Source: Corallium rubrum
Taxonomy: Eukaryota > Cnidaria > Anthozoa > Scleralcyonacea > Coralliidae
NCBI GenBank assembly: GCA_964035015.1
Contig: OZ035997.1
Location: forward strand, 26,672,788 to 26,736,787
DNA length: 64,000 nucleotides
Direction of reading: 5' to 3'
Shown here: one piece after another, positions 1 through 64,000 of the stretch
Layout of the letters: each line of letters begins with the position of its first letter
Position numbering within the stretch: position 1 is the first letter of the stretch
Position numbers and translations under genes: made by a program
Notes under the pieces: generated by a model
What the model was told of the DNA's origin: nothing
Database searches by the model: none
Seen by the model: the letters and a program-made list of their open reading frames with translations, nothing else

Positions 1-240
1 CATTTTCACTCTCACTTTTACTCTCACTCTCACTCTCAATTTTATTCTCATCTTTACTCTCACTTTCACTCTTATTCTTACTCTTACTTTCACTCTCACT
101 CTCATTTCACTCTCGCTGACTCTCACTCCCATCTCACTCTCACTCTCACTGACTCTCACTCCCATCTCACTCTCACTCTCACTGACTCTCACTCCCACTT
201 TCACTCTCAATCTAGTTCCCATTTTCATTCTACTCCAAGT
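1..240. repeat. CTCTCA-type microsatellite
   Basis: Degenerate tandem repeat of short pyrimidine-rich units (mainly CTCTCA and CTCACT) with some higher-order repetition, for example CTCACTGACTCTCACTCCCA occurring three times between about 110 and 200. It probably continues to the left of the window. Confidence 0.85.
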
Positions 241-2080
241 CTAACTCTAATTAACCCGGACTCGGATGCATGCAAACCCGAAGAACGAAATCCGTCCCTC
301 TCATCAAGACTTTTGGGGAAACAAGACGAACTGTTTCGTTCAATGATTCATTCTTTGTAAATATTCAGCAAAATCTTTACTTATAAGCTGACACGATTGC
401 TAGCCTGCGCAGGCTAACACGATGCTGGAGTCTAAACCTATTCATGCAAGTTTCTGTTAAATTAAAATTTATAACGTCTTCTCTCAAACGGACATTTCGC
501 AAGCCGGCACCATTCCTCGGTCCCCGAAGGTGTCCACTTACCGGAGGTTCGTAACGTTGCTTCAGTCAATGCTAGATCGCTGCATGAATGTTCTGGAAAT
601 TGACATTAGGATTTAGGATGTGTAGATGTATTTATTCATGTCCATACTGTAGATTATGTCAATAACCATAACGTATATTTTTGACTGGATACGAAACCCA
701 ATTGGGTATAGGAAGAAAGTTATACTGATTACTGCATGTATGTTATTTGTTTGCTTTTAAACAGCATTGTCAGCATATATCTGTATATGTGTATCTTTAG
801 AAGGTTAAATGCCATTGGATGACGTGCTTCAATTAGAGAGTTAGAGAGTATCTTTCTTAAGATCAATAATTCCCAAGTGAATCCCAACCGTTTTAAGGCG
901 GTGGCCTGGGCCATTCTCCATCTTATCTGTGCTGGCATCTTATTTTAAACAGATTAGTGCACCGTCGTTCTATTTTTCCTATAGCCAAAAACTTCGGATG
1001 AAGTTTTAAAACATACAACGTTATCTAATTATTGTTTATGGTAAAGTTTGAAAGAATACTGATATAGTCAGATAATTACTAAGAACTGATGCTGCCTTTC
1101 ACTAGTCCCTTCTAGGTTAGGATAAGATAAAGTGATAAAATTGATACGCTAGTTGAAGCTATTTAGCTTGTAGCTTGGTATATTCGTAAAGGAGATATTC
1201 ATAAAAAAGTTGCGTATATATCTCTTTTTTGCATCTCTTTGCGACAGAATTTTTAAAAAAATGCATACGTAGACGAAGTCTTCTCTTGGATATTATTTTG
1301 AATAATATCTGATATGAGAAACTTCTATACGCCCTCGCAATGTAAGTGTTAAAAGATGACATATATAATGCCAGTTTTCTCCCACGATTGTTCAGTCTTG
1401 ACCTTGACTGGGTTTTTTCCAGCAAATACGTTAGCCGAAAAACTTAAAACGTTGCGATTATTTATATTCAAGTTAGTTTTTATAACATGGCAAAAGTTTT
1501 AGCACTAGCTAGACCATTAAGACTAACCTCCAGTCAACAACGTCTTTTCACTTTGATAGTTGGACGTGAAACGTTGAGAGACGCCGTCTTATCTATAAAT
1601 CAACTGAGCTAAATCTGAACATATAGTCTTATGTATGGCATTCTTATTGTCTCAGTTATTGCACCTATAACCCAAATGTCTCGTCAACGTTTTGATACCG
1701 TGATAAATACAGCCACCTTGTTTGCAAAAAAATCGATTGCAAAGATGTATCAACTATATAGAATTATATTTTATCTCATTATGTATTATGTAATATGTGA
1801 TATATAAAGTGTATTGATAATTGCAATATTTCGATATATATTCAGGTTCTTTTTCAAAGCAGATCGTATGTTGACGTGAGCGTGAGAATTATGCTAAATT
1901 TCCAGACGGAGGTTTGATATCATGATAAAAAAAACCATTGAAACATTCAATGCTAGTCTACGCGACTCTGTCGAATATGAGGAAAATGTATTTTGATATA
2001 ATTAAAAAATAGGTTAACCAAATCTGGCAAAAATTTCACAATGGCAATGATCGACATACAGTTAACTATCCACTGACAGG
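241..2080. other. non-coding stretch, nothing recognised
   Basis: AT-rich DNA with only short ORFs that lack family resemblance or plausible splice borders. A phrase near 400-430 (AGCCTGCGCAGGCTAACACG) is partly echoed near 19,550, so old dispersed repeats are present, but no element ends could be defined. Confidence 0.4.
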
Positions 2081-2089
2081 CGTTGGTCT

Positions 2090-2167
2090 TATATAAATTT
2101 GCATTTTGCAAGTATAATATTTCATTCAATCAAGACGCACGCCCAGCAAAAAGACGTTGAAAATAAG
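2090..2167 (+). promoter_or_regulatory. candidate TATA promoter and non-coding first exon
   Basis: A TATATAAAT motif at about 2090-2098 is followed about 30 bases later by a pyrimidine-rich start-like sequence, then about 45 bases ending at 2167 in AAG|GTACGT, a good splice donor. This could be a 5' UTR exon of the secreted EGF gene, whose first coding exon has a possible acceptor (TAACGCAG) just before 13,451. This is inference only: such combinations occur by chance in AT-rich DNA. Confidence 0.2.
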
Positions 2168-2649
2168 GTACGTATATACGTTATACGCAGCACATACAAG
2201 TAAATAGATATGTGAACAGGTTCCATTATGCATGATTTACAGAATTTAATTAATAGGTCTTAAAAAATAAACATGCAGACTAAGGTGAAGGAATTTGATA
2301 GTGTCTTTTATTTATTTTCTTCGAAGCTCTACCGGAATTCCATTCGATATTTGAATGTGAATTCAATTTTAAAGGATCCTGTAATTCACCCTCCTCAAAT
2401 CTTGTTGCAGGCTTACTAAGCTGTAATTATCTTTTACTTCTGGTAATTATATTTTTTATGGCCACATCTTTTATTTTCGATCTCTGTTGTACCTTGCAAA
2501 AAGCATATCCTAACAATGTAATCAGTTTGTAGCTGAACTCATATATACGTTTTCGTGTGTATATATACTTGGCACAAAGACGTTACGAACAACAGAGAAA
2601 AGAGACTGGAAGTGACTTTGGAAAAGTCTAACGCATACAAGGCACCAGG

Positions 2650-2746
2650 GGTGTAGCGAAGGCTATACGTTTGGGGGGGGGGGGGCAGGACTCAATTTTG
2701 CCGACAAAATGGGCGTGGCTCAGATTAAACCACGCCCATTTTGTCG
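2650..2746. repeat. poly-G tract and perfect 17-bp hairpin
   Basis: A CAGGGGTGTAGCGAAGG start and a long G run precede a perfect inverted repeat: the arm at 2702-2718 (CGACAAAATGGGCGTGG) is complemented at 2730-2746 around an 11-base loop. The opening CAGGGG resembles hAT MITE ends in this window, but no matching far end was found. Confidence 0.6.
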
Positions 2747-3039
2747 TTTATTTTAAGAAATCAAAATATGGATTTTTTTTACATAGCATACAAAGTTTGC
2801 AACTTAGTTTCTAACTTAATGGATCTTGTTGCCTATTTAACAAATTTAATAAAAGGAAAACAAACACTGAAGGCAATTACCAGTACAACTGCAATAAGTC
2901 TACTGCGATATGGCAATACGCCTTACTTTCAAACCAGCCTACAGTATTGCTAGATTATTTACGCATACTTCGTCTGTCCTTTTAACATGTTAAGTTCTTC
3001 TAACGTTTTGTCGCTAGTCCTTGACATCAGAGATTATTT

Positions 3040-3120
3040 TAACGTGCAGTGATAACCAATTTGTGCAGTGATAAATGAGATTTGTGCAGTGATAAGCGGA
3101 ATTTTTTTGCAGTGATAATT
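3040..3120 (+). repeat. short tandem TGCAGTGATAA repeat
   Basis: TGCAGTGATAA recurs about every 19-28 bases four times here and once more near 3480, separated by AT-rich spacers. A related TGCAATGATAA occurs near 10,465. Probably part of a dispersed repeat; no coding potential. Confidence 0.6.
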
Positions 3121-4848
3121 TTTTCTTTAATATTCAAGAATGGGCGTTATTCGTGAAAGGATTGCATCAGAAATTATCTTCAAAGGCACAGTACATACTA
3201 CATTCCAACATATACTATTTAATATCAATATTTAAATTAGCAAATATACAAATAAGGCGATAAGTTAAAGGACCCTGGTCCACTATCTTCTGATAACGTT
3301 AAGCGCACCGTAAACAGCCTTATGTCCTTAATTTCAACTTTCAAGATACATGAGTATAGCTACTATAGCAGGCCTTACCGCCCTAATAAACAAAACGCTA
3401 TTGCAGACTACCCAACGGTGCCAACCAGCCAACCCCACGTAACATTCTTGAGGCTTCTGTCAGGTCGATGCGTCTTTGTGCAGTGATAAAAAATTTTTAA
3501 AATAATCCCTGCTTGACATGCGCAAGTTTTTCACAGGTTTCTATTTACTGAATGTCCTTTCATCTTTGGCCACAGTAACTGGTGCAGTTAATGCCAAGCG
3601 AAAAGCTCTGTTAGTGAGAGGAAACACGATTTCTGTTCTTCGGATAACACCCGATAAAACACCTTGCCGGATAGACGATACCGGACATCGGGATTTTTTT
3701 ACCAAATCTTGTCAGCGATCCAATCTTGTCGGGAAAGTTGCGAAATATAAAAGTGTCGCCATCGTCCATCGCATCAAACGTTTTCTCTCGAGATCAAAGA
3801 TCCCGAACAGAAATTTGCCGACAGCAGTCCGCGTTTGCCGACTAGGGGGGGGGGTTGTGTAGGCACCTGAATAGTTGTATCAACTTAAAATTTTCGACGA
3901 AAACTTAAAAGAACGATCGTCACAACATATAAAACGACGAGTTTTATATAGGTTGTTAGTACTGTATGTATAGGACTAGCATGTGCGTTTACTTCCAGCT
4001 TAGTTGATAACTTAGTTGGTATACTACTCTTATCTGCTGAATGTTCCATCTCGGATGAAGTCATTTTGTGTGCACAGTATCATCTGGTGAAAAGCTTGCA
4101 TCACGTACCAATATGGAAGACATTAAATCTAATTTTAGGCGAAATATCTAAAGGAATTGGAATTGAATAATGGCATATAATCTTCGATAAATTATCTATA
4201 AAGAGATGTCGAAGTGCTGTTTCATTCGATATTTAATGATTGCGGTTGTGCCTTGCTATACTACTTGCTCAGTTTTCTCATCCACTTAAATAGGCACACG
4301 TATAACGTACCTGAAAAACTGTGAAGTCCGAATTATCTCCTTAATTATATATACAGGAATTTCGGAATGTTTTACGCAATGATTTCATTATATTGCTATG
4401 ACAATATTCAGGGGTTGTAATTGCACTGATTTTCACGCGTTAGGCCGTCTGATTTCTCGTATTAACATAGTTTAGCAAAGCATCCGACAAACTGTCAGAC
4501 AAAACAATTTCGACAACAATTTGAAAACGCCTTTGTTAATTACCTGGGCCTTGGTGGTATGATACATCAAATGTTTTCTGTACTCGGAATAAATTTCTGC
4601 TAATATAAATGAGTTCGTACGTTGCGTGTATACAACGTATATATTTTAAGTGAATTCGTATAAGGGAAAGTATTTTTAGCAGTGTCGGGCCATGATTCTG
4701 AATGCAGTCTAGCGTGATTTCGTGCAATATTTCTCCTGGAAAATGTGTGACATGGTTTCTGTGGAAAAACGTTGCAGGAAAGAATAATTACCGATTCGAT
4801 TTGAAGCTCAACAGGTGATAATTTGATATAGAGCTCTTTCGTAATAGT

Positions 4849-5626
4849 GAGGCCCCATTAGGGGGGGGGGGGGGTCTGGATATCCCATATCCCGTTTATT
4901 TTTCCTTAAAATATCCCGTATCCCTAAATGATTTCGTCTTGTATCCCTATAATGGCAAAATCGATGACGACTTACAGCCGGCGAAAAACGTTTGCATTTT
5001 TAATCGCTTTAATGGTCGTCTGGTCAAGTTGTGTCGTGTAAATAAAAGGGGCTGCAGTGAAATTAACCTATACATGCGGGAAGATTGGCGCAGCAAGCTT
5101 GATTTTCATATTGTAATCTAACATACGATACATATATGGCCATATATGCCCTGTAAAGGCTACAGGCACTAGTTCCGCGTGTCGTAAAAAAATATCTCGG
5201 GTGTGCACTTGCCACACTCTGCAGTCTGGACTATCGCCATATTTCGCTCACTGGACAGGAGACTGGGCACTAGATATTTATGAAACATGAAAGACTGCGC
5301 GGAAAGGCTACTGGGAACGAGATTGCTGAATTGCCAATTTAAATAGTGACAATAGGGACAATAGAGGTCAATTGAGAAATTCCAGATATGAATTAGTAAA
5401 AATTTGAAATTATTGTGAAAAAACTTTACATTGACCACATTTAATGTCTTTAGTGACTTTAATAATGAATCTATAAGGACAATAATGACCTTAAATGTTA
5501 TCAAAATATGCAGATATGCATGTTATCTTCCATATCCCGTATCCCTATAATTTTTTCTTCAGTATCCTGTATCCCTATAATTTTCCCTTAAATATCCCGT
5601 ATCCCGATAACCCCTAATAGGGCCTC
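4849..5626. mobile_element. MITE, GAGGCCC ends, 6-bp AATAGT duplication
   Basis: The left end reads GAGGCCCCATTAGGGG and the right end CCCCTAATAGGGCCTC. Each is flanked by AATAGT (4843-4848 and 5627-5632), a likely 6-base target duplication. Both arms are filled with repeats of the type ATATCCCGTATCCCTA, in opposite orientation. No transposase is visible, so it is a non-autonomous element of about 780 bp; the superfamily is not clear. Confidence 0.7.
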
Positions 5627-5731
5627 AATAGTTCAGTGCCATTTTCAATATTCTTTTATGTGCATCTACTAAATTAGCATTTCTGACCTATTTCTGAATA
5701 CAGATACAAACGAGACATGAAAGGCTAAACT

Positions 5732-5734
<3 letters not shown>

Positions 5735-5804
<70 letters not shown>
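5735..5804. repeat. TA dinucleotide microsatellite
   Basis: Nearly pure (TA)n. It is the first of three TA arrays that border the inverted-repeat cluster to its right. Confidence 0.95.
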
Positions 5805-5807
<3 letters not shown>

Positions 5808-5859
5808 TACTATATAATATATAAATATTACCAGGGTTAAGTCACGTTGGCCTGAAAAA

Positions 5860-5895
5860 AAGAGAAAAATCTTCTCGACGTTTCGAGCGAAGGCC
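5860..5895 (-). repeat. hammerhead-like repeat remnant
   Basis: On the minus strand the sequence reads GGGCCTTCGCTCGAAACGTC, which matches the 3' half (stem II, GAAA, GUC) of the hammerhead-like motif seen more completely at 35,980-36,035. The 5' half is replaced by a TA array. Interpretation as a Penelope-element remnant is inference. Confidence 0.35.
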
Positions 5896-5896
5896 C

Positions 5897-5962
<66 letters not shown>
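5897..5962. repeat. TA dinucleotide microsatellite
   Basis: (TA)n directly left of the first inverted-repeat copy. Confidence 0.95.
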
Positions 5963-5967
<5 letters not shown>

Positions 5968-6163
5968 AGGTTATATACCGAGAACGCGGGATATAAGTCA
6001 TTATATCACGATTGAGGAGGTTTTCGAACAAGGTTTCGTCAATTTCGAAGAGTTTCGATCAAGATTTTTCGAGTTATATCCACAAGTTTTATCTAATTAT
6101 TTATTCACGGGATATAACCTGTATATATCCCGCGGTACATCAAAGAAAACCGACTCAATCGTG

Positions 6164-6194
<31 letters not shown>

Positions 6195-6214
6195 GTATAT
6201 ACTATATATATATA

Positions 6215-6282
<68 letters not shown>

Positions 6283-6780
6283 AGGTTATTACCGAGAACG
6301 CGGGTCATATATTGACCCGAGGGGCCGAACTTATATCACGATTGAGGAGGTTTTCGGACAAGGTTTCGTCAACTTCGAAGAGTTTCGATCAAGATTTTTC
6401 GAGTTTTGTCGACAAGTTTTATCCAATTATTTATGCACGGGATATAACCTGTATTTATATCACGATTGAGTCGGTTTTCTTTGATGTACCGCGGGATATA
6501 TACAGGTTATATCCCGTGAATAAATAATTAGATAAAACTTGTGGATATAACTCGAAAAATCTTGCTCGAAACTCTTCGAAATTGACGAAACCTTGTTCGA
6601 AAACCTCCTCAATCGTGATATAAGTCGGTTATATACCTCGAACTTGGGATATAAGTCATATATTGACCCTCGGGACCTTCGGCCCCTCGGGTCAATATAT
6701 GACTTATATCCCGCGTTCTCGGTATATAACCTATACATACACCGCGGTACATCAAAGAAAACCGACTCAATCGTGACATA
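5963..6780. repeat. cluster of inverted and direct copies of one repeat unit
   Basis: A unit of roughly 190-250 bp carrying the phrases ATATCACGATTGAGGAGG, TTTCGTCAA(C/T)TTCGAAGAG and CCGCGG(T)ACATCAAAGAAAAC occurs at least three times. Copies at about 5965-6170 and 6285-6460 are direct repeats; the copy at about 6465-6780 is inverted. Near 6665-6705 a GACCC..GGGTC palindrome also appears. TA arrays separate the copies. ORFs here are by-products of the repeat. Confidence 0.75.
6172..6275. repeat. TA microsatellite, interrupted
   Basis: (TA)n with a few GT/AC and ATTA interruptions between two copies of the local repeat unit. Confidence 0.95.
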
Positions 6781-6864
6781 AATTACGTGCCCACGTTGAC
6801 GTTGTATAATAGTATCATTGATTCTTTGCAATCAATCCCTTGAGATTTAGGAGACAAAGATATA

Positions 6865-6955
6865 GCAACCATGTTGGAGGAAAACATACTCCAAATGCAA
6901 GAGCTACTAATGAGATTATTTCGTTTATGTTCCTCCAACATGGCTGCCATGACCT
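6865..6955. repeat. short foldback element
   Basis: CAACCATGTTGGAGGAAAACA near 6868 is complemented by TGTTCCTCCAACATGGCTGC near 6929. A similar phrase (GGCCATGTTGGTTTG) lies near 56,030, suggesting a dispersed family. Confidence 0.5.
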
Positions 6956-7530
6956 TCAGGACCCGCTTAGCACCGCGGCCATAGCTCATGCATGCCAGAA
7001 GCGAGAGGCCTAGAAATTCGGCTAGTATTTACCTACTCTATTACATGAAGTTAGGATGACTGATGTTTTTTTCCGGTTGACCGTCCTACAAATATTAAAT
7101 TGGAGTGTCGCAAAATGGACCTCGACTTTTTTATTTGACATCTAGATTAATTTGTGCATTGTTTGCAATAAGCTGCGTGCTACATTACAAACGTCAAACA
7201 ATCACTTTCACTAACTCTATAATGTGTGATGGTATAGACATTTTTTATTATTATAAAATAAATATTAAGGTGTAACTCCTGCCTCCTCCACAGGCTCTTC
7301 TTATAATTTTTAGGAAAATATTTGTTTAAATGTTGAGCGAAGCTCGATACTGGCGTAGAGCGCGCGCAATGGTTGATGGGAATGCCACGCGAGAGAAGCC
7401 TTCCCTCGCGCTCCCTCAGCATGCGCCCCACTGATGGCCCCCCTCTCAAATTTACTCAATGTCTCATTCTTGAAAAGCGACTGGGGACGAGGCACGTGTA
7501 AATCTCCCTTTCATAAATACAGAAACAATT

Positions 7531-7777
7531 AAATATGCTGACTTTACGAATTTCCGTTTCCGGAATTTATCGACACCTACTGGTTTAATAGTGGTTGGGA
7601 ATAGCACTATAAACCTCTTGCACTTATTTTTTTTTGTGGATTAAAAATGCTTTTTACTAAACCTCTTGCACTTATTTTTTTATAAACCTCTTGCACTTAT
7701 GTTTTTTTTTTGTGGATTAAAAATGCTTTTTATTAAACAATAAAATTTTCATTGATTATTTGTTTTGTTGAACATTA

Positions 7778-7813
<36 letters not shown>

Positions 7814-8085
7814 AACACTAATACACATCCATTCGCCGATAGAAGATGCGTAACGGTATAGACCTTTTGCACATGACGTCAAGACGATGGATCTGGAGGG
7901 CAACTTCAAAGTTCCAACGTTCAACGAAACAAATAATCAATGAAAATTTTATTGTTTAATAAAAAGCATTTTTAATCCACCAAAAGAAATAAGTGCAAGA
8001 GGTTTATAGTGCCATTCCCAACCAGTATTAAACCAATAGGTGTCGATAAATTCCGGAAATGGAAATTCGTAAAGTCAACATATTC
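7531..8085. mobile_element. large foldback (inverted-repeat) element
   Basis: The left arm (about 7531-7777) is complementary to the right arm (about 7917-8085): TTTCCGGAATTTATCGACAC on the left matches GTGTCGATAAATTCCGGAAA on the right, as do the stretches around ATAAACCTCTTGCACTTATT and AATGAAAATTTTATTGTTTA. The left arm carries an internal direct duplication of the CCTCTTGCACTTAT segment that the right arm lacks. A short TA array and non-repeated spacer lie between. No ORF of note; boundaries approximate. Confidence 0.7.
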
Positions 8086-10715
8086 ACGCCAAAACAGTTT
8101 TTGTGGTATTTATCCAAAGATGCTTCATTGTGTTTAAGGCGTGGTTTAAATGACGAAAGTCTAAATTACATTCGGTTGATGACAGTGTCTCGCGTCGTTT
8201 ATTAGTATACCTTAGGGCTTTCTTCGGCCAGGAAGTGGATAAACTATCTAAAATTACATTCGTATGCTTCAGGTGGCTGATTTAATTAATAAAATACGTA
8301 AATGAGAACAACGCATATGGACAGAACTAAAAGAAAGATCTGATTACGTATTATTACCTTGCAAGTCATGGCATGCATAGCCTGCAAAGCAGGCGCTTTA
8401 TTTTTTTATTTTTTTTCGCGTTATTTTTTTATTTTTTTACTTCGGAGAAAAAATTCGGGGGAGAAAAGGCATGAGATTTAAAAGCAGTTTCAGTGAACAC
8501 CAGGTAAAGAACAACTGATGCATGGTGTAAGCTCTGAATGGACAGTGAAAGCATTCTGAATAAATAGTAAAATTTATAAAAAAAACTAGTATTTTAATAA
8601 GTTCTGTTTCAGTCGTATTATTGAGTTTAATTTCAAAAAAGATGCGCTGACAGGATTCTCTGTTTTATTATTTGCTCGAACAATGTATTTCTGTGTGCAA
8701 AGCCGGAAACTGTAGTTTTTTTGTGGTGGAGTTGTGATGGAGGCTTTTCGGGACAATATTATAGAAAATGGTACGATGGTTATATATTAAAGACAGTTAC
8801 TAACCAGACATGGACAAGGTAGTAGTTATTACTATACAAAGCTCGTTACCCGCGTGCATTATAAAACTACAGAAATACTAGCTTTTACCATTCCATTCAA
8901 CGGGTATCCGACATTATTATTGTCTGGGCAGGGTAACGCCAGGCGGTTTTATTTACTATGGGGATCTTCCGGACAAGAAATGATCAGTAAATCTCAGCAT
9001 ACTCCTTCCCGTTCGAAGGGTCTTCTACGTTTTATTTTGGCAACTCCTCCAAAGAAGAGTTAATTTACTTTACCCCATAAGAATTCAATTACCGAGGTGC
9101 ATCCGAGTTTTAATTGTTTGCGCGCATATCATTTTGGCCGCGCAGGCGTCACTCGAAGACAGCATTGAATTGGGAATCCAAAGATCAAAACTCAGCTGCC
9201 TATTGACCTTGATTTTAGCAGTTGTTGTACTTGAACATGCAGTGTTGTTTTGCTGATCACTTCTCCGGCATTGCTGGGTTTGAGCGGAGCTCGCCAAAAT
9301 GATGCGTGCGCAACACGTTGCAATTTGATAATTACGATATATAGCAAATAAAGATTGCTAGCTACTCGGGCATGCAATACATTCACTACTTCTGATTCTG
9401 CATAACTATGGAATGGTACATGCATTAAACCACAATTCTTTGCATAAAAAGACGTCCGCCGATTAATTTATATTAACATTTTGATATTAACATATTATTT
9501 GGGTACTACGACCAAATGTCTTATAATATTATTTTTATATTATTAAACGTCAAATTAAAACATGAAACAATACACGATTTTACTGCTATTAGAATTAATA
9601 TTTTGCCATCCTTTTCCAGTACCATGGTAAAATCTACGAGGGCCGCTATGGACCATGGTTGTCTAATATCAATCATACAAAAAACTTGCAATGTATTCAC
9701 ATTATATCATTTTTGATAACTTATGCCCATGTCACGATAAGCTTGCATGCACTTTCAACTTTTAGATGCGTTGACATAGCACAGGTGGCACACATGGTAC
9801 AATGGTATGCACGCCACATCCGTGGGTGTGGGTGTATAATGTGTCATGACCGATGGAATAGCATTTCAATGAAAGTAAATTACAAAAAATCTAGAACCCT
9901 AACTCTAGTCAAAACGTGATCTACTTCACTACTTGGCGCCCGACCGCACTAGGGAAAAGAGTTAATTGCTGTGATAAAATCTTGTTTGGTGGCAGTAATC
10001 TCATGCACTCACTATACGGTACGTCAGGTTAATAGCCAAAATCCTAATTCAAAAGACGGTAAACCATGTTTTTGACTAAAGTTGGGGCTTTTTAATGGTG
10101 ACCCAGGAAGTCTCGGGAATGCAGTTCTAGTGGGTTGGGTTAGCGTGTGTAGCTTGCCGTTAAAACCCGATTCAGTATGGGTTGGGGGAGTTTTTTTAGG
10201 GTTATATATAGGTGACCGACCTAGAACACCAGTCGCATGCCATTGTTATGCCATGTTTTATAGCTATTCCTATTCGATCCGCGTGGACGTGTGGGGTATA
10301 ACGTTTAGTTTTAGTACGGTGGCATGCAAGACGGATTTGCGAAAGTCTAGGAACTGCCATATATCCTTTTTGAGGGGTCTCCGTAGTTGCATGCATGCTG
10401 ACAGGAACGTGGCGAAGGAATCACGATTGGGGGGGGGGGGTGTCATATGACAATGACCAACTTTTTGCAATGATAAATGAAAATTTTCATATCAGATACA
10501 TAGTGTAAAAAAGGCGAGAATTGATCGAAAAACTTGTAATGTATAAACGGGTATTTAGGAGCTGGGCAAGACAAGACAGAAACATTTTATTTTTATGGAA
10601 ACAATCAAAAGTCACTGAAACTCTGAAAGTTCTGAATGTTAATCTAAAAGTAACCAATAAAGCGAAAAACATGTTTTGCAATCACAGTGGTAATCACCAG
10701 CAGCAATTCCTCGTT
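8086..10715. other. non-coding stretch with fragmentary repeats
   Basis: No convincing exon. A phrase near 9280-9310 (GCTCGCCAAAATGATGCGTG) resembles the ends of the 247-bp element at 32,627, so it may be a decayed relative. The rest is AT-rich and unassigned. Confidence 0.4.
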
Positions 10716-10978
10716 TGACCAACTATTTGATATTTAGAATTATTGGGGGTGGAGACTGGGGTGTGTGGGGTTGCACCCCACACACGCCAGTCGCTACGCC
10801 CCTGCATGCCGAGACCGTGTATGTACGTGCAGTAACGCCTATAATAATTTTCTGACCAACTATTTGATATTTAGAATTATTGGGGGGGGGGGGGGGTGCA
10901 CCCCACACACCCCAGTCTCCACGCCCCTGCATGCCGAGACCGTGTATGTACGTGCAGTAACGCCTATAATAATTTTCT
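10716..10978. repeat. tandem duplication of ~130-bp unit
   Basis: Two adjacent copies (about 10,716-10,851 and 10,853-10,978) begin ACCAACTATTTGATATTTAG and end CCTATAATAATTTTC. Within each, a G-rich run is followed by a C-rich complement ending ..CACGCCCCTG or ..TACGCCCCTG, like the right ends of hAT MITEs. Copy 2 has a longer G run and lacks about 20 bases of the hairpin. Confidence 0.75.
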
Positions 10979-11531
10979 GTGTTGTATACTTACCATATAC
11001 GTAGACTGTAACCAATATAGCTCAGTTGCCAACATTCAGAAACTAAGCACAACTGACCTTCGCAGCTGACTAAGATTATAAGCCAGTAGTTATCAATAGG
11101 AAATTTCACTATAACCACACGATTCACGAGGCATGACCAGCATCCCATTCAAGTTCTGAATCGCAAAGTTTATTGACGCAAGTCACAGACTACATGCGTG
11201 CTCTTTCATATATTGACTTCTGTTTTAACATTTATATATATTGGGCTGTTATATAAATCTCAGTTAGAAAGGCTATATATGTATATGAACTTGATCAACT
11301 TTTTAAACTTCGCAATATATTGACAATTGTGAAAGTGCTTATACATTAACTGGTACTGATTCATCAACAAGGCTGGGAATTTTTTACAGCGCACTCCGTT
11401 GGTGAGTATGTTCTAGTAACATATTCGTTGTTCTAACTAAATCTAAAAATGTGCTATGTTTGGACTTTTATAGCCGGTGTAGTTAACACTCGATTTACAC
11501 GACTATGGCATGCAATGCAGTGAGATTATCG

Positions 11532-11532
<1 letters not shown>

Positions 11533-11581
<49 letters not shown>
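11533..11581. repeat. TA dinucleotide microsatellite
   Basis: (TA)n of about 48 bases. Confidence 0.95.
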
Positions 11582-11586
<5 letters not shown>

Positions 11587-11689
11587 ACATTCTGACAACA
11601 CTTTTAAAGAAAATCTATACTTCACTTCAGTTCAGTTCAGTTACATGCATGCATGCAAGGAGCTGATCTCAGGATCAATCCATGTCTTA

Positions 11690-12007
11690 GGGGCCGTTTA
11701 CATGAATCCGGAATGCGAAGTCAATCCGTGGTTACATGAGAATTGGGTTTCTGGATTGAAATATCCGCATAAAATCTGAAATCCGTAAATATTAGAAAAC
11801 ACGCATGCATTGCTTGTTCTAATCCTCTGTCACATTTTTCATTCATGCCTTTACATGATTCCGGAACGAAATTTCAATCCGGAATGAGATTTCAATCCAG
11901 AATGAGAATCTCAATCCGGATTCATGTAAAGAGATTAAGGGATTTGATCAGAAGTGGAATGAGTTCAATCCGGATTGAAACTCAACCGGAGTCATGTAAG
12001 CGGCCCC
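11690..12007. mobile_element. Harbinger-like MITE with TTA target duplication
   Basis: Ends are GGGGCCGTTTACATGAATCC on the left and the diverged complement GGAGTCATGTAAGCGGCCCC on the right, flanked by TTA on both sides (11,687-11,689 and 12,008-12,010). A 3-base TWA duplication is typical of PIF/Harbinger elements. The interior repeats AATCCGGAATGAGA-type units. 318 bp, no transposase. Confidence 0.75.
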
Positions 12008-12094
12008 TTATTCTATTAGCTGTGATCCATGATACAACCGACACAAACAACAAAGTCACTGCCTTATCGGAGGCCCTTAGTTTTCGAACTATAA

Positions 12095-12135
12095 CTCTAG
12101 CCCGAGTGAACGCCCGAGTAGGCGTCTTGTTACCT
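12095..12135. repeat. dispersed repeat shared with 52.5 kb
   Basis: GCCCGAGTGAACGCCCGAGT followed by AGGCGTCTTGTTA is nearly repeated at 52,533-52,567. Function and class unknown. Confidence 0.5.
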
Positions 12136-13350
12136 TTCGAACGTAAGAGTTGGTAAGTAAGCTTAATAACTGCGTTGTGAATGTGAACTATTGTTTTGAT
12201 GTCTGCTTGATCACGTTTCCAAAATGACATACTGTAGCATCTCAGTAGAAAGCTCGGTACTCATATAAGTTAAAGGCTCAACGCTTTTCCCCCATAGAAA
12301 ATATAAGTATATGCACTGATAAACGGGCCAGTTGTCAGTGCATGCATATATATATAGTTTAACTTCCAAGTTTGTGCGCCGGCAACGTTAGGCGAGAATT
12401 ATAGCTAAAAACGTTTCTCTGTTGTGTTATAAAACTGATAATAGTTTGTTTTTTGTTTGTTATCACCAAACTGACCAATGTAGATGCATCGAACGAATAA
12501 TAGGATTCTAAAAGTTTTTGAATTCTGTGAGCTGACCTTATTTGTAGGTGTTTCAACATGACCTTGGTTTACGGTGTACCTATGCAATAACGCTTTAAGT
12601 TTTGATAGTTTTATATTCACCAGACATGCAAGTACCATGCAAACGTCGCCGAGCGTGGCAGCGCAGCTGAGCCAATATATATGAATGAGTTTTGCGGTTT
12701 TGTTCTTGCCAGTATTTTATCGCTATTTTCCCAATGTTATCTTAATATTGAACTGGTTTGTTTTGTTGTCAAATGATCTAAACAAAGTTTTATTTTCACT
12801 TTAAAGAGGCGGGCAGGTTGAACTGTTGAAGAACGGTCTTTTATAATTTGTCGGTGTTTCTGTGTATAATTATTGACCGTTCAATGCTCAAATGAACGTG
12901 ACGCATGATGAGTGAAGCATATAAGGCGGAGGGTTGTGGAATTTCCGTGTCTTGAAAACAGCTCCGCCTTGAGAGATAGACTTCCCTTAAATTAATGTTC
13001 CTCAAAATATTTAAGAAATTGCTGATTAACGTATGGCGACGGCTGATTATGAAAATATATTGCTGCTAATGTTTTTGATGGAACTTACGATAACCGACTG
13101 TTCGCTATTTTTGGTCTGTTCATATACATGTAGTGACCTTGTAGGACATACTGTTTTGCCAATTGCAATGACCTCCTCAGCTGGTGACGTCGTAATTCTA
13201 TATCCTGATTTTACAGTTTATATATAATTGCTAAGCACGAGGAAACACTGACAGTTAGCTTTCATCGTGAATGTCTCATTTGCCTCATGCACTCATCATA
13301 GTGTTATTGAATTTTATAGTTCCTCGCCGTTTTAAGTAATTTGCCCGTGT
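12136..13350. other. upstream flank of secreted EGF gene, no gene seen
   Basis: No coding exon recognised. Short ORFs here lack family resemblance. Regulatory sequence for the downstream gene may lie here but nothing specific can be named. Confidence 0.4.
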
Positions 13351-13352
13351 GT

Positions 13353-13360
13353 TATAAATA
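13353..13360 (+). promoter_or_regulatory. candidate TATA box of secreted EGF gene
   Basis: TATAAATA lies 105 bases before the proposed start codon at 13,465, so a start about 30 bases downstream would give a 5' UTR of about 80 bases. The alternative is a distant first exon spliced to the acceptor-like TAACGCAG ending at 13,450. Confidence 0.3.
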
Positions 13361-13464
13361 TACAAAACTGCCGTACGTGTAAAGGAATACTTGGTTGGAC
13401 TTGTTATAGTCTTCGTTATAAAGTAATTTACGCTGTTCCTTGGTGTAACGCAGCAAGTTACAGG

Positions 13465-14008
13465 ATGAGAATCGTGTACCTCATATCCTCCTTGGTTTGG
13501 TTGTTTGAAGTGTGTCTGGCTCGCAAGAAGCTTCATATTCCATACGATGTTCTTTCTACAGATGCCACTGGTTGGAAGACAATCGAGAAATCAAGTATCG
13601 TTCTTAAAAATGCCAAGATCTTTCCTACTGATCGACATTTGATGAAGCGTATTGCTTTAGTTGAAGCAACATTGAACCGAAGCACAACCGAGGGAGGTCT
13701 TTGGAATATGCCGACTCGCGCTTTGTACGATGTTACGCAAAATCGAAGAAAGTATGGTAAACCTTTGAAAAAAATTCATAAAGCTGTGCGCCGGAAATTT
13801 GGAGTTACCTGGTCCAGGATGACACCAGAACAATTGCGTCGTCCAATCTATTCTCTTATTGCTGCTCGAATGTATTTACACATGATGTTACTAAATGACA
13901 TTCCCAGGGGAGCAAAAGCGCAAGGAAAAGTGTGGAGTAGATACTACCATAATTATGGAACAACCAATGTTAGGGAAAGAAATCGTCTGACAAGTATTTT
14001 TAAAAAAG
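13465..14008 (+). CDS. coding exon 1: signal peptide and lysozyme/transglycosylase-like domain
   Basis: Encodes 181 residues and ends AAAAAAG|GTAATT in phase 1. The first Met is followed directly by a hydrophobic signal peptide. The domain carries the family pattern IFP-x-D-x(3)-M, IA-x-VE-x(8)-GG-x-W, a FG-x-x-W region and a late YYHNYG. Whether Glu67 is catalytic is unknown; the equivalent Glu of true transglycosylases sits in a similar hydrophobic helix. Reading through the donor extends the ORF to 14,121, which is probably intronic. Confidence 0.8.
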
Positions 14009-17000
14009 GTAATTGTTTTTTTATATATTTAAATAGTGTTCGCACCAGTGTGTCAAGGATGCTTAGTGTGTGTTTGATTTTGCCTGGGATGTCTGTTGTA
14101 ATTTTCTTAGAGATCTTGTGAACTGCATGCTGGGGTCCCACAGTCTTAATATATTGGGAAAACATGTCCGAACAGCCATTCATGGTGGTCAGCCGACACT
14201 GCTCGTTAAATTCTTGGTGGTCACGCGTAGTTTAAAAACAACCAAGCATATATTATTTATTGCGCTGTTGAGTTTAGTTTTAACTTTTCATAATTATTCA
14301 TTCTGATATTCGTACAAGTTACTGATTTTAAAGACGCCCGCGTTGGAAAATGTAATTATATTTTATATTTCTTGTCTGTTGTAGCTATTAGTAACGCGCA
14401 ATTCAAGGATTTCTATGGCAGACAATATGGCTCCATTCTTAGGATATGTCGTGCTAAGATACACATTGGCGTCGAGTTTATCATTCAAATCAGCCGATGC
14501 GCCACTTTAATATCATAGTTTGAGATAGTGGCCCGTTTTATCAAGCCTGTGCAGAGACAATAAGGAGTTATCTTTTTGCTAAGTAAACATGTCTGACGCA
14601 AATTATGCCCACAGTCGGGTTCCCCTTTGCGCTCTTCCGATATTTTATTGCTTAATCATCATTTCTATCTCTTAATCAGGTTTTCCTCTGCAAAGGGTAT
14701 CTTAACTATATTTGAAAGATTGATGAACTATAAAGTGAACTCTCTCACTTATTGCCGTGCCCAAATTTTAGAAATGTTTTCCAAGTGCTGACATCTACAG
14801 TAAAGATTTGTTTATTCGGTTACGAAATGCCGCCTTTAGGTCACAAGAACAGCAAAGATAGCGCGAATAAACTTCATTCCTTCTCTATTTTCATTCCTGT
14901 CTGTTAATATGTGTTCAGTTACAGTTTACGAACTTGTTTCAATTGGATCTTTAAACAGTGGAGCACACAACAGTGGTGTCAAATTTAATTGAGCACGTAA
15001 TCGCTTCAATCAAATTCAGTTTATGTGTTTTACCACAAAATTCTTCCTGCAAACAAAGAATGCGATTTCAGAAAAGTCAGACGATTCCCACGTTTTTATC
15101 ACATATATACACTTCTTGCTCCCGACTTTGCTTGACTCGTTTCAATTCTTATTTGAGTACAGTGATCTTAGAAGAAATCATGTACAATGTAGTTTAAACT
15201 ACATGCATAATTGGGCTAATTGCAACACTAACATTTAGTTTTGAAACGTTGACGCATTGTTTATTTGAATCTTTTTATGTAAAATTCATTTTGGAAAAAA
15301 TTCATATTAAATTGAACAGGTCTGGTTATTGACTATACTTGACCATAAATTGTTTATAGTCGTTTGATCACCGACTTACGGTTTTATGAAAACCCGCAGA
15401 TTAGTAATGACTATACATTGGATTTCCTGCTCGCATTGATCCGGCTGCGGTTTTACCAATTTCAGCAAAATTTTAATCACTGAGATTACTTATAACAAAA
15501 AATAACATATTTTTGCAAAAAAATAACATATTTTTTGCATGTGAGGCAAGTTTTGATACTTTGCTATGAAAATATGTAATAATATTGACAGATGAAACAA
15601 ATACATGACATCTGTTGAAAACATGAAAATACTCTGAGAAAGTAAATATAATATCAAAGGATAATTGTGATCCTTATCTTGACAAGGAATGCAAAGACAA
15701 GAATATTACGTCTGCATATGTGCTCCAAAAAAGCTACGTTTGACGTTTTTTGAACAAGAAAAGAGTTGAAAAGAAGCACGAGGAAACAGCCGACTCAGCC
15801 AGTCAGCCGAGTACCCTTACACTTCTTTCGTGATCAAATATAAAGTTTGCCTTTAAAACAATATGCACAGGGTGGTCAAAATACCATGGGCATCTGATAA
15901 GTTCTGCCTCTCCCTCTGGGCTGGGGTTTTTTGTCAAAGAACTTTTCTTTGGACTTATATTCGAGTTGCTAATTTTTGGGAAGGTTTAATAAGATTGGTG
16001 AGAAATTTTGCCTTATAAAATAAGTCATTTATTTATGTATATTATTGAGAATCTTATGGGTTTATTTTTGGGAGTGTTATGATCAATATATTAAAGAATT
16101 AGTATATTAAAGAATTAGTATATTAAAGAATATTTATTTTTAGGGGAGTTATTATTAGAGTGAGAATTAATTTTAGAAAATAAAAAAAATTATTGTATTT
16201 TATAAAATATCTTGAAGATGTGCCGTGTTTCAATAACCCAATGGAAACATAGAAAGGTTTACACCACTATACTCTATCATATGCTTACACCATCTTGATC
16301 TGTAAAAGAAGAAATTACACTTCTCTGAGAGTTAGTAATTAGGAAAGGAACAAAGGAACAGCATGTACTTTCACGTATTACTAATTTTCTACGAGATATT
16401 TTATCAAACTGAAATAGAGAACTGTGGCTTCTCGTTGTTCTATAAGGCTATAAGCTTTCACTCATGTTTATTTTTAAGAAACACTTTCTGTGCTATGTTT
16501 CCTTCGAGTCCATGCAGTATATAGAAAGCCTAGAAGAACGGGAAAGGACGGAGTGGGAATACGAGAGAATTTTACAGCTATTTCAAGTTTTTCTAGATTT
16601 TAACTCGATGGGAACTATAGGAATTTTATTTCTCTTTATAAAACAACTTGAACAAAATAAACAAAATGATCCAACATGCATAATAAATAACCTTTTTTAA
16701 GAATAATGTGTTCTTTCATTTTTAAGCGATCATTGTGTTTCCTAATATTACTTTATAAAACTCGATGTAGAAACGAAAGACGTTTTCTATTATAAATAAG
16801 TTTTGTGGAAACACCACGTAAAATATTTCTTTGCCAATATATATTTTTTTATATGGTGTTTTTCTATATTTTTTACGTGGTGTTTCCACAAAACGTATTT
16901 ATATTACATTATCGCCATAAAAACTTTCAAAGAATTAATATTTTCTATTTTTAAATACTATGTATCAAGACTTAGCCAAGATACAAGGAAGTATATGATT

Positions 17001-20000
17001 GAAGTATTGGAAGAAAACCCACTTATGCACCGCTAGCAAGCAAGTCTTCTTCATTGCCGTTTCACTATAATAATTCAAGGAAAACACAAAACCAGTTTAT
17101 TTTTGTTTACTTCGATAAAAACGTTTTGGTTGAAACTTCATTTGTACAGTAGAAAGATCTCGCAGTGTTTTCGGATTATCGAAAAGGAAATTGAATGAGG
17201 TAGTTATTGGGATCGTCGAGTGGTCGGGAGGAACATCAGATGCCAAAAATAAAGTATATTAAAAAGGATTTTTATATATATATTTCAAGTGCTACTCATC
17301 TAAGAACTAACACTTCTAAAATGAATACACGAGAATACCACACCTATTCGTAATAAATATAATTGCGTTTAATCGAGGCATATAGTCCTTAGAATTAAGT
17401 CGAGGTAACAAAATAAAACTACGTTCTTTCTTTCTGAACGCTTTTAAATTCGCGCTAGAAACCAGTTTGACTGGTTGGAATCATGTCCCCTCCTTGTGGT
17501 TTGATATTACAGATTAACAGACGAGATTAACGAAAGGATATTTCAAATAGAAAAAAATCCCAAGAACTCTCAAGTGTGAAATTCTGGTGATGTGACTGAA
17601 ATAGCGAAACCAACACACAGAAACTGTAAATAAAATTTCTACATTTCCGATATCGAGTTTCTAAGGTGAAAACTTCATAATGAAGAAATATTTTATTGAC
17701 ATTGCCCTTCACCTTCACCTCTAACCTTGAAACAAACTGTTGCCAACAATAAATCTTCTAAAGTAAAGAGTAGAACGCTCCGCACCTTTTCATCTGTCAC
17801 AACACACACTTGAGGTGGATTTCAGCAAGCACAATACCGTGACAAACATAAGAGTAACAGGTGGGTGTTGTGAATTAATACATAATAAGCCTCTAGCGAT
17901 ATATGTTTGGGCATGGTGAAAATTTTTTCAAGAACTTTTCGTTTAATTTGTTTTATAAATCAACATAGAAAAGATACATTAACGACTAATTGCTTTCCAT
18001 TCAGTCATAAAACAATGAATGCCATAAAAGGCGATCATAAATGTAGTTTTGTACTTTCTGATCATCACTTATTATATAGCAAACACATTGCCTGTCATGT
18101 ATTCATAAAATAGACAACTAACAACTTATCAGATCCTTAAAAAGTGTCGTAGTGCACGCTTTTTAGATATACTTCAAATTATCAGCCAATTTTGGATAGT
18201 CGGCGGCATATTGCAAAATAAGACGTTAATTACATGTTGGCCAAAATAAGATTGATGTTACAGACATAAAATATGTATTTAAATCTGAAACTTGACGTCG
18301 AACACTTGAACAACGGAAACAGGAGGAACTTTATTAGATGCATTGGTCTATATACAGTAGCGTCTTTGTTTGCAACAGTTTACAATGATTTTTTATTTGG
18401 TGCATAACATGCAGTCAGTGTTATGTATCTGTGGATATCGTTGGCGCATTTATTTAGCTTGAACTGTCATGAATTGTAATTACACTGATTAATTAGCAGC
18501 GAACATTCACGGTTTAAACATAACTAAAAAACTCTGCTTGTGCGACAAAACAGAGAACTGTTTAGATAGAGAAAGTATTTACTTAGGGACTGCTAATGCG
18601 GGTATCAGCGCCTTTCCCGAGGGGGCGACCCCCGGGGACCCAGGGGGATTTGTCAAAGTACCCTTGACAAAAGGATGCTAAAGCCCCTGGGTTGGGGGGA
18701 AATATTGTGACAAATACCCCCACCCCCTGGGGGAAATTTGGGAAACAATGTTTTCCAAAAGGAGACCTTCCAATGGTCATTTGCAAAGAAAATGCAATTG
18801 TGCTAATAGAAAGTCCACAAGAAAGCTTCAAAACTCGAAGAAAAGCCAGTTTAATAAAGAAATTTAATTACTACAAAGTCATACTGATATTAATAGTAAT
18901 ATTGATATTGATATCAATAAAGTACAGTGTGCAATTAGGCTATTAAAATGACAACTTTTTTAATAGACTTAATTTTGTATCAGCTGCTCGTGCAAACAAA
19001 AAACACTTTTAGTCATTACTGATATTCACAAAACGCTTAAAAAGTTTTCATCCTTAGTTTCAAACAAATATTCTTTTGTTTCCAACATTTACTGGTGATG
19101 GATGACTTAATTATTCATCCAAATATGAAGGATTCTTCAATTACAAACACTTACCTGACTACAATGCCAAAGACAGCTCCTGTTGTTCGTTTCTCGACGA
19201 ATCACCGCTGACCCATGTAACAGCAGGAGATGTGCAAATCCCGGGGGTATGTCCCCGGGGGTAATTTGACAAAAGACAAAAGTAGGCTAAATCCCCTGTC
19301 TCTGGGGCGTGATTTTAAAACAAATCCCGTGCCATGCCCGTGGGTTGCCCGTGGGTTGCCCGGGGGTCGCCCCCTCGGGAAAGCCGCTGATACCCGCATA
19401 AAACGTTGTGTGATAAATGGTTTGTTTGGGTTGGTGTAAAAGTCATCAAAGCAGGGCTGACCCTTTCTTCAGTTACATGCGGTTTTTCACTTCGGATGAT
19501 CAACGGTGTTAGCCTAGCTGGATATTTTTTTTATGAAATTGGTATATGTAGGCCAACACGATGATGTTAGAATCAGACTCAACAAGGCTATCCTCCAAAG
19601 ATAGAAGCTGCTAAAACTGTCAATATAATTATAACGACATAATTAAGTAGTAAAAGTACAAAGTCAAACACTAAATATGTAACAGAATATACAATAGGGA
19701 AATAGAATAATTATAGATATGCAGTTAACTATATAGCATGGATTGAAAAATTAGATTGACGACATGTATATGATACTTCATCATGTACGAATGTCATTGA
19801 AGGCTGACTTTAAAGTGCCCATGAAGAGAAAATTAAGTCAGTGTTATTTAAACGCGTGGTTCGGAAGTTAATAGTATCAAATTACGTTTCTAAATTCAGA
19901 AGTTCATTACGAAGTTCGCTGATTTGATGTTCAAAGTCCGATTCGAAGTTCACATTTACGGAAAACCTTCGGTCGACCAGACTTTCTTTTGATATGATTT

Positions 20001-22817
20001 CTTTCGGAAAGTATGTTGTTACTGATCATTCTGCAATTCCAACTTTACAACTTACCAACTGCATAGTCAAAGAATGGCGGAAAGCCGAACTTCGAATCGA
20101 ACATTCGAACTTCAAATTTGATACTTAGCAACGAACTTCTGAACCGCGCGTTGAAAAGTGAACTGAAATCGACAATAAAATGACAAAGCAACAACTTTTG
20201 CAATTTTTTGTCTTCTTGCTTTGTTTTTGAGATATTTTATTTTGTTTGATATGCAAATTAATCATCTTGACGTCAATATATATCTTTGGTATTTTCAAAC
20301 CAATGTAATTTAAAGAAAGTATGTCATTGTGGGTGTGTTTTTCCCACAACACCAAACATGTAGATTAGATATTCAAGTGATTATGTTTGATAATAGCAAA
20401 AATATTTATAAAATAAGGTGTCCCCTACACACGCTCTGATTGGCTGGTCTCCGTGCATTTATAAGAGTATGAAGATCATGAATGACGTAAAATGGCGTGG
20501 AGTGGCGTAGGATGGCGTCACGTGGCGGAAAATCTAGCGAACTTTCAAAACTATCCCACTTTTAGCTTGTTTTTTCTTATTATTATTTTATAAAACAAAT
20601 AAAACATACCGCTCCTGTGCATATGTACACTTATAAAGGTTCGTTTGACGTCATTTGGGCACGAAATAATTGTAATACTCTACTCAACTTCTTTCGGGCT
20701 CAGATGACGTCAAACGAACCTTCAAGAGTACATATGCACGGAGCTTTATGTTTTATTTGTTAAATAATCTTTTCCGATAAGTCGTTATGCACATGTGATG
20801 TCAAGATTTTTAATTTGCATATCAAACAAACTAAAGTATCTCAAAAACAAAGTAAGGAAACGAAAAACTGTAAAATATGTTACTTTGAGTCTTTGTCATT
20901 TTAAAGGTTCTTTCAAAAAGACAGACTTAATTTTCGCAGCTACTTAATTTATATCTACTTTAAGTTCATCAGATTAGAAGATGAAGAGGATTGCAAAATA
21001 CGAACAAAGTTGGAATCACGAAAGGTAGAAGTCTGTGCTGGTATAAGACAAAGGTCTATATAAACCTGACAATCCTCTACAAGTTTTAGAGTTAGAGAAT
21101 TGTAAGAAACCAGAAATGTCGCGTAAGATCCCGCCTTTATAAAAACAAGAGATGAAGTGATACTTGAGAAATAAGAAGAAAGAATCGTGTGAATCATTCT
21201 GGTTTTGTAATCAAATTTCAAAGCGCGCAAAATAAATCGCATCGTCTTCTTTTGCATGCATGCACCCGCTCGATATTACACATGCATAAGACAGATACAA
21301 CCAAAGCACAAAGGCGACCATGCAGGCTTGGCTATAGCGAGAATAGCGTACGTTAAACGAGAACGAAGCACAAGGTGAACGAAGATGTTAAAGTAGTTTA
21401 AGCAGGATGTACCAAGTAAATTACTTGGAATTGGAAACTGAAAACAGTTGAATTTTACTGGGGTGAGCCATTGAACTCTATGGGGTGAGCATATTCAAAT
21501 TACTATTTCAAAAGGGCCAATTAGTTTTCTTTAATTGGAGAAATTGTTCAACCATGCAGGTCTCTAAAGATGTTCAGAGAACGTTATAAATTTTTCACCC
21601 ATTTGGTTGGGAGCGCACTGTGGTATTTGAACTCAGGTTAAAATCCTAGGCGGTGATATATCTTGAACTGACCACTCCACTTGGGATAGCTTGCACCTAT
21701 CACATCAATGTAAATTGGTGGAAAAATAACTTACCATTTGCACCATTGAATGGAGGGACCAGACGAGTGGTGTGTAAAGGACGAAGAAAAAAATCAAATT
21801 TTCCGAGCAACAGAATGTACGTCTGGCTGCTTGTCTACGTATATGCACTATACCGGTCTCCCAATAACCACCCCCGACTATCTAGCTGTTAACCTTGGTT
21901 ATTGCATAACCCCACTAAATATAAATATTGACTGATGCTGTCGTACAATATTTTCTGCTGATTTTCTTCTTTTCTTTTTTTGATAGTTGTACGAGGATCA
22001 TGCCACAGTAATTACAAAAAGTGCGAACATTATTGTATTGAAGTTTCTCTTGGTCGAGGTGAATGTAAATGTAAAGCACACTTCAAGTTAGATTCAGACG
22101 GGAAATCTTGTAAAGGTAAGAATAAATTTTTTTTGACTATAAAACATTACCACCTGACATTTTGAAAAAAAAAATTATTGAGTATGTAATAGATCCACAG
22201 TTAGCTAGTGCAATTTACACGTGGTCTTAGTAACTATCTAAATAAAGTTAATTTGTAGTCTAAAATCAATATCTTAATTTATTTACAATCTTAGGGGGCC
22301 TGAGGTTGAGAGCCAACCCGGGTTAGCTCGCCAACCCGAGTCAACCCGTCTACGAATAAACCCTTGTTCGCGTTTACACGATAGCCAGGTCAACCCGTCT
22401 TGCCGGGTGACCCTTTTCAAGACCCGGGTCGACCCGGGTTGGAGAGGTGCGACGGTGCGGAACTTTGATCAATTCCTTCATGTAAACATGGGTTGCTTGA
22501 CCCGGGCTAACGCGCAGCACCTTTAAACCTGTAGACGCATGTGCGCAGTGCTTCTGTAAAGTGTTGGCAATATCGTAATTTTTGTTGAGAAAAGCTGACC
22601 CAGGGTTAGGAAAAGCTGACCCGGGTTGGGAAAAGCTGACCCGGGGTTGGGAAAAAAGCAGCCAATCCGGTTCATGTAAACACGAAAAAAGAATAACCAG
22701 GGATGGCGAGCTGACTCGGGCGAGCTGACTCGGGCTGGCAGTCGCACTCAACCAGGGCTCGTGAAAAGGCCCCCTTAAACTATGTCCACGAATGTCTCTG
22801 GAAAAATAAATCAATAG

Positions 22818-22849
<32 letters not shown>

Positions 22850-23617
22850 AAATAAATAAATGTATTTAAAAATATGCAATCAAATCAACTCAGGAAGATA
22901 TGAAGTTGAAGGAATTATGACGTTGAATAAGGTTGACGGTGATGGTGGTGATGCCATACCATGCAGTTAGAATGACATCAACTTTTCCCAGTGTCAGCAG
23001 TAAAAAGTGTCAGTGTTGACCGTTGTTGTACAGAAAAATATACACCTTTAAGAAATCTAATTTACCTTTCAGCGGCATCATATAAAAATCCATGTACTCT
23101 GGACAATGGGAAAGTTTGCGAGCACTCATGTCTCCGAGCTTCTATGACGGTATTGTGTACATGTCCTGATGGACATTACCTTCACAGGAATCGCTATAAA
23201 TGCGTTGGTAAGTCATAAAAAGTTTCTACTGTATAATGTAAAATTTATTTGGCTACTAACTCATGTGTTTCTGTAGGCACGGCCACCGAGAGACAACCGG
23301 AGGGAGGGAGGGAGGGAGGGAGGGAGGGAGGGAGGGAGGGAGGGAGGGAGGGAGGGAGGGAGGGAGGGAGGGAGGGAGGGAGGGAGGGAGGGAGGGAGGG
23401 AGGGAGGGAGGGAGGGAGGGAGGGAGGGAGGGAGGGAGGGAGGGAGGGAGGGAGGGAGGGAGGGAGGGAGGGAGGGAGGGAGGGAGGGAGGGAGGGAGGG
23501 AGGGAGGGAGGGAGGGAGGGAGGGAGGGAGGGAGGGAGGGAGGGAGGGAGGGAGGGAGGAGGGAGGAAGGAAGGAAGGAAGGAAGGAAGGAAGGAAAGAA
23601 AGGAAGAAAGAAAGGAA

Positions 23618-23671
<54 letters not shown>

Positions 23672-23673
23672 AA

Positions 23674-23745
<72 letters not shown>

Positions 23746-26700
23746 AGGAAAGAAGAAAAGAAGGGGGAATTAACGAAGGGGAAGGTATGAAGGAGGGAGG
23801 AAACGAAGGGCAAGTTAATATTTTTATCTTTTTAGATGTTAATGAATGCAGCATGTCACCATGCCAGCACGAATGCCACAACACTCAAGGTTCTTACTAC
23901 TGTACTTGCTTCTCCGGATATTCCCTTCAATCGGATCGAAAAAGATGCAGAGGTATAAATAAATCTTTTTCTACAATTTTGTGCATTTTTTCAAGGCTTA
24001 TTAGTCTATTTGTTCTGTGCTTACCATTTGAAGATGTAAGCCTTGTACTATTATTGTATGCATGGATGCATAGTTTAGCTTTGATTATATTCTTGATAGT
24101 AGCCCTGATTATATCCCGTATTGAAGCCCTGATTATATTCGTGATCAGTAGCCCTGATTCCAACCCTGGTTATATCCGTGATCACTAGCCCTGATTATAT
24201 CCGTAATCAATAGCCCTGATTATATCCGTATTGTAATCACTAGCCCTGGTTATATCTGTAATGAATAGCCCTAATTCCAGCCCTGATATAGCCGTGATCA
24301 GTATAGCCCCCTGATTGTTTAATTGATATTAATATCAGATGTTTGTGTGTAGCTAACCGACGTGATGATTGTACGTCATCAAATGATCCCAGTTGTGCTA
24401 GACGCTGTCTTCGTATGACAAGCGATGGTCCTTGTACCTGTCCTCCAGGAATGGCACTGCACAACGACAATGAAAGTTGCATTGGTGAGTATTAATAAAG
24501 AGAGATAACATTTAGAAAACTATTATCTACAATTACTTTCCTAATACAGTACGTAATGCACATGCATGTCTCAAATATTATCAACCGTAATCTTTTTTGC
24601 ATAACGTAAAATGCGCACATTTCCATGACCGGTCTCCGTGCATGGCCCGTCATCGTGCATAGCCGGTCTCCGTGTATATGTATGCATGGCCGATCTCCTC
24701 TAAGTATAAAGGAACTCAGTCATATTGTCAGCTCACGTCGTTGCACTCATCAACTATTTTGTCTTTAAATAACGCCAAACGGGTCTTAATAGGAGGGGGG
24801 GGGGGGGGGTGAATAGGGGTATCCAAATCCACCGATCCGCTAAAATATGATAGAAAATACGCCGATCCGTCAGTATTTTTACAAAAATCCGAATCCTATT
24901 TTAAGATTTAAATAGAAGTACATACATCACAAGGGGCTTTTCAAGAGCAATTTACACATTGAAATTTTAACATGGCCGAGACCCCGTTTACACGATGCCG
25001 GTACAATTTGAAAACGGAACAAAACCATGCCGTTTAGGCCTAGTGTTTACACGATACCGGCACAAAAATGACGTGAAAACGGCACAAAATGAAGACGGGT
25101 CCCTTGACGGCATGAAATGAAAACGAACACTAACCGGTATCGTGTAAACGCCCGTGCGTGACAGTTTGTTGACGGTAATCACGATATATACTACCACAGT
25201 ATTCAGGTCAGCAGTATTCACAAAGTCTTCGCAATTCTCATTGGACGAGAATAGTCACATGCTAATCCGTCATTATATTATACCGGCACCGCGTAAACGC
25301 AAGACATTTTATCCTGTATTTACACATTGGCATGATTGTGTTCCGTTTTCAAATTGTATCGGCATCGTGTAAACGGGGTCCGAGTCGAATGCACATTAAA
25401 GGCGCTCCAGGCAGCCGCCATACGGCACATATTGGACCACAGTTTACAGCTAAGAGCTGGTGTTGGTTTTGCGGATGGAGGAAAACCGGAGAACCCCGCG
25501 AAAAACCCCCGAAGCACAGGAGAAACCAACTAAACTCTACTCATATGAGTCTCAAGCTCGAGAACAGGGTTATTCCTGGACGGTCACTCATCCAAGTACT
25601 AACCCCGTCCAATCGGGCTTAACTATTGGTGAGAGGCAGCGCCCTAACAGCACACGCCAACCGTGCTCCCCTAAGTAAAAGTTAAGACGGTGTGGTTAAA
25701 AAACACAATAATAAATGATTATTTCTATATAATGCACATGTCTCCAGAGCCCCAAGATAATCGCTAGGGACGAAAACCTAGCAAATAAGGCTATAAATGC
25801 ACAACCTCTATCCTTTGCAGAGGTTAAATTTCAGAGATTGGAGGTTTCGGGGGTCGTTGGAGATGCTCGGAGGCGTCAGCTGGATGAAGGGATAGAATAC
25901 ATTAGCCCGGCTAACCGGGCTGAACTTTGTAACGAAAATTTTTCCTGGTTCGGAAAAGGATATTTCAATCAACTTTAGGATGACTTGACCTAAACCAGTT
26001 TTTCATTGAAAATTTATTTTTTTGCGAATAGTAATATCTTAACAAAAAAATCGCAGTAATATCTCAATAAAACTAGTCAGCCAGATTAAGCGGGTTAGCT
26101 CATGTACATTCCTTTGTAATTAACAAATTTTCTGTTCTTTCAGAGAGCAATGGTTGTCTTACATCTGAAGGATTTTGCCATCATAGTTGTTTGAGAACAC
26201 CTGCTGGGTTTTCTTGCGCCTGTAATAAAGGATTTATGCTCGATAGTAATTCCGTTACTTGCACAGGTATGCCGTTTCAAATAAACAATTGAAATTATTT
26301 TCATCAGCACAACATATTTTCTGTATCGTTACGTGAGGGACCAGCGGCGGATGTCGAATATCCCTGTCCATGCTGCAGTATAAATAAACACGAAATACAG
26401 TGGAACCCCGTTAATACGATAACCGAGCAAAAAATGAAGTCGTATATAGACCATATTTATAAATGGCCGTAGAATTAAATTAAATTAAATTTAGCATTTA
26501 TGAACTCGTTTTCATGTGCGAAATTCAAAAGAATCTTTACTCTAAAAGGATGTCAGAGGGGCTAATTTATATGTACATAAAAGGATTTTAAATCGTCGGC
26601 CATTTTATGAATAAGGTCTATTAACGGGGTGTTCATATTAATGGGGTGGTCGTATGACAGGGTTCTACTGTAAATCCATAAAGAAAGTATTATTTTTGGT

Positions 26701-27533
26701 TACGGCTTTCTTTCGTGTTCTTAAATGACATCTTATTTTTACTTATGGTTTTCGTTTCTGCTTTATGCTGAACATTATAAAAAAAGGATTTCTGTGCTTA
26801 ACTGACAGCAGGTTATTGCAGGAACAAGACAGTATTGAGAGACTGAAACCGACAAACAAGTTGACAATCTTAGATAACACGCTATCAAACATTTGCGCCT
26901 GTGTTAGTTTTACGACGAAGGCATGGTAACAATTAGAACCAATAAGAGAAGATCTTAAAGCAAGACTCGAAATTACTTCTATTATTTAAAAAGGTTATAA
27001 AAATAGAAAGGGGATAAACTCGGAATGTTTTACAATGTTATCAACGAAATGATTTTTGTTCAAAACGTTATAAACCTTTTACAATCCGAATTTCGGTTCT
27101 ACATCAATATTTAAATTTTTCGATTCATAAAAGATTTGCCTAAGTTAAATAACCTCACATTTCAGTAGTTTCATTGTGTGCAATAAACATTAGCCTTTTC
27201 TAAACACAGTTGAGTTTATTTTATCCATGCGTAGAACTTTTGATGGCGACGTAATCTTGAATTAAAGTTTTTGGCTGGGAAGTTTTTAACGTTTCAGTTT
27301 TCCACAGAGCTACCAAGCCCTGTTTCTCTCGATTTGTTTTCTCGATATTCTTTTTTTTTTCTTGGTCTTTTTCTCGACTTTTTCTCTAAATTTTTGCCGA
27401 TTTTTTTCGTGACTATTTTTCTCGATTACTTTCTTAGCTTTCTCTCTGCCAATTTAGGGTGGGGTCGGTGGAGTTAATAGCTTTTGTATTACGGTTGGGG
27501 TGATGGTTGCAATTACGTTTCAACTTTAGTCTG

Positions 27534-27615
<82 letters not shown>

Positions 27616-29936
27616 TTACTTAGAAGTGCAGAATGCAGGTTGAGGTGTTTGGAAAGTATTCTGATAATAATGCACTTGCAGACAAAATTAATTAACTGTT
27701 GCACGAAATTCGGCGACCTTTTTATAAAGACTAATTCGGTTTTTCTATTTAGAAAAATTCCTTTGCAGACAAAAATCTAATTACTTTTGCATTTTTCCAA
27801 ACTTTTATGGAACATAATTATATAATTGATTAATGATTTTCGATTGTAATTATATTTCAGATATCGATGAATGTGCAATTGGTGAACATTCTTGTCAAAA
27901 AGGTTGTTTGAATGTTCCTGGAGGATACCGATGTACATGTCCTATTGGATACAAGCTAAATAAAGATGGCAACACTTGCTCTGGTATATATAAAAATTAT
28001 TTCGCTAAACTATACATCTTCATGCTACGATTCTAAATGCTTTGATTAATTTACATTGATATTTACGTTGGTGAAGATAATCGAGGTTAAAGAGTTTTAA
28101 TGAACTTGTACTGTCATGGGTACAAAATCTCTTTTTGAAGTTTTACTAAATTGGTCAGGCTGAAGAATCTACTGCTAATTGCAACAATATTTAAGGAACA
28201 CTCACCACAGTAACAAAACGAGTGTCAAATTCACGCAGCTGGGTTTTGTTTTCTTAATTTAGGTTAGCTTTCTTTAGCCTGCTATTGAGAAACAACGCCT
28301 GCTTTACCAGACTAAGCTTTCTTTTCATTGAGTTGCAATAATCTAGTCAAATTAATATGTTATTTTTTCTTATATTTATAGATATCAACGAATGCTTGCT
28401 GAAATCTGGTCTCTGTAAATTTCCATCAAAATGTCGGAATACAGAAGGAGACTACAAATGTGAATGTCAAACTGGATACATGTTTGACGCAGTACATAGC
28501 TGTATTGGTAAGTGTTCTTTTTGAAATTGTTTATTCTAGTTAGAAATAGAGAATCTCCGGAGTGAAGAAAATAATTATAAATCCATGAAAGTAAGTTTTA
28601 CAAGGCAATCTTGTCCCTTGGAAGTCAGAATAGAGGTGTACGGCTGAACCTTTGAAACCATGACCCTGTTTCAGACCATAAGGACATAAATATTTTCATG
28701 ACCGTACGTGTCTCAGAAAACTGGCAAAAACAGAAAAAAACTAAAACATACCTAGTTGCCAGGCCAAATAACTAGCCATACCAAAGGTAATTTATACAGT
28801 ATACATACCCAGCCAGAATTTTGAAAGGGGGGGAGCCGAAATCAAAATAAATTTTTAGGGGGTCCAGGGGCATGCTCCCCCGGGAAATTTTGAAATCGAG
28901 AGTCGCTGAAATACCATTTCCTGTCTTTTGGAGGTCGATTTTACAGATTCTAAAGGTTAAAAAACGTCATAAAATACTCAAAACACGCAAACGTCACATA
29001 GATACTCAAAATGCATACACTCAGTAGATTGAATACACTGTTTACAGTTTATTTCCTGACACAATTCATATTGCATCAGTTTTGTAGTTACATGTCTGTC
29101 TTGGCCGCGGCTCCCCCGGCTCCCCCATGACTACGTCCCTGCTTTAAGAATGGACCATGCATACCCTGACAAGCAGCACGTTCTCGTGTAGCTAATATAT
29201 TAATTACAGTGCTTTGCGCGGAAAGTTTGCAATTTGGAAAGGGGGCAGGCACCGTTTAAGACATATTTTACGAAAAATTAACATCAACAATATAGCTAGT
29301 CCTTCCTGCAGGTTTCTCGTCGCCGACTGTTTTACACAAATTCAAAAACGGTCTTTTCTGATAGGAAAACGCATTATTGTTATTTGTGAATTATTAATTT
29401 TTACTATTGATTTGATTTCGATTTTAAGTATACATTTTATATAGTATTTGAACATCACTTTGTGTCGTTCTCTAGACATTAATGAATGTGCTGTTAACAA
29501 TGGTGGATGTGAACAGACGTGTCATAATGTTCCTGGTAGTATGCAATGCGGTTGTATTGCTGGATATCGTTTGAGCAGTGCCAAGACATCATGCGAAGGT
29601 AGGTATATTTGTGCCAACACTAGACTTGGCTTAGTTTTGCTTTATGGTTTCTAATTTATGAACTTTTATGAACACAGGCAAAATTTTGCAACTTTTCTAG
29701 TGATTTTATTTTCGCTCTAATTTTGAGGCTTCCCATGCATATATTTTTCAAATGTTAGGATTATTTTATTAATAACAAACAATAATTCAATTTCTCTTTT
29801 CTTGTTTTCAGATATCGATGAATGCTCACAGTTTACTGCTATCTGTGGCGACAAATGTATTAACACTCCTGGTGGATACACATGTACCTGCCCCCCCGGG
29901 AAAATGAGTATTGACAATGGAGCGCTATGTTTATAG
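13465..29936 (+). CDS. secreted protein: lysozyme/transglycosylase-like domain plus nine EGF repeats (10 coding exons)
   Basis: Proposed join: 13465-14008, 21987-22115, 23073-23207, 23836-23952, 24353-24484, 26144-26266, 27861-27983, 28382-28507, 29476-29598, 29812-29936 (558 aa plus stop). Seen: a signal peptide (residues 1-19, hydrophobic, ending CLA), then a domain at about residues 52-165 resembling the lysozyme/transglycosylase-like domain of many uncharacterised cnidarian secreted proteins (IALVEATL with Glu67, GGLW at 77-80, AARMYL). Nine six-cysteine EGF modules follow. EGF 3, 6, 7, 8 and 9 start with the D-(I/V)-(D/N)-E-C calcium-binding signature; 1, 2, 4 and 5 do not. Every EGF exon is symmetric, phase 1 at both ends. 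There is no transmembrane segment, so extracellular matrix or mucus is the likely place. The 8-kb gap between exons 1 and 2 is the weak point: the EGF part could belong to a separate gene whose first exon was missed. Confidence 0.65.
14385..14518 (+). CDS. candidate alternative terminal exon
   Basis: A pyrimidine-rich tract and GTTGTAG acceptor end at 14,384. A phase-1 reading frame (matching exon 1) then encodes 44 residues beginning [17 protein letters not shown] and ends in TAG at 14,516-14,518. It contains two cysteines and no good internal donor. Spliced to exon 1 it would give a 225-aa secreted protein without EGF domains. It could instead be the true last exon of a two-exon gene, making the EGF exons a separate gene. 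Confidence 0.5.
14519..16760. other. intron 1, no further exon recognised
   Basis: AT-rich. Contains a three-fold TATTAAAGAATTAG repeat near 16,088-16,130. No coding exon with family resemblance was found, although a short signal-peptide exon could be missed by eye. Confidence 0.4.
16775..16950. mobile_element. foldback MITE, family member 1 (second copy at 36.6 kb)
   Basis: GTTTTGTGGAAACACCACGT at about 16,800 is complemented by ACGTGGTGTTTCCACAAAAC ending at about 16,895. The right flank (ATTATCGCCATAAAAACTTT) also occurs as the complement near 36,570-36,590, so two copies of the same element lie in opposite orientation. Confidence 0.75.
16951..18595. other. intron 1, no gene recognised
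   Basis: AT-rich sequence with short meaningless ORFs on both strands; no repeat ends defined. Confidence 0.4.
18596..19399. mobile_element. 804-bp MITE with ~38-bp terminal inverted repeats
   Basis: The left end starts ATGCGGGTATCAGCG and continues CTTTCCCGAGGGGGCGACCC; the right end is its complement over about 40 bases with one mismatch. Inside, a segment at about 18,641-18,735 is echoed in the same direction at about 19,250-19,345. No transposase and no clear target duplication. Confidence 0.8.
19851..20152. mobile_element. ~300-bp MITE
   Basis: The left end AACGCGTGGTTCGGAAGTT is complementary to the right end GAACTTCTGAACCGCGCGTT with few mismatches. Internal TTCGAAGTTC-type repeats occur. 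Non-coding. Confidence 0.7.
20177..20902. mobile_element. nested foldback elements
   Basis: The outer arms (20,177-20,275 and 20,797-20,902) are complementary (AAAATGACAAAG against CTTTGTCATTTT; TTTGATATGCAAATTA against TAATTTGCATATCAAA). Inside, a second inverted repeat spans about 20,590-20,764 (GGTTCGTTTGACGTCAT against ATGACGTCAAACGAACC). The two centres differ, so one element probably inserted into another. Confidence 0.7.
21987..22115 (+). CDS. exon 2: EGF domain 1
   Basis: Acceptor TTTGATAG, donor AAAG|GTAAG, 129 bases, phase 1-1. Six cysteines in EGF spacing with [16 protein letters not shown] at the end. Lacks the calcium-binding DxDE start. First EGF module after the long intron. 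Confidence 0.8.
22294..22774. mobile_element. Harbinger-like MITE with TTA target duplication
   Basis: Starts GGGGGCCTGAG and ends AAAAGGCCCCC, flanked by TTA on both sides (22,291-22,293 and 22,775-22,777). The interior repeats GACCCGGGTTGG-type units in both orientations. 481 bp, non-coding, within intron 2. Confidence 0.65.
22818..22862. repeat. AAAT tetranucleotide microsatellite
   Basis: (AAAT)n with one interruption. Confidence 0.9.
23073..23207 (+). CDS. exon 3: EGF domain 2
   Basis: Acceptor TTACCTTTCAG, donor GTTG|GTAAGT, 135 bases, phase 1-1. Six EGF cysteines including [16 protein letters not shown]; no calcium-binding N-terminal motif. Confidence 0.8.
23302..23757. repeat. compound AGGG / AAGG / AAAG microsatellite
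   Basis: About 260 bases of (AGGG)n pass into a short (AAGG)n and then about 160 bases of (AAAG)n. Strong purine asymmetry over 450 bases, located between EGF exons 3 and 4. All long ORFs here are repeat artefacts. Confidence 0.95.
23836..23952 (+). CDS. exon 4: EGF domain 3, calcium-binding type
   Basis: Acceptor TTTTTAG, donor AGAG|GTATAA, 117 bases, phase 1-1. Starts DVNEC and carries C-x-N-x(4)-Y-x-C, the consensus for Asp/Asn hydroxylation and calcium binding. Confidence 0.85.
24095..24312. repeat. degenerate tandem repeat, TAGCCCTGATTATATCCG unit
   Basis: Units of about 22-30 bases built around AGCCCTGATTATATCCGT and GATCA repeat about eight times with drift, ending just before the acceptor of the next exon. 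Confidence 0.8.
24353..24484 (+). CDS. exon 5: EGF domain 4
   Basis: Acceptor GTGTGTAG, donor ATTG|GTGAGT, 132 bases, phase 1-1. Six cysteines with [16 protein letters not shown]; lacks the calcium-binding motif and has RRDDC instead. Confidence 0.8.
24980..25380. mobile_element. Harbinger-like MITE with CGA duplication
   Basis: GACCCCGTTTACACGATGCC at the left is complemented by GGCATCGTGTAAACGGGGTC at the right, with homology extending through AAATTGTA..AAAACGGAAC (about 42 bases). Flanked by CGA on both sides. The GTTTACA(C/T) end theme is shared with elements at 11,690 and 37,915. Confidence 0.75.
25385..25680 (-). mobile_element. SINE-like element with 5S rRNA-like head
   Basis: Read on the minus strand, the stretch GGTTAGTACTTGGATGAGTG followed by ACCGTCCAGGAATA closely follows the 3' half of animal 5S rRNA (GGTTAGTACTTGGATGGGAG, ACCGCCTGGGAATA). 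Downstream in sense is a region with CCGGTTTTCCTCC, like the core domains of some animal SINEs. Known family: SINE3-type elements use a 5S-derived Pol III promoter. The 5' half of 5S is poorly preserved and the ends are approximate. Confidence 0.6.
26144..26266 (+). CDS. exon 6: EGF domain 5
   Basis: Acceptor TGTTCTTTCAG, donor ACAG|GTATG, 123 bases, phase 1-1. Six cysteines with [16 protein letters not shown]; lacks the calcium-binding start. Confidence 0.8.
26398..26670. mobile_element. pogo/Tigger-like MITE with TA duplication and nested foldback
   Basis: The left end CAGTGGAACCCCGTTAATAC and right end GGGTTCTACTG match the CAGTxGAACCC ends of the pogo/Tigger (Tc1-mariner) group; both flanks are TA. 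Inside, TAGACCATATTTATAAATGG (about 26,447) and CCATTTTATGAATAAGGTCTA (about 26,610) form a second inverted repeat, suggesting a nested insertion. Confidence 0.8.
26671..27533. other. intron 6, nothing recognised
   Basis: AT-rich; a T-rich stretch with TTTTTCTCGA repeats lies at 27,340-27,450. No exon or element ends seen. Confidence 0.4.
27534..27612. repeat. TA dinucleotide microsatellite
   Basis: (TA)n with a single GT interruption. Confidence 0.95.
27861..27983 (+). CDS. exon 7: EGF domain 6, calcium-binding type
   Basis: Acceptor TATATTTCAG, donor TCTG|GTATA, 123 bases, phase 1-1. Starts DIDEC and contains [12 protein letters not shown], the hydroxylation/calcium-binding consensus. Confidence 0.88.
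28382..28507 (+). CDS. exon 8: EGF domain 7, calcium-binding type
   Basis: Acceptor TTTATAG, donor ATTG|GTAAGT, 126 bases, phase 1-1. Starts DINEC and contains [12 protein letters not shown]. Confidence 0.88.
28800..29130. mobile_element. decayed G/C-rich MITE
   Basis: Begins around CCAGCCAGAATTTTGAAAGG with a G run and ends around CTCCCCCATGACTACGTCCCTG. The phrase GGTCCAGGGGCATGCTCCCC, then AAATTTTGAAAT and ATTTCCTG, recurs (often inverted) at about 42,610, 56,640, 57,150 and 57,510, defining a dispersed family. Ends not exact. Confidence 0.5.
29476..29598 (+). CDS. exon 9: EGF domain 8, calcium-binding type
   Basis: Acceptor TTCTCTAG, donor GAAG|GTAGGT, 123 bases, phase 1-1. Starts DINEC and contains [12 protein letters not shown]; Met replaces the usual aromatic residue of the hydroxylation consensus. 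Confidence 0.88.
29812..29936 (+). CDS. exon 10: EGF domain 9 and stop
   Basis: Acceptor TTGTTTTCAG. Starts DIDEC, contains [12 protein letters not shown], and the stop TAG (29,934-29,936) comes one residue after the sixth cysteine. The protein therefore ends flush with the EGF module, with no tail, GPI signal or membrane anchor. Confidence 0.85.
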
Positions 29937-30430
29937 ACAGTGTACCGCTTGGTTGATATTATGACGTTAATTTATTTCGACAAGTTTTATTCGAGAGAAG
30001 AGAATCTAGTCGTTATTCGACAAGTCGTCTTCAAGTTAAACTAGACATGAACGTAATAGACATAGTTGTTTAATATGATAGCTTATAGTTGTCTATTGCT
30101 GAACGCCGAATTCCAGTGAAATTTTGGCACTGACTGATATGACTCAGATCAGAAGGATTGGACGCAGAAGAAGAGGCTTGAGTTCTTCTTAAATATAAAA
30201 CAAACTTTAAAGAACTAGGTATAGCCAGTTAAGTAGTAGAGCCGCTCCTTTGTGAGGGAAGCTTCAAATCACCGTTAAGATGGCCACACCCTAAGTTTGT
30301 CGTTGAAAAAAGGATTGTTCGTTAATTTTACTTTGTATCATATATGTTTACATGGTTAAACTGGACCACGATTTCTGAGAAAGAATTTCAGATATATACA
30401 TGAGAAAACTGATGACGCATACGCCACTAA
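29937..30430. other. likely 3' UTR and convergent intergenic DNA
   Basis: Follows the stop of the EGF gene. No AATAAA was noted close to the stop; clustered AATAAA-like signals lie near 32,388-32,415, so the 3' end is uncertain. Confidence 0.35.
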
Positions 30431-31350
30431 AGCCATAGAGATCATATAAATACTAAAGGGGGCATTGGCGTAAAAATTTGGTAACCACATGGCAGCCGCC
30501 ATTACCTATGATATTTCAGTCAATTGGTGAGGTATCATCGGTTTCAAATTATGAAGCTTAACCATCTAATAAAACCATCCCACAAGCGGGATGTTAAACT
30601 TGAACACATAAAGGTAAAAACTCTATAGCGGTGTTGTGGTCGGGGTATGAGAGGTGGGACATTTTTCCGGAGGGTTGTGGTTAGGTTTCCGGAGGGTTGT
30701 GGTTAGGTTTAGGGTTTCCGGGGTGTGTGATTAGGTTTAGGGTTTCCGGGGGGGGGGGTATGGGGGTGAGGTTTCATTTAAAAAGGTTGTCTAATCAGAT
30801 GGTGGTTTTAGTAGTTGGTTAAGCTTCATAATTTGAAGGAAATGATAGCTCAATTGGTTGGCAAATGTACTAGACCCAGTCCTTTGCCAACAAACGCTCC
30901 TAATGTTTGCCTCCAAAAGAAAGAAAGATGGCGGCGTTTAATTGGTTACCCGCACTGATCTCAAAAGAAGACTGGATAATGCAACCTATTGTCCACTGGT
31001 TCATAGAATGAAGCCAGCTGAACAAAAGAAATCCGCCATTACTAAGGGACAAAACATGCTGAAAAATGTCTTTATGTCTTCTTAAAACGACTTCTGTTTC
31101 CAAAAAGAATATTGAACTATATTTTATTTCAAAGATTCAGTATCTGATTCAACAAAATGTTTATATCGGTGCCAGAATACGCTAGAAAGACCATCACTTG
31201 GTCCCTTAGTAATGGCTGATTTCCGGCTTCATTTTTTAAACAGGTATACTTAATCCAGTATTATTTCGAGATCAGTGGTTACCCGCCGCTGACTGAAATT
31301 AAGATAGGATGCCCCCTCTAGTATTTATATGATCTCTATGACTGAAGCCA
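30430..31350. mobile_element. ~900-bp foldback element with nested inverted repeats
   Basis: ATAGAGATCATATAAATACT at the left is complemented by AGTATTTATATGATCTCTAT at the right, followed by a shared GGGGGCAT. Inside lie two further inverted pairs: AAGCTTAACCATCTAAT-like arms (about 30,553 and 30,820) and GGTTACCCGCACTGATCTC against GAGATCAGTGGTTACC (about 30,940 and 31,270). A short TTTCCGGAGGGTTGTGGTTA repeat sits at 30,660-30,760. Confidence 0.7.
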
Positions 31351-32626
31351 TGTTTTGAAAACCTGAAGAATGAGGACGGTGTTTTATCTTTAAACATGAA
31401 GTAATGGAAAATTCCTTGTTTGATTGATTGAAAATCTCCTCCTTAAGTTTTTAAAAAAGACGCTTAACTAACTTTGCTTTGAAAGTCAGTTGCTTGGAGT
31501 AATTACTATGTTATCGAAAAACAATAGGTTGGAGAAACTTATTTAATTTAACATAATTTTAAAGAAAATATTGTCGTTTGATTAATTAATCTAATTACCT
31601 ATATTTTTAATTCCTAAGAATCGTTGTATCAGTGAATTTTATCGGAAATATTGTAAGTTTTTGAGAGATTTTCCGGAACCAAGCTACAGTTTAGCACCTC
31701 ACTCAATTTTGCACTGATTAAATGAATATATGTTAAAGTATAAAAATTCGCTATTTCTAAATTGAAATTAAGGAGAATTTTTACAAGTTTGCTTCAATCA
31801 CTTTGGCACAACGGAGACGAGTATAATGTCAAACAGTTGCAATGCGAGTTTAGGTACAACAAAAGATCTGTTCGTAGATTGAGCTTAATATTTTGCACGA
31901 TTTTGTCGTATTGAGTCATTGCAGAATGAAAATGTGGTAAATTGACGGGCTCTACTCGAAACGTCAGTATTTTTTTACTAAAAATTTCGGCAGGTGCGTT
32001 TACCACCTTTTCACTTTGCTCTATCGAAAACACTGCTTATACCAAGCACAACACAGCACTACTTTTTCACTTTACAAAATGTGATTTGAACTCATTTAAT
32101 AACACTTTAAGGTGTTTGTTCTTTTTAAAATAAAATTAAAAAAAGACAGCTTGAAATTTGCTTGAGGAAATTCAACTTTTTCTTGATGGCTTGATGCTTG
32201 CAAAATTGTTTGAAGTTTGAGGAGATGAAGAGATTGTTTCTGTATGTTAGGCATCTTATATTAGCATTAACCTATTTATTGAGGTTCAAGCCAATCTTAA
32301 GACATTTTTGTAGCAGACACATGTTTGTATATAAATAATTACTGTAGTAATACTTGTAGAATGGCTAACGTTTGTTCAGTCTTATAAGCAATAAAAATGA
32401 ATAAATATTACAATAAAATCATATTTTCCTGCAGTACCTGTGCATGTATCAATTACGTAGAGAATATGCAATATCCTGTTTAAATAAACTGTTTCAAATT
32501 TTATGTAAGAGATAAATACCGAGAACCGAGGCGTTTTCCCAAATACAGCCCCAAGTTCTCCACTTCGAGGTTCTCCACTCGCTCGCGACTTCGTCGCCGT
32601 GTAACTCCCCTTGCAGGCTAACCTAA
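31351..32626. other. intergenic DNA, nothing recognised
   Basis: AT-rich with short ORFs only. TTTGCTCTATCGAAAACACTGC near 32,016 is echoed near 62,045, so an old dispersed repeat is present. Confidence 0.4.
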
Positions 32627-32873
32627 TAGGCGAGTTTCAGGGTGTTGCGCGCGCATCATTTTTCAAAAAAACTGGCAAGCTTCCCTCAAAGTAAACGTAC
32701 TGTTTAAAATTAACAAAGTATAGATACAGTTTCTGGATGTTTAACACTGTTATTCTGCTGTTGTTGGCTCGATAGCAAGTCTGTTTGCCATTGCTTACTT
32801 TGTGGGGAGCCCGCCAAGAGCCCGCCAATTTCTCTCCAAAACGATGCGCGCGCAACACCCTGAAACTCGCCTA
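32627..32873. mobile_element. 247-bp MITE with perfect 31-bp inverted ends
   Basis: The left end (32,627-32,657) starts TAGGCGAGTTTCAGGGTG and is perfectly complementary to the right end (32,843-32,873). The inner part GCGCGCGCATC is GC-rich compared with the AT-rich interior. No coding capacity; no unambiguous target duplication. Confidence 0.85.
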
Positions 32874-33545
32874 TTCTTCTTAAGTTACTTTTAAATCTCA
32901 CGAGATAATTCTCGCGCGTAACTCGCGACTTGTCGAGCAGTCGAGTTCACTTCTTCTGACTTATTCCTATAAGATTTTTGCCACCATGCATTTTGTTTTC
33001 GCGAGAGCGATGTTTAGACTTCCACGCAAAACCTACAATAGGTGTATCTAAAAATAGGGAATTAGGATAGAACTAGACCATTACTAGACATTCCCTCTCT
33101 TTGCCTGGAGCCAACACTTAGTTGCCACTCTTAAATATATAAAGTCATTTCTTTCTTAACGAATCGACACAATAAATCTCCCTCTCTGATACACATTCCT
33201 CTAGCAATCTGTAAGTCTTTATTAATGGAGCCAACCTTCCCTCACTAATAATCACCAATAATCCTCCATCACTCATAACTGCTTAAGGCTTTCTGGAAGC
33301 CTGAAGTTAAACAACCCCTAAGCATTTATTAAAAAAGTAAAACGTACTTCACTAAAAAGTGAAGCATGCTCTACAAAAAAAGAGGTAGGTATGCATGCTC
33401 TACAAATAGAAACGTTGAAACTTCAGTTTCAGAATTTTTTATTTAATTCAGAATTTTTCATTTAAATAATTCTAGCTTCCTTTACAATTATCAATATCAA
33501 GGTTTTGAAGCCTGGCATATCGATGTACATATTAATGTATATCAT

Positions 33546-33684
33546 ACACTGAATGTCTGCTCCCGAGGGAAACAGTTTTGTTTTCCCGAGAGTCTTGATA
33601 TTTCCCGAGACGAAGTCGAGGGAAACATCGAGACTCGAGGGAAAACAAAACTAACTGTTTCCCGAGGGAGCAGACATTAAGTGT
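33546..33684. repeat. 139-bp near-perfect foldback
   Basis: ACACTGAATGTCTGCTCCCG followed by AGGGAAACAG on the left is complemented on the right by CTGTTTCCCGAGGGAGCAGA and CATTAAGTGT. TTTCCCGAGA-type motifs fill the middle. The whole segment could form one long hairpin. Confidence 0.8.
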
Positions 33685-33949
33685 TTTGTTATATAGCTTG
33701 AGTTTCGCTGAATAATTTCGACGTATATCAAGGGAAAGTACACAAAAGACAAGCGCTATTAGACTTACCAAAACATTTCCCCTGGCTCCGTAATTTCACT
33801 TCAACCAAACAAATATAAGTCTCAGAACAAAAGAACAGCAATACATTTCTCCAGTTAATCTTCACACATGCTTTGAAGATCTATAAATATTCTTTTTTCC
33901 GTACCAAACAAGCTTTTGTTAATAGGATGTCGTGAAGAATTCAAAGTTC

Positions 33950-34165
33950 TAGCGGGCAACAATTGAAAACTTATTGACCGAGCAGGCAATAAGTTCTCAA
34001 TTATTGCCCGCTCGGCAGACATTGAAATTTAGCTAAGGTCATGTGACCACAAACCAACCAATGACAGTCATCGTTGCATCCAGCGAAACTCCAGCCATAT
34101 ACCAAAACAAAATGTTTTTGGTTATACACCATGTTATATCGTTATTAAACATGGTGTATAACGCA
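33950..34165. repeat. two adjacent short foldbacks
   Basis: GCGGGCAACAATTGAAAACTTATTG is complemented by CAATAAGTTCTCAATTATTGCCCGC (about 33,955-34,014). Further right, GTTATACACCATGTT pairs with AACATGGTGTATAAC (about 34,112-34,160). Confidence 0.7.
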
Positions 34166-35521
34166 AATATTTTGTGATTACAATTATATTATCATTATGT
34201 CGAAACAGCTTCGTCTAAGATTTATACCCACAGGGCGGAGCAAAACGCAGTTGCTATTATTTTTAAAGACAAAATAAAAACAACTGTTACCATTATTCGT
34301 GGTACCTCTATAGGTAAACACTAGTGTTTTTTTTTTTTCACGAGTGTTTCCAGACCTTCATAAAGACATTAGTTTTAGGACGAACTATGTGATTACTTCT
34401 TAATAATACAGAAAGCAAAACTCAATAAAAACGGACTGGTTGAAACAACTATTCTTAATTGGCTAATTTTGTCATGCTGGCTTGTCTCAGACGTATTTTT
34501 TAAGAATTCTTTACTGGTTAAAACTACCGAAAACATTAATGAATGGTTATTTCAACCAAACAATTTGCCTATTTCAACCTATAAAATTGGTCAGTGTTAA
34601 CATGTCCAGAAAATGTCAAATCTACATGTACTTTATCACCTAGTCCCGCTTGGTGACGCTCCAATTTTCCTCACTCTATCGATGTGCCTTGGCCTTTCTT
34701 TTTGTAAACACAGGAAAAATTTCGTAAACTTTCTATAGTGTATCGATGCACTAGAAGTTTAGAGTCTTCGATAATCTAAATTAGTTCAAATTCGAGAAAA
34801 GAGATTTGTAGATCGAGAAAACCGAATTGCAAATTTGTTAAGAAAAAGTTAGTCCTCTGTCTATAACAAGTAACAAAGCGACCAATCGCATGCAAGTAAT
34901 TCTGCCCTGACTTAAAAAAAATGTCCTCCTTATTAGCCAATCATATTCGAGTAATTTCGCCCTCTATATTATTAGACGGATACTTAGACATAATTTCATC
35001 ATTAACTTCAACCCCGTCTTTAGGGCATCCGCGACAGGATGCGGCGGGACGACAGGACGCCCTTGGCAAAGGCTAGAAATGACGTGACAAAATATTCCGA
35101 AATATTTGGAAAATTTTCCCGCCAGTTGAAAACGTTGAGTCCGTGCAAGCGAACTGTGAAAAGCAGAGAAAGTATTTTACTCTTACCAAGTCTTGATCCT
35201 TCCAGCGTGCAGCTGAACTCACCGGAAAATCTTCTATATCGAAAAATTACTTAATGGGCTACCGCCAAAATCAGTCTTTGCCAGGGTGTTCTTTCGCCTC
35301 GCCGCATCTTCTTGCCCTGGGGACGAGGTTGCATTAGCTTAAAACTGCTACAGGCAAAAATAAGCGACAATTTCAAAATCGTTACGAAGGCAACACACGA
35401 CAGTTTGGGGTATCTGTTATTACCTTCTACACAAGTAAAATCCTCAGCATTTCTAAAGATGGCGCAGCGAGTATTATCTAAACATACTATACACAACTCG
35501 ACACTCGGAATCATCAGCATC
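34166..35521. other. intergenic / 3' flank of ZDHHC gene
   Basis: Lies downstream of the minus-strand ZDHHC stop codon and probably contains its 3' UTR. Fragments such as CCCTGGGGACGAGGTTG near 35,315 resemble a phrase near 7475 (GACTGGGGACGAGGC), a small dispersed repeat. Confidence 0.35.
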
Positions 35522-35753
35522 TCATTTGTAAGTGACTACATCTGGAGTTATTTCCACAGTTTCCTCCTGTTCCTGTGAATCATTTTCATTAATTGTTTCA
35601 ACATAAGTATAAGCTGTATTAGTCCTGGTGCAAGGATCATCATCACCGCTGTCCAATTCTCCTTCTTCCATCCATTTTCCTCTTTCGTTCAGTAAGTCCA
35701 AGCTTTCAGGAGAACACTCTTCACGAAGAGGATAAACTAATCCATCACCCAAA
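35522..35753 (-). CDS. ZDHHC exon 10, C-terminal tail
   Basis: Acceptor CACTATCTAG; the first codon is completed from exon 9 to give SLGDG. Encodes the Ser/Glu/Asp-rich cytoplasmic tail and stop TGA at 35,522-35,524. An upstream in-frame Met exists only by reading into the intron. Confidence 0.88.
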
Positions 35754-38700
35754 CTAGATAGTGGCAGAAAATAAACAAATAGGTAAAAATTTCTTACAAA
35801 CATCTGAAACAAGGAAAAAACAGCTAAAACGCGAGATTAGGGGCAAAGTCACACGTATGTGCTTCCTAGGCAGTAAGGACCATGACTAATATTTTGTCTA
35901 AGTAGTGAAATAAAAGTAGCGTGCTGCGTAGACAGTGTTGAAGCAACAATCGAAATATATAGTAAGGTTAGATATACTGACGAAACAGAGAACGTGGGAG
36001 TCTAACGTTTCGAGCGAATGCCCTTCGTCAGAGCAATTTTGTCTATAGCCTCGTTTCCATAAGATCGTCTCGATTGCCCCAATTGCCTAAATTTCTCCAA
36101 TCAGACTAAAGACATCTCAAATCGCCCAATCTCATTGGATGGATTAAGGCGATCGGCACAGTTGGGGTGCGCGATCTTATGGAAACCATGCAGGCTTTAG
36201 TTCTAACGTCCTACGTTAAATCTACACAAATTTATCGTCTTTTCGTCAAAATTAGGAATCAGGCTTGACATTAACGATTATGCAACTGGGCCAAGCAGCT
36301 TACAACAGGTTTGATCCATGTTTCATGAGTATATTCGAGCTTGACGAAGGTCATGAAGATGGACAAACTCGCTGATGACAACGCTGGATTTCAATACTCA
36401 AACATTGAATCTACCTTTAGAATCTACCTTTTATAGAGTTCAGTCTATTATGAAATTTTTCAAAGATTTCTGGATTAATTTGTTTTTCTAACTGATGTGC
36501 AAGATTAGACTGAATAACAAAAACTACTAATGCAAAAATCTGAAAGTATATGTATATAATTAATTCTTTGAAAGTTTTCATGGCGATAATGTATATAATG
36601 GCGATATAAATAAGTTTTGTGGAAACACCACGTAAAATATTTCTTTGCTAAATATTTCTTAGCAAAGAAATATATGTATAGTTGGGATATTGTTACTTAG
36701 TTTCTGGATCTTAATTATTTTATAAAAATATAAAAAACATTTTGCCACTATCTCCAAAGCCCTTGGAAAATTGAAAGAAAACTCGTTATGACAGCTTATA
36801 CATACGAGGTATAAATTGGGAGACACCACAGCCAAGGTCTCTTGCCAAACACTTGTCTGAAATTATTCCCAGCTCCAAGATTGAAGCCGTGTTTATCTGG
36901 TCCTCCAACACGAAATACAGGAGCTCGCATAGATTCTGTAAGAAAGAAAAATGAAGAATAGTCAAGATGGCAAGAGTTTTACTAATGGGGGGCTATGAAT
37001 ACTTTCGTTGATCCCAAGATGATTCTGAAAGGAGAATACTTGCAATGTAACTGTGACAGATAAACTGCATGTTAGCTTCTTAAAGGACAACTCAAGGCAA
37101 ATCGTTTTTCCGGCTTATTATATGTGCCAAAGTATGGAGAATACAAATATGATGATAAAAATTTGAAGCAAACCGTACTTTTTGTTGATTTCCGAGTTTT
37201 TTAACGAAGTATTCTAAAAAAATCCAAATAGTGTAATAATAACGTCATTTACTGTATTTCTTGCAATAAATGTTGCATGCTTTACATCGGTGAAACTGGC
37301 GGACGTTAATCTGACAGGTTTGCTGAACATCTTCGTTCCGTGAGGAACAATGATGTTGACAAGCCTGTTTTAATAGTGCCAACCATTGTATTTCGAACAT
37401 GCAAGTTTGTGCCATCTTACCCATTTCTGGCGGTAATGTCAGCCGCAAAAGACTAGAAAAGCGTCTCATTTCAAAATTGGTACCATTCATCCTCACGGAC
37501 TCAACGCACGTTTTTCTTTTATTTAACACCTTATTAACCTTACTATATTTCGATTGTTGTATTCTAAAAAAAGCCGTGCTGTATAAAGAGTCTGGCACTA
37601 GCAAGTTTGTGACGTAAACAGTTGAACCTGGACAATTGAAATCATAAGAAAAGCTGATTTATGATGAATATAACTTGTGCAAGTTTCCAACCGCACATGT
37701 ATTAAAGTATTTGAGACTTTTGAGTGTGTCGTTTACTTTAATGGATCGTAAAATCGTTCCTCCGTTTACGTCACACACTTGCTAGTGCCAGACTCTTTAT
37801 ACAACACGGCTTTTTATGAAAATACTTCAAAATTCATCAATTCAACATCCCAAAATCACTGATCTCTCGTGCCCAAAATCAACGAGAAAATTTTTAATTC
37901 ACTTTTTTTATCATAAGCCCTGTTTACACGGTCAAAATTTAAGCGGAATCTGAGCCACATCTGACTTTAAGCGGGCTTAAAATGTCTGTGTAAACCGGAT
38001 CGGCGTAAATTAATCGCGATTAGTTTGCACCACCTCAACGTTTTTAAGCGGGCTTAAAATGTCCGTGTAAACAGATCGGCATAAATTAATCGCGATTAGT
38101 TTGCACCATCTCAAGGAGGTGGATTAAACTGAGCACGATCAGTTAATCGCGCTTAACTTGGCCGTATAAACGCAATGGCATTGAAAAACGGTTGCTAAAT
38201 GCGGTGTTATTAATACGATAAAATGCTTTTTCTTCCCCTGCTGTAGAAGCTTCCATGTCGCTATTCTTTGTTCCTTTGTTTGTTTGTTTGTTTGTTTGTT
38301 TGTTTGTTTGTTTGTTTGTTTGTTTGTTTGTTTGTTTGTTTGTTTGTTTGTTTGTTTGTTTGTTTGTTTGTTTGTTTGTTTGTTTGTTTGTTTGTTTGTT
38401 TGTTTGTTTGTTTGTTTGTTTGTTTGTTTGTTTGTTTGTTTGTTTGTTTGTTTGTTTTAGCTATTACTCCTTCTCGTGTACCGATGTCTTCCGTTGTTCT
38501 TTGACGCACGCTACCCATACGAAGCTTCCAAAACCAAAAATATAGCTCGCCCGCCATGTTGAATAATGGTGTACGTGTTTTAATGGGGTTATGCAATAAC
38601 CAAGGTTAACAGCTAGGTAACCAGGCTTCGATACGTCAGCACGTCACGTGGCCGAGGGGGTGGGGGGGTGGGTGAGGTGGGGGCTAGCTAAGGTAAGCGT

Positions 38701-41700
38701 GATAGAGCATTTGGTAACAGTTATCGTATTACGCGAAGCAAGACCGACTGGAGGAAAGCGAAATCTTTTTTCTTTTTTCCCCCCTTTGATTCCTTGTTTC
38801 ACTTGGTTCTCCTACTCAATTATGTTCTCTTAAATTTTCCACCAATTGTTAATTGGTGTGAAGGTGTTAGTTCTTCGGGGGGTGGTGGTCAGCTCACGAT
38901 ACCACTTGCATGGATCTTATCCTGAGTCTAAGTAACAGTATTCGTCCCAGGCCACCCCTCGGTCAGCTGATGGTGGAGTAATGTGTTAAGTAAGGGATTA
39001 TGAAATGACCGTGTAAACGCACCAAGGGGGTTAGGTTAAAACGCGGATGCGGACGGACGGAAAGACGGATATGAGGGTAAAACGCGGATGAGGGTAAAAC
39101 GCGGATGAGGGAAAAACGCGGATATGAAGGTAAAACGCGGATATGATGGTAAAACGCGGATATGAGGGTAAAACGCGGATATGAGGGTAAAACGCGGATA
39201 TGAGGGTAAAACGCGGTTACGAGGGTAAAACGTGGTTATGAGGGTACAACGCGGATATGAGGGTAAAACGCGGATAGATTTATTTAAAGTATTTATAAAT
39301 AGTAACGTAGAATGTGCAGGTATTTTTTTTTTGCTGTCATTTCCGGATAGGTTTTTGTTGCGGCATGGAATAGTGTGAAATGGCTCAACCATAACAGCTA
39401 CGCCGACGTCAAACTTTTTAACATCTTAACGCGGCATTGTAAGGTATCTGGAATAGTGTGAAATGGCTCAACCATAACAGCTACGCCGACGACAAACGTT
39501 TTGACGTTTTAACGCGGCATGGAAAGGTATCCGGAATAGTGTGAAATGGCTCAACCATAACAGCTACGCCGACGTCAAACTTTTTAACATCTTTAATAAC
39601 GCGGCATGGAAAAGTATCTGGAATAGTGTGAAATGGCTCAACCATAACAGCTACACTGACGTCAAACTTTTTAACATCTTTAATAATGCGGCATGGAAAG
39701 GTATCTGGATGGAATAGCGTGAAATGGCTCAACCATAACAGCTACGCCGACGTCAAACTTTTTAACGTTTACTTGAAGCACTAACTGACAAGCTTCACTA
39801 TCAGTTTCATTTCAAAGCAATAAAAGTGTTTTTAAAAACTCGCCAGATGGTGTATCCCAAACTGTTGAATCGAACATGGTGATTGAGAAAAGTCTTTTTT
39901 CTTAATATATCTTGTATATACTGCATGTCTTGATTGTTTTATCAAAAGATAACCCCCCTCCTCGTGCAATTGTTCAAACAAAAAATCGGATTTGTTACAT
40001 GACTCGTGTGACAACTCACTAAAAGAATATGCATTAATCGTTACTATTTATAAATTTATAAATACTTTAAATAAATACTTTAACTCGATATAAACAAGTC
40101 TTTAGGGTCTTATGTCCAACAACTAACCATGCCACAAAAAGCTCCTGGGTAAAAGAAGTCGATAAAAGCTTTGTTTCAATGTCAAAATCACTCACCCAAT
40201 GTTGTTCGATTCACGGTGACAAGATATATGTGATAACCAAGCAATGTCCATAAACTAATACTAAACATTACAGCCACAAAGAACAAGAATATGATATGAA
40301 GAGCACCTCCTCCTTTATGTATATGCTAAAAACAAAGTAAATTAGTTAATACATTTCAAATTATAGAATAACATTTCTAAATGTGCTCATAAAAAGACTT
40401 TTGACATGTTCTGAGTCGAAATATAATTATTTCACACAGAACATAAGTTGAGGCAACCTAATATACTTTATTACACCCTCGCAATTGACCGTCCAATCAA
40501 ATGTCTACATTAGCGTCACGTGCCAGCCCAATATTTTAACGATGTTATAATACCTCGTGTTTATTCAGCCATCTTCATAAGACTACTACTGTACAGATCC
40601 TGTCGCGTGACACATGCATACCTCAATGTCAATGTATATAAACATTATAGATGTAGGACAACTACATATTGGGCAGTGATCTTTGGACAGGTGCACAAGA
40701 TATATTTACTTGCCAATTGCACGATTATTTGTTCGATATAATAAAACACCTATTGGATTCATCTTCGCCCGATATGGAAAATATTTAAGTCTCAAATTTT
40801 AATATTAGGCTCGACGTTCGGTCTCGCCCAATATTGAATTCTCGACTTAAATATTTTGCCATATTGGGCTTAGATGAGTGCAGTAAGTTTTATAAAATAA
40901 CATGTATACTACGCGAGCCCTGATTGGTCAATTGCCGTGTTTGGATCAGAGTATCCAAACACGGAAAATTCCCGCCAAAACGATTTTTTGAAAATGTCGG
41001 ACAGTATATCATATTCACTTGTGATTATTTTATAAAAGAAATACCAAATGGTTTTTTCCGTGTTTGGAGACTCTTATCCAAACACTTGGGAAATTGCTCG
41101 ACTTTCGAAAAGCTAAAAACACTCGCCTATACGGCTCGTGTTTTATTACGCTTTTTTCCAGTCTCGCAATTTCCCGCGTGTTTGGATCAGAGTATCCAAA
41201 CACGGAAAACCATTTGGTATTTCTTTAATAATGTATGATTTGAAAGCAAAAAGCTGTGTCATGTATAAAATAGAACTATATGGTATATTTCATAAACACC
41301 AAAATGAGCAATCTAAATTAAGGCTCAGTTTTTACTGCAATGCAATAAGATAAAGACGAACAAAATTCATTGGATCGTTGGACTGATATTGTCACACGTA
41401 AAATATCACAGGTACAGGGGGGGGGGGGGGGGCAAAAAAAACTGTCCATCAATGCAAATATCGTTAATTTACCGTAACATTTTGAAAAACAGGAAAATAT
41501 ATAAAATACAGCTTTTTGAGACATATACGCGGTGAAATGTACTCCAATACAACGTTAAATCGTTATTTTAATAATTTATTTTGAAAATAGATGAACCTTT
41601 CATAATTCAGTTACAATTTTTTATGACCAAAAATGTTGAAAATCTGGCTGTAATGTCATCTCATTTCTGTGATCTCAAAATGATCAGACTAATTTGGTTT

Positions 41701-44366
41701 TAGACCTAAATCAGTAACTAGTAATTACTAGTTACTGATTTAGGTCCACTCTCTTGAAATTAGTTTTACTGTCCAAAATTGTAGAATTACATATTGTAAT
41801 AATAATTTTGTAGACTTTCTTAAGTAAGTTGAAGTTACACGTGCAGCAGATTCAATACACCAATTCCTATTAAAAATTGTTAGTAAATCCATGAAAATAT
41901 TATGTATTTTGAAAACAAATGTCTAAATTTATGATTTTTGATCATATATGACAGGGGCGCAACTGGGGGTGGGGGTGGGGGGTGGGGTGGGGGGGGGGGG
42001 TGCAACCCATGCCCTTTTTGTGAGACCTCTAATACTAGGTTAGACATTAGATAAACAAATAATTAATCTTCTGTTGTAGTACGCAATGCAATTCTCCGCA
42101 AATCTGGCGAGACTCAGAGGCATCTACAATCCTGGTCAAAATCACTCGGACACTTTGCTTTAAACGACGTCTGAAATCAAATTTCCTTCGGAAAATCATT
42201 CCCCCCGCTCCCCCCATCCAATGTTGATAAAACAATTGCACTGAACATACTTTGCATTTCATTTTCTAACCAACATTGAACTGGGGAGAGGGGGGCGATG
42301 TCTTTGGAACATAATCTTAGAAATTGATGCGCTTAAGTTCTTTTTACGCGACTGTCCGAGTGAATTTTGGCCAGGATTGTAGTTCGGCTTCAATCTCGTA
42401 CCCAGTTTGTAATATGCTACACCAAGTTTTTCCTAAAAACAACCGCTTTTCTGAATTTGTGGGCTCAGCTTTCGAATCTTATGGTGAAAATGAACCAATC
42501 ATAGAGATAGAGCTGGATTTTGACACTTGACCTTGGTGTGATAATTTCCTCGTTTTTACAGTAAGATTTCAACTATACTCGCTGTAGAACTAGATGGAAA
42601 AAGTTCGCTCAAATTCCTGCAAATGGTGTTTCCGAGGTTCTAGATTTCCAAAATTCCCAGGGGAGGACCCCCAGAGTCCCCTACAAATGCGGTCACTAAT
42701 TGCTACTACTGTCCCCCCTCCCCCACTTTTTGACACCTTGCTACGGCATGCCCTTTTTTTGTGTTCAACTCCTGCCCTCAAAATTTCTAGTTGCGCCCCT
42801 GTATGAGAGGGTTCTCATTGTGTATGTCCTGAAAACATTTGGTTTAACATAAACGTACTGTTCTTTTGTAAGTTGTTCCAAATTAACTATGTTTTCATGG
42901 ATGGTCACTTTTTTGTATCCACCCACTGTATATTTTACGATTTTTCTCAGTGGCTAAAAACTCATGCATGCACGAGTCAATTTTCCTTGCAAATTGCAAG
43001 TAGTTGCTGTAGAATTTTGGATGTAGCTTCCCAACTCCAATCCAGTTCCCAGAGCCTGCGTTCCTTCTGGTCACCGACAGGATGTGCGGAGGAAATTGGT
43101 TTTTCGTTGCTCTCCTCAGCCCGCAGTTGCCCAAACCTGTAGCCCTAACCCCAATCTCGTACCCAAAGCCTGCGTTCCTTCTGGTCACCGACAGGATGTG
43201 CGGAGGAAATTGGTTTTTCGTTGCTCTCCCGCAGTTGCCCCAACCCGTAGCCCTAACCCCAATCTCGTACCCAGAGCCTGCGATCCTTTTGGTCAGTACC
43301 AAGGAACGGAGGCTCTGGGAAACTCCGATGAAACTCGGCACCTGATTGGTTAGTTCAAGCAATCTCGACCCAGCAATAAATAACAGTGAAAATTAAAATT
43401 CTGTGCACGTTGCTAACTTGTTTAACTGATTTATCAACGTTCTGTAACACATAATTATAAACGACAAACACAATATACAATTGAACACATGAAATAATTC
43501 AAAACAGTGTTAATTCCTAACAGAAAGTACAATTCCTTACCTGAGCAGCTGAGCCGAGCCGATCACGGCCAACGCGGACAAGTAAAACCCACGGTTCAAA
43601 TCGTCAGGTCAACGATTAGGAGAAAAGCAAAGAATGGCCATTCTTACACAAAATGCTTTGTCGAGAGCCTTGTAAAACATGTTGATTTTATTCATCGGTA
43701 AACAATATTTCCCTGGTCTTCGGACTAGCGAACGATCATCAACATGACAGTTACAAATTTATATGAGGAACTGGGAACCAGAGGACTGGGACCAAAGACC
43801 CCGATTTGGGGACTTTTTCATCGGAGTTTCCCAGAGTCTCCGTTCCTTGGTACTGACCAAAAGGATCGCAGGCTCTGGGTACGAGATTGCCCTAACCCCG
43901 GAGACCACGTAACTGACGTAAGCACCTGAAATGTGTGTGTGTGTGGGGGAGGAGGGGGGGGGGGGGCACTGCCAAAAAGGGGCACCTTGGTTATTTTCAA
44001 AACAATTGTATAATTTAAAACGTTGTATTAACTTCCACTTGATCACCACCATTTTGTTTTTAACATAATTTCTTGGTCAGCAGCACTTCTTTTAGAAATA
44101 GAATACTTCACGTAGCGCCAATGTGCTGGAAACTTACATTATATCATATTTTATAAATAACTCTTTTGTCACCCCTTGGGCAATGGCTCTTTTCTACAGC
44201 AAATAGCAATGTCATACTTCTACGAAAGGGGTACATTAATTCTTCCCAGTATAGGGAATATACCGCAGTAAACCTTAACCGCCGCATGCCACATTTATAA
44301 AAAGGGCATTTTTATTTCAGAAAAGGGCCTCTGGAAAAGGGCACATTTTCCAATTTTGAAAAAAGT

Positions 44367-44397
<31 letters not shown>

Positions 44398-47300
44398 GGC
44401 CCCCCACCGGCCCCCAGTGCCCCCCCCCCCCGGTTCCGCGGCCTCTGCCTAACCCCGGGAGTTGCCAGCGGAGGAGGCTATTACTGATGTATGCAAGTCC
44501 TCGATAGGGCTGAAATGTAACTATTTTACAAACTATGGGTGTCACATGAGGCAATTTTTCCTGTAACGTACACCTTGAAGCAACGTTGCAATTTTTCGTA
44601 CTTGATATATCAGTATACGTAGGTCTTGAATTAAAGTGTAGGTCTGGAATTGAATGAAAGTCTTGAAAGATTTTGAGAGAAAGATTTTATAGGTCTAGCA
44701 CGTAGAAAAATGAAACATATTGCGTAAAATATTCAATCGTAGATTACAAACATCGGCAAATTAAAAACTAAAAAGGTAATTAAAAACTCACCGTCCAAAT
44801 TTTGATAAAATACTGTAAGCTTGTCATAGCAATAAAAAAGGTATAGAGTATCCCATGAAAGAGAAATAGTAAGAAAAATTTATAATTTCGGAAACCAACA
44901 CAATTATTGACCCATGGACAGTGATGATCCATTTTTAACCGGCACCTAAACAACGATAAATGTCAATTAATGAAGTGACAAAATAAACAAACAAACAAAC
45001 AAACAAACAACACCAAACATAATTGATATGTATACGATTCTACTCGACAAGCGTTGCGAAGTAGCTTGTTTATCTTTTGTTATATTTTTATATTTTTCAA
45101 AATACATTCAAATATGCAGCTCAGTGATATAGAATAGGTTGCAACAAGGCATGCATGACGATGTAGTTGTTAACTTATCGATAGACGTCCATACCCACAC
45201 TACTTTGTGTTGAGGACTTACGTTTTACACATTGAGCAATGATGACATCTGTCTGGCTTTATTGCATAACATGTATCACAATAACGAACAGCTATAAGAT
45301 AAAAAAATGTACTTGAAAGGACTTTATTCACTCTTAGCTGCAGCGGCCTTGGTTGGATATCCAGTTACTTTATAAAAAGATAAACATTCTTGTATGCATA
45401 CTTATTACAGAACTGCAGGTAAGTATTAGCAAAGCATTGCCCGAACAACCCCCCCCCCCCCCCTCCCCAATAAACAAACCCAAAAAAACAACAAAAAAAA
45501 CCAAAACAACAACAACAAAAACCCACAAACAAACAAATGCATAAACAAAACCTACTTACAATCGCTCGTTCTTTATTAGAACAACTAGGACTTGGAACTC
45601 TCTCCCCGAATACTTAAGGCTAGATCATTTATCTGTTACACAGTTGGTCATAGACCAACGACCAATACATTAAAGTTTGGTTGAATTAGTCAAAATTTGG
45701 ATGAGAAATTAATAAAAATCTGACCGCAAGATTCTCCGTATATAAGAAATGCTTGATTGCGCTCATTATCTTTATTTTATGCAAATATTTTTGCATAAGT
45801 TTGGTACGAGTGCAATCAAGCATTTTATTCATACATGCATGTGTTGGTCTCATGAGTTAGTTGGTTAGTGGGATGGCTCGTTTTCTTTTTAAACATCTCT
45901 AATAACCCGCTAGTGTTTAATACTTTTTTTTCTTTCTATTTTTTAAAAATTTTTTGTTTGTTTGAATTTTAGTTTTTATTATTGTGTTTTTCATTTTTCT
46001 TTTTAAGGGCCCACTGTAATTGGTGTTTAACTGTTGTGGTGTCCCTGCTTCTTCTTTTCCTTTTCCTTAAATAAATAAACGAACGAACGAACGAACGAAC
46101 GAACGAACGAACGAACGAACGAACGAACGAACGAACGAACGAACGAACGAACGAACGAACGAACGAACGAACGAACGAACGAACGAACGAACGAACGAAC
46201 GAACGAACGAACGAACGAACGAACGAACGAACGAACGAACGAACGAACGAACCGGCAAACCAACAAACGAACAGCATACAAACAAATGTAACAGACGTTA
46301 TAATTGTATATAAAGGACGAGACAAAAGATTGCAAGAAAATTCAGAAAAAAGGCAAGACGACGAATTTGTCTGTCATTTGACTTTGTTTTTGGAGACATG
46401 TTTTTGGTTTAACGGATACATCACCAAAGCGACCAAACAACAATGGTTTCTGCCCATTATAAACTACAACAGCATCTAATAGGAGATTGGAAAAATCAAT
46501 CATTCTCGCAGTGCTCAACCAGGACTTTTCCAGAATAGGGGGCTAATCAGATTAATGACGGGTTCCCCACGAAGATTGGACTTTTCTTCAGGCTCCAAGG
46601 TACTCGCAAAAATCGTTTTGAAATTATTAAACTTTGAAATACCATTTTCTGCACTTTAAGATTATCTTATGGCAAAAGTTATAGATGCTATGTTGTCTAT
46701 TTTGCTTTCTTCGTCTTCGTCTTCACTGCTTCAGCATGTATCTTGCATACGAGCGTCAAAACGGGGAGGCGGGCTTACACACTGATTTAGTAAAATTTTA
46801 ATTGTTCACTTACTATTTGAATTAGTTAGTGTTTGAACAGGTAACTTCCTTGCTATAGTTTCTAGAACAGAATGAGGATTTTCCTATAGAAAAAATCAAA
46901 TACTGATGATATAGTTTTCTAACTTTTTGTTGAAAACTTTACGTGGTGATTTCAACGAATGAGAACACAGTTCATTAGCTCTACGGAAATAATTATTTAT
47001 ATATTATTTATAAGAACTAAATATTTCACGTTCTATTAAACGAAATAGACTCTCATAAATCTATTAGCTAGTTCCAAAATTTTTAGCCGAAAACTGTATT
47101 ATATTTAAGAAATCGTTCATTGTTTGGTTGGCGTGCTCCATCAAGTTATGGATACACCCAGAAGTTGGAGAGCACAAAATAGCGCAACTCTAGATTTTTC
47201 AGTGCTCTCAGTCCCAACTCCTCAAGTACATCACCATAGTTGATGGAGTACGCCAAACTATACGTCGAACATTTTCATAGAATAAGACTTAAAATAATGA

Positions 47301-50300
47301 TAACTATACGGCTTGAAATCAACATATATTACGGAAATCACCGAACTGTGGAACGGAGTAGAAATTAAATTCGAAATGCTGCCACGCCTACAAACGTCAA
47401 AAGTAAACACAGATGATGACTACCTATTGACAACATGCACCTTACAAATATGTCAATACATTTCCCGCTACAAAACCTAGGATGATAACGTTTCCGTAGC
47501 TGTTTGTCACATTTGCTTATCACGTTTATTTTAAAAACTTTCAACAAATGTCAACGTTCTTTAGACCTTTGTGCCTTTGTATAGGCGTGGCAGCGATTCG
47601 ACTTTTCGCTTAATTCCACAGTTCGGTGATTCCGTAAAGTGTTTCGGTTGTGTTTTCTGTTTATTGTTTGTTGCTTAAACCGCTTTAAATTTATTTTAAA
47701 TATTACAACACCTCAACGGCTCCACCTAGTTTGTTTACTTTGTTTTTGACAAGTGTTTAATTTCTTAGGGGCTGTTTACATGGAAGGCGGGGCGGGACGT
47801 TTGCCGGGACGGGACGCTAAGCGGGATCGCATCGCTACTAATATATTTTCTAATTATTTATCTCATTTTGTTTATATGAAGAATGTGTTTGCGGGAACGT
47901 TTTTCTCCCGTCCCGCCTAACCGGGATCTCGGTTTCCTCAACCAGGATCCCAGCTTGAGAGGGACAATTTTCGCCTTATAAATGCTCTGCATGTCCCGCC
48001 TAACCGGGACGATATGATGGATACCGTTTCGAGTATTTATTTTGATTCTTAAACTGTTTATTCGATACAAATGAGTGCTAACGGTTAGTAAGAGGATGCT
48101 TGAACTTCAGAAGTACCTGCAGCTCTTTATAATACGGCAAATTCTAAACTTCCCGGTCGCAATTGTCCCGCTTGAAAACATTCTGAATCTCATACAAACC
48201 CGGATGAAAAGCGTCCCGTCCCGCTTATACTTGTCCGTCCAGGCTCCCATGTAATCCCAAAGTGCTCTCCCGCGCTTTTTCCTGTGCTCGATCGCGAAAT
48301 GGAGCACGCACAATAACCAATCAGAAGCGTTGTTGTAATAAATCTATGTTATAATCAGATTTTGAGCTCAAAACTTCACAATTAAAGGTGCGCGTTGATT
48401 GGTTCAATCCACCCTAGCAAAAAAGATAGCGGCATGTACACGTTTTACTGTAATCCTCTGAGTCCAGCAAAAAATATATCACAAAGAAAGACAATAAAAT
48501 AGCCACAAAAATACTAACATTGAAAGAAGAAAACTGTTATCTGTTAAATTAACACACGTTGATATTTCAAACAATGTTTTACTTTTGTCAGAAATCATTT
48601 GGACTCCGTTGCAAAGAATACTGAAACGGCCGCCATCTTTTATGCTATGGTGGATTATAAAATATATGTGCACTTAGTGTGATGACTATCCATAAAACCA
48701 AAGAAAAGTAGAGAGCGTTGTAGGCAAAAAACATAAAGCTTGTGAACTGCCAAGATATTTAGCAACAAAATACTGACGTTTTGAACGGAGCCTTTCATCA
48801 GAAGGGTTGAGCTTGAAATGTCGCGGTCTCTAGCGGGTCAGGCAGGTGCAAGTGGTCGTCTGTTAGACGTGGTGAGTATTACTCAACGTGACGGAAAGTA
48901 CGGTTCATTGAAGCGTGAAAATTGTTGGTTTGTATCTTCCCCCCTCCCTCCCTAAAACAAAAAATCATTTTTTTATTATTTATTTACTCTATACCTGCAT
49001 GAATCTGTTGTGGGGGCTCATGGCTGGGTTGTGGGAATTTTCCAGTCATGAAAGCGGTATTCTATCTGGGGGCTGGCTGTGGAAGCCCCTGGATGACCCA
49101 GGTACCCAACCTGCACAAGCGATGCAGTTGTTAATTGCTAAATAATACTCAGAGCTGTACAATGAACTGAATTAAATGACTTACTGCTTCCTCTAAACGT
49201 TGCTTATCTGATGGTGACAAGTGGAACTAAAGTAGACAAAAATGTTACATGTATAAATAAAACAAAGTCCGGCGGAATGTGACATTAAAATAATTGCTAG
49301 ATATTTTTAAATACCTGCAAAGGTACTCTTCCAGGGGAAGTAAGAATTGTTTGCCAGTAGGCCCACAAAAAGACGCCAAAAAATACATGGTAAAACACAA
49401 GGTACACAACTGAAAAAGAGAAGGTGAATAAGAACATATCTCTAAGACTACTCCATGTATAAAAAAATTATAAAAAAATATATGAAATTAGTAGTGCTGA
49501 GGCAGAGCCATGAAAATGTTATGATCACAATAATGCTCAACAGCAGGCATGTCAGAATGAAAAAAAAAGGGGGGGGCACTTGTCAAAAGCCAGCAATTCT
49601 AGTTTTCCAAGGACCTACACAAAAGTAGTTAATATTAGATTTTAACAACTACAGGTATACATGTAGTTATCATAGCTGAATCACTTGAATGTTTCAATAA
49701 CTTTTCCTTATAGAAATTACTTTACAACATACAGTATATTACAAATGTTCAAAACAATAACACATGAATTAGACATTATATTGAATCTTTATGCATGTTT
49801 AAAAAGTAAAAGTATTCAACACTTAGTTGGGCGATTTTTATACTTAAAAAGCACTCCAGCCCTCTCGGCCTCCCCCCTTTAGTTCTGGCATCACATCCCC
49901 TGCTCAATAATAATAAGCAAATTAATACGTTGATCAACAACGTCTCAGTAACTGATTTCCATGAGTGTGTTTTCGTTATACATTATGTGGTTTAAGAAAG
50001 AACGTATTGCGCAGTACAGTATAGCACAGGAGCGTCGGAGCGACACTAAAAGTGGGCCCAGCTCCCCCCCAAACATATTCTCCCCCCCCCCTTCCAAATA
50101 AAAAAGTGGGGGGGGCCAGCCTCCCACTTCCGACGCCCCTGGTATAGCACAGCTACAAACAGTACAGCTACAAACAGTACAGTACTGTACTGTGCATGAT
50201 TAACCTTTATAAACATTTTTATTTAACATCTCACTTGAGTCTAGTCAACCTAAAAGGTTTAAATAGTTATAATACTCGTGACGCTGATAATTTTCGTTTG

Positions 50301-53300
50301 TCTATCGTCAAAACAAATTGGGGTAAAAAGCAACTACCTTACCACGCGGTCAAGGACTGGAAAGTTTTAGATATTGAATTAAGGAACGTTAGATCCGTCC
50401 AGGTCTTCAAAGCAGGCTTTTATAAAATGTAATAATCATCACCTACAGTAGTACCTGGTAATCATTTTCAGTTTATTTTGTTTTTGATATTTTTTGTTAT
50501 TTACTAGGACCCCTTTGAAAATCACGTCTTTTTGTGACAGGGCATCCTGGGAAGATATATGTTAAATAAATAAAAATCATAAATCACCTACCTCTTTCTA
50601 CATTATTGTCCACGATTCCTATAAGAAATACAGTAGGTTATGAATAATGTGCCAACACTTCAACTACATGTATACTGTAAAATAATATTGTTACTGCAGG
50701 TTTTTGATTAAGCTTAGAGACAGAACATTTCATTGAAAAGAGAAAAATGAAAAGGTGGTAAAAATGGCAGTTTTTAGTAATGAAATACTGATTCGTTCAT
50801 GAGTAGAACCCTTCATCGCTAATCTACAATCAATGGCGTAACGGAGCTCCTGAGGGCCCTTTACGTTCGGGGGCCCCCAGCACCCCTTTTAGTTTGGACA
50901 TTTGAAGACCTGGGTTTCTGGAGCTTTATATATTTATCAACTTAATCCATTCACAATAGCGCTCCGTCATGGTGATGTTACTATTTTAGTTTGTCCATTT
51001 TTACCCGTAATTCTTACAGACCAAACAATAGCTAATGGCTCATTTGCAATAATTTGAAGGTCAATTTTGTTTTTTTGTCCGTATTTTGTGCTATAAATAG
51101 CAGATGAACGGTACGTTATTCGCATGAAATCAAATCTACTATATAACATATATATTGCAAGTGCTTTCCACTTAGAAAATTGATACAGTAATTATTATTT
51201 TAGTTATAATCGAAAGTATTACAGCCTTACTACATACAGGCATATTATATATGCCATTTTGAGTAATAGTCTAACAGCAATAAAGAAAAAGAAATGACAC
51301 TTCTTTGAAATATAACATTTAAAATTAAGTAATAAACAGAACAATGTATTTTGATCAGCATGATACTTGTATCCACAGTGGTCACTGTCTGCCTCACTGC
51401 CTGTCCAATTACTCCAATATACAGAACACTTCACAATTACAAGGCAATGTGCTTGCACCTACGCCTGTATTGGGGCTTGAAAAACTGTCATCATCATAAT
51501 AAATTCATCGGGGCCCCTTCGAGGTTCGGGGCCTTTAGAAGTTGCTCTGAAAGGAAAATTCACAGCTTCCACTTAGCTAATCAAAAATCATATTGTGGTT
51601 TCAATGATTAATACAACAAGGAGTCCGAGATGAAGGGCAAATCACCACAAAAAATCTCGTACACCAAAAATCCCAAAAATCTCAAAAAAATCCCAAAAAA
51701 AGCTCAAAAAAATCCCCCCCAAATCTAAAAAATTCCGCAAAAATCCCAAAAAATCTAAGAAAAATTTCCAAAAAATCCCAAACATCTCACAAAAAATCAA
51801 AACATCCCACGGGATTTTGAAAGTCCAAAAAATTTCGTACGTATTCCAGAGCTCTCCTGATTTTCATTATTTTTCTGACAAAGAAAACCTCACTGAAATA
51901 TTTAAAAAGGCATACAGTATATGAATAGGAGTATAAAAATTAATTTTATATATAGGTTATGCACAGAGGCTTATGCAATGTAGTTTAAAAAAAAGTTAGT
52001 CTGCAACTAAATATTTCTTATAGTTTGTCCAACACACTGTATATGGTCCTTCTAAATAATGACTGGTCCCTAAAGTTCCCAATTGCCCATATAACCTCTA
52101 GCTTCAATCATGTGCACATTTTGATGGTCTCCCCAAAACTTTTCTGTCCATGGTTAGCAAAACAGGGATGTGCTCAAGCTGAGAAGGACAGTCTCGAGGT
52201 AGAAAACACTACCACTTAGATGTATTTTATTAGGTATTACCTAGAAGTTGCTATCGCAAGGAAGTGCTGCCTATATACGCTTACAATCGCACACGCCGTT
52301 AATAGCTGCGTTAATATTTAATACACGAAGAGATTCGACATATGAACGCTGTGTACATATGTGGAAATACGTTAAATACAGGGCTAGGCAATCGTGTTTT
52401 GTCAGTGTATTGCAAATTCATATTGTGTTTTCTATCGGAGAACTGGATTGTGTTTTGACTTTTGTCTGTGACCAATGTGTTTAGACTTGATTGCAGCTTC
52501 GATAACACTTCCCACGTACTATATAAAACACGGCCCGAGTGAACGCCTGACCAGGCGTCTTGTTAAGTCAGTGAACAGCTTCGACCACAAGGAAATTATG
52601 CGGGCAAAATTGTAAAAACGCCAGGTAAAAGGCCAGGCCGGCCTTTTATCCTTTTACCTTGCGTTTTTACACGGCCGCGCCAGTGGATAGCGCACTGCAG
52701 CCTCGTACCCAGGCTCTTTACTGCTATCATACCATCTGTTGTATGGTCAGGGGGGTTCACAACCAACATCTCCAAATCCGAAAATTGATATACGCACGAG
52801 TAACGCATAGCATAGGTAACCCAAGAGAGATGTCAAGAATAGTGTGCCTGTGGGGAGTTGAGAACCGTATAGATTGTTAACATTAACTAAACATTTAGAA
52901 TCCCACTCATCAGGTTTTCAGCATCACCAACGTGGCGTTTCCGGTCGTCCTAGCGTGGCCCCAGGTCGGTCCACGGTGGTAAGTTACTTTTCTACTTTAT
53001 GTATGACAGTAGTTCCTGTGTAACTAGTTAGCTGGCGGGTTTAGGCTTGTCGCTGCTCTACCAGTATGATTCAAGCAAACCCCTCTCCAACAGAGCTACA
53101 CCCTCCAATATGTATTAGTTAATTAGAACAGATCTCGCCATTGGCACATACTGTGAACGCTAGGGTCTTAATGGGGTAAATTCCCTTGCTTGAATTTGCA
53201 TGGGTGTCAATAATTGGATTTATGAAATAAATAATATTAAGAACGAGCAGAGTGGTTTGTGGGGTCACCTTGTCCCTGTTTGGGTTTGGGCCAATTGTTA

Positions 53301-55500
53301 CAGATCATACCTTATTAATAACATGCAGAGGCAATTCAGCCTCGAGTTTTGTGCATCCATAATCTCAGTCTACAGTACTTGTGACAAAGTGAGGAACTCT
53401 TCTCCCACCCCTTACGGTCAGGGTCCAAGTTGCCCAATGTATGAGGGGTATTGTAATCGTCAAGCACAGACATGAGAGTCTTGCTTTCCCTGGCTTGCCA
53501 GGTGACAGTTATGTAGTTTAGTTAATTGTTACTTCGTCAGTTCTTCCACCCCTTGTTGCAGTTGTGTGTGCAACTCTCCCCATTGGAGAAGGTCCTTGTT
53601 TTTATCTTCACCCTTGCTTCTTTGGGGCACCATTTGTCTCAATGTCTCAATTGATCCGTGAAGCGGCCAGGACTGATTCTCTTCTCTTTGGAGAGGTTGT
53701 TCCGTTTAATAGTTTTACCGGTCCACCCTCTTTTTGAGCAGCATTTGAGCCGATTTGTCATGGTCGAGTCCACCTAGTATGTACCACAGAATATCACAGT
53801 ACAGTACATGTACCACAAAGTACCAGTTTGTTTATTTCTTTTATAAAATTTGGTGGAAACATGCTATATACTTTATTTTTGTGAATATGTATTAATTTTA
53901 GTCTAAACGGACATATAAAAACAAAAAAAGGGTACTACCAAATCAATTCTTAAAAATAATCTGGTTTAACAATAAAATTCTACGTTTTTTATAATTTTTT
54001 CCTCTTAATGCCTATAAAATCCCGAATTTTGAAATTAAGTTTGCAAACCAGCATAATTTAAGTTGCTCAATAGTCATAAATTAACCCTTAATCAATTGAT
54101 TAGTACTACCGCATATATATCTTTGAAAAATGGGAGTTACTATTTATACATTGGTATTCTGTAGTGATTTTAGTATTTACCTTTCACTTAAGTCAGCAAT
54201 ATTTTTTTACATCCAACAGTATTAGCATACAACATTACACACCAAATTCTCATACAATTTGATAAACCGTTCCTTACTTATTGCATGTTTTTTGCACTGG
54301 TATTCTGTGGTACGTCAGGTATCCGAAAAAATGTTAACATGCCATATTATATGTATTTTACAAAAGATATGGAACACTTAAATTTGCGCGGTATTCTGTG
54401 GTACATGGCACGGATTACTTCCATGGATTACATCTTAATAAGAAACTTTTATTGCTGAAAAACAGCGAAAATAGATGAAATAGATGATGATGAACATTAT
54501 AAAAGTAAATTCCAGCATCCAGATGAGAAAGAAACAGAAGAAAATAATGCTAGTTTGGTGTTTTGACAAAGTTAAAGGAAGTGAAGACCAAGAAATACAA
54601 GATAATGCAATATAATAAACTACTTAATAACCTCGACCGTTCGGTCTTTACAGTAAAATATTAAACCTCGGTCTTGAATGTATTAACCTCAGTTTAATAT
54701 TTTTCCATAAATACCTCACTCTCGGTTATTAAGTTGTTACTATTACACTGTAAGCCTATTTACATCTTGTTAATATTAGATGACATCATCATTTGTTCTA
54801 TGAGAGTATAAATATGGGATCCATCTTAACTAACAACAATCAGTTGATGATGAAGATGAAAACACTACTCAAAATGTTGTGTCATAAACAGTAACGTTTT
54901 ACTGTAAGTTGCATTAAATTACCTGATTTTTCACCTGGCTGCCTTGAGAATTTATTTGTTCTCACTTTATACCTAAATGCTTATTTACATGTATATAGTA
55001 CTGTATTAATACATGTACTTTAAAACAGTATAAAAATAAGATAAATATATAAAAAATATACAACTACAATAGTCGAAACCAGGCACAAAACTATCAAATT
55101 TGTATGTTTCAAAAGAATTATTTTAATTTGCCCGAAACTTGAGGTCATATTGTTTCTTGCGGACCTCTTCCTTCTATTATTACGATAAACGAAAGTAGTC
55201 CTACCATATACTTACCTCTTTTCCGTACTCATAGTATATGAAAATAAATAAAATAACATAAAATGTGAAAGTAAAAGAATAAAACAATATTTAAACCCGT
55301 TTGTGTCTTGTAAACACAGAAAATATTCACAATTCACAAGACGTACGTCGTACGCTTGATTTTGTCTTACCTATACAAAGAACTAGCACATAAGCATAAT
55401 AGGACCAAACCACAATGGAAAAGATAAAAATAACGGGCAGCCACTGGACAACTCTCATAAAACAGTTTATAACGTCCAATAATTTCCCCATATTGCCCAT
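35522..55500 (-). CDS. palmitoyltransferase of the ZDHHC2/15/20 group (10 exons, 359 aa)
   Basis: Proposed join on the minus strand: 55500-55371, 50618-50592, 49409-49315, 49226-49185, 46883-46814, 45291-45222, 44945-44792, 40325-40196, 36935-36806, 35753-35522. All borders are GT-AG and the frame closes exactly. The product transfers palmitate to cysteines of membrane-bound proteins at Golgi or plasma membrane. Seen: four membrane segments (about residues 20-42, 53-75, 167-189, 205-230). The cysteine-rich domain lies between the second and third, with C126, C129, HC140, C143, C146 and the catalytic DHHC at 151-154 followed by [12 protein letters not shown] at 237-240 is the TTxE motif and NFRQVFG at 264-270 is the PaCCT motif. 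The usual DPG motif is replaced by SPG after membrane segment 2. Length fits ZDHHC2/15/20 (about 335-370 aa). The acidic C-terminal tail ([21 protein letters not shown]) is not readily matched. Which of the three paralogs it matches cannot be decided by eye. Confidence 0.9.
35960..36040 (-). repeat. hammerhead-ribozyme-like motif
   Basis: On the minus strand: CTGACGA, then GGGC-ATTC-GCTC (a 4-bp hairpin), then GAAAC and GTT. This fits the order CUGANGA - stem II - GAAA - NUH of type I hammerheads, and ACGU next to GAAA is palindromic, as in dimer-forming versions. One extra A lies between CTGACGA and stem II, and stem I is weak. The sequence left of it (AAGGTTAGATATACTG) recurs near 60,510. 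Confidence 0.4.
36046..36196. mobile_element. ~150-bp MITE in ZDHHC intron 9
   Basis: AGCCTCGTTTCCATAAGATCG on the left is complemented by CGATCTTATGGAAACCATGC and AGGCT on the right. The ends share the AGCC start with the element at 62,727 but no clear target duplication is visible. Confidence 0.7.
36555..36675. mobile_element. foldback MITE, family member 2
   Basis: Carries AAGTTTTGTGGAAACACCAC and the flank TTTGAAAGTTTTCATGGCGATAAT shared with the 16.8-kb copy. The 3' half is replaced by a local AAATATTTCTTAGCAAAGAA palindrome, so this copy looks rearranged. Confidence 0.7.
36806..36935 (-). CDS. ZDHHC exon 9, PaCCT motif
   Basis: Acceptor TTTCTTACAG, donor ACCTC|GTATGT, 130 bases. Encodes SMRAPVF..NFRQVFG..IYTS. 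The GTATGT donor is the one that joins in frame to the last exon; the GTATAA four bases further would put a stop in frame. Confidence 0.88.
37253..37530 (+). pseudogene. Penelope-like element GIY-YIG endonuclease fragment
   Basis: The plus strand encodes, with one or more frameshifts and a stop, [18 protein letters not shown], then [19 protein letters not shown], then [19 protein letters not shown] and LISKL. This order matches the GIY-YIG endonuclease domain at the C-terminus of Penelope-like retroelements. It lies in ZDHHC intron 8 and opposes the gene. It is cut at the right by the inverted-repeat element at 37,567. Confidence 0.75.
37567..37815. mobile_element. ~250-bp foldback element next to the Penelope fragment
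   Basis: GCCGTGCTGTATAAAGAGTC on the left is complemented by GACTCTTTATACAACACGGC on the right; homology continues through TGGCACTAGCAAGT and GTGACGTAAAC. About 50-base arms with one or two mismatches. Confidence 0.75.
37915..38180. mobile_element. ~265-bp MITE with GTTTACACGG end
   Basis: The left CCCTGTTTACACGGTCAAA is imperfectly complemented by TTGGCCGTATAAACGCAA at the right. The interior contains a direct duplication (TTTAAGCGGGCTTAAAATGT occurs twice, about 60 bases apart). Confidence 0.6.
38275..38457. repeat. TTTG tetranucleotide microsatellite
   Basis: About 45 almost perfect TTTG units in ZDHHC intron 8. Confidence 0.97.
39060..39275. repeat. minisatellite, ~20-bp GAGGGTAAAACGCGGATAT unit
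   Basis: About eleven units of 15-20 bases with variants (GGTTATGA, GATGAGG) that keep the AAAACGCGG core. Confidence 0.92.
39362..39775. repeat. tandem ~85-bp repeat, five copies
   Basis: GAAATGGCTCAACCATAACA starts at 39,377, 39,460, 39,543, 39,630 and 39,721 (spacing 83-91). Units share CGCCGACGTCAAACTTTTTA and GCGGCATGGAAAGGTATCT. Small indels (TTTAATAACG) distinguish the later copies. Confidence 0.92.
40196..40325 (-). CDS. ZDHHC exon 8, membrane segment 4 and TTxE
   Basis: Acceptor TTTTTAG, donor TTGG|GTGAGT, 130 bases. Encodes HIHKGGG, a hydrophobic helix, and LVTVNRTTL with the TTxE Glu completed by the next exon. Confidence 0.9.
40750..40870. repeat. foldback with TTAAATATTTTGCC-type arms
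   Basis: TCATCTTCGCCCGATATGG and GAAAATATTTAAGTC at the left are imperfectly complemented by GACTTAAATATTTTGCCATA and TTGGGCTTAGATGA at the right. Confidence 0.6.
40935..41223. repeat. three copies of a 29-bp palindromic module inside an inverted repeat
   Basis: CGTGTTTGGAT-N(6)-TATCCAAACACG-type hairpins occur at 40,935-40,964, 41,058-41,085 and 41,175-41,205. The last two lie inside a wider inverted repeat whose arms read AAATACCAAATGGTTTTTTC and AAAACCATTTGGTATTTC. Confidence 0.75.
41952..42801. mobile_element. hAT-like MITE, CAGGGGCGCAACT ends
   Basis: The left end CAGGGGCGCAACTGGGGG is complemented by the right end TTCTAGTTGCGCCCCTG. Flanks share TATGA (41,947-41,951; 42,802-42,806); an 8-base hAT duplication is not intact. 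G/C-rich runs sit next to the ends, and GTCCGAGTGATTTTGACCAG-type arms (about 42,125 and 42,355) add an inner inverted repeat. No transposase recognised. Confidence 0.7.
43030..43905. repeat. direct and inverted copies of a GTACCCAGAGCCTGCG repeat
   Basis: Three direct units (about 43,035, 43,150 and 43,260) carry CCAGAGCCTGCGTTCCTTCT or its CAAAGCC variant, then GGTCACCGACAGGATGTGCG and GCCCTAACCCCAATCTCGTA. The last unit's extension (GGTCAGTACCAAGGAACGGA) is repeated inverted at 43,815-43,905. The unit at 43,700 region between is unrelated. ORFs here are repeat artefacts. Confidence 0.75.
44370..44435. repeat. GT, poly-G and poly-C tract
   Basis: (GT)n passes into a long G run and then C runs, giving a strong local hairpin. 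Likely part of a decayed G/C-rich MITE. Confidence 0.8.
44792..44945 (-). CDS. ZDHHC exon 7, catalytic DHHC and membrane segment 3
   Basis: Acceptor GTTTAG, donor GACG|GTGAGT, 154 bases. Encodes [17 protein letters not shown], then [13 protein letters not shown] and a hydrophobic segment ending FIKIWT. This is the best conserved part of the protein; the active-site Cys is C154 of the predicted product. Confidence 0.95.
45222..45291 (-). CDS. ZDHHC exon 6, zinc-binding cysteine region
   Basis: Acceptor TCTTATAG, donor AAAAC|GTAAGT, 70 bases. Encodes [19 protein letters not shown] and SMCK, the first half of the CX2CX3(R/K)PxRX2HC signature. Confidence 0.93.
46078..46251. repeat. CGAA tetranucleotide microsatellite
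   Basis: About 43 near-perfect ACGA units in ZDHHC intron 5; all ORFs across it are artefacts. Confidence 0.97.
46814..46883 (-). CDS. ZDHHC exon 5
   Basis: Acceptor TTTCTATAG, donor AAATA|GTAAGT, 70 bases. Encodes [20 protein letters not shown] and NSN, matching the linker before the cysteine-rich domain where vertebrate ZDHHC20 has a run ending RALPIYT. Similarity is modest, but the frame and both splice sites fit. Confidence 0.82.
47122..47259. mobile_element. ~140-bp MITE
   Basis: TTTGGTTGGCGTGCTCCATCAA is complemented by TTGATGGAGTACGCCAAAC; the inner GAAGTTGGAGAGCAC pairs with GTGCTCTCAGTCCCAACTC. Confidence 0.75.
47329..47637. mobile_element. ~310-bp MITE
   Basis: TTACGGAAATCACCGAACTG at the left is complemented by CAGTTCGGTGATTCCGTAA at the right; a second block, CTGCCACGCCTA, pairs with TAGGCGTGGCAG. 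Confidence 0.8.
47767..48260. mobile_element. probable Harbinger-like MITE, right end decayed
   Basis: The left end TTAGGGGCTGTTTACATGG matches the TTA-GGGGCC(G/T)GTTTACATG start of the element at 11,690. The interior is rich in CGGGACG units in both orientations (GGCGGGACGT, ACGTCCCGTCC-like), and the right end, around TCCATGTAA-like sequence at about 48,245, is diverged. Confidence 0.5.
48750..48812 (-). repeat. degenerate hammerhead-like repeat
   Basis: The minus strand reads CTGATGA..AAGGCTCCGTTC..AAAACGTC followed by AGTATTTTGTTGC. CUGAUGA and GUC are intact but the GAAA core has become AAAA. Same family as 61,940-62,010. Confidence 0.4.
49185..49226 (-). CDS. ZDHHC exon 4 (42 bases)
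   Basis: Acceptor CTACTTTAG, donor GAAGCA|GTAAGT, phase 0-0. Encodes [14 protein letters not shown], matching the FxLS...E(K/R) segment after membrane segment 2 in ZDHHC15/20. Confidence 0.88.
49315..49409 (-). CDS. ZDHHC exon 3, membrane segment 2
   Basis: Acceptor CTTTTTCAG, donor TTGCAG|GTATTT, 95 bases. Encodes [18 protein letters not shown] followed by [13 protein letters not shown]. The SPG replaces the usual DPG/SPx motif of the family. Confidence 0.92.
50027..50141. mobile_element. 115-bp hAT MITE with exact 8-bp duplication
   Basis: Ends CAGGAGCGTCGGA and TCCGACGCCCCTG, flanked by GTATAGCA at 50,019-50,026 and 50,142-50,149. The interior is mainly C and G runs. The ends match the hAT element at 56,351, so these are members of one family. 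Confidence 0.88.
50196..50580 (+). pseudogene. non-LTR retrotransposon (LINE) ORF2 C-terminus and 3' tail
   Basis: The open frame to 50,432 contains [20 protein letters not shown] and [13 protein letters not shown], then [12 protein letters not shown]. This is the typical tail of ORF2 in LINEs of the CR1/L2/Rex/RTE kind, where the reverse transcriptase ends in ..YNTR..., ..G...W..L and ..F. It is followed by GGACCCCTTTGAAAATCAC and ends in an AAATAAATAAA tail. 5'-truncated, inserted in ZDHHC intron 2 on the opposite strand. Confidence 0.7.
50592..50618 (-). CDS. ZDHHC microexon 2 (27 bases)
   Basis: Acceptor TTTCTTATAG, donor AGAG|GTAGGT, phase 1-1. Encodes IVDNNVER plus two split codons in the first luminal loop between membrane segments 1 and 2, where ZDHHC20 has GNEENGK. 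Its length is a multiple of three, so skipping it would keep the frame. Confidence 0.82.
50770..50835 (-). repeat. strongly degenerate hammerhead-like repeat
   Basis: On the minus strand GATGAAGGGTTCTACTCATG and AATCAGTATTTCATTAC align with the family seen at 61,940, but several core positions are lost. Confidence 0.3.
51640..51835. repeat. A-rich degenerate repeat, AAAAATCCC units
   Basis: About twenty AAAATC(C/T)C(A)-type units of 10-12 bases with drift. Confidence 0.8.
52608..52665. repeat. short inverted repeat
   Basis: GTAAAAACGCCAGGTAAAAGG is complemented by CCTTTTACCTTGCGTTTTTAC around a GGCCAGGCCGGCC centre. Confidence 0.75.
52680..55370. other. ZDHHC intron 1, nothing specific recognised
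   Basis: AT-rich sequence; a GTGGTACAT/TACCACA phrase recurs near 53,780-53,820 and 54,300-54,410. No exons or element ends found. Confidence 0.4.
55371..55500 (-). CDS. ZDHHC exon 1, start codon and membrane segment 1
   Basis: Starts at ATG 55,500 ([14 protein letters not shown]) and ends TGTATAG|GTAAG in phase 1. The segment [20 protein letters not shown] followed by YVLVLC closely follows the N-terminus of ZDHHC15/20. A second in-frame ATG is three codons downstream; an out-of-frame ATG at 55,508 leads quickly to a stop. Confidence 0.88.
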
Positions 55501-56350
55501 ATTGACATAATTTTTGTCTGATCACACGAAGAAAGTCAAAATATAAAATAATTTGGAAACTTTAGTCGCGTGGGGACTGGTGAGAGACTTCCCCAATGGA
55601 AGTCTGGGAAGGTCGAGAGTAGACAACATGGTTTGTTGACTTTGTATACAAGAAGACGAAGTGGAATTTCAAACGAGAAATAAATCTATTTGCTGGTTTT
55701 TGATTTTGATTTTGTTGTGGTTTGCTTAAAGTGGATTTATATACATTCGTTCGAGTTTGGTACGTGATATTTTACTATTTATTACTATCTCTTGTGCCAA
55801 TTTCATCCATTGATTGTCGAGCATATTAAATTGATAATTTGTGAAAATGGGACACCCGACATTGGCTATTTTTTGCTAGAAAGCAAAGTATAGTAAGCAT
55901 AGAATTTCCACAAATGTTCCACAAAAAATACAAATGTTCAATGAACTTAAATATTCTTAAAAAATAAAAATTGGACAATTAGTAGATTGTATATATAATC
56001 CCTTGAGACTTAAAGACAAAGAGATTGGTGGCCATGTTGGTTTGTAGTGTGATCAATTCAACCAACATTTGGTGATGCATAGAATTTCTTTATTCTTTAA
56101 AACTCCCTGCTAAATTTATTAAGGAAAAGTACAGTTCACATGAAAAGATTATTCCTTACTAAATTTGACAGGAACAAAGCAATTCTGGTAGCAATTCAGG
56201 TAGTGGTAGTGGAGATGAACTTATTATGAAAGTATGCCAATGACTGAAGCAGATTGTTAGAAAGTCAATTAATCCATTGTTCCTTAGGCTGTATAAAGGC
56301 TGGTTTAGATGGCACAACCTTTTGCCTATAACTGTCACACGCAACCTGCT

Positions 56351-56752
56351 CAGGGGCATCGGAAGCGGGGGGGCCTGGGCCCCCCACTTTTTTTGGTGGT
56401 GGGGGGGGGGGCCTGAATATATTTGGGGCCCCCCACTTTTTAACAAGACCAGTAATAAACAAGGCCAGTAATACAGTTATGATTAACCAAATCACTAATC
56501 CTAGCTAACCCACGACTTTGAATAAAGATATAATAAAGAAATTTGAATGCAGATATTCAATGTCCAGAAAAGTGTTGTCTTTTGAGTATTTTGTGACATT
56601 TTTGGACCTTTAGAATTCTGTAAATCCTTGTCCTAAAATGCAGGAAATGGCATTTCAGAGACTCTAGATTTCAAAATTTCCTGGACCCCCAGACCCCCGG
56701 ACCCCCTAAAATTTTTGCCCCCCCCCCTTTTAGTGTCGCTCCGATGCCACTG
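56351..56752. mobile_element. 402-bp hAT MITE with exact 8-bp duplication
   Basis: Ends CAGGGGCATCGGA and TCCGATGCCACTG, flanked by AACCTGCT at 56,343-56,350 and 56,753-56,760. An 8-base duplication and CAG(G/T)GG ends are hallmarks of hAT elements. G and C runs near both ends; the phrase GGAAATGGCATTTCAGAGAC is shared with several other elements in the window. No transposase. Confidence 0.9.
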
Positions 56753-57139
56753 AACCTGCTAAAGCAAGTTGTAGGCTTGATTTACACAGTGCAATTTGTG
56801 TTGTAGGTATGGTGTGAGCAGGTTGCATGTGACAGTTGTTGGCAAAATTTGTGCCATCTAAATTGACCTTAAGGGTTTTCCCTGATAATTGAGGAACTGT
56901 TTAAGGGGCTGTTTTTTGCTAACCCTGGTGGAAATGGGTTGCAGTATTTTCTGGGCGATAACCCACACAGCAACAAAAATGTCACTTTGGGAAAAATAAA
57001 TCAGTGTATTACCACACCATCGGATAACCTGCAGCTGCTAATAATAACAATTGCAAGATGAAAGTAGAATCCTTGGTTTCCAGTCTTCTTGATGGCATTG
57101 TCTTAAGAATTCAACAGATTACCCGCACCACCCTATAAG

Positions 57140-57240
57140 GATCTTGGGCACTTCCCCATTGAAAATTTTTGAATTTAGGGTCTCTGAATTGACATTTCCT
57201 GCAGTGGTGTAGCCCCCCCCCCCCAATGGTCTCCAAGACC
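57140..57240. repeat. fragment of the G/C-run MITE family
   Basis: AAAATTTTTGAATTTAGGGT, TTTCCTGCAGTGGTGTAG and a C run match (inverted) the family seen at 56,640. Only one end is present. Confidence 0.5.
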
Positions 57241-57509
57241 ATTCTCAGGGGGGGCAGTTGTTTTAAGGCCAAGTGAGTAGACTAGTAAATGTGTTATATA
57301 CAGTAATTATATTTCAGGCATGCTTATGCTATAAATTACAATACTAAGGTTCTATACAAAATGCCTCCAACTTGTTTTACATTTACAACATTTACATTTA
57401 TAAATAGATCTAAAGATATTCTGACGTGTATCATTCTATGTTCTGGTTTGATTTCAACAAAATTATGTAATTTATGGCTTTCAGATTACTCTTAAATACT
57501 TACTTCAAA

Positions 57510-57655
57510 ATACAGGAAATACATGTAGTGTTTCCAAGACCCTAGAAATCCAAAATTTTCCAGGGGAGCATACCCCCAGACCCCCCTACAATATTGAGGT
57601 TCTTGCCCCCCCCCCCCCCCCCCCCAACCCAAGACTCTGGCAATGCCACTGATTT
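57510..57655. repeat. fragment of the G/C-run MITE family
   Basis: ACAGGAAATACATGTAGTG, CCAAAATTTTCCAGGGGAGC and a long C run end at GGCAATGCCACTG, a hAT-like right end. The left end is missing. Confidence 0.55.
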
Positions 57656-58115
57656 TCTGCACTTTCAGAGTACTTTGAACAAAATCTAAAAGTTTCAAAT
57701 CCTTTTTTTAGTAGTTTTGTATTAACCCATTTTATACTGTAGTAGTACACCATTTATGCTGATGTGCCATATAAATATACAGTACAGTAATATATTACTG
57801 TAAGTATGACCAGTGCAGATTTCACCAACCTCACACTGTGATGAAAGTTATACTGTACTGGTAAAGTTTTTGTAAATCTGTGCAGTAATGTTGCTGTCAT
57901 ATGATAAGAGCAGTTTATTTTGACATGTTTGAAATAACAAACAAACTCTGGAACTATTTTGCGTACAGACCTGTACATTTGACTTGTTATTAAGTGCTCT
58001 GTTATAATTTTAATTAAAATTTGCATATTTATATTACATGTCCATGTAGGTTTAATGTCACATGGGTGAAAAGACGAGAGCATGGCTTTTTAAAAGGTAA
58101 CAAAAATAGAACAAA

Positions 58116-58226
58116 ATGCCTGGTACTACTTCTTCCAATGCAATAATTGAAGTATGGCAAGAAAACATGGAGGAAGAATTTTCAAAGATGAGGGAGACAG
58201 TGGTTAATTATCATTATGTTGCCATG
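58116..58226 (+). CDS. CNOT7: CNOT7/8 exon 1
   Basis: Starts ATG at 58,116 (ACAAAATGC context) and ends GCCATG|GTGAGT in phase 0. Encodes 37 residues ending NYHYVAM, immediately before the catalytic DTE. Confidence 0.92.
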
Positions 58227-59499
58227 GTGAGTTGTATAATGGTTAATAGTACAGTAGTGCTGCTTTGTTTCTGAAATACAGTAGTTGGCAATGGGTGCAG
58301 TTCACAATCTTAAATGTGCTGACTGCCAGACCATATTGTTGTACATGTATATTGGTGAGACTGGCAGAAACTTGAAAACAAAACTAACTGAACTTAAATG
58401 AGCAATAGAGATTTAAGATGAAACCAATCACAGGCAAACTAAACAGTTCATTGACTGGGACATTGATGTACTGTAGCACTGCATTACTTATTGCACTAAC
58501 TACAGTCATCGACTTACTGTACACTGGAAAGTTAGTACACAAACTTGAACAACAACAACAACCAGCAACAAAGAAATAAAGTGAACTGTGATAGAGCTAG
58601 AAACAGCTACCGTTTCTTTATAACTTCAAACATTTTCTTCAATAAGTAAGCCTTATAAAAAAATATATTATAAAAGCTTATTATATAAAGCTTCCTAGAA
58701 TGTCTGAGTGTTCTTCTTGATGAGTAAAATTGTCTGGAGAGTGTATTATGCAATAAAAGGGGTTGTTTTTGGTGGCTCAAGCAGGAATTTAGTTGCAAGT
58801 AAATAATGCTTGCAATACTGAATAGTTAACTACAGTTATTTCTGTAGCTTAATTTCATTGTGATTTAATTTGAGATTACAGTACATGTATATCTATTTTT
58901 ATCTAATAGTCCAGGAGAAACAATTATAATTAGTTTTCTCAGAACATATAGAATTACAAGAAGTTACAACATTAATATATGCCCTTTCATTCTTGCTATT
59001 CTAGGACACTGAATTTCCTGGTGTTGTTGCTAGGCCAATTGGTGAATTTAAAAGTACATCTGACTATCAATACCAGCTTTTAAGATGTAATGTAGATTTA
59101 TTGAAGATCATTCAGTTAGGATTAACATTTTATGATGATAATGGTAATCAACCTCCTGGTGGCGGAACATGGCAGTTCAATTTCAAGTTTAATTTGACGT
59201 AAGTGACATTTTCTGTTTCACTGTGAACATTCAGTATTGTATGCTAATACATACCTGGTCGTTAGAAGCGCACTGCAATGTGCAGGGCTCAAAATAACGG
59301 ATGGTCATTGACCGGCCAAATTTGTATAACGCCAGTCATTTTGACCGGTCATATTATTTGCAATTCATTTTATTACTTCCATTTGAAGGAAATTAAAAGG
59401 ATTGTTGTTGTGCTGTTATAGATCCCTTTCATAATGTCTGATATATATTGAAGTGAACTACGCATGCATTTTTATGACAAACGTTCATATCAGTACTAG

Positions 59500-59534
<35 letters not shown>

Positions 59535-62231
59535 CGTAGAATATACTACTTTTTTTTTGTTTTTTGTTGGGGGTTTGTTTGGTTGGTTGTTTTTTTTGGG
59601 GGGGGGGGGGGAGGGGAGGGGGGAGGCTCGTGAAATTTGACCGGTCAAAAATCGCCTTTGACTGGTCACAATTGTAACTGACCAGTCATGACCGGCGTAA
59701 CATGAAACGTTATTTTGAGCCCTGAATGTGCCACACCCAGTCAACTCTATTATCCATAATTACATGTATCTGGAATGATAATTTCAGTCATTATTACACT
59801 TCAAAAGTGAAGTAAGGATCTTTGTATCAGGATCACGTCGGATTGATGGATTCAGTCCTCTACATTGTGTGTTACGGTGTTACCTTTTGACCGTGTAGGG
59901 AGCTGTTTGTAGAGGGGGACTGAAAGCGACGTATTATACTGTACATTAGCTCACTTCACTTTCTGCCCCGGAGACAGAGTTTCTGTTCCAGTTATGAAAA
60001 TTGAGTTCACTGGCTCTGCAGCCTATCACGTAGGTCTTACAGTAAGTCATCATACCTGTAACTAAGACATTTCTCTATACACGCCTGGTTGTGACAAGAT
60101 ATCATGCTCAACTTTATTCCCAGTTTAGGGAAAATGTTCTAAGAAAATGCTTCCTTTAGTGTAGCATAACATGACAACATACTGTACATATCGGAACATT
60201 TTATAGTAGCGGTCTAGCGGAACGTCTTATAGAACATGTCTTACGACATAGTAGAATGTCTTACTAAAAAGCGTAACGTTTTATAGCGTAGCGGAACATT
60301 TTATAGCAAAGAGGAACGTCTTACGACATAACATAACGTCTTACCACACAATATAGCGCAGCAGAACGTCTTACGACATAATAGTATCACGTCTTACCAC
60401 ATATACAGTATAGCGTAACGTTTTATAGCGTAGCGCAACGTCTTGCAATGTACTGTAGCAAAACGTTTGCTTTGCATTTTCCCATTTCACTTAAATTTTC
60501 GAAATATAGTAAGGTTAGATATACTGCCGAAACAGAGAACGTAGGAGTCTGTCAGAGAGGAACGTGGAAAATAAAATAAATGCTTCGCAAATTGCCAAGT
60601 TTGAACGACATATACATTCATTATAGGAATACAAAATATACCCTGGATGACAGATGTTTTTAAAAGAGGTGGAAATGTTGGAAGGTTTTATGCAAGATTG
60701 AACGTGTTGTATACAATGGTTGCATGCATGTGCAGCATAGAAAACGTTGAACGATACATTGTGTATAAGTTTCTCATACAGAATAAAACTCTTTGATATA
60801 CTGTATGTAATGAAGGGAGTGTGAAATTATAGACAAACCCATTTTCGTTCTCAAACGCCGCAGAAGGGAATGGATGTACATAAATAGCGCTTTATTGTAC
60901 ACTGTAGTCCCAACAATGAAAGCAAAAAACTGGAAATTTGTATTATCAATCAAAAGAGATTTTAACTTTGGCATGGAAGTGCGATTCTGACACATTGCTC
61001 GATGCTGCCAAACGTTTTTCGCGTATCGTATCGCGTTGCCTTCTTCTGGTCTTCACTAGCTAGAGTAAGAAAAAGCAAGCAGTTTACAGTCAAGATGGAA
61101 AGACCTTCCCACTTTCGCTTCGGTAAACCGTTGTTGATTTCAGTACTAACGATTGATAAGTTGTCAATTACAATTGCGCTTTCAGAAATGCTGTATTGTC
61201 TCTTGTTTGACCTCGCGGAAAAGATTGGATGGCGAGCATTTTTCAACGATTGTATTCTACAAAGATTGCTTTGCCCGGTTGGTAGATACATCTACGCAAA
61301 TTTCTCTTATAACTCTTTTTTTTTTGCAGTATACGGTAAGTTCTACCCGGTCTACTACAATCTTCTGTAACCGCCGCAGTATTTTTGAAAATGGGTCCGT
61401 AATTGACAGTCATTGAATCGTTATTATTGAAATGCACAACGGTTTACAGAAGCGGAAGTGGGAAGGTATTTCCATTTTGACTGTAAGTGTAACAGCATTT
61501 GAAAAATACGCCACTCTTCCAGATGTGATGTACATACAGTTCAGTACTACAGTATTTTACCGGTTCTGCAAGTGTTTTAGTTTATATAAAACTCTCTTCT
61601 TAATTTCTAAAGTGCATTACTTAATGTATGTTTCTAGTGAAGATATGTATGCGCAAGAGTCCATTGAACTACTTGATCGTTCAGGAATAAAATTTAAGCA
61701 ACATGAAGAACATGGGATAGAAGTTGATGACTTTGCTGAACTATTGATGACGTCAGGAGTTGTTTTAAGTGATGATATCAAGTGGCTTTCTTTTCACAGG
61801 TACAGTATACAATTCAAATACTGTAGTGAAATCACATGAATTTGTGTCATTCAATTAAAAAAACCCCAACTCAATTACGCGGTTAGAATTCAAGTGTGGG
61901 ATGCAGGGGTTTTTTCGTTCCCTGTTGTTGTTGGTAAACTGCCAAGAATAGTTTTAGTAACAAAACACTGACGTTCCGAGCAGAGTCCTTCATCAGAGTA
62001 AAATGTCATGAAATGAAATAAAACAGGGTTGCCACCTTTTAAATTTGCTCTATCTAAAACACTGCCTAGTGCATGCCCACACACCACACAGTACAATTTT
62101 TTTTGCTGCAAGTCTTCAAAAGTGGTAATTCTGCATGTATATGCTTTTATTTTTCCGCGTGTGTTGCAGTTATAAAGCGCATGTCAACTCTTATATTATT
62201 ATTATTATTATTATTATTCTTCTTCTTCTTC

Positions 62232-62273
<42 letters not shown>

Positions 62274-63574
62274 GTCAACTCTTTCTGGTTATTGCTGTCA
62301 CGACGTTTCCCTACGATTCTTCTATTTTATTTCTCCTACAAACTCACACATACGCAAACGTTTTAAAAGAGGTGTTGGCTTAGGGCAAATATTAGGGTCG
62401 CGGTTGGAGTTGAGATTATGGGCAACCCCTAACTACAGTATATCTTTGTTTGACACCCCCTCCACCCACCTCTCTTTAGTACGACTATCGTTCAACTGTG
62501 GGAACGTGTATTCACGGATCATATCGTCACCAGGCATTTCAACTTATGACTGTGCCAACATTATTCGTTCATTCGGTTAACGTCTGTCCTGACAGGCTGA
62601 CATGATCTATTTATTTTATTGTGACTAACATAAACACACGGAGACAGGGCCAGAGCTAATCCATACTGTAATATTGCTTGAAAATAGTGAAGTTGTTAAC
62701 CTCTGTTACCCGAGGCGGAGCTCTTAAGCCCCAATCAAACGAGAACGCAAGTCATGGCAAATTGGCAGTCAGAATTTCTGTGGCGGTCGTTTGAACACCC
62801 AAATTAACAAAATAAAGGTTTCATGAGTGTTTTAAACAAGTTTTAAATTTGTCACGGTACATGATATTTTCGGGAAACTATTCAGAGCGGCTGGCTGAGA
62901 TAGCGTGACTGCCAACTTGCGTGACTTGCGTTCTCGTTTGATTAGGGCTTTACGACTTACGCAATTATTGTGTTGTGCCTGTTTACCTCGCAATGGTTGC
63001 GTTCCCATACTGTATACGATGTCTGTCATTAGTTTACGGTATGTGGCAGTCGGCAGAATTGAACGTATATCCCACCACCCAAAAAAACCCAAAACCGTCT
63101 AAACTTGACGGCCCTGCATGGAGCAATTACATAAAATGATGACGTTTATGGATGGCGCAACGAACGTTTTGGGAAATTTTGGGCGCGGTGACAAGGTGAC
63201 TTTTGCGTTCTGGCTACTGATGTAATTTTATTCTTCAAGATCTTTAATCCACTTCTTATTCCGAGCCATTCTAACCCAGATACATTTACAATTTAGCCAA
63301 CAACACGGATAAAATTTTGTTTAGGATCATGTTCTCCGAATCATCTGACAATTTTATTATTTAGAATAAAATATTATTTATCGTTTCTTTCTCTAGTGGG
63401 TATGATTTTGGTTATATGCTAAAAGTTTTGAACAACACAAATCTCCCGGCAGAAGAATCAGAATTTTTTGAATTGTTAAAAATATTTTTCTCTCGGATCT
63501 ACGATGTCAAATACTTGATGAAAAGCTGTAAGAGTCTTAAAGGTGGACTACAGGAAGTGTCAGAGCTTCTAGAG
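58116..63574 (+). CDS. CNOT7: CCR4-NOT deadenylase subunit CNOT7/8 (Pop2/Caf1), 5' part
   Basis: Exons 58116-58226, 59005-59198, 61638-61799, 63397-63574 join in frame to 215 codons and continue beyond the window. The enzyme is the DEDD-type 3'-5' exonuclease that shortens poly(A) tails in the cytoplasm and binds CNOT1, CNOT6 and BTG/TOB proteins. Seen: [18 protein letters not shown] with the first catalytic Asp and Glu (D38, E40), [33 protein letters not shown] and the GYDFGY motif with the third catalytic Asp (D159). The last two (H and D near 225 and 230 in human CNOT7) lie off the right edge. Similarity to human CNOT7/CNOT8 is very high except in the first 30 residues, which differ ([20 protein letters not shown]). 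The gene is named CNOT7 for convenience; invertebrates usually have one CNOT7/8 gene. Confidence 0.95.
58300..58560 (+). pseudogene. Penelope-like / GIY-YIG endonuclease fragment
   Basis: The plus strand contains [19 protein letters not shown] and then a stop, followed by a region with [20 protein letters not shown] is the GIY-YIG core of Penelope-like elements. It differs from the 37.25-kb fragment, so at least two lineages are present. Lies in CNOT7/8 intron 1; decayed. Confidence 0.6.
59005..59198 (+). CDS. CNOT7: CNOT7/8 exon 2, catalytic DTE
   Basis: Acceptor GCTATTCTAG, donor TTGAC|GTAAGT, 194 bases. Encodes [15 protein letters not shown] to [22 protein letters not shown] replaces a slightly different loop of the human protein. 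Confidence 0.96.
59283..59724. mobile_element. ~440-bp hAT-like MITE, CAGGGCTCAAAATAACG ends
   Basis: The left CAGGGCTCAAAATAACG is complemented by CGTTATTTTGAGCCCTG at the right. AATGTG flanks both sides (59,277-59,282; 59,725-59,730), six bases of a probable 8-base duplication. GACCGGTCA-type motifs occur near both ends. The TA array at 59,502-59,533 and poly-T/poly-G runs are inside. In CNOT7/8 intron 2. Confidence 0.8.
59502..59533. repeat. TA dinucleotide microsatellite
   Basis: (TA)n within the hAT-like MITE. Confidence 0.95.
60165..60475. repeat. degenerate tandem repeat, AGCGGAACGTCTTATAGC unit
   Basis: Roughly a dozen units of 18-30 bases alternating GAACGTCTTACGACATA and AGCGTAACGTTTTATAGCGT. 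Non-coding, in CNOT7/8 intron 2. Confidence 0.85.
60500..60560. repeat. fragment of the 36.0-kb repeat
   Basis: AGTAAGGTTAGATATACTG followed by CCGAAACAGAGAACGTAGGA matches 35,962-35,999. The hammerhead-like part that follows there is deleted here apart from GTCAGAG. Confidence 0.65.
61084..61486. mobile_element. ~400-bp MITE with ~50-bp inverted ends
   Basis: TTACAGTCAAGATGGAAAGA, CCTTCCCACTTTCGCTTC and GGTAAACCGTTG at the left are complemented at the right by CAACGGTTTACAGAAGCGGA, AGTGGGAAGG and TTTCCATTTTGACTGTAA. ORFs across it on both strands are not coding for any family I recognise. Confidence 0.75.
61638..61799 (+). CDS. CNOT7: CNOT7/8 exon 3
   Basis: Acceptor TATGTTTCTAG, donor CACAG|GTACAG, 162 bases. 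Encodes [20 protein letters not shown] to [10 protein letters not shown]. The open frame extends upstream into the intron, but the family alignment and the acceptor fix the border. Confidence 0.96.
61935..62012 (-). repeat. hammerhead-ribozyme-like motif, Penelope-associated
   Basis: The minus strand reads ACT-CTGATGA-AGGACTCTGCTC-GGAAC-GTC-AGTG. CUGAUGA and GUC are intact and ACU/AGU pair to form the start of stem I. The GAAA core is GGAA, so this copy is probably inactive. The tail TTTTGTTACTAAAAC is shared with 48,760 and 50,790. Confidence 0.45.
62191..62271. repeat. ATT / TTC trinucleotide microsatellite
   Basis: (ATT)n, a short (CTT)n, then (ATT)n again. Confidence 0.95.
62727..62949. 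mobile_element. 223-bp Harbinger-like MITE with TTA duplication
   Basis: The left AGCCCCAATCAAACGAGAAC followed by GCAAGTCA is complemented by TGACTTGCGTTCTCGTTTGA and TTAGGGCT at the right; TTA flanks both ends (62,724-62,726; 62,950-62,952). Inner CAAATTGGCAGTC pairs with GACTGCCAACTTG. In CNOT7/8 intron 3. Confidence 0.85.
63397..63574 (+). CDS. CNOT7: CNOT7/8 exon 4, YDFGY motif
   Basis: Acceptor TTTCTTTCTCTAG, donor CTAGAG|GTGAGC, 178 bases. Encodes [20 protein letters not shown] to [11 protein letters not shown]. The next exon, beginning near human LERIGPQHQAG, is beyond the right edge or still further right. Confidence 0.95.
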
Positions 63575-63694
63575 GTGAGCAGCAGAATCGTAAATACGTC
63601 GGATGTATGTGGAATAAGAATCATTTCCGTTATATTGCGGTGTCCTGACAGGTTAGCTGTGGGCACGCACTAAGTTTCAGGCCGCTGTATTTCC

Positions 63695-63910
63695 TGCCTG
63701 TTAGTTCGTTCGTTTGTTCGTGTGGAATATACGTAGTAAGCGACGTTTCTGACGCGACGTTTTTAGCGGCAAACAGGGCGCCGCTTTTTAGCACTGTGTC
63801 TGGTTTATTGTAATATTTTGCCTGTTAGTTCATGCGGAATCAATGAAAGCGACGTTTTTTATGTCAAACAGGCCATCGCTCGTCAGCACTCTGTCTGGTT
63901 AGTTATCCAT
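63695..63910. repeat. imperfect tandem duplication
   Basis: Two units of roughly 110 bases each contain CCTGTTAGTTC, GCGGAAT or GTGGAAT, AAGCGACGTTT, CAAACAGG and AGCACT(G/C)TGTCTGGTT. The copies are clearly related but diverged. In CNOT7/8 intron 4. Confidence 0.7.
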
Positions 63911-64000
63911 GCAGTCCAGCGATGGAAATTAAGTCATATTTTGTTCATGTATGATGGCTGACAGCCATGACCAGCTGGTGTCTTGAGCAATGTAGGGATA

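What the first reader, a model, noticed from the sequence alone, without database searches (positions are those of the whole stretch)
13465..29936. Secreted protein pairing a lysozyme/transglycosylase-like domain with nine EGF modules
The predicted product couples a possible sugar-cleaving fold (Glu67 in [12 protein letters not shown] motif) with an EGF array in which four modules lack and five keep the calcium-binding signature. The EGF part ends flush with the stop. This could be a matrix or mucus protein that acts on bacterial or host glycans; the domain pair is not one I know as a characterised protein.
Basis: partly seen in the sequence, partly recalled or inferred. Interest (0 to 1): 0.7.

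Follow-up and report, generated by a model that had tools for sequence, protein, structure and literature searches.

The report
Lysozyme-like domain joined to EGF array
An animal genome, probably of a coral or sea anemone, seems to encode a secreted protein that joins a worn-down relative of bacterial and phage cell-wall-cutting enzymes to nine EGF modules, which suggests a captured microbial enzyme reused outside the animal's cells.

The parts
13465..14008 (+). Exon 1: start codon, signal-peptide-like leader (residues 1-19/20, by eye) and the lysozyme-superfamily domain (about residues 50-175; Glu67 kept), ends in phase 1
14009..21986 (+). Inferred intron 1 (7,978 bases), GT..AG
   Evidence: no other leader-type exon found in it
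21987..22115 (+). EGF 1 exon, no calcium signature
23073..23207 (+). EGF 2 exon, no calcium signature
23836..23952 (+). EGF 3 exon, calcium-binding type (DVNEC); weak donor
   Evidence: (EGF_CA 39.1 bits)
24353..24484 (+). EGF 4 exon, no calcium signature, weakest EGF match
26144..26266 (+). EGF 5 exon, no calcium signature
27861..27983 (+). EGF 6 exon, calcium-binding type (DIDEC); weak donor
   Evidence: (48.5 bits)
28382..28507 (+). EGF 7 exon, calcium-binding type (DINEC)
   Evidence: 35.8 bits
29476..29598 (+). EGF 8 exon, calcium-binding type (DINEC)
   Evidence: 32.2 bits
29812..29936 (+). EGF 9 exon, calcium-binding type (DIDEC), ends at the stop codon; first AATAAA after it at 30568
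   Evidence: (38.8 bits)

Best explanation
One secreted animal protein of 558 residues. Its N-terminal domain is a lysozyme-superfamily (SLT/GH23-like) domain of a lineage otherwise seen here in phages and bacteria (phrog_3108), and its C-terminal part is a row of nine EGF modules that end the protein. Most likely the EGF row, partly stiffened by calcium, holds the protein in the matrix, glycocalyx or mucus, and the lysozyme-like groove displayed at its end binds beta-1,4-linked amino-sugar chains (peptidoglycan or chitin-like). Shown here: exon signals, EGF types, homology, predicted fold, kept Glu67 and lost partner residues. Inferred: the splice joining exon 1 to the EGF exons, secretion, place of action, and that the groove now binds more than it cuts (I put roughly 55% on little or no cutting, 30% on a working but altered enzyme, 15% on something else).
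Confidence: 0.6

Rival explanations
1. A working secreted muramidase or lytic transglycosylase: Glu67 alone acts as general acid/base, as in lytic transglycosylases that need no catalytic Asp, and the EGF row tethers an antibacterial enzyme.
For: Glu67 is kept where 88 of 88 aligned relatives have Glu; Arg135, Pro147, Trp157 and Tyr161 are kept too. The nearest folds are lytic transglycosylases, which are recalled to rely on one Glu.
Against: Gln81 and Asn162, which match the GLMQ and AYN-type motifs of such enzymes (recalled), are Gln and Asn in 88 of 88 relatives but Asn and His here; Lys158, Tyr156 and Gly167 are changed as well.
Confidence: 0.25
2. Two genes: exon 1 is a single-exon secreted lysozyme-like gene that runs to the stop at 14121, and the EGF exons belong to another gene with its own first exon.
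For: The second copy in this genome, on contig C12, has both halves in one stretch with no intron-sized gap, and no EGF exon was found in the 17.5 kb fetched around it, about 9.3 kb of it downstream. Exon 1 already holds the domain, and the gap to the next exon is 8 kb.
Against: Best donor of the frame at 14008, in the phase that the EGF exons use; no other leader-type exon before the EGF row; residues after 14008 do not look like the C12 tail (by eye).
Confidence: 0.15
3. A decaying gene: the domain has lost invariants because it is on its way to a pseudogene.
For: Longest end branch of the 85-row tree (2.49); five near-invariants lost; two weak donors in the EGF row.
Against: Frame open through 181 codons and all nine EGF exons; GT-AG at every intron; a confident model, though built on relatives.
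Confidence: 0.08

Closest known systems
Goose-type (g-type, GH23) lysozymes, including animal ones (papers PMC11576321 and PMC12855814, passages read)
   Same: Lysozyme superfamily fold; family profile aligns its invariant Glu and the GxxQ-acid stretch with theirs; animal, secreted
   Different: Similarity is far too low to call it one (best PDB E 0.0026 only for the whole family profile; exon 1 alone has one chance-level match at E 0.88). 'egf' occurs 0 times in both papers. The first reports g-type genes in two soft corals and not in other cnidarians it looked at; the second counts Cnidaria among the early animals that have them.
phrog_3108 proteins: phiKO2 Gp54, the Salmonella phage PMBT28 ORF next to holin and Rz-like genes, huge-phage LR756504 ORF, and bacterial relatives
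   Same: Same domain over residues 59-163
   Different: 88 of 88 relatives with a letter in those columns (a C12 piece among them) keep the Gln, Lys and Asn that the window copy lost; PHROGs gives no function
Lytic transglycosylases MltE, Slt and phage phiKZ gp144
   Different: 10-16% identity; no match in a single-sequence search
Extracellular EGF-array proteins of cnidarians (poly-EGF and fibropellin-like proteins in the Nematostella matrisome, PMC12549020, passages read)
   Same: Rows of EGF modules in the cnidarian extracellular space
   Different: That paper does not contain the word lysozyme (0 occurrences)

Membership tests
Lysozyme superfamily (SLT/GH23-like fold) | Mostly helical two-lobed lysozyme fold | tested here: met
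Lysozyme superfamily (SLT/GH23-like fold) | Catalytic Glu at the end of the first core helix | tested here: met
   Glu67 in the column that is Glu in 88 of 88 relatives, and that column lies on the ESHAG Glu of g-type lysozymes (catalytic role recalled)
Lysozyme superfamily (SLT/GH23-like fold) | G-x-x-Q motif after the Glu (GLMQ of GH23, recalled) | tested here: not met
   GGLWN: Gln (88 of 88 relatives) is Asn81 here
GH23 / Pfam SLT (PF01464) as a curated family | Pfam score above cut-off | tested here: not met
   No Pfam match for exon 1 at E<=10; of 8 relatives scanned one, L170, reaches E 0.015, 15.3 bits against a cut-off of 21.3
g-type lysozyme | Acidic residues beside the Glu (Asp86, Asp97 of goose lysozyme, recalled) | tested here: not met
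   The column of the acidic residue after Gln is Asp (59%) or Glu (41%) in 88 relatives, Pro83 here (Thr84 in the phmmer alignment). The Asp86 counterpart was not tested.
phrog_3108 | Profile match | tested here: met
   E 8e-5, 4.4e-5 trimmed. The whole-genome search with this profile scored one candidate, the C12 copy, and did not list exon 1.
Calcium-binding EGF row | D-x-D/N-E-C start and EGF_CA profile | tested here: met
   5 of 9 modules over the cut-off
Active muramidase or transglycosylase | Cuts peptidoglycan | not testable with these tools
   Needs an assay

The most novel reading that the evidence does not exclude
Cnidarians took up a bacterial or phage cell-wall lysin of a family distinct from the g-type lysozymes known in animals, kept one secreted copy with the ancestral active site, and turned another into a non-cutting or altered glycan-binding head on an EGF rod: a 'pseudo-lysozyme' matrix or mucus protein that meets microbes.
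Probability: 0.35. Interest if true: 0.7.

Novelty: new variant of a known kind. Interest (0 to 1): 0.5.

Why it matters
Cnidarians live amid dense microbial communities. One survey found classical g-type lysozymes in two soft corals but not in other cnidarians it looked at (PMC11576321, passages); another counts Cnidaria among the animals that have them (PMC12855814, passages). A further phage/bacteria-type lysozyme lineage inside an animal genome would name a new candidate for how such animals meet bacterial walls. It would also give a large phage protein family of 'unknown function' (phrog_3108) a testable role as cell-wall lysins. If the EGF-linked copy binds without cutting, it would be a clear case of an enzyme fold reused for recognition.

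Tried and rejected
Rfam on the window: 0 families at the gathering score. tRNAs: 0. Single-sequence searches of exon 1: Pfam 0 families; PDB one match at E 0.88, taken as chance; NCBIfam one DNA-glycosylase match (13.1 bits, cut-off 192), taken as chance. tblastn of exon 1 in phages: one record at E 0.5, which proved to be the lead. First viral-contig scan with exon 1: 1 stretch matched a pattern, 0 relatives. Second copy of exon 1 in the window: none by tblastn, two stray matches at E 3.6. Lysis-cassette enrichment: 63 genes beside the family gene in 47 viral loci against 63 of 145 distant genes; holin families matched 2 and 1 members near and 1 member far, and one far gene also matched an endolysin family weakly; lists capped at 25 families; taken as inconclusive. 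PMBT28 has holin and Rz-like spanin matches beside the gene, though the best match of the second is a family of unknown function; the phiKO2 and PMBT28 records name no endolysin or lysozyme product, but hold many unnamed genes. Donation by Endozoicomonas (a coral associate, recalled): its rows (L146, L159) lie elsewhere in the tree, so not supported; the window row's branch is too long to name a donor, the bootstrap had not settled, and the two rows from this genome do not form one clade. Paper searches for a known fusion or role: (open-access PMC; listings and abstract starts seen); none of the listed titles or abstract starts describes a lysozyme-EGF protein. Passages by word search were read in four papers.

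Full report
Source. The window is part of a 474-Mb genome in 312 contigs. One GFP-like exon was found in it (PF01353, E 1.7e-8).

Gene model. Exon 1 and nine EGF exons were located with GT-AG borders; all nine introns are phase 1 and the product has 558 residues. EGF_CA passes its cut-off in EGF 3, 6, 7, 8 and 9, while EGF 1, 2, 4 and 5 show no such match. The last module ends one residue before the stop. The donor at 14008 scores 3.38 against 0.88 for the next best GT of that stretch, and lies in the top 1.8% of GTs in the window; two donors inside the EGF row are weak. A scan for leader-type exons with a phase-1 donor finds exon 1 itself and nothing in the first intron, even with the donor threshold at 0. 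Of 76 further ORFs of the window, 15 of them in the first intron, Pfam matched CAF1 and CRT-like in one ORF each, without saying which. The join is therefore the simplest model, not a proven one.

What exon 1 is. Alone it matches nothing in Pfam and nothing credible in the PDB, but PHROGs gives phrog_3108, 'unknown function', at E 8e-5 over residues 59-163. A profile of 65 phage and viral domains, from which the window row was removed, scores exon 1 at 36.7 bits; the best of 200 shuffles scores 3.4. A plain phmmer search finds the Myxococcota protein L136 at 44 bits, E 1.1e-12 among 946 ORFs, best shuffle 14.1 bits.

Active site. In alignment A5 (90 rows; 87-89 relatives with a letter in the columns named, the two C12 pieces included) the column of Glu67 is Glu in 88 of 88. 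Columns at least 98% one residue in relatives are changed in the window at 81 (Gln to Asn), 156 (Tyr to Val), 158 (Lys to Ser), 162 (Asn to His) and 167 (Gly to Thr); the acidic column at 83 (59% Asp, 41% Glu) is Pro, or Thr84 in the phmmer alignment. Arg135, Pro147, Trp157 and Tyr161 are kept. So the acid is there but much of its surroundings is not.

Second copy. Contig C12 holds a relative, 34% identical over residues 90-168. It keeps Glu, Gln, Asp, Lys and Asn, but its reading frame changes between the Glu half and the Gln half in this assembly. No EGF exon was found in the 17.5 kb fetched around it, about 9.3 kb of that downstream. Whether that copy is a pseudogene or an assembly error cannot be told. 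The family profile phrog_3108 listed only this copy in the genome, although it matches exon 1 as a protein; further copies are not excluded, as the wider search did not complete.

Origin. In an 85-row tree the window row (branch 2.49) and the C12 piece fall in an eight-row clade (99/87) with two Myxococcota, a Rhodospirillaceae and three viral rows, but not together; the long branch and an unsettled bootstrap make any finer reading unsafe. Uptake from bacteria or phages is the likely source, donor unknown. In print, g-type lysozymes are reported from two soft corals but not other cnidarians examined in one paper, while another counts Cnidaria among their holders and derives animal g-type lysozymes from a bacterial transfer.

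Function. Phage context is only suggestive: PMBT28 has a holin and an Rz-like spanin match beside the gene, and the phiKO2 and PMBT28 records name no endolysin, but a count over viral loci showed no clear enrichment of lysis genes. For the animal protein I favour a secreted, EGF-anchored glycan-binding head with little or no cutting, with an altered but working enzyme as the chief rival.

Noticed in passing
G000:C12 about 14,275,780-14,276,456 (L135 1363-2042, minus strand): Second family member with the canonical active-site residues and a leader-like start (by eye), in two overlapping reading frames; no EGF exon found near.
   Followed up: partly
window 23299-23762: Long GGAG array (74 copies) running into a GAAA array (50 copies) just before the EGF 3 exon, inside the intron.
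   Followed up: no
window 61417-61836 +: Looks by eye like an exon of a CAF1-type ribonuclease; one of the 76 ORFs scanned matched Pfam CAF1 at E 4.1e-6 (one search does not say which).
   Followed up: no
L013, L103, L111, L115, L123: The phrog_3108 domain sits at the C-terminal end of viral proteins of 671-937 residues, as well as in small single-domain proteins.
   Followed up: no
L159 2917-3892: Two overlapping family genes in tandem in an Endozoicomonas genome.
   Followed up: no
Klebsiella plasmid records: 172 of 181 plasmid records with a relative are Klebsiella; most of the 30 listed rows are near 54 kb, like phiKO2-type plasmid prophages.
   Followed up: no
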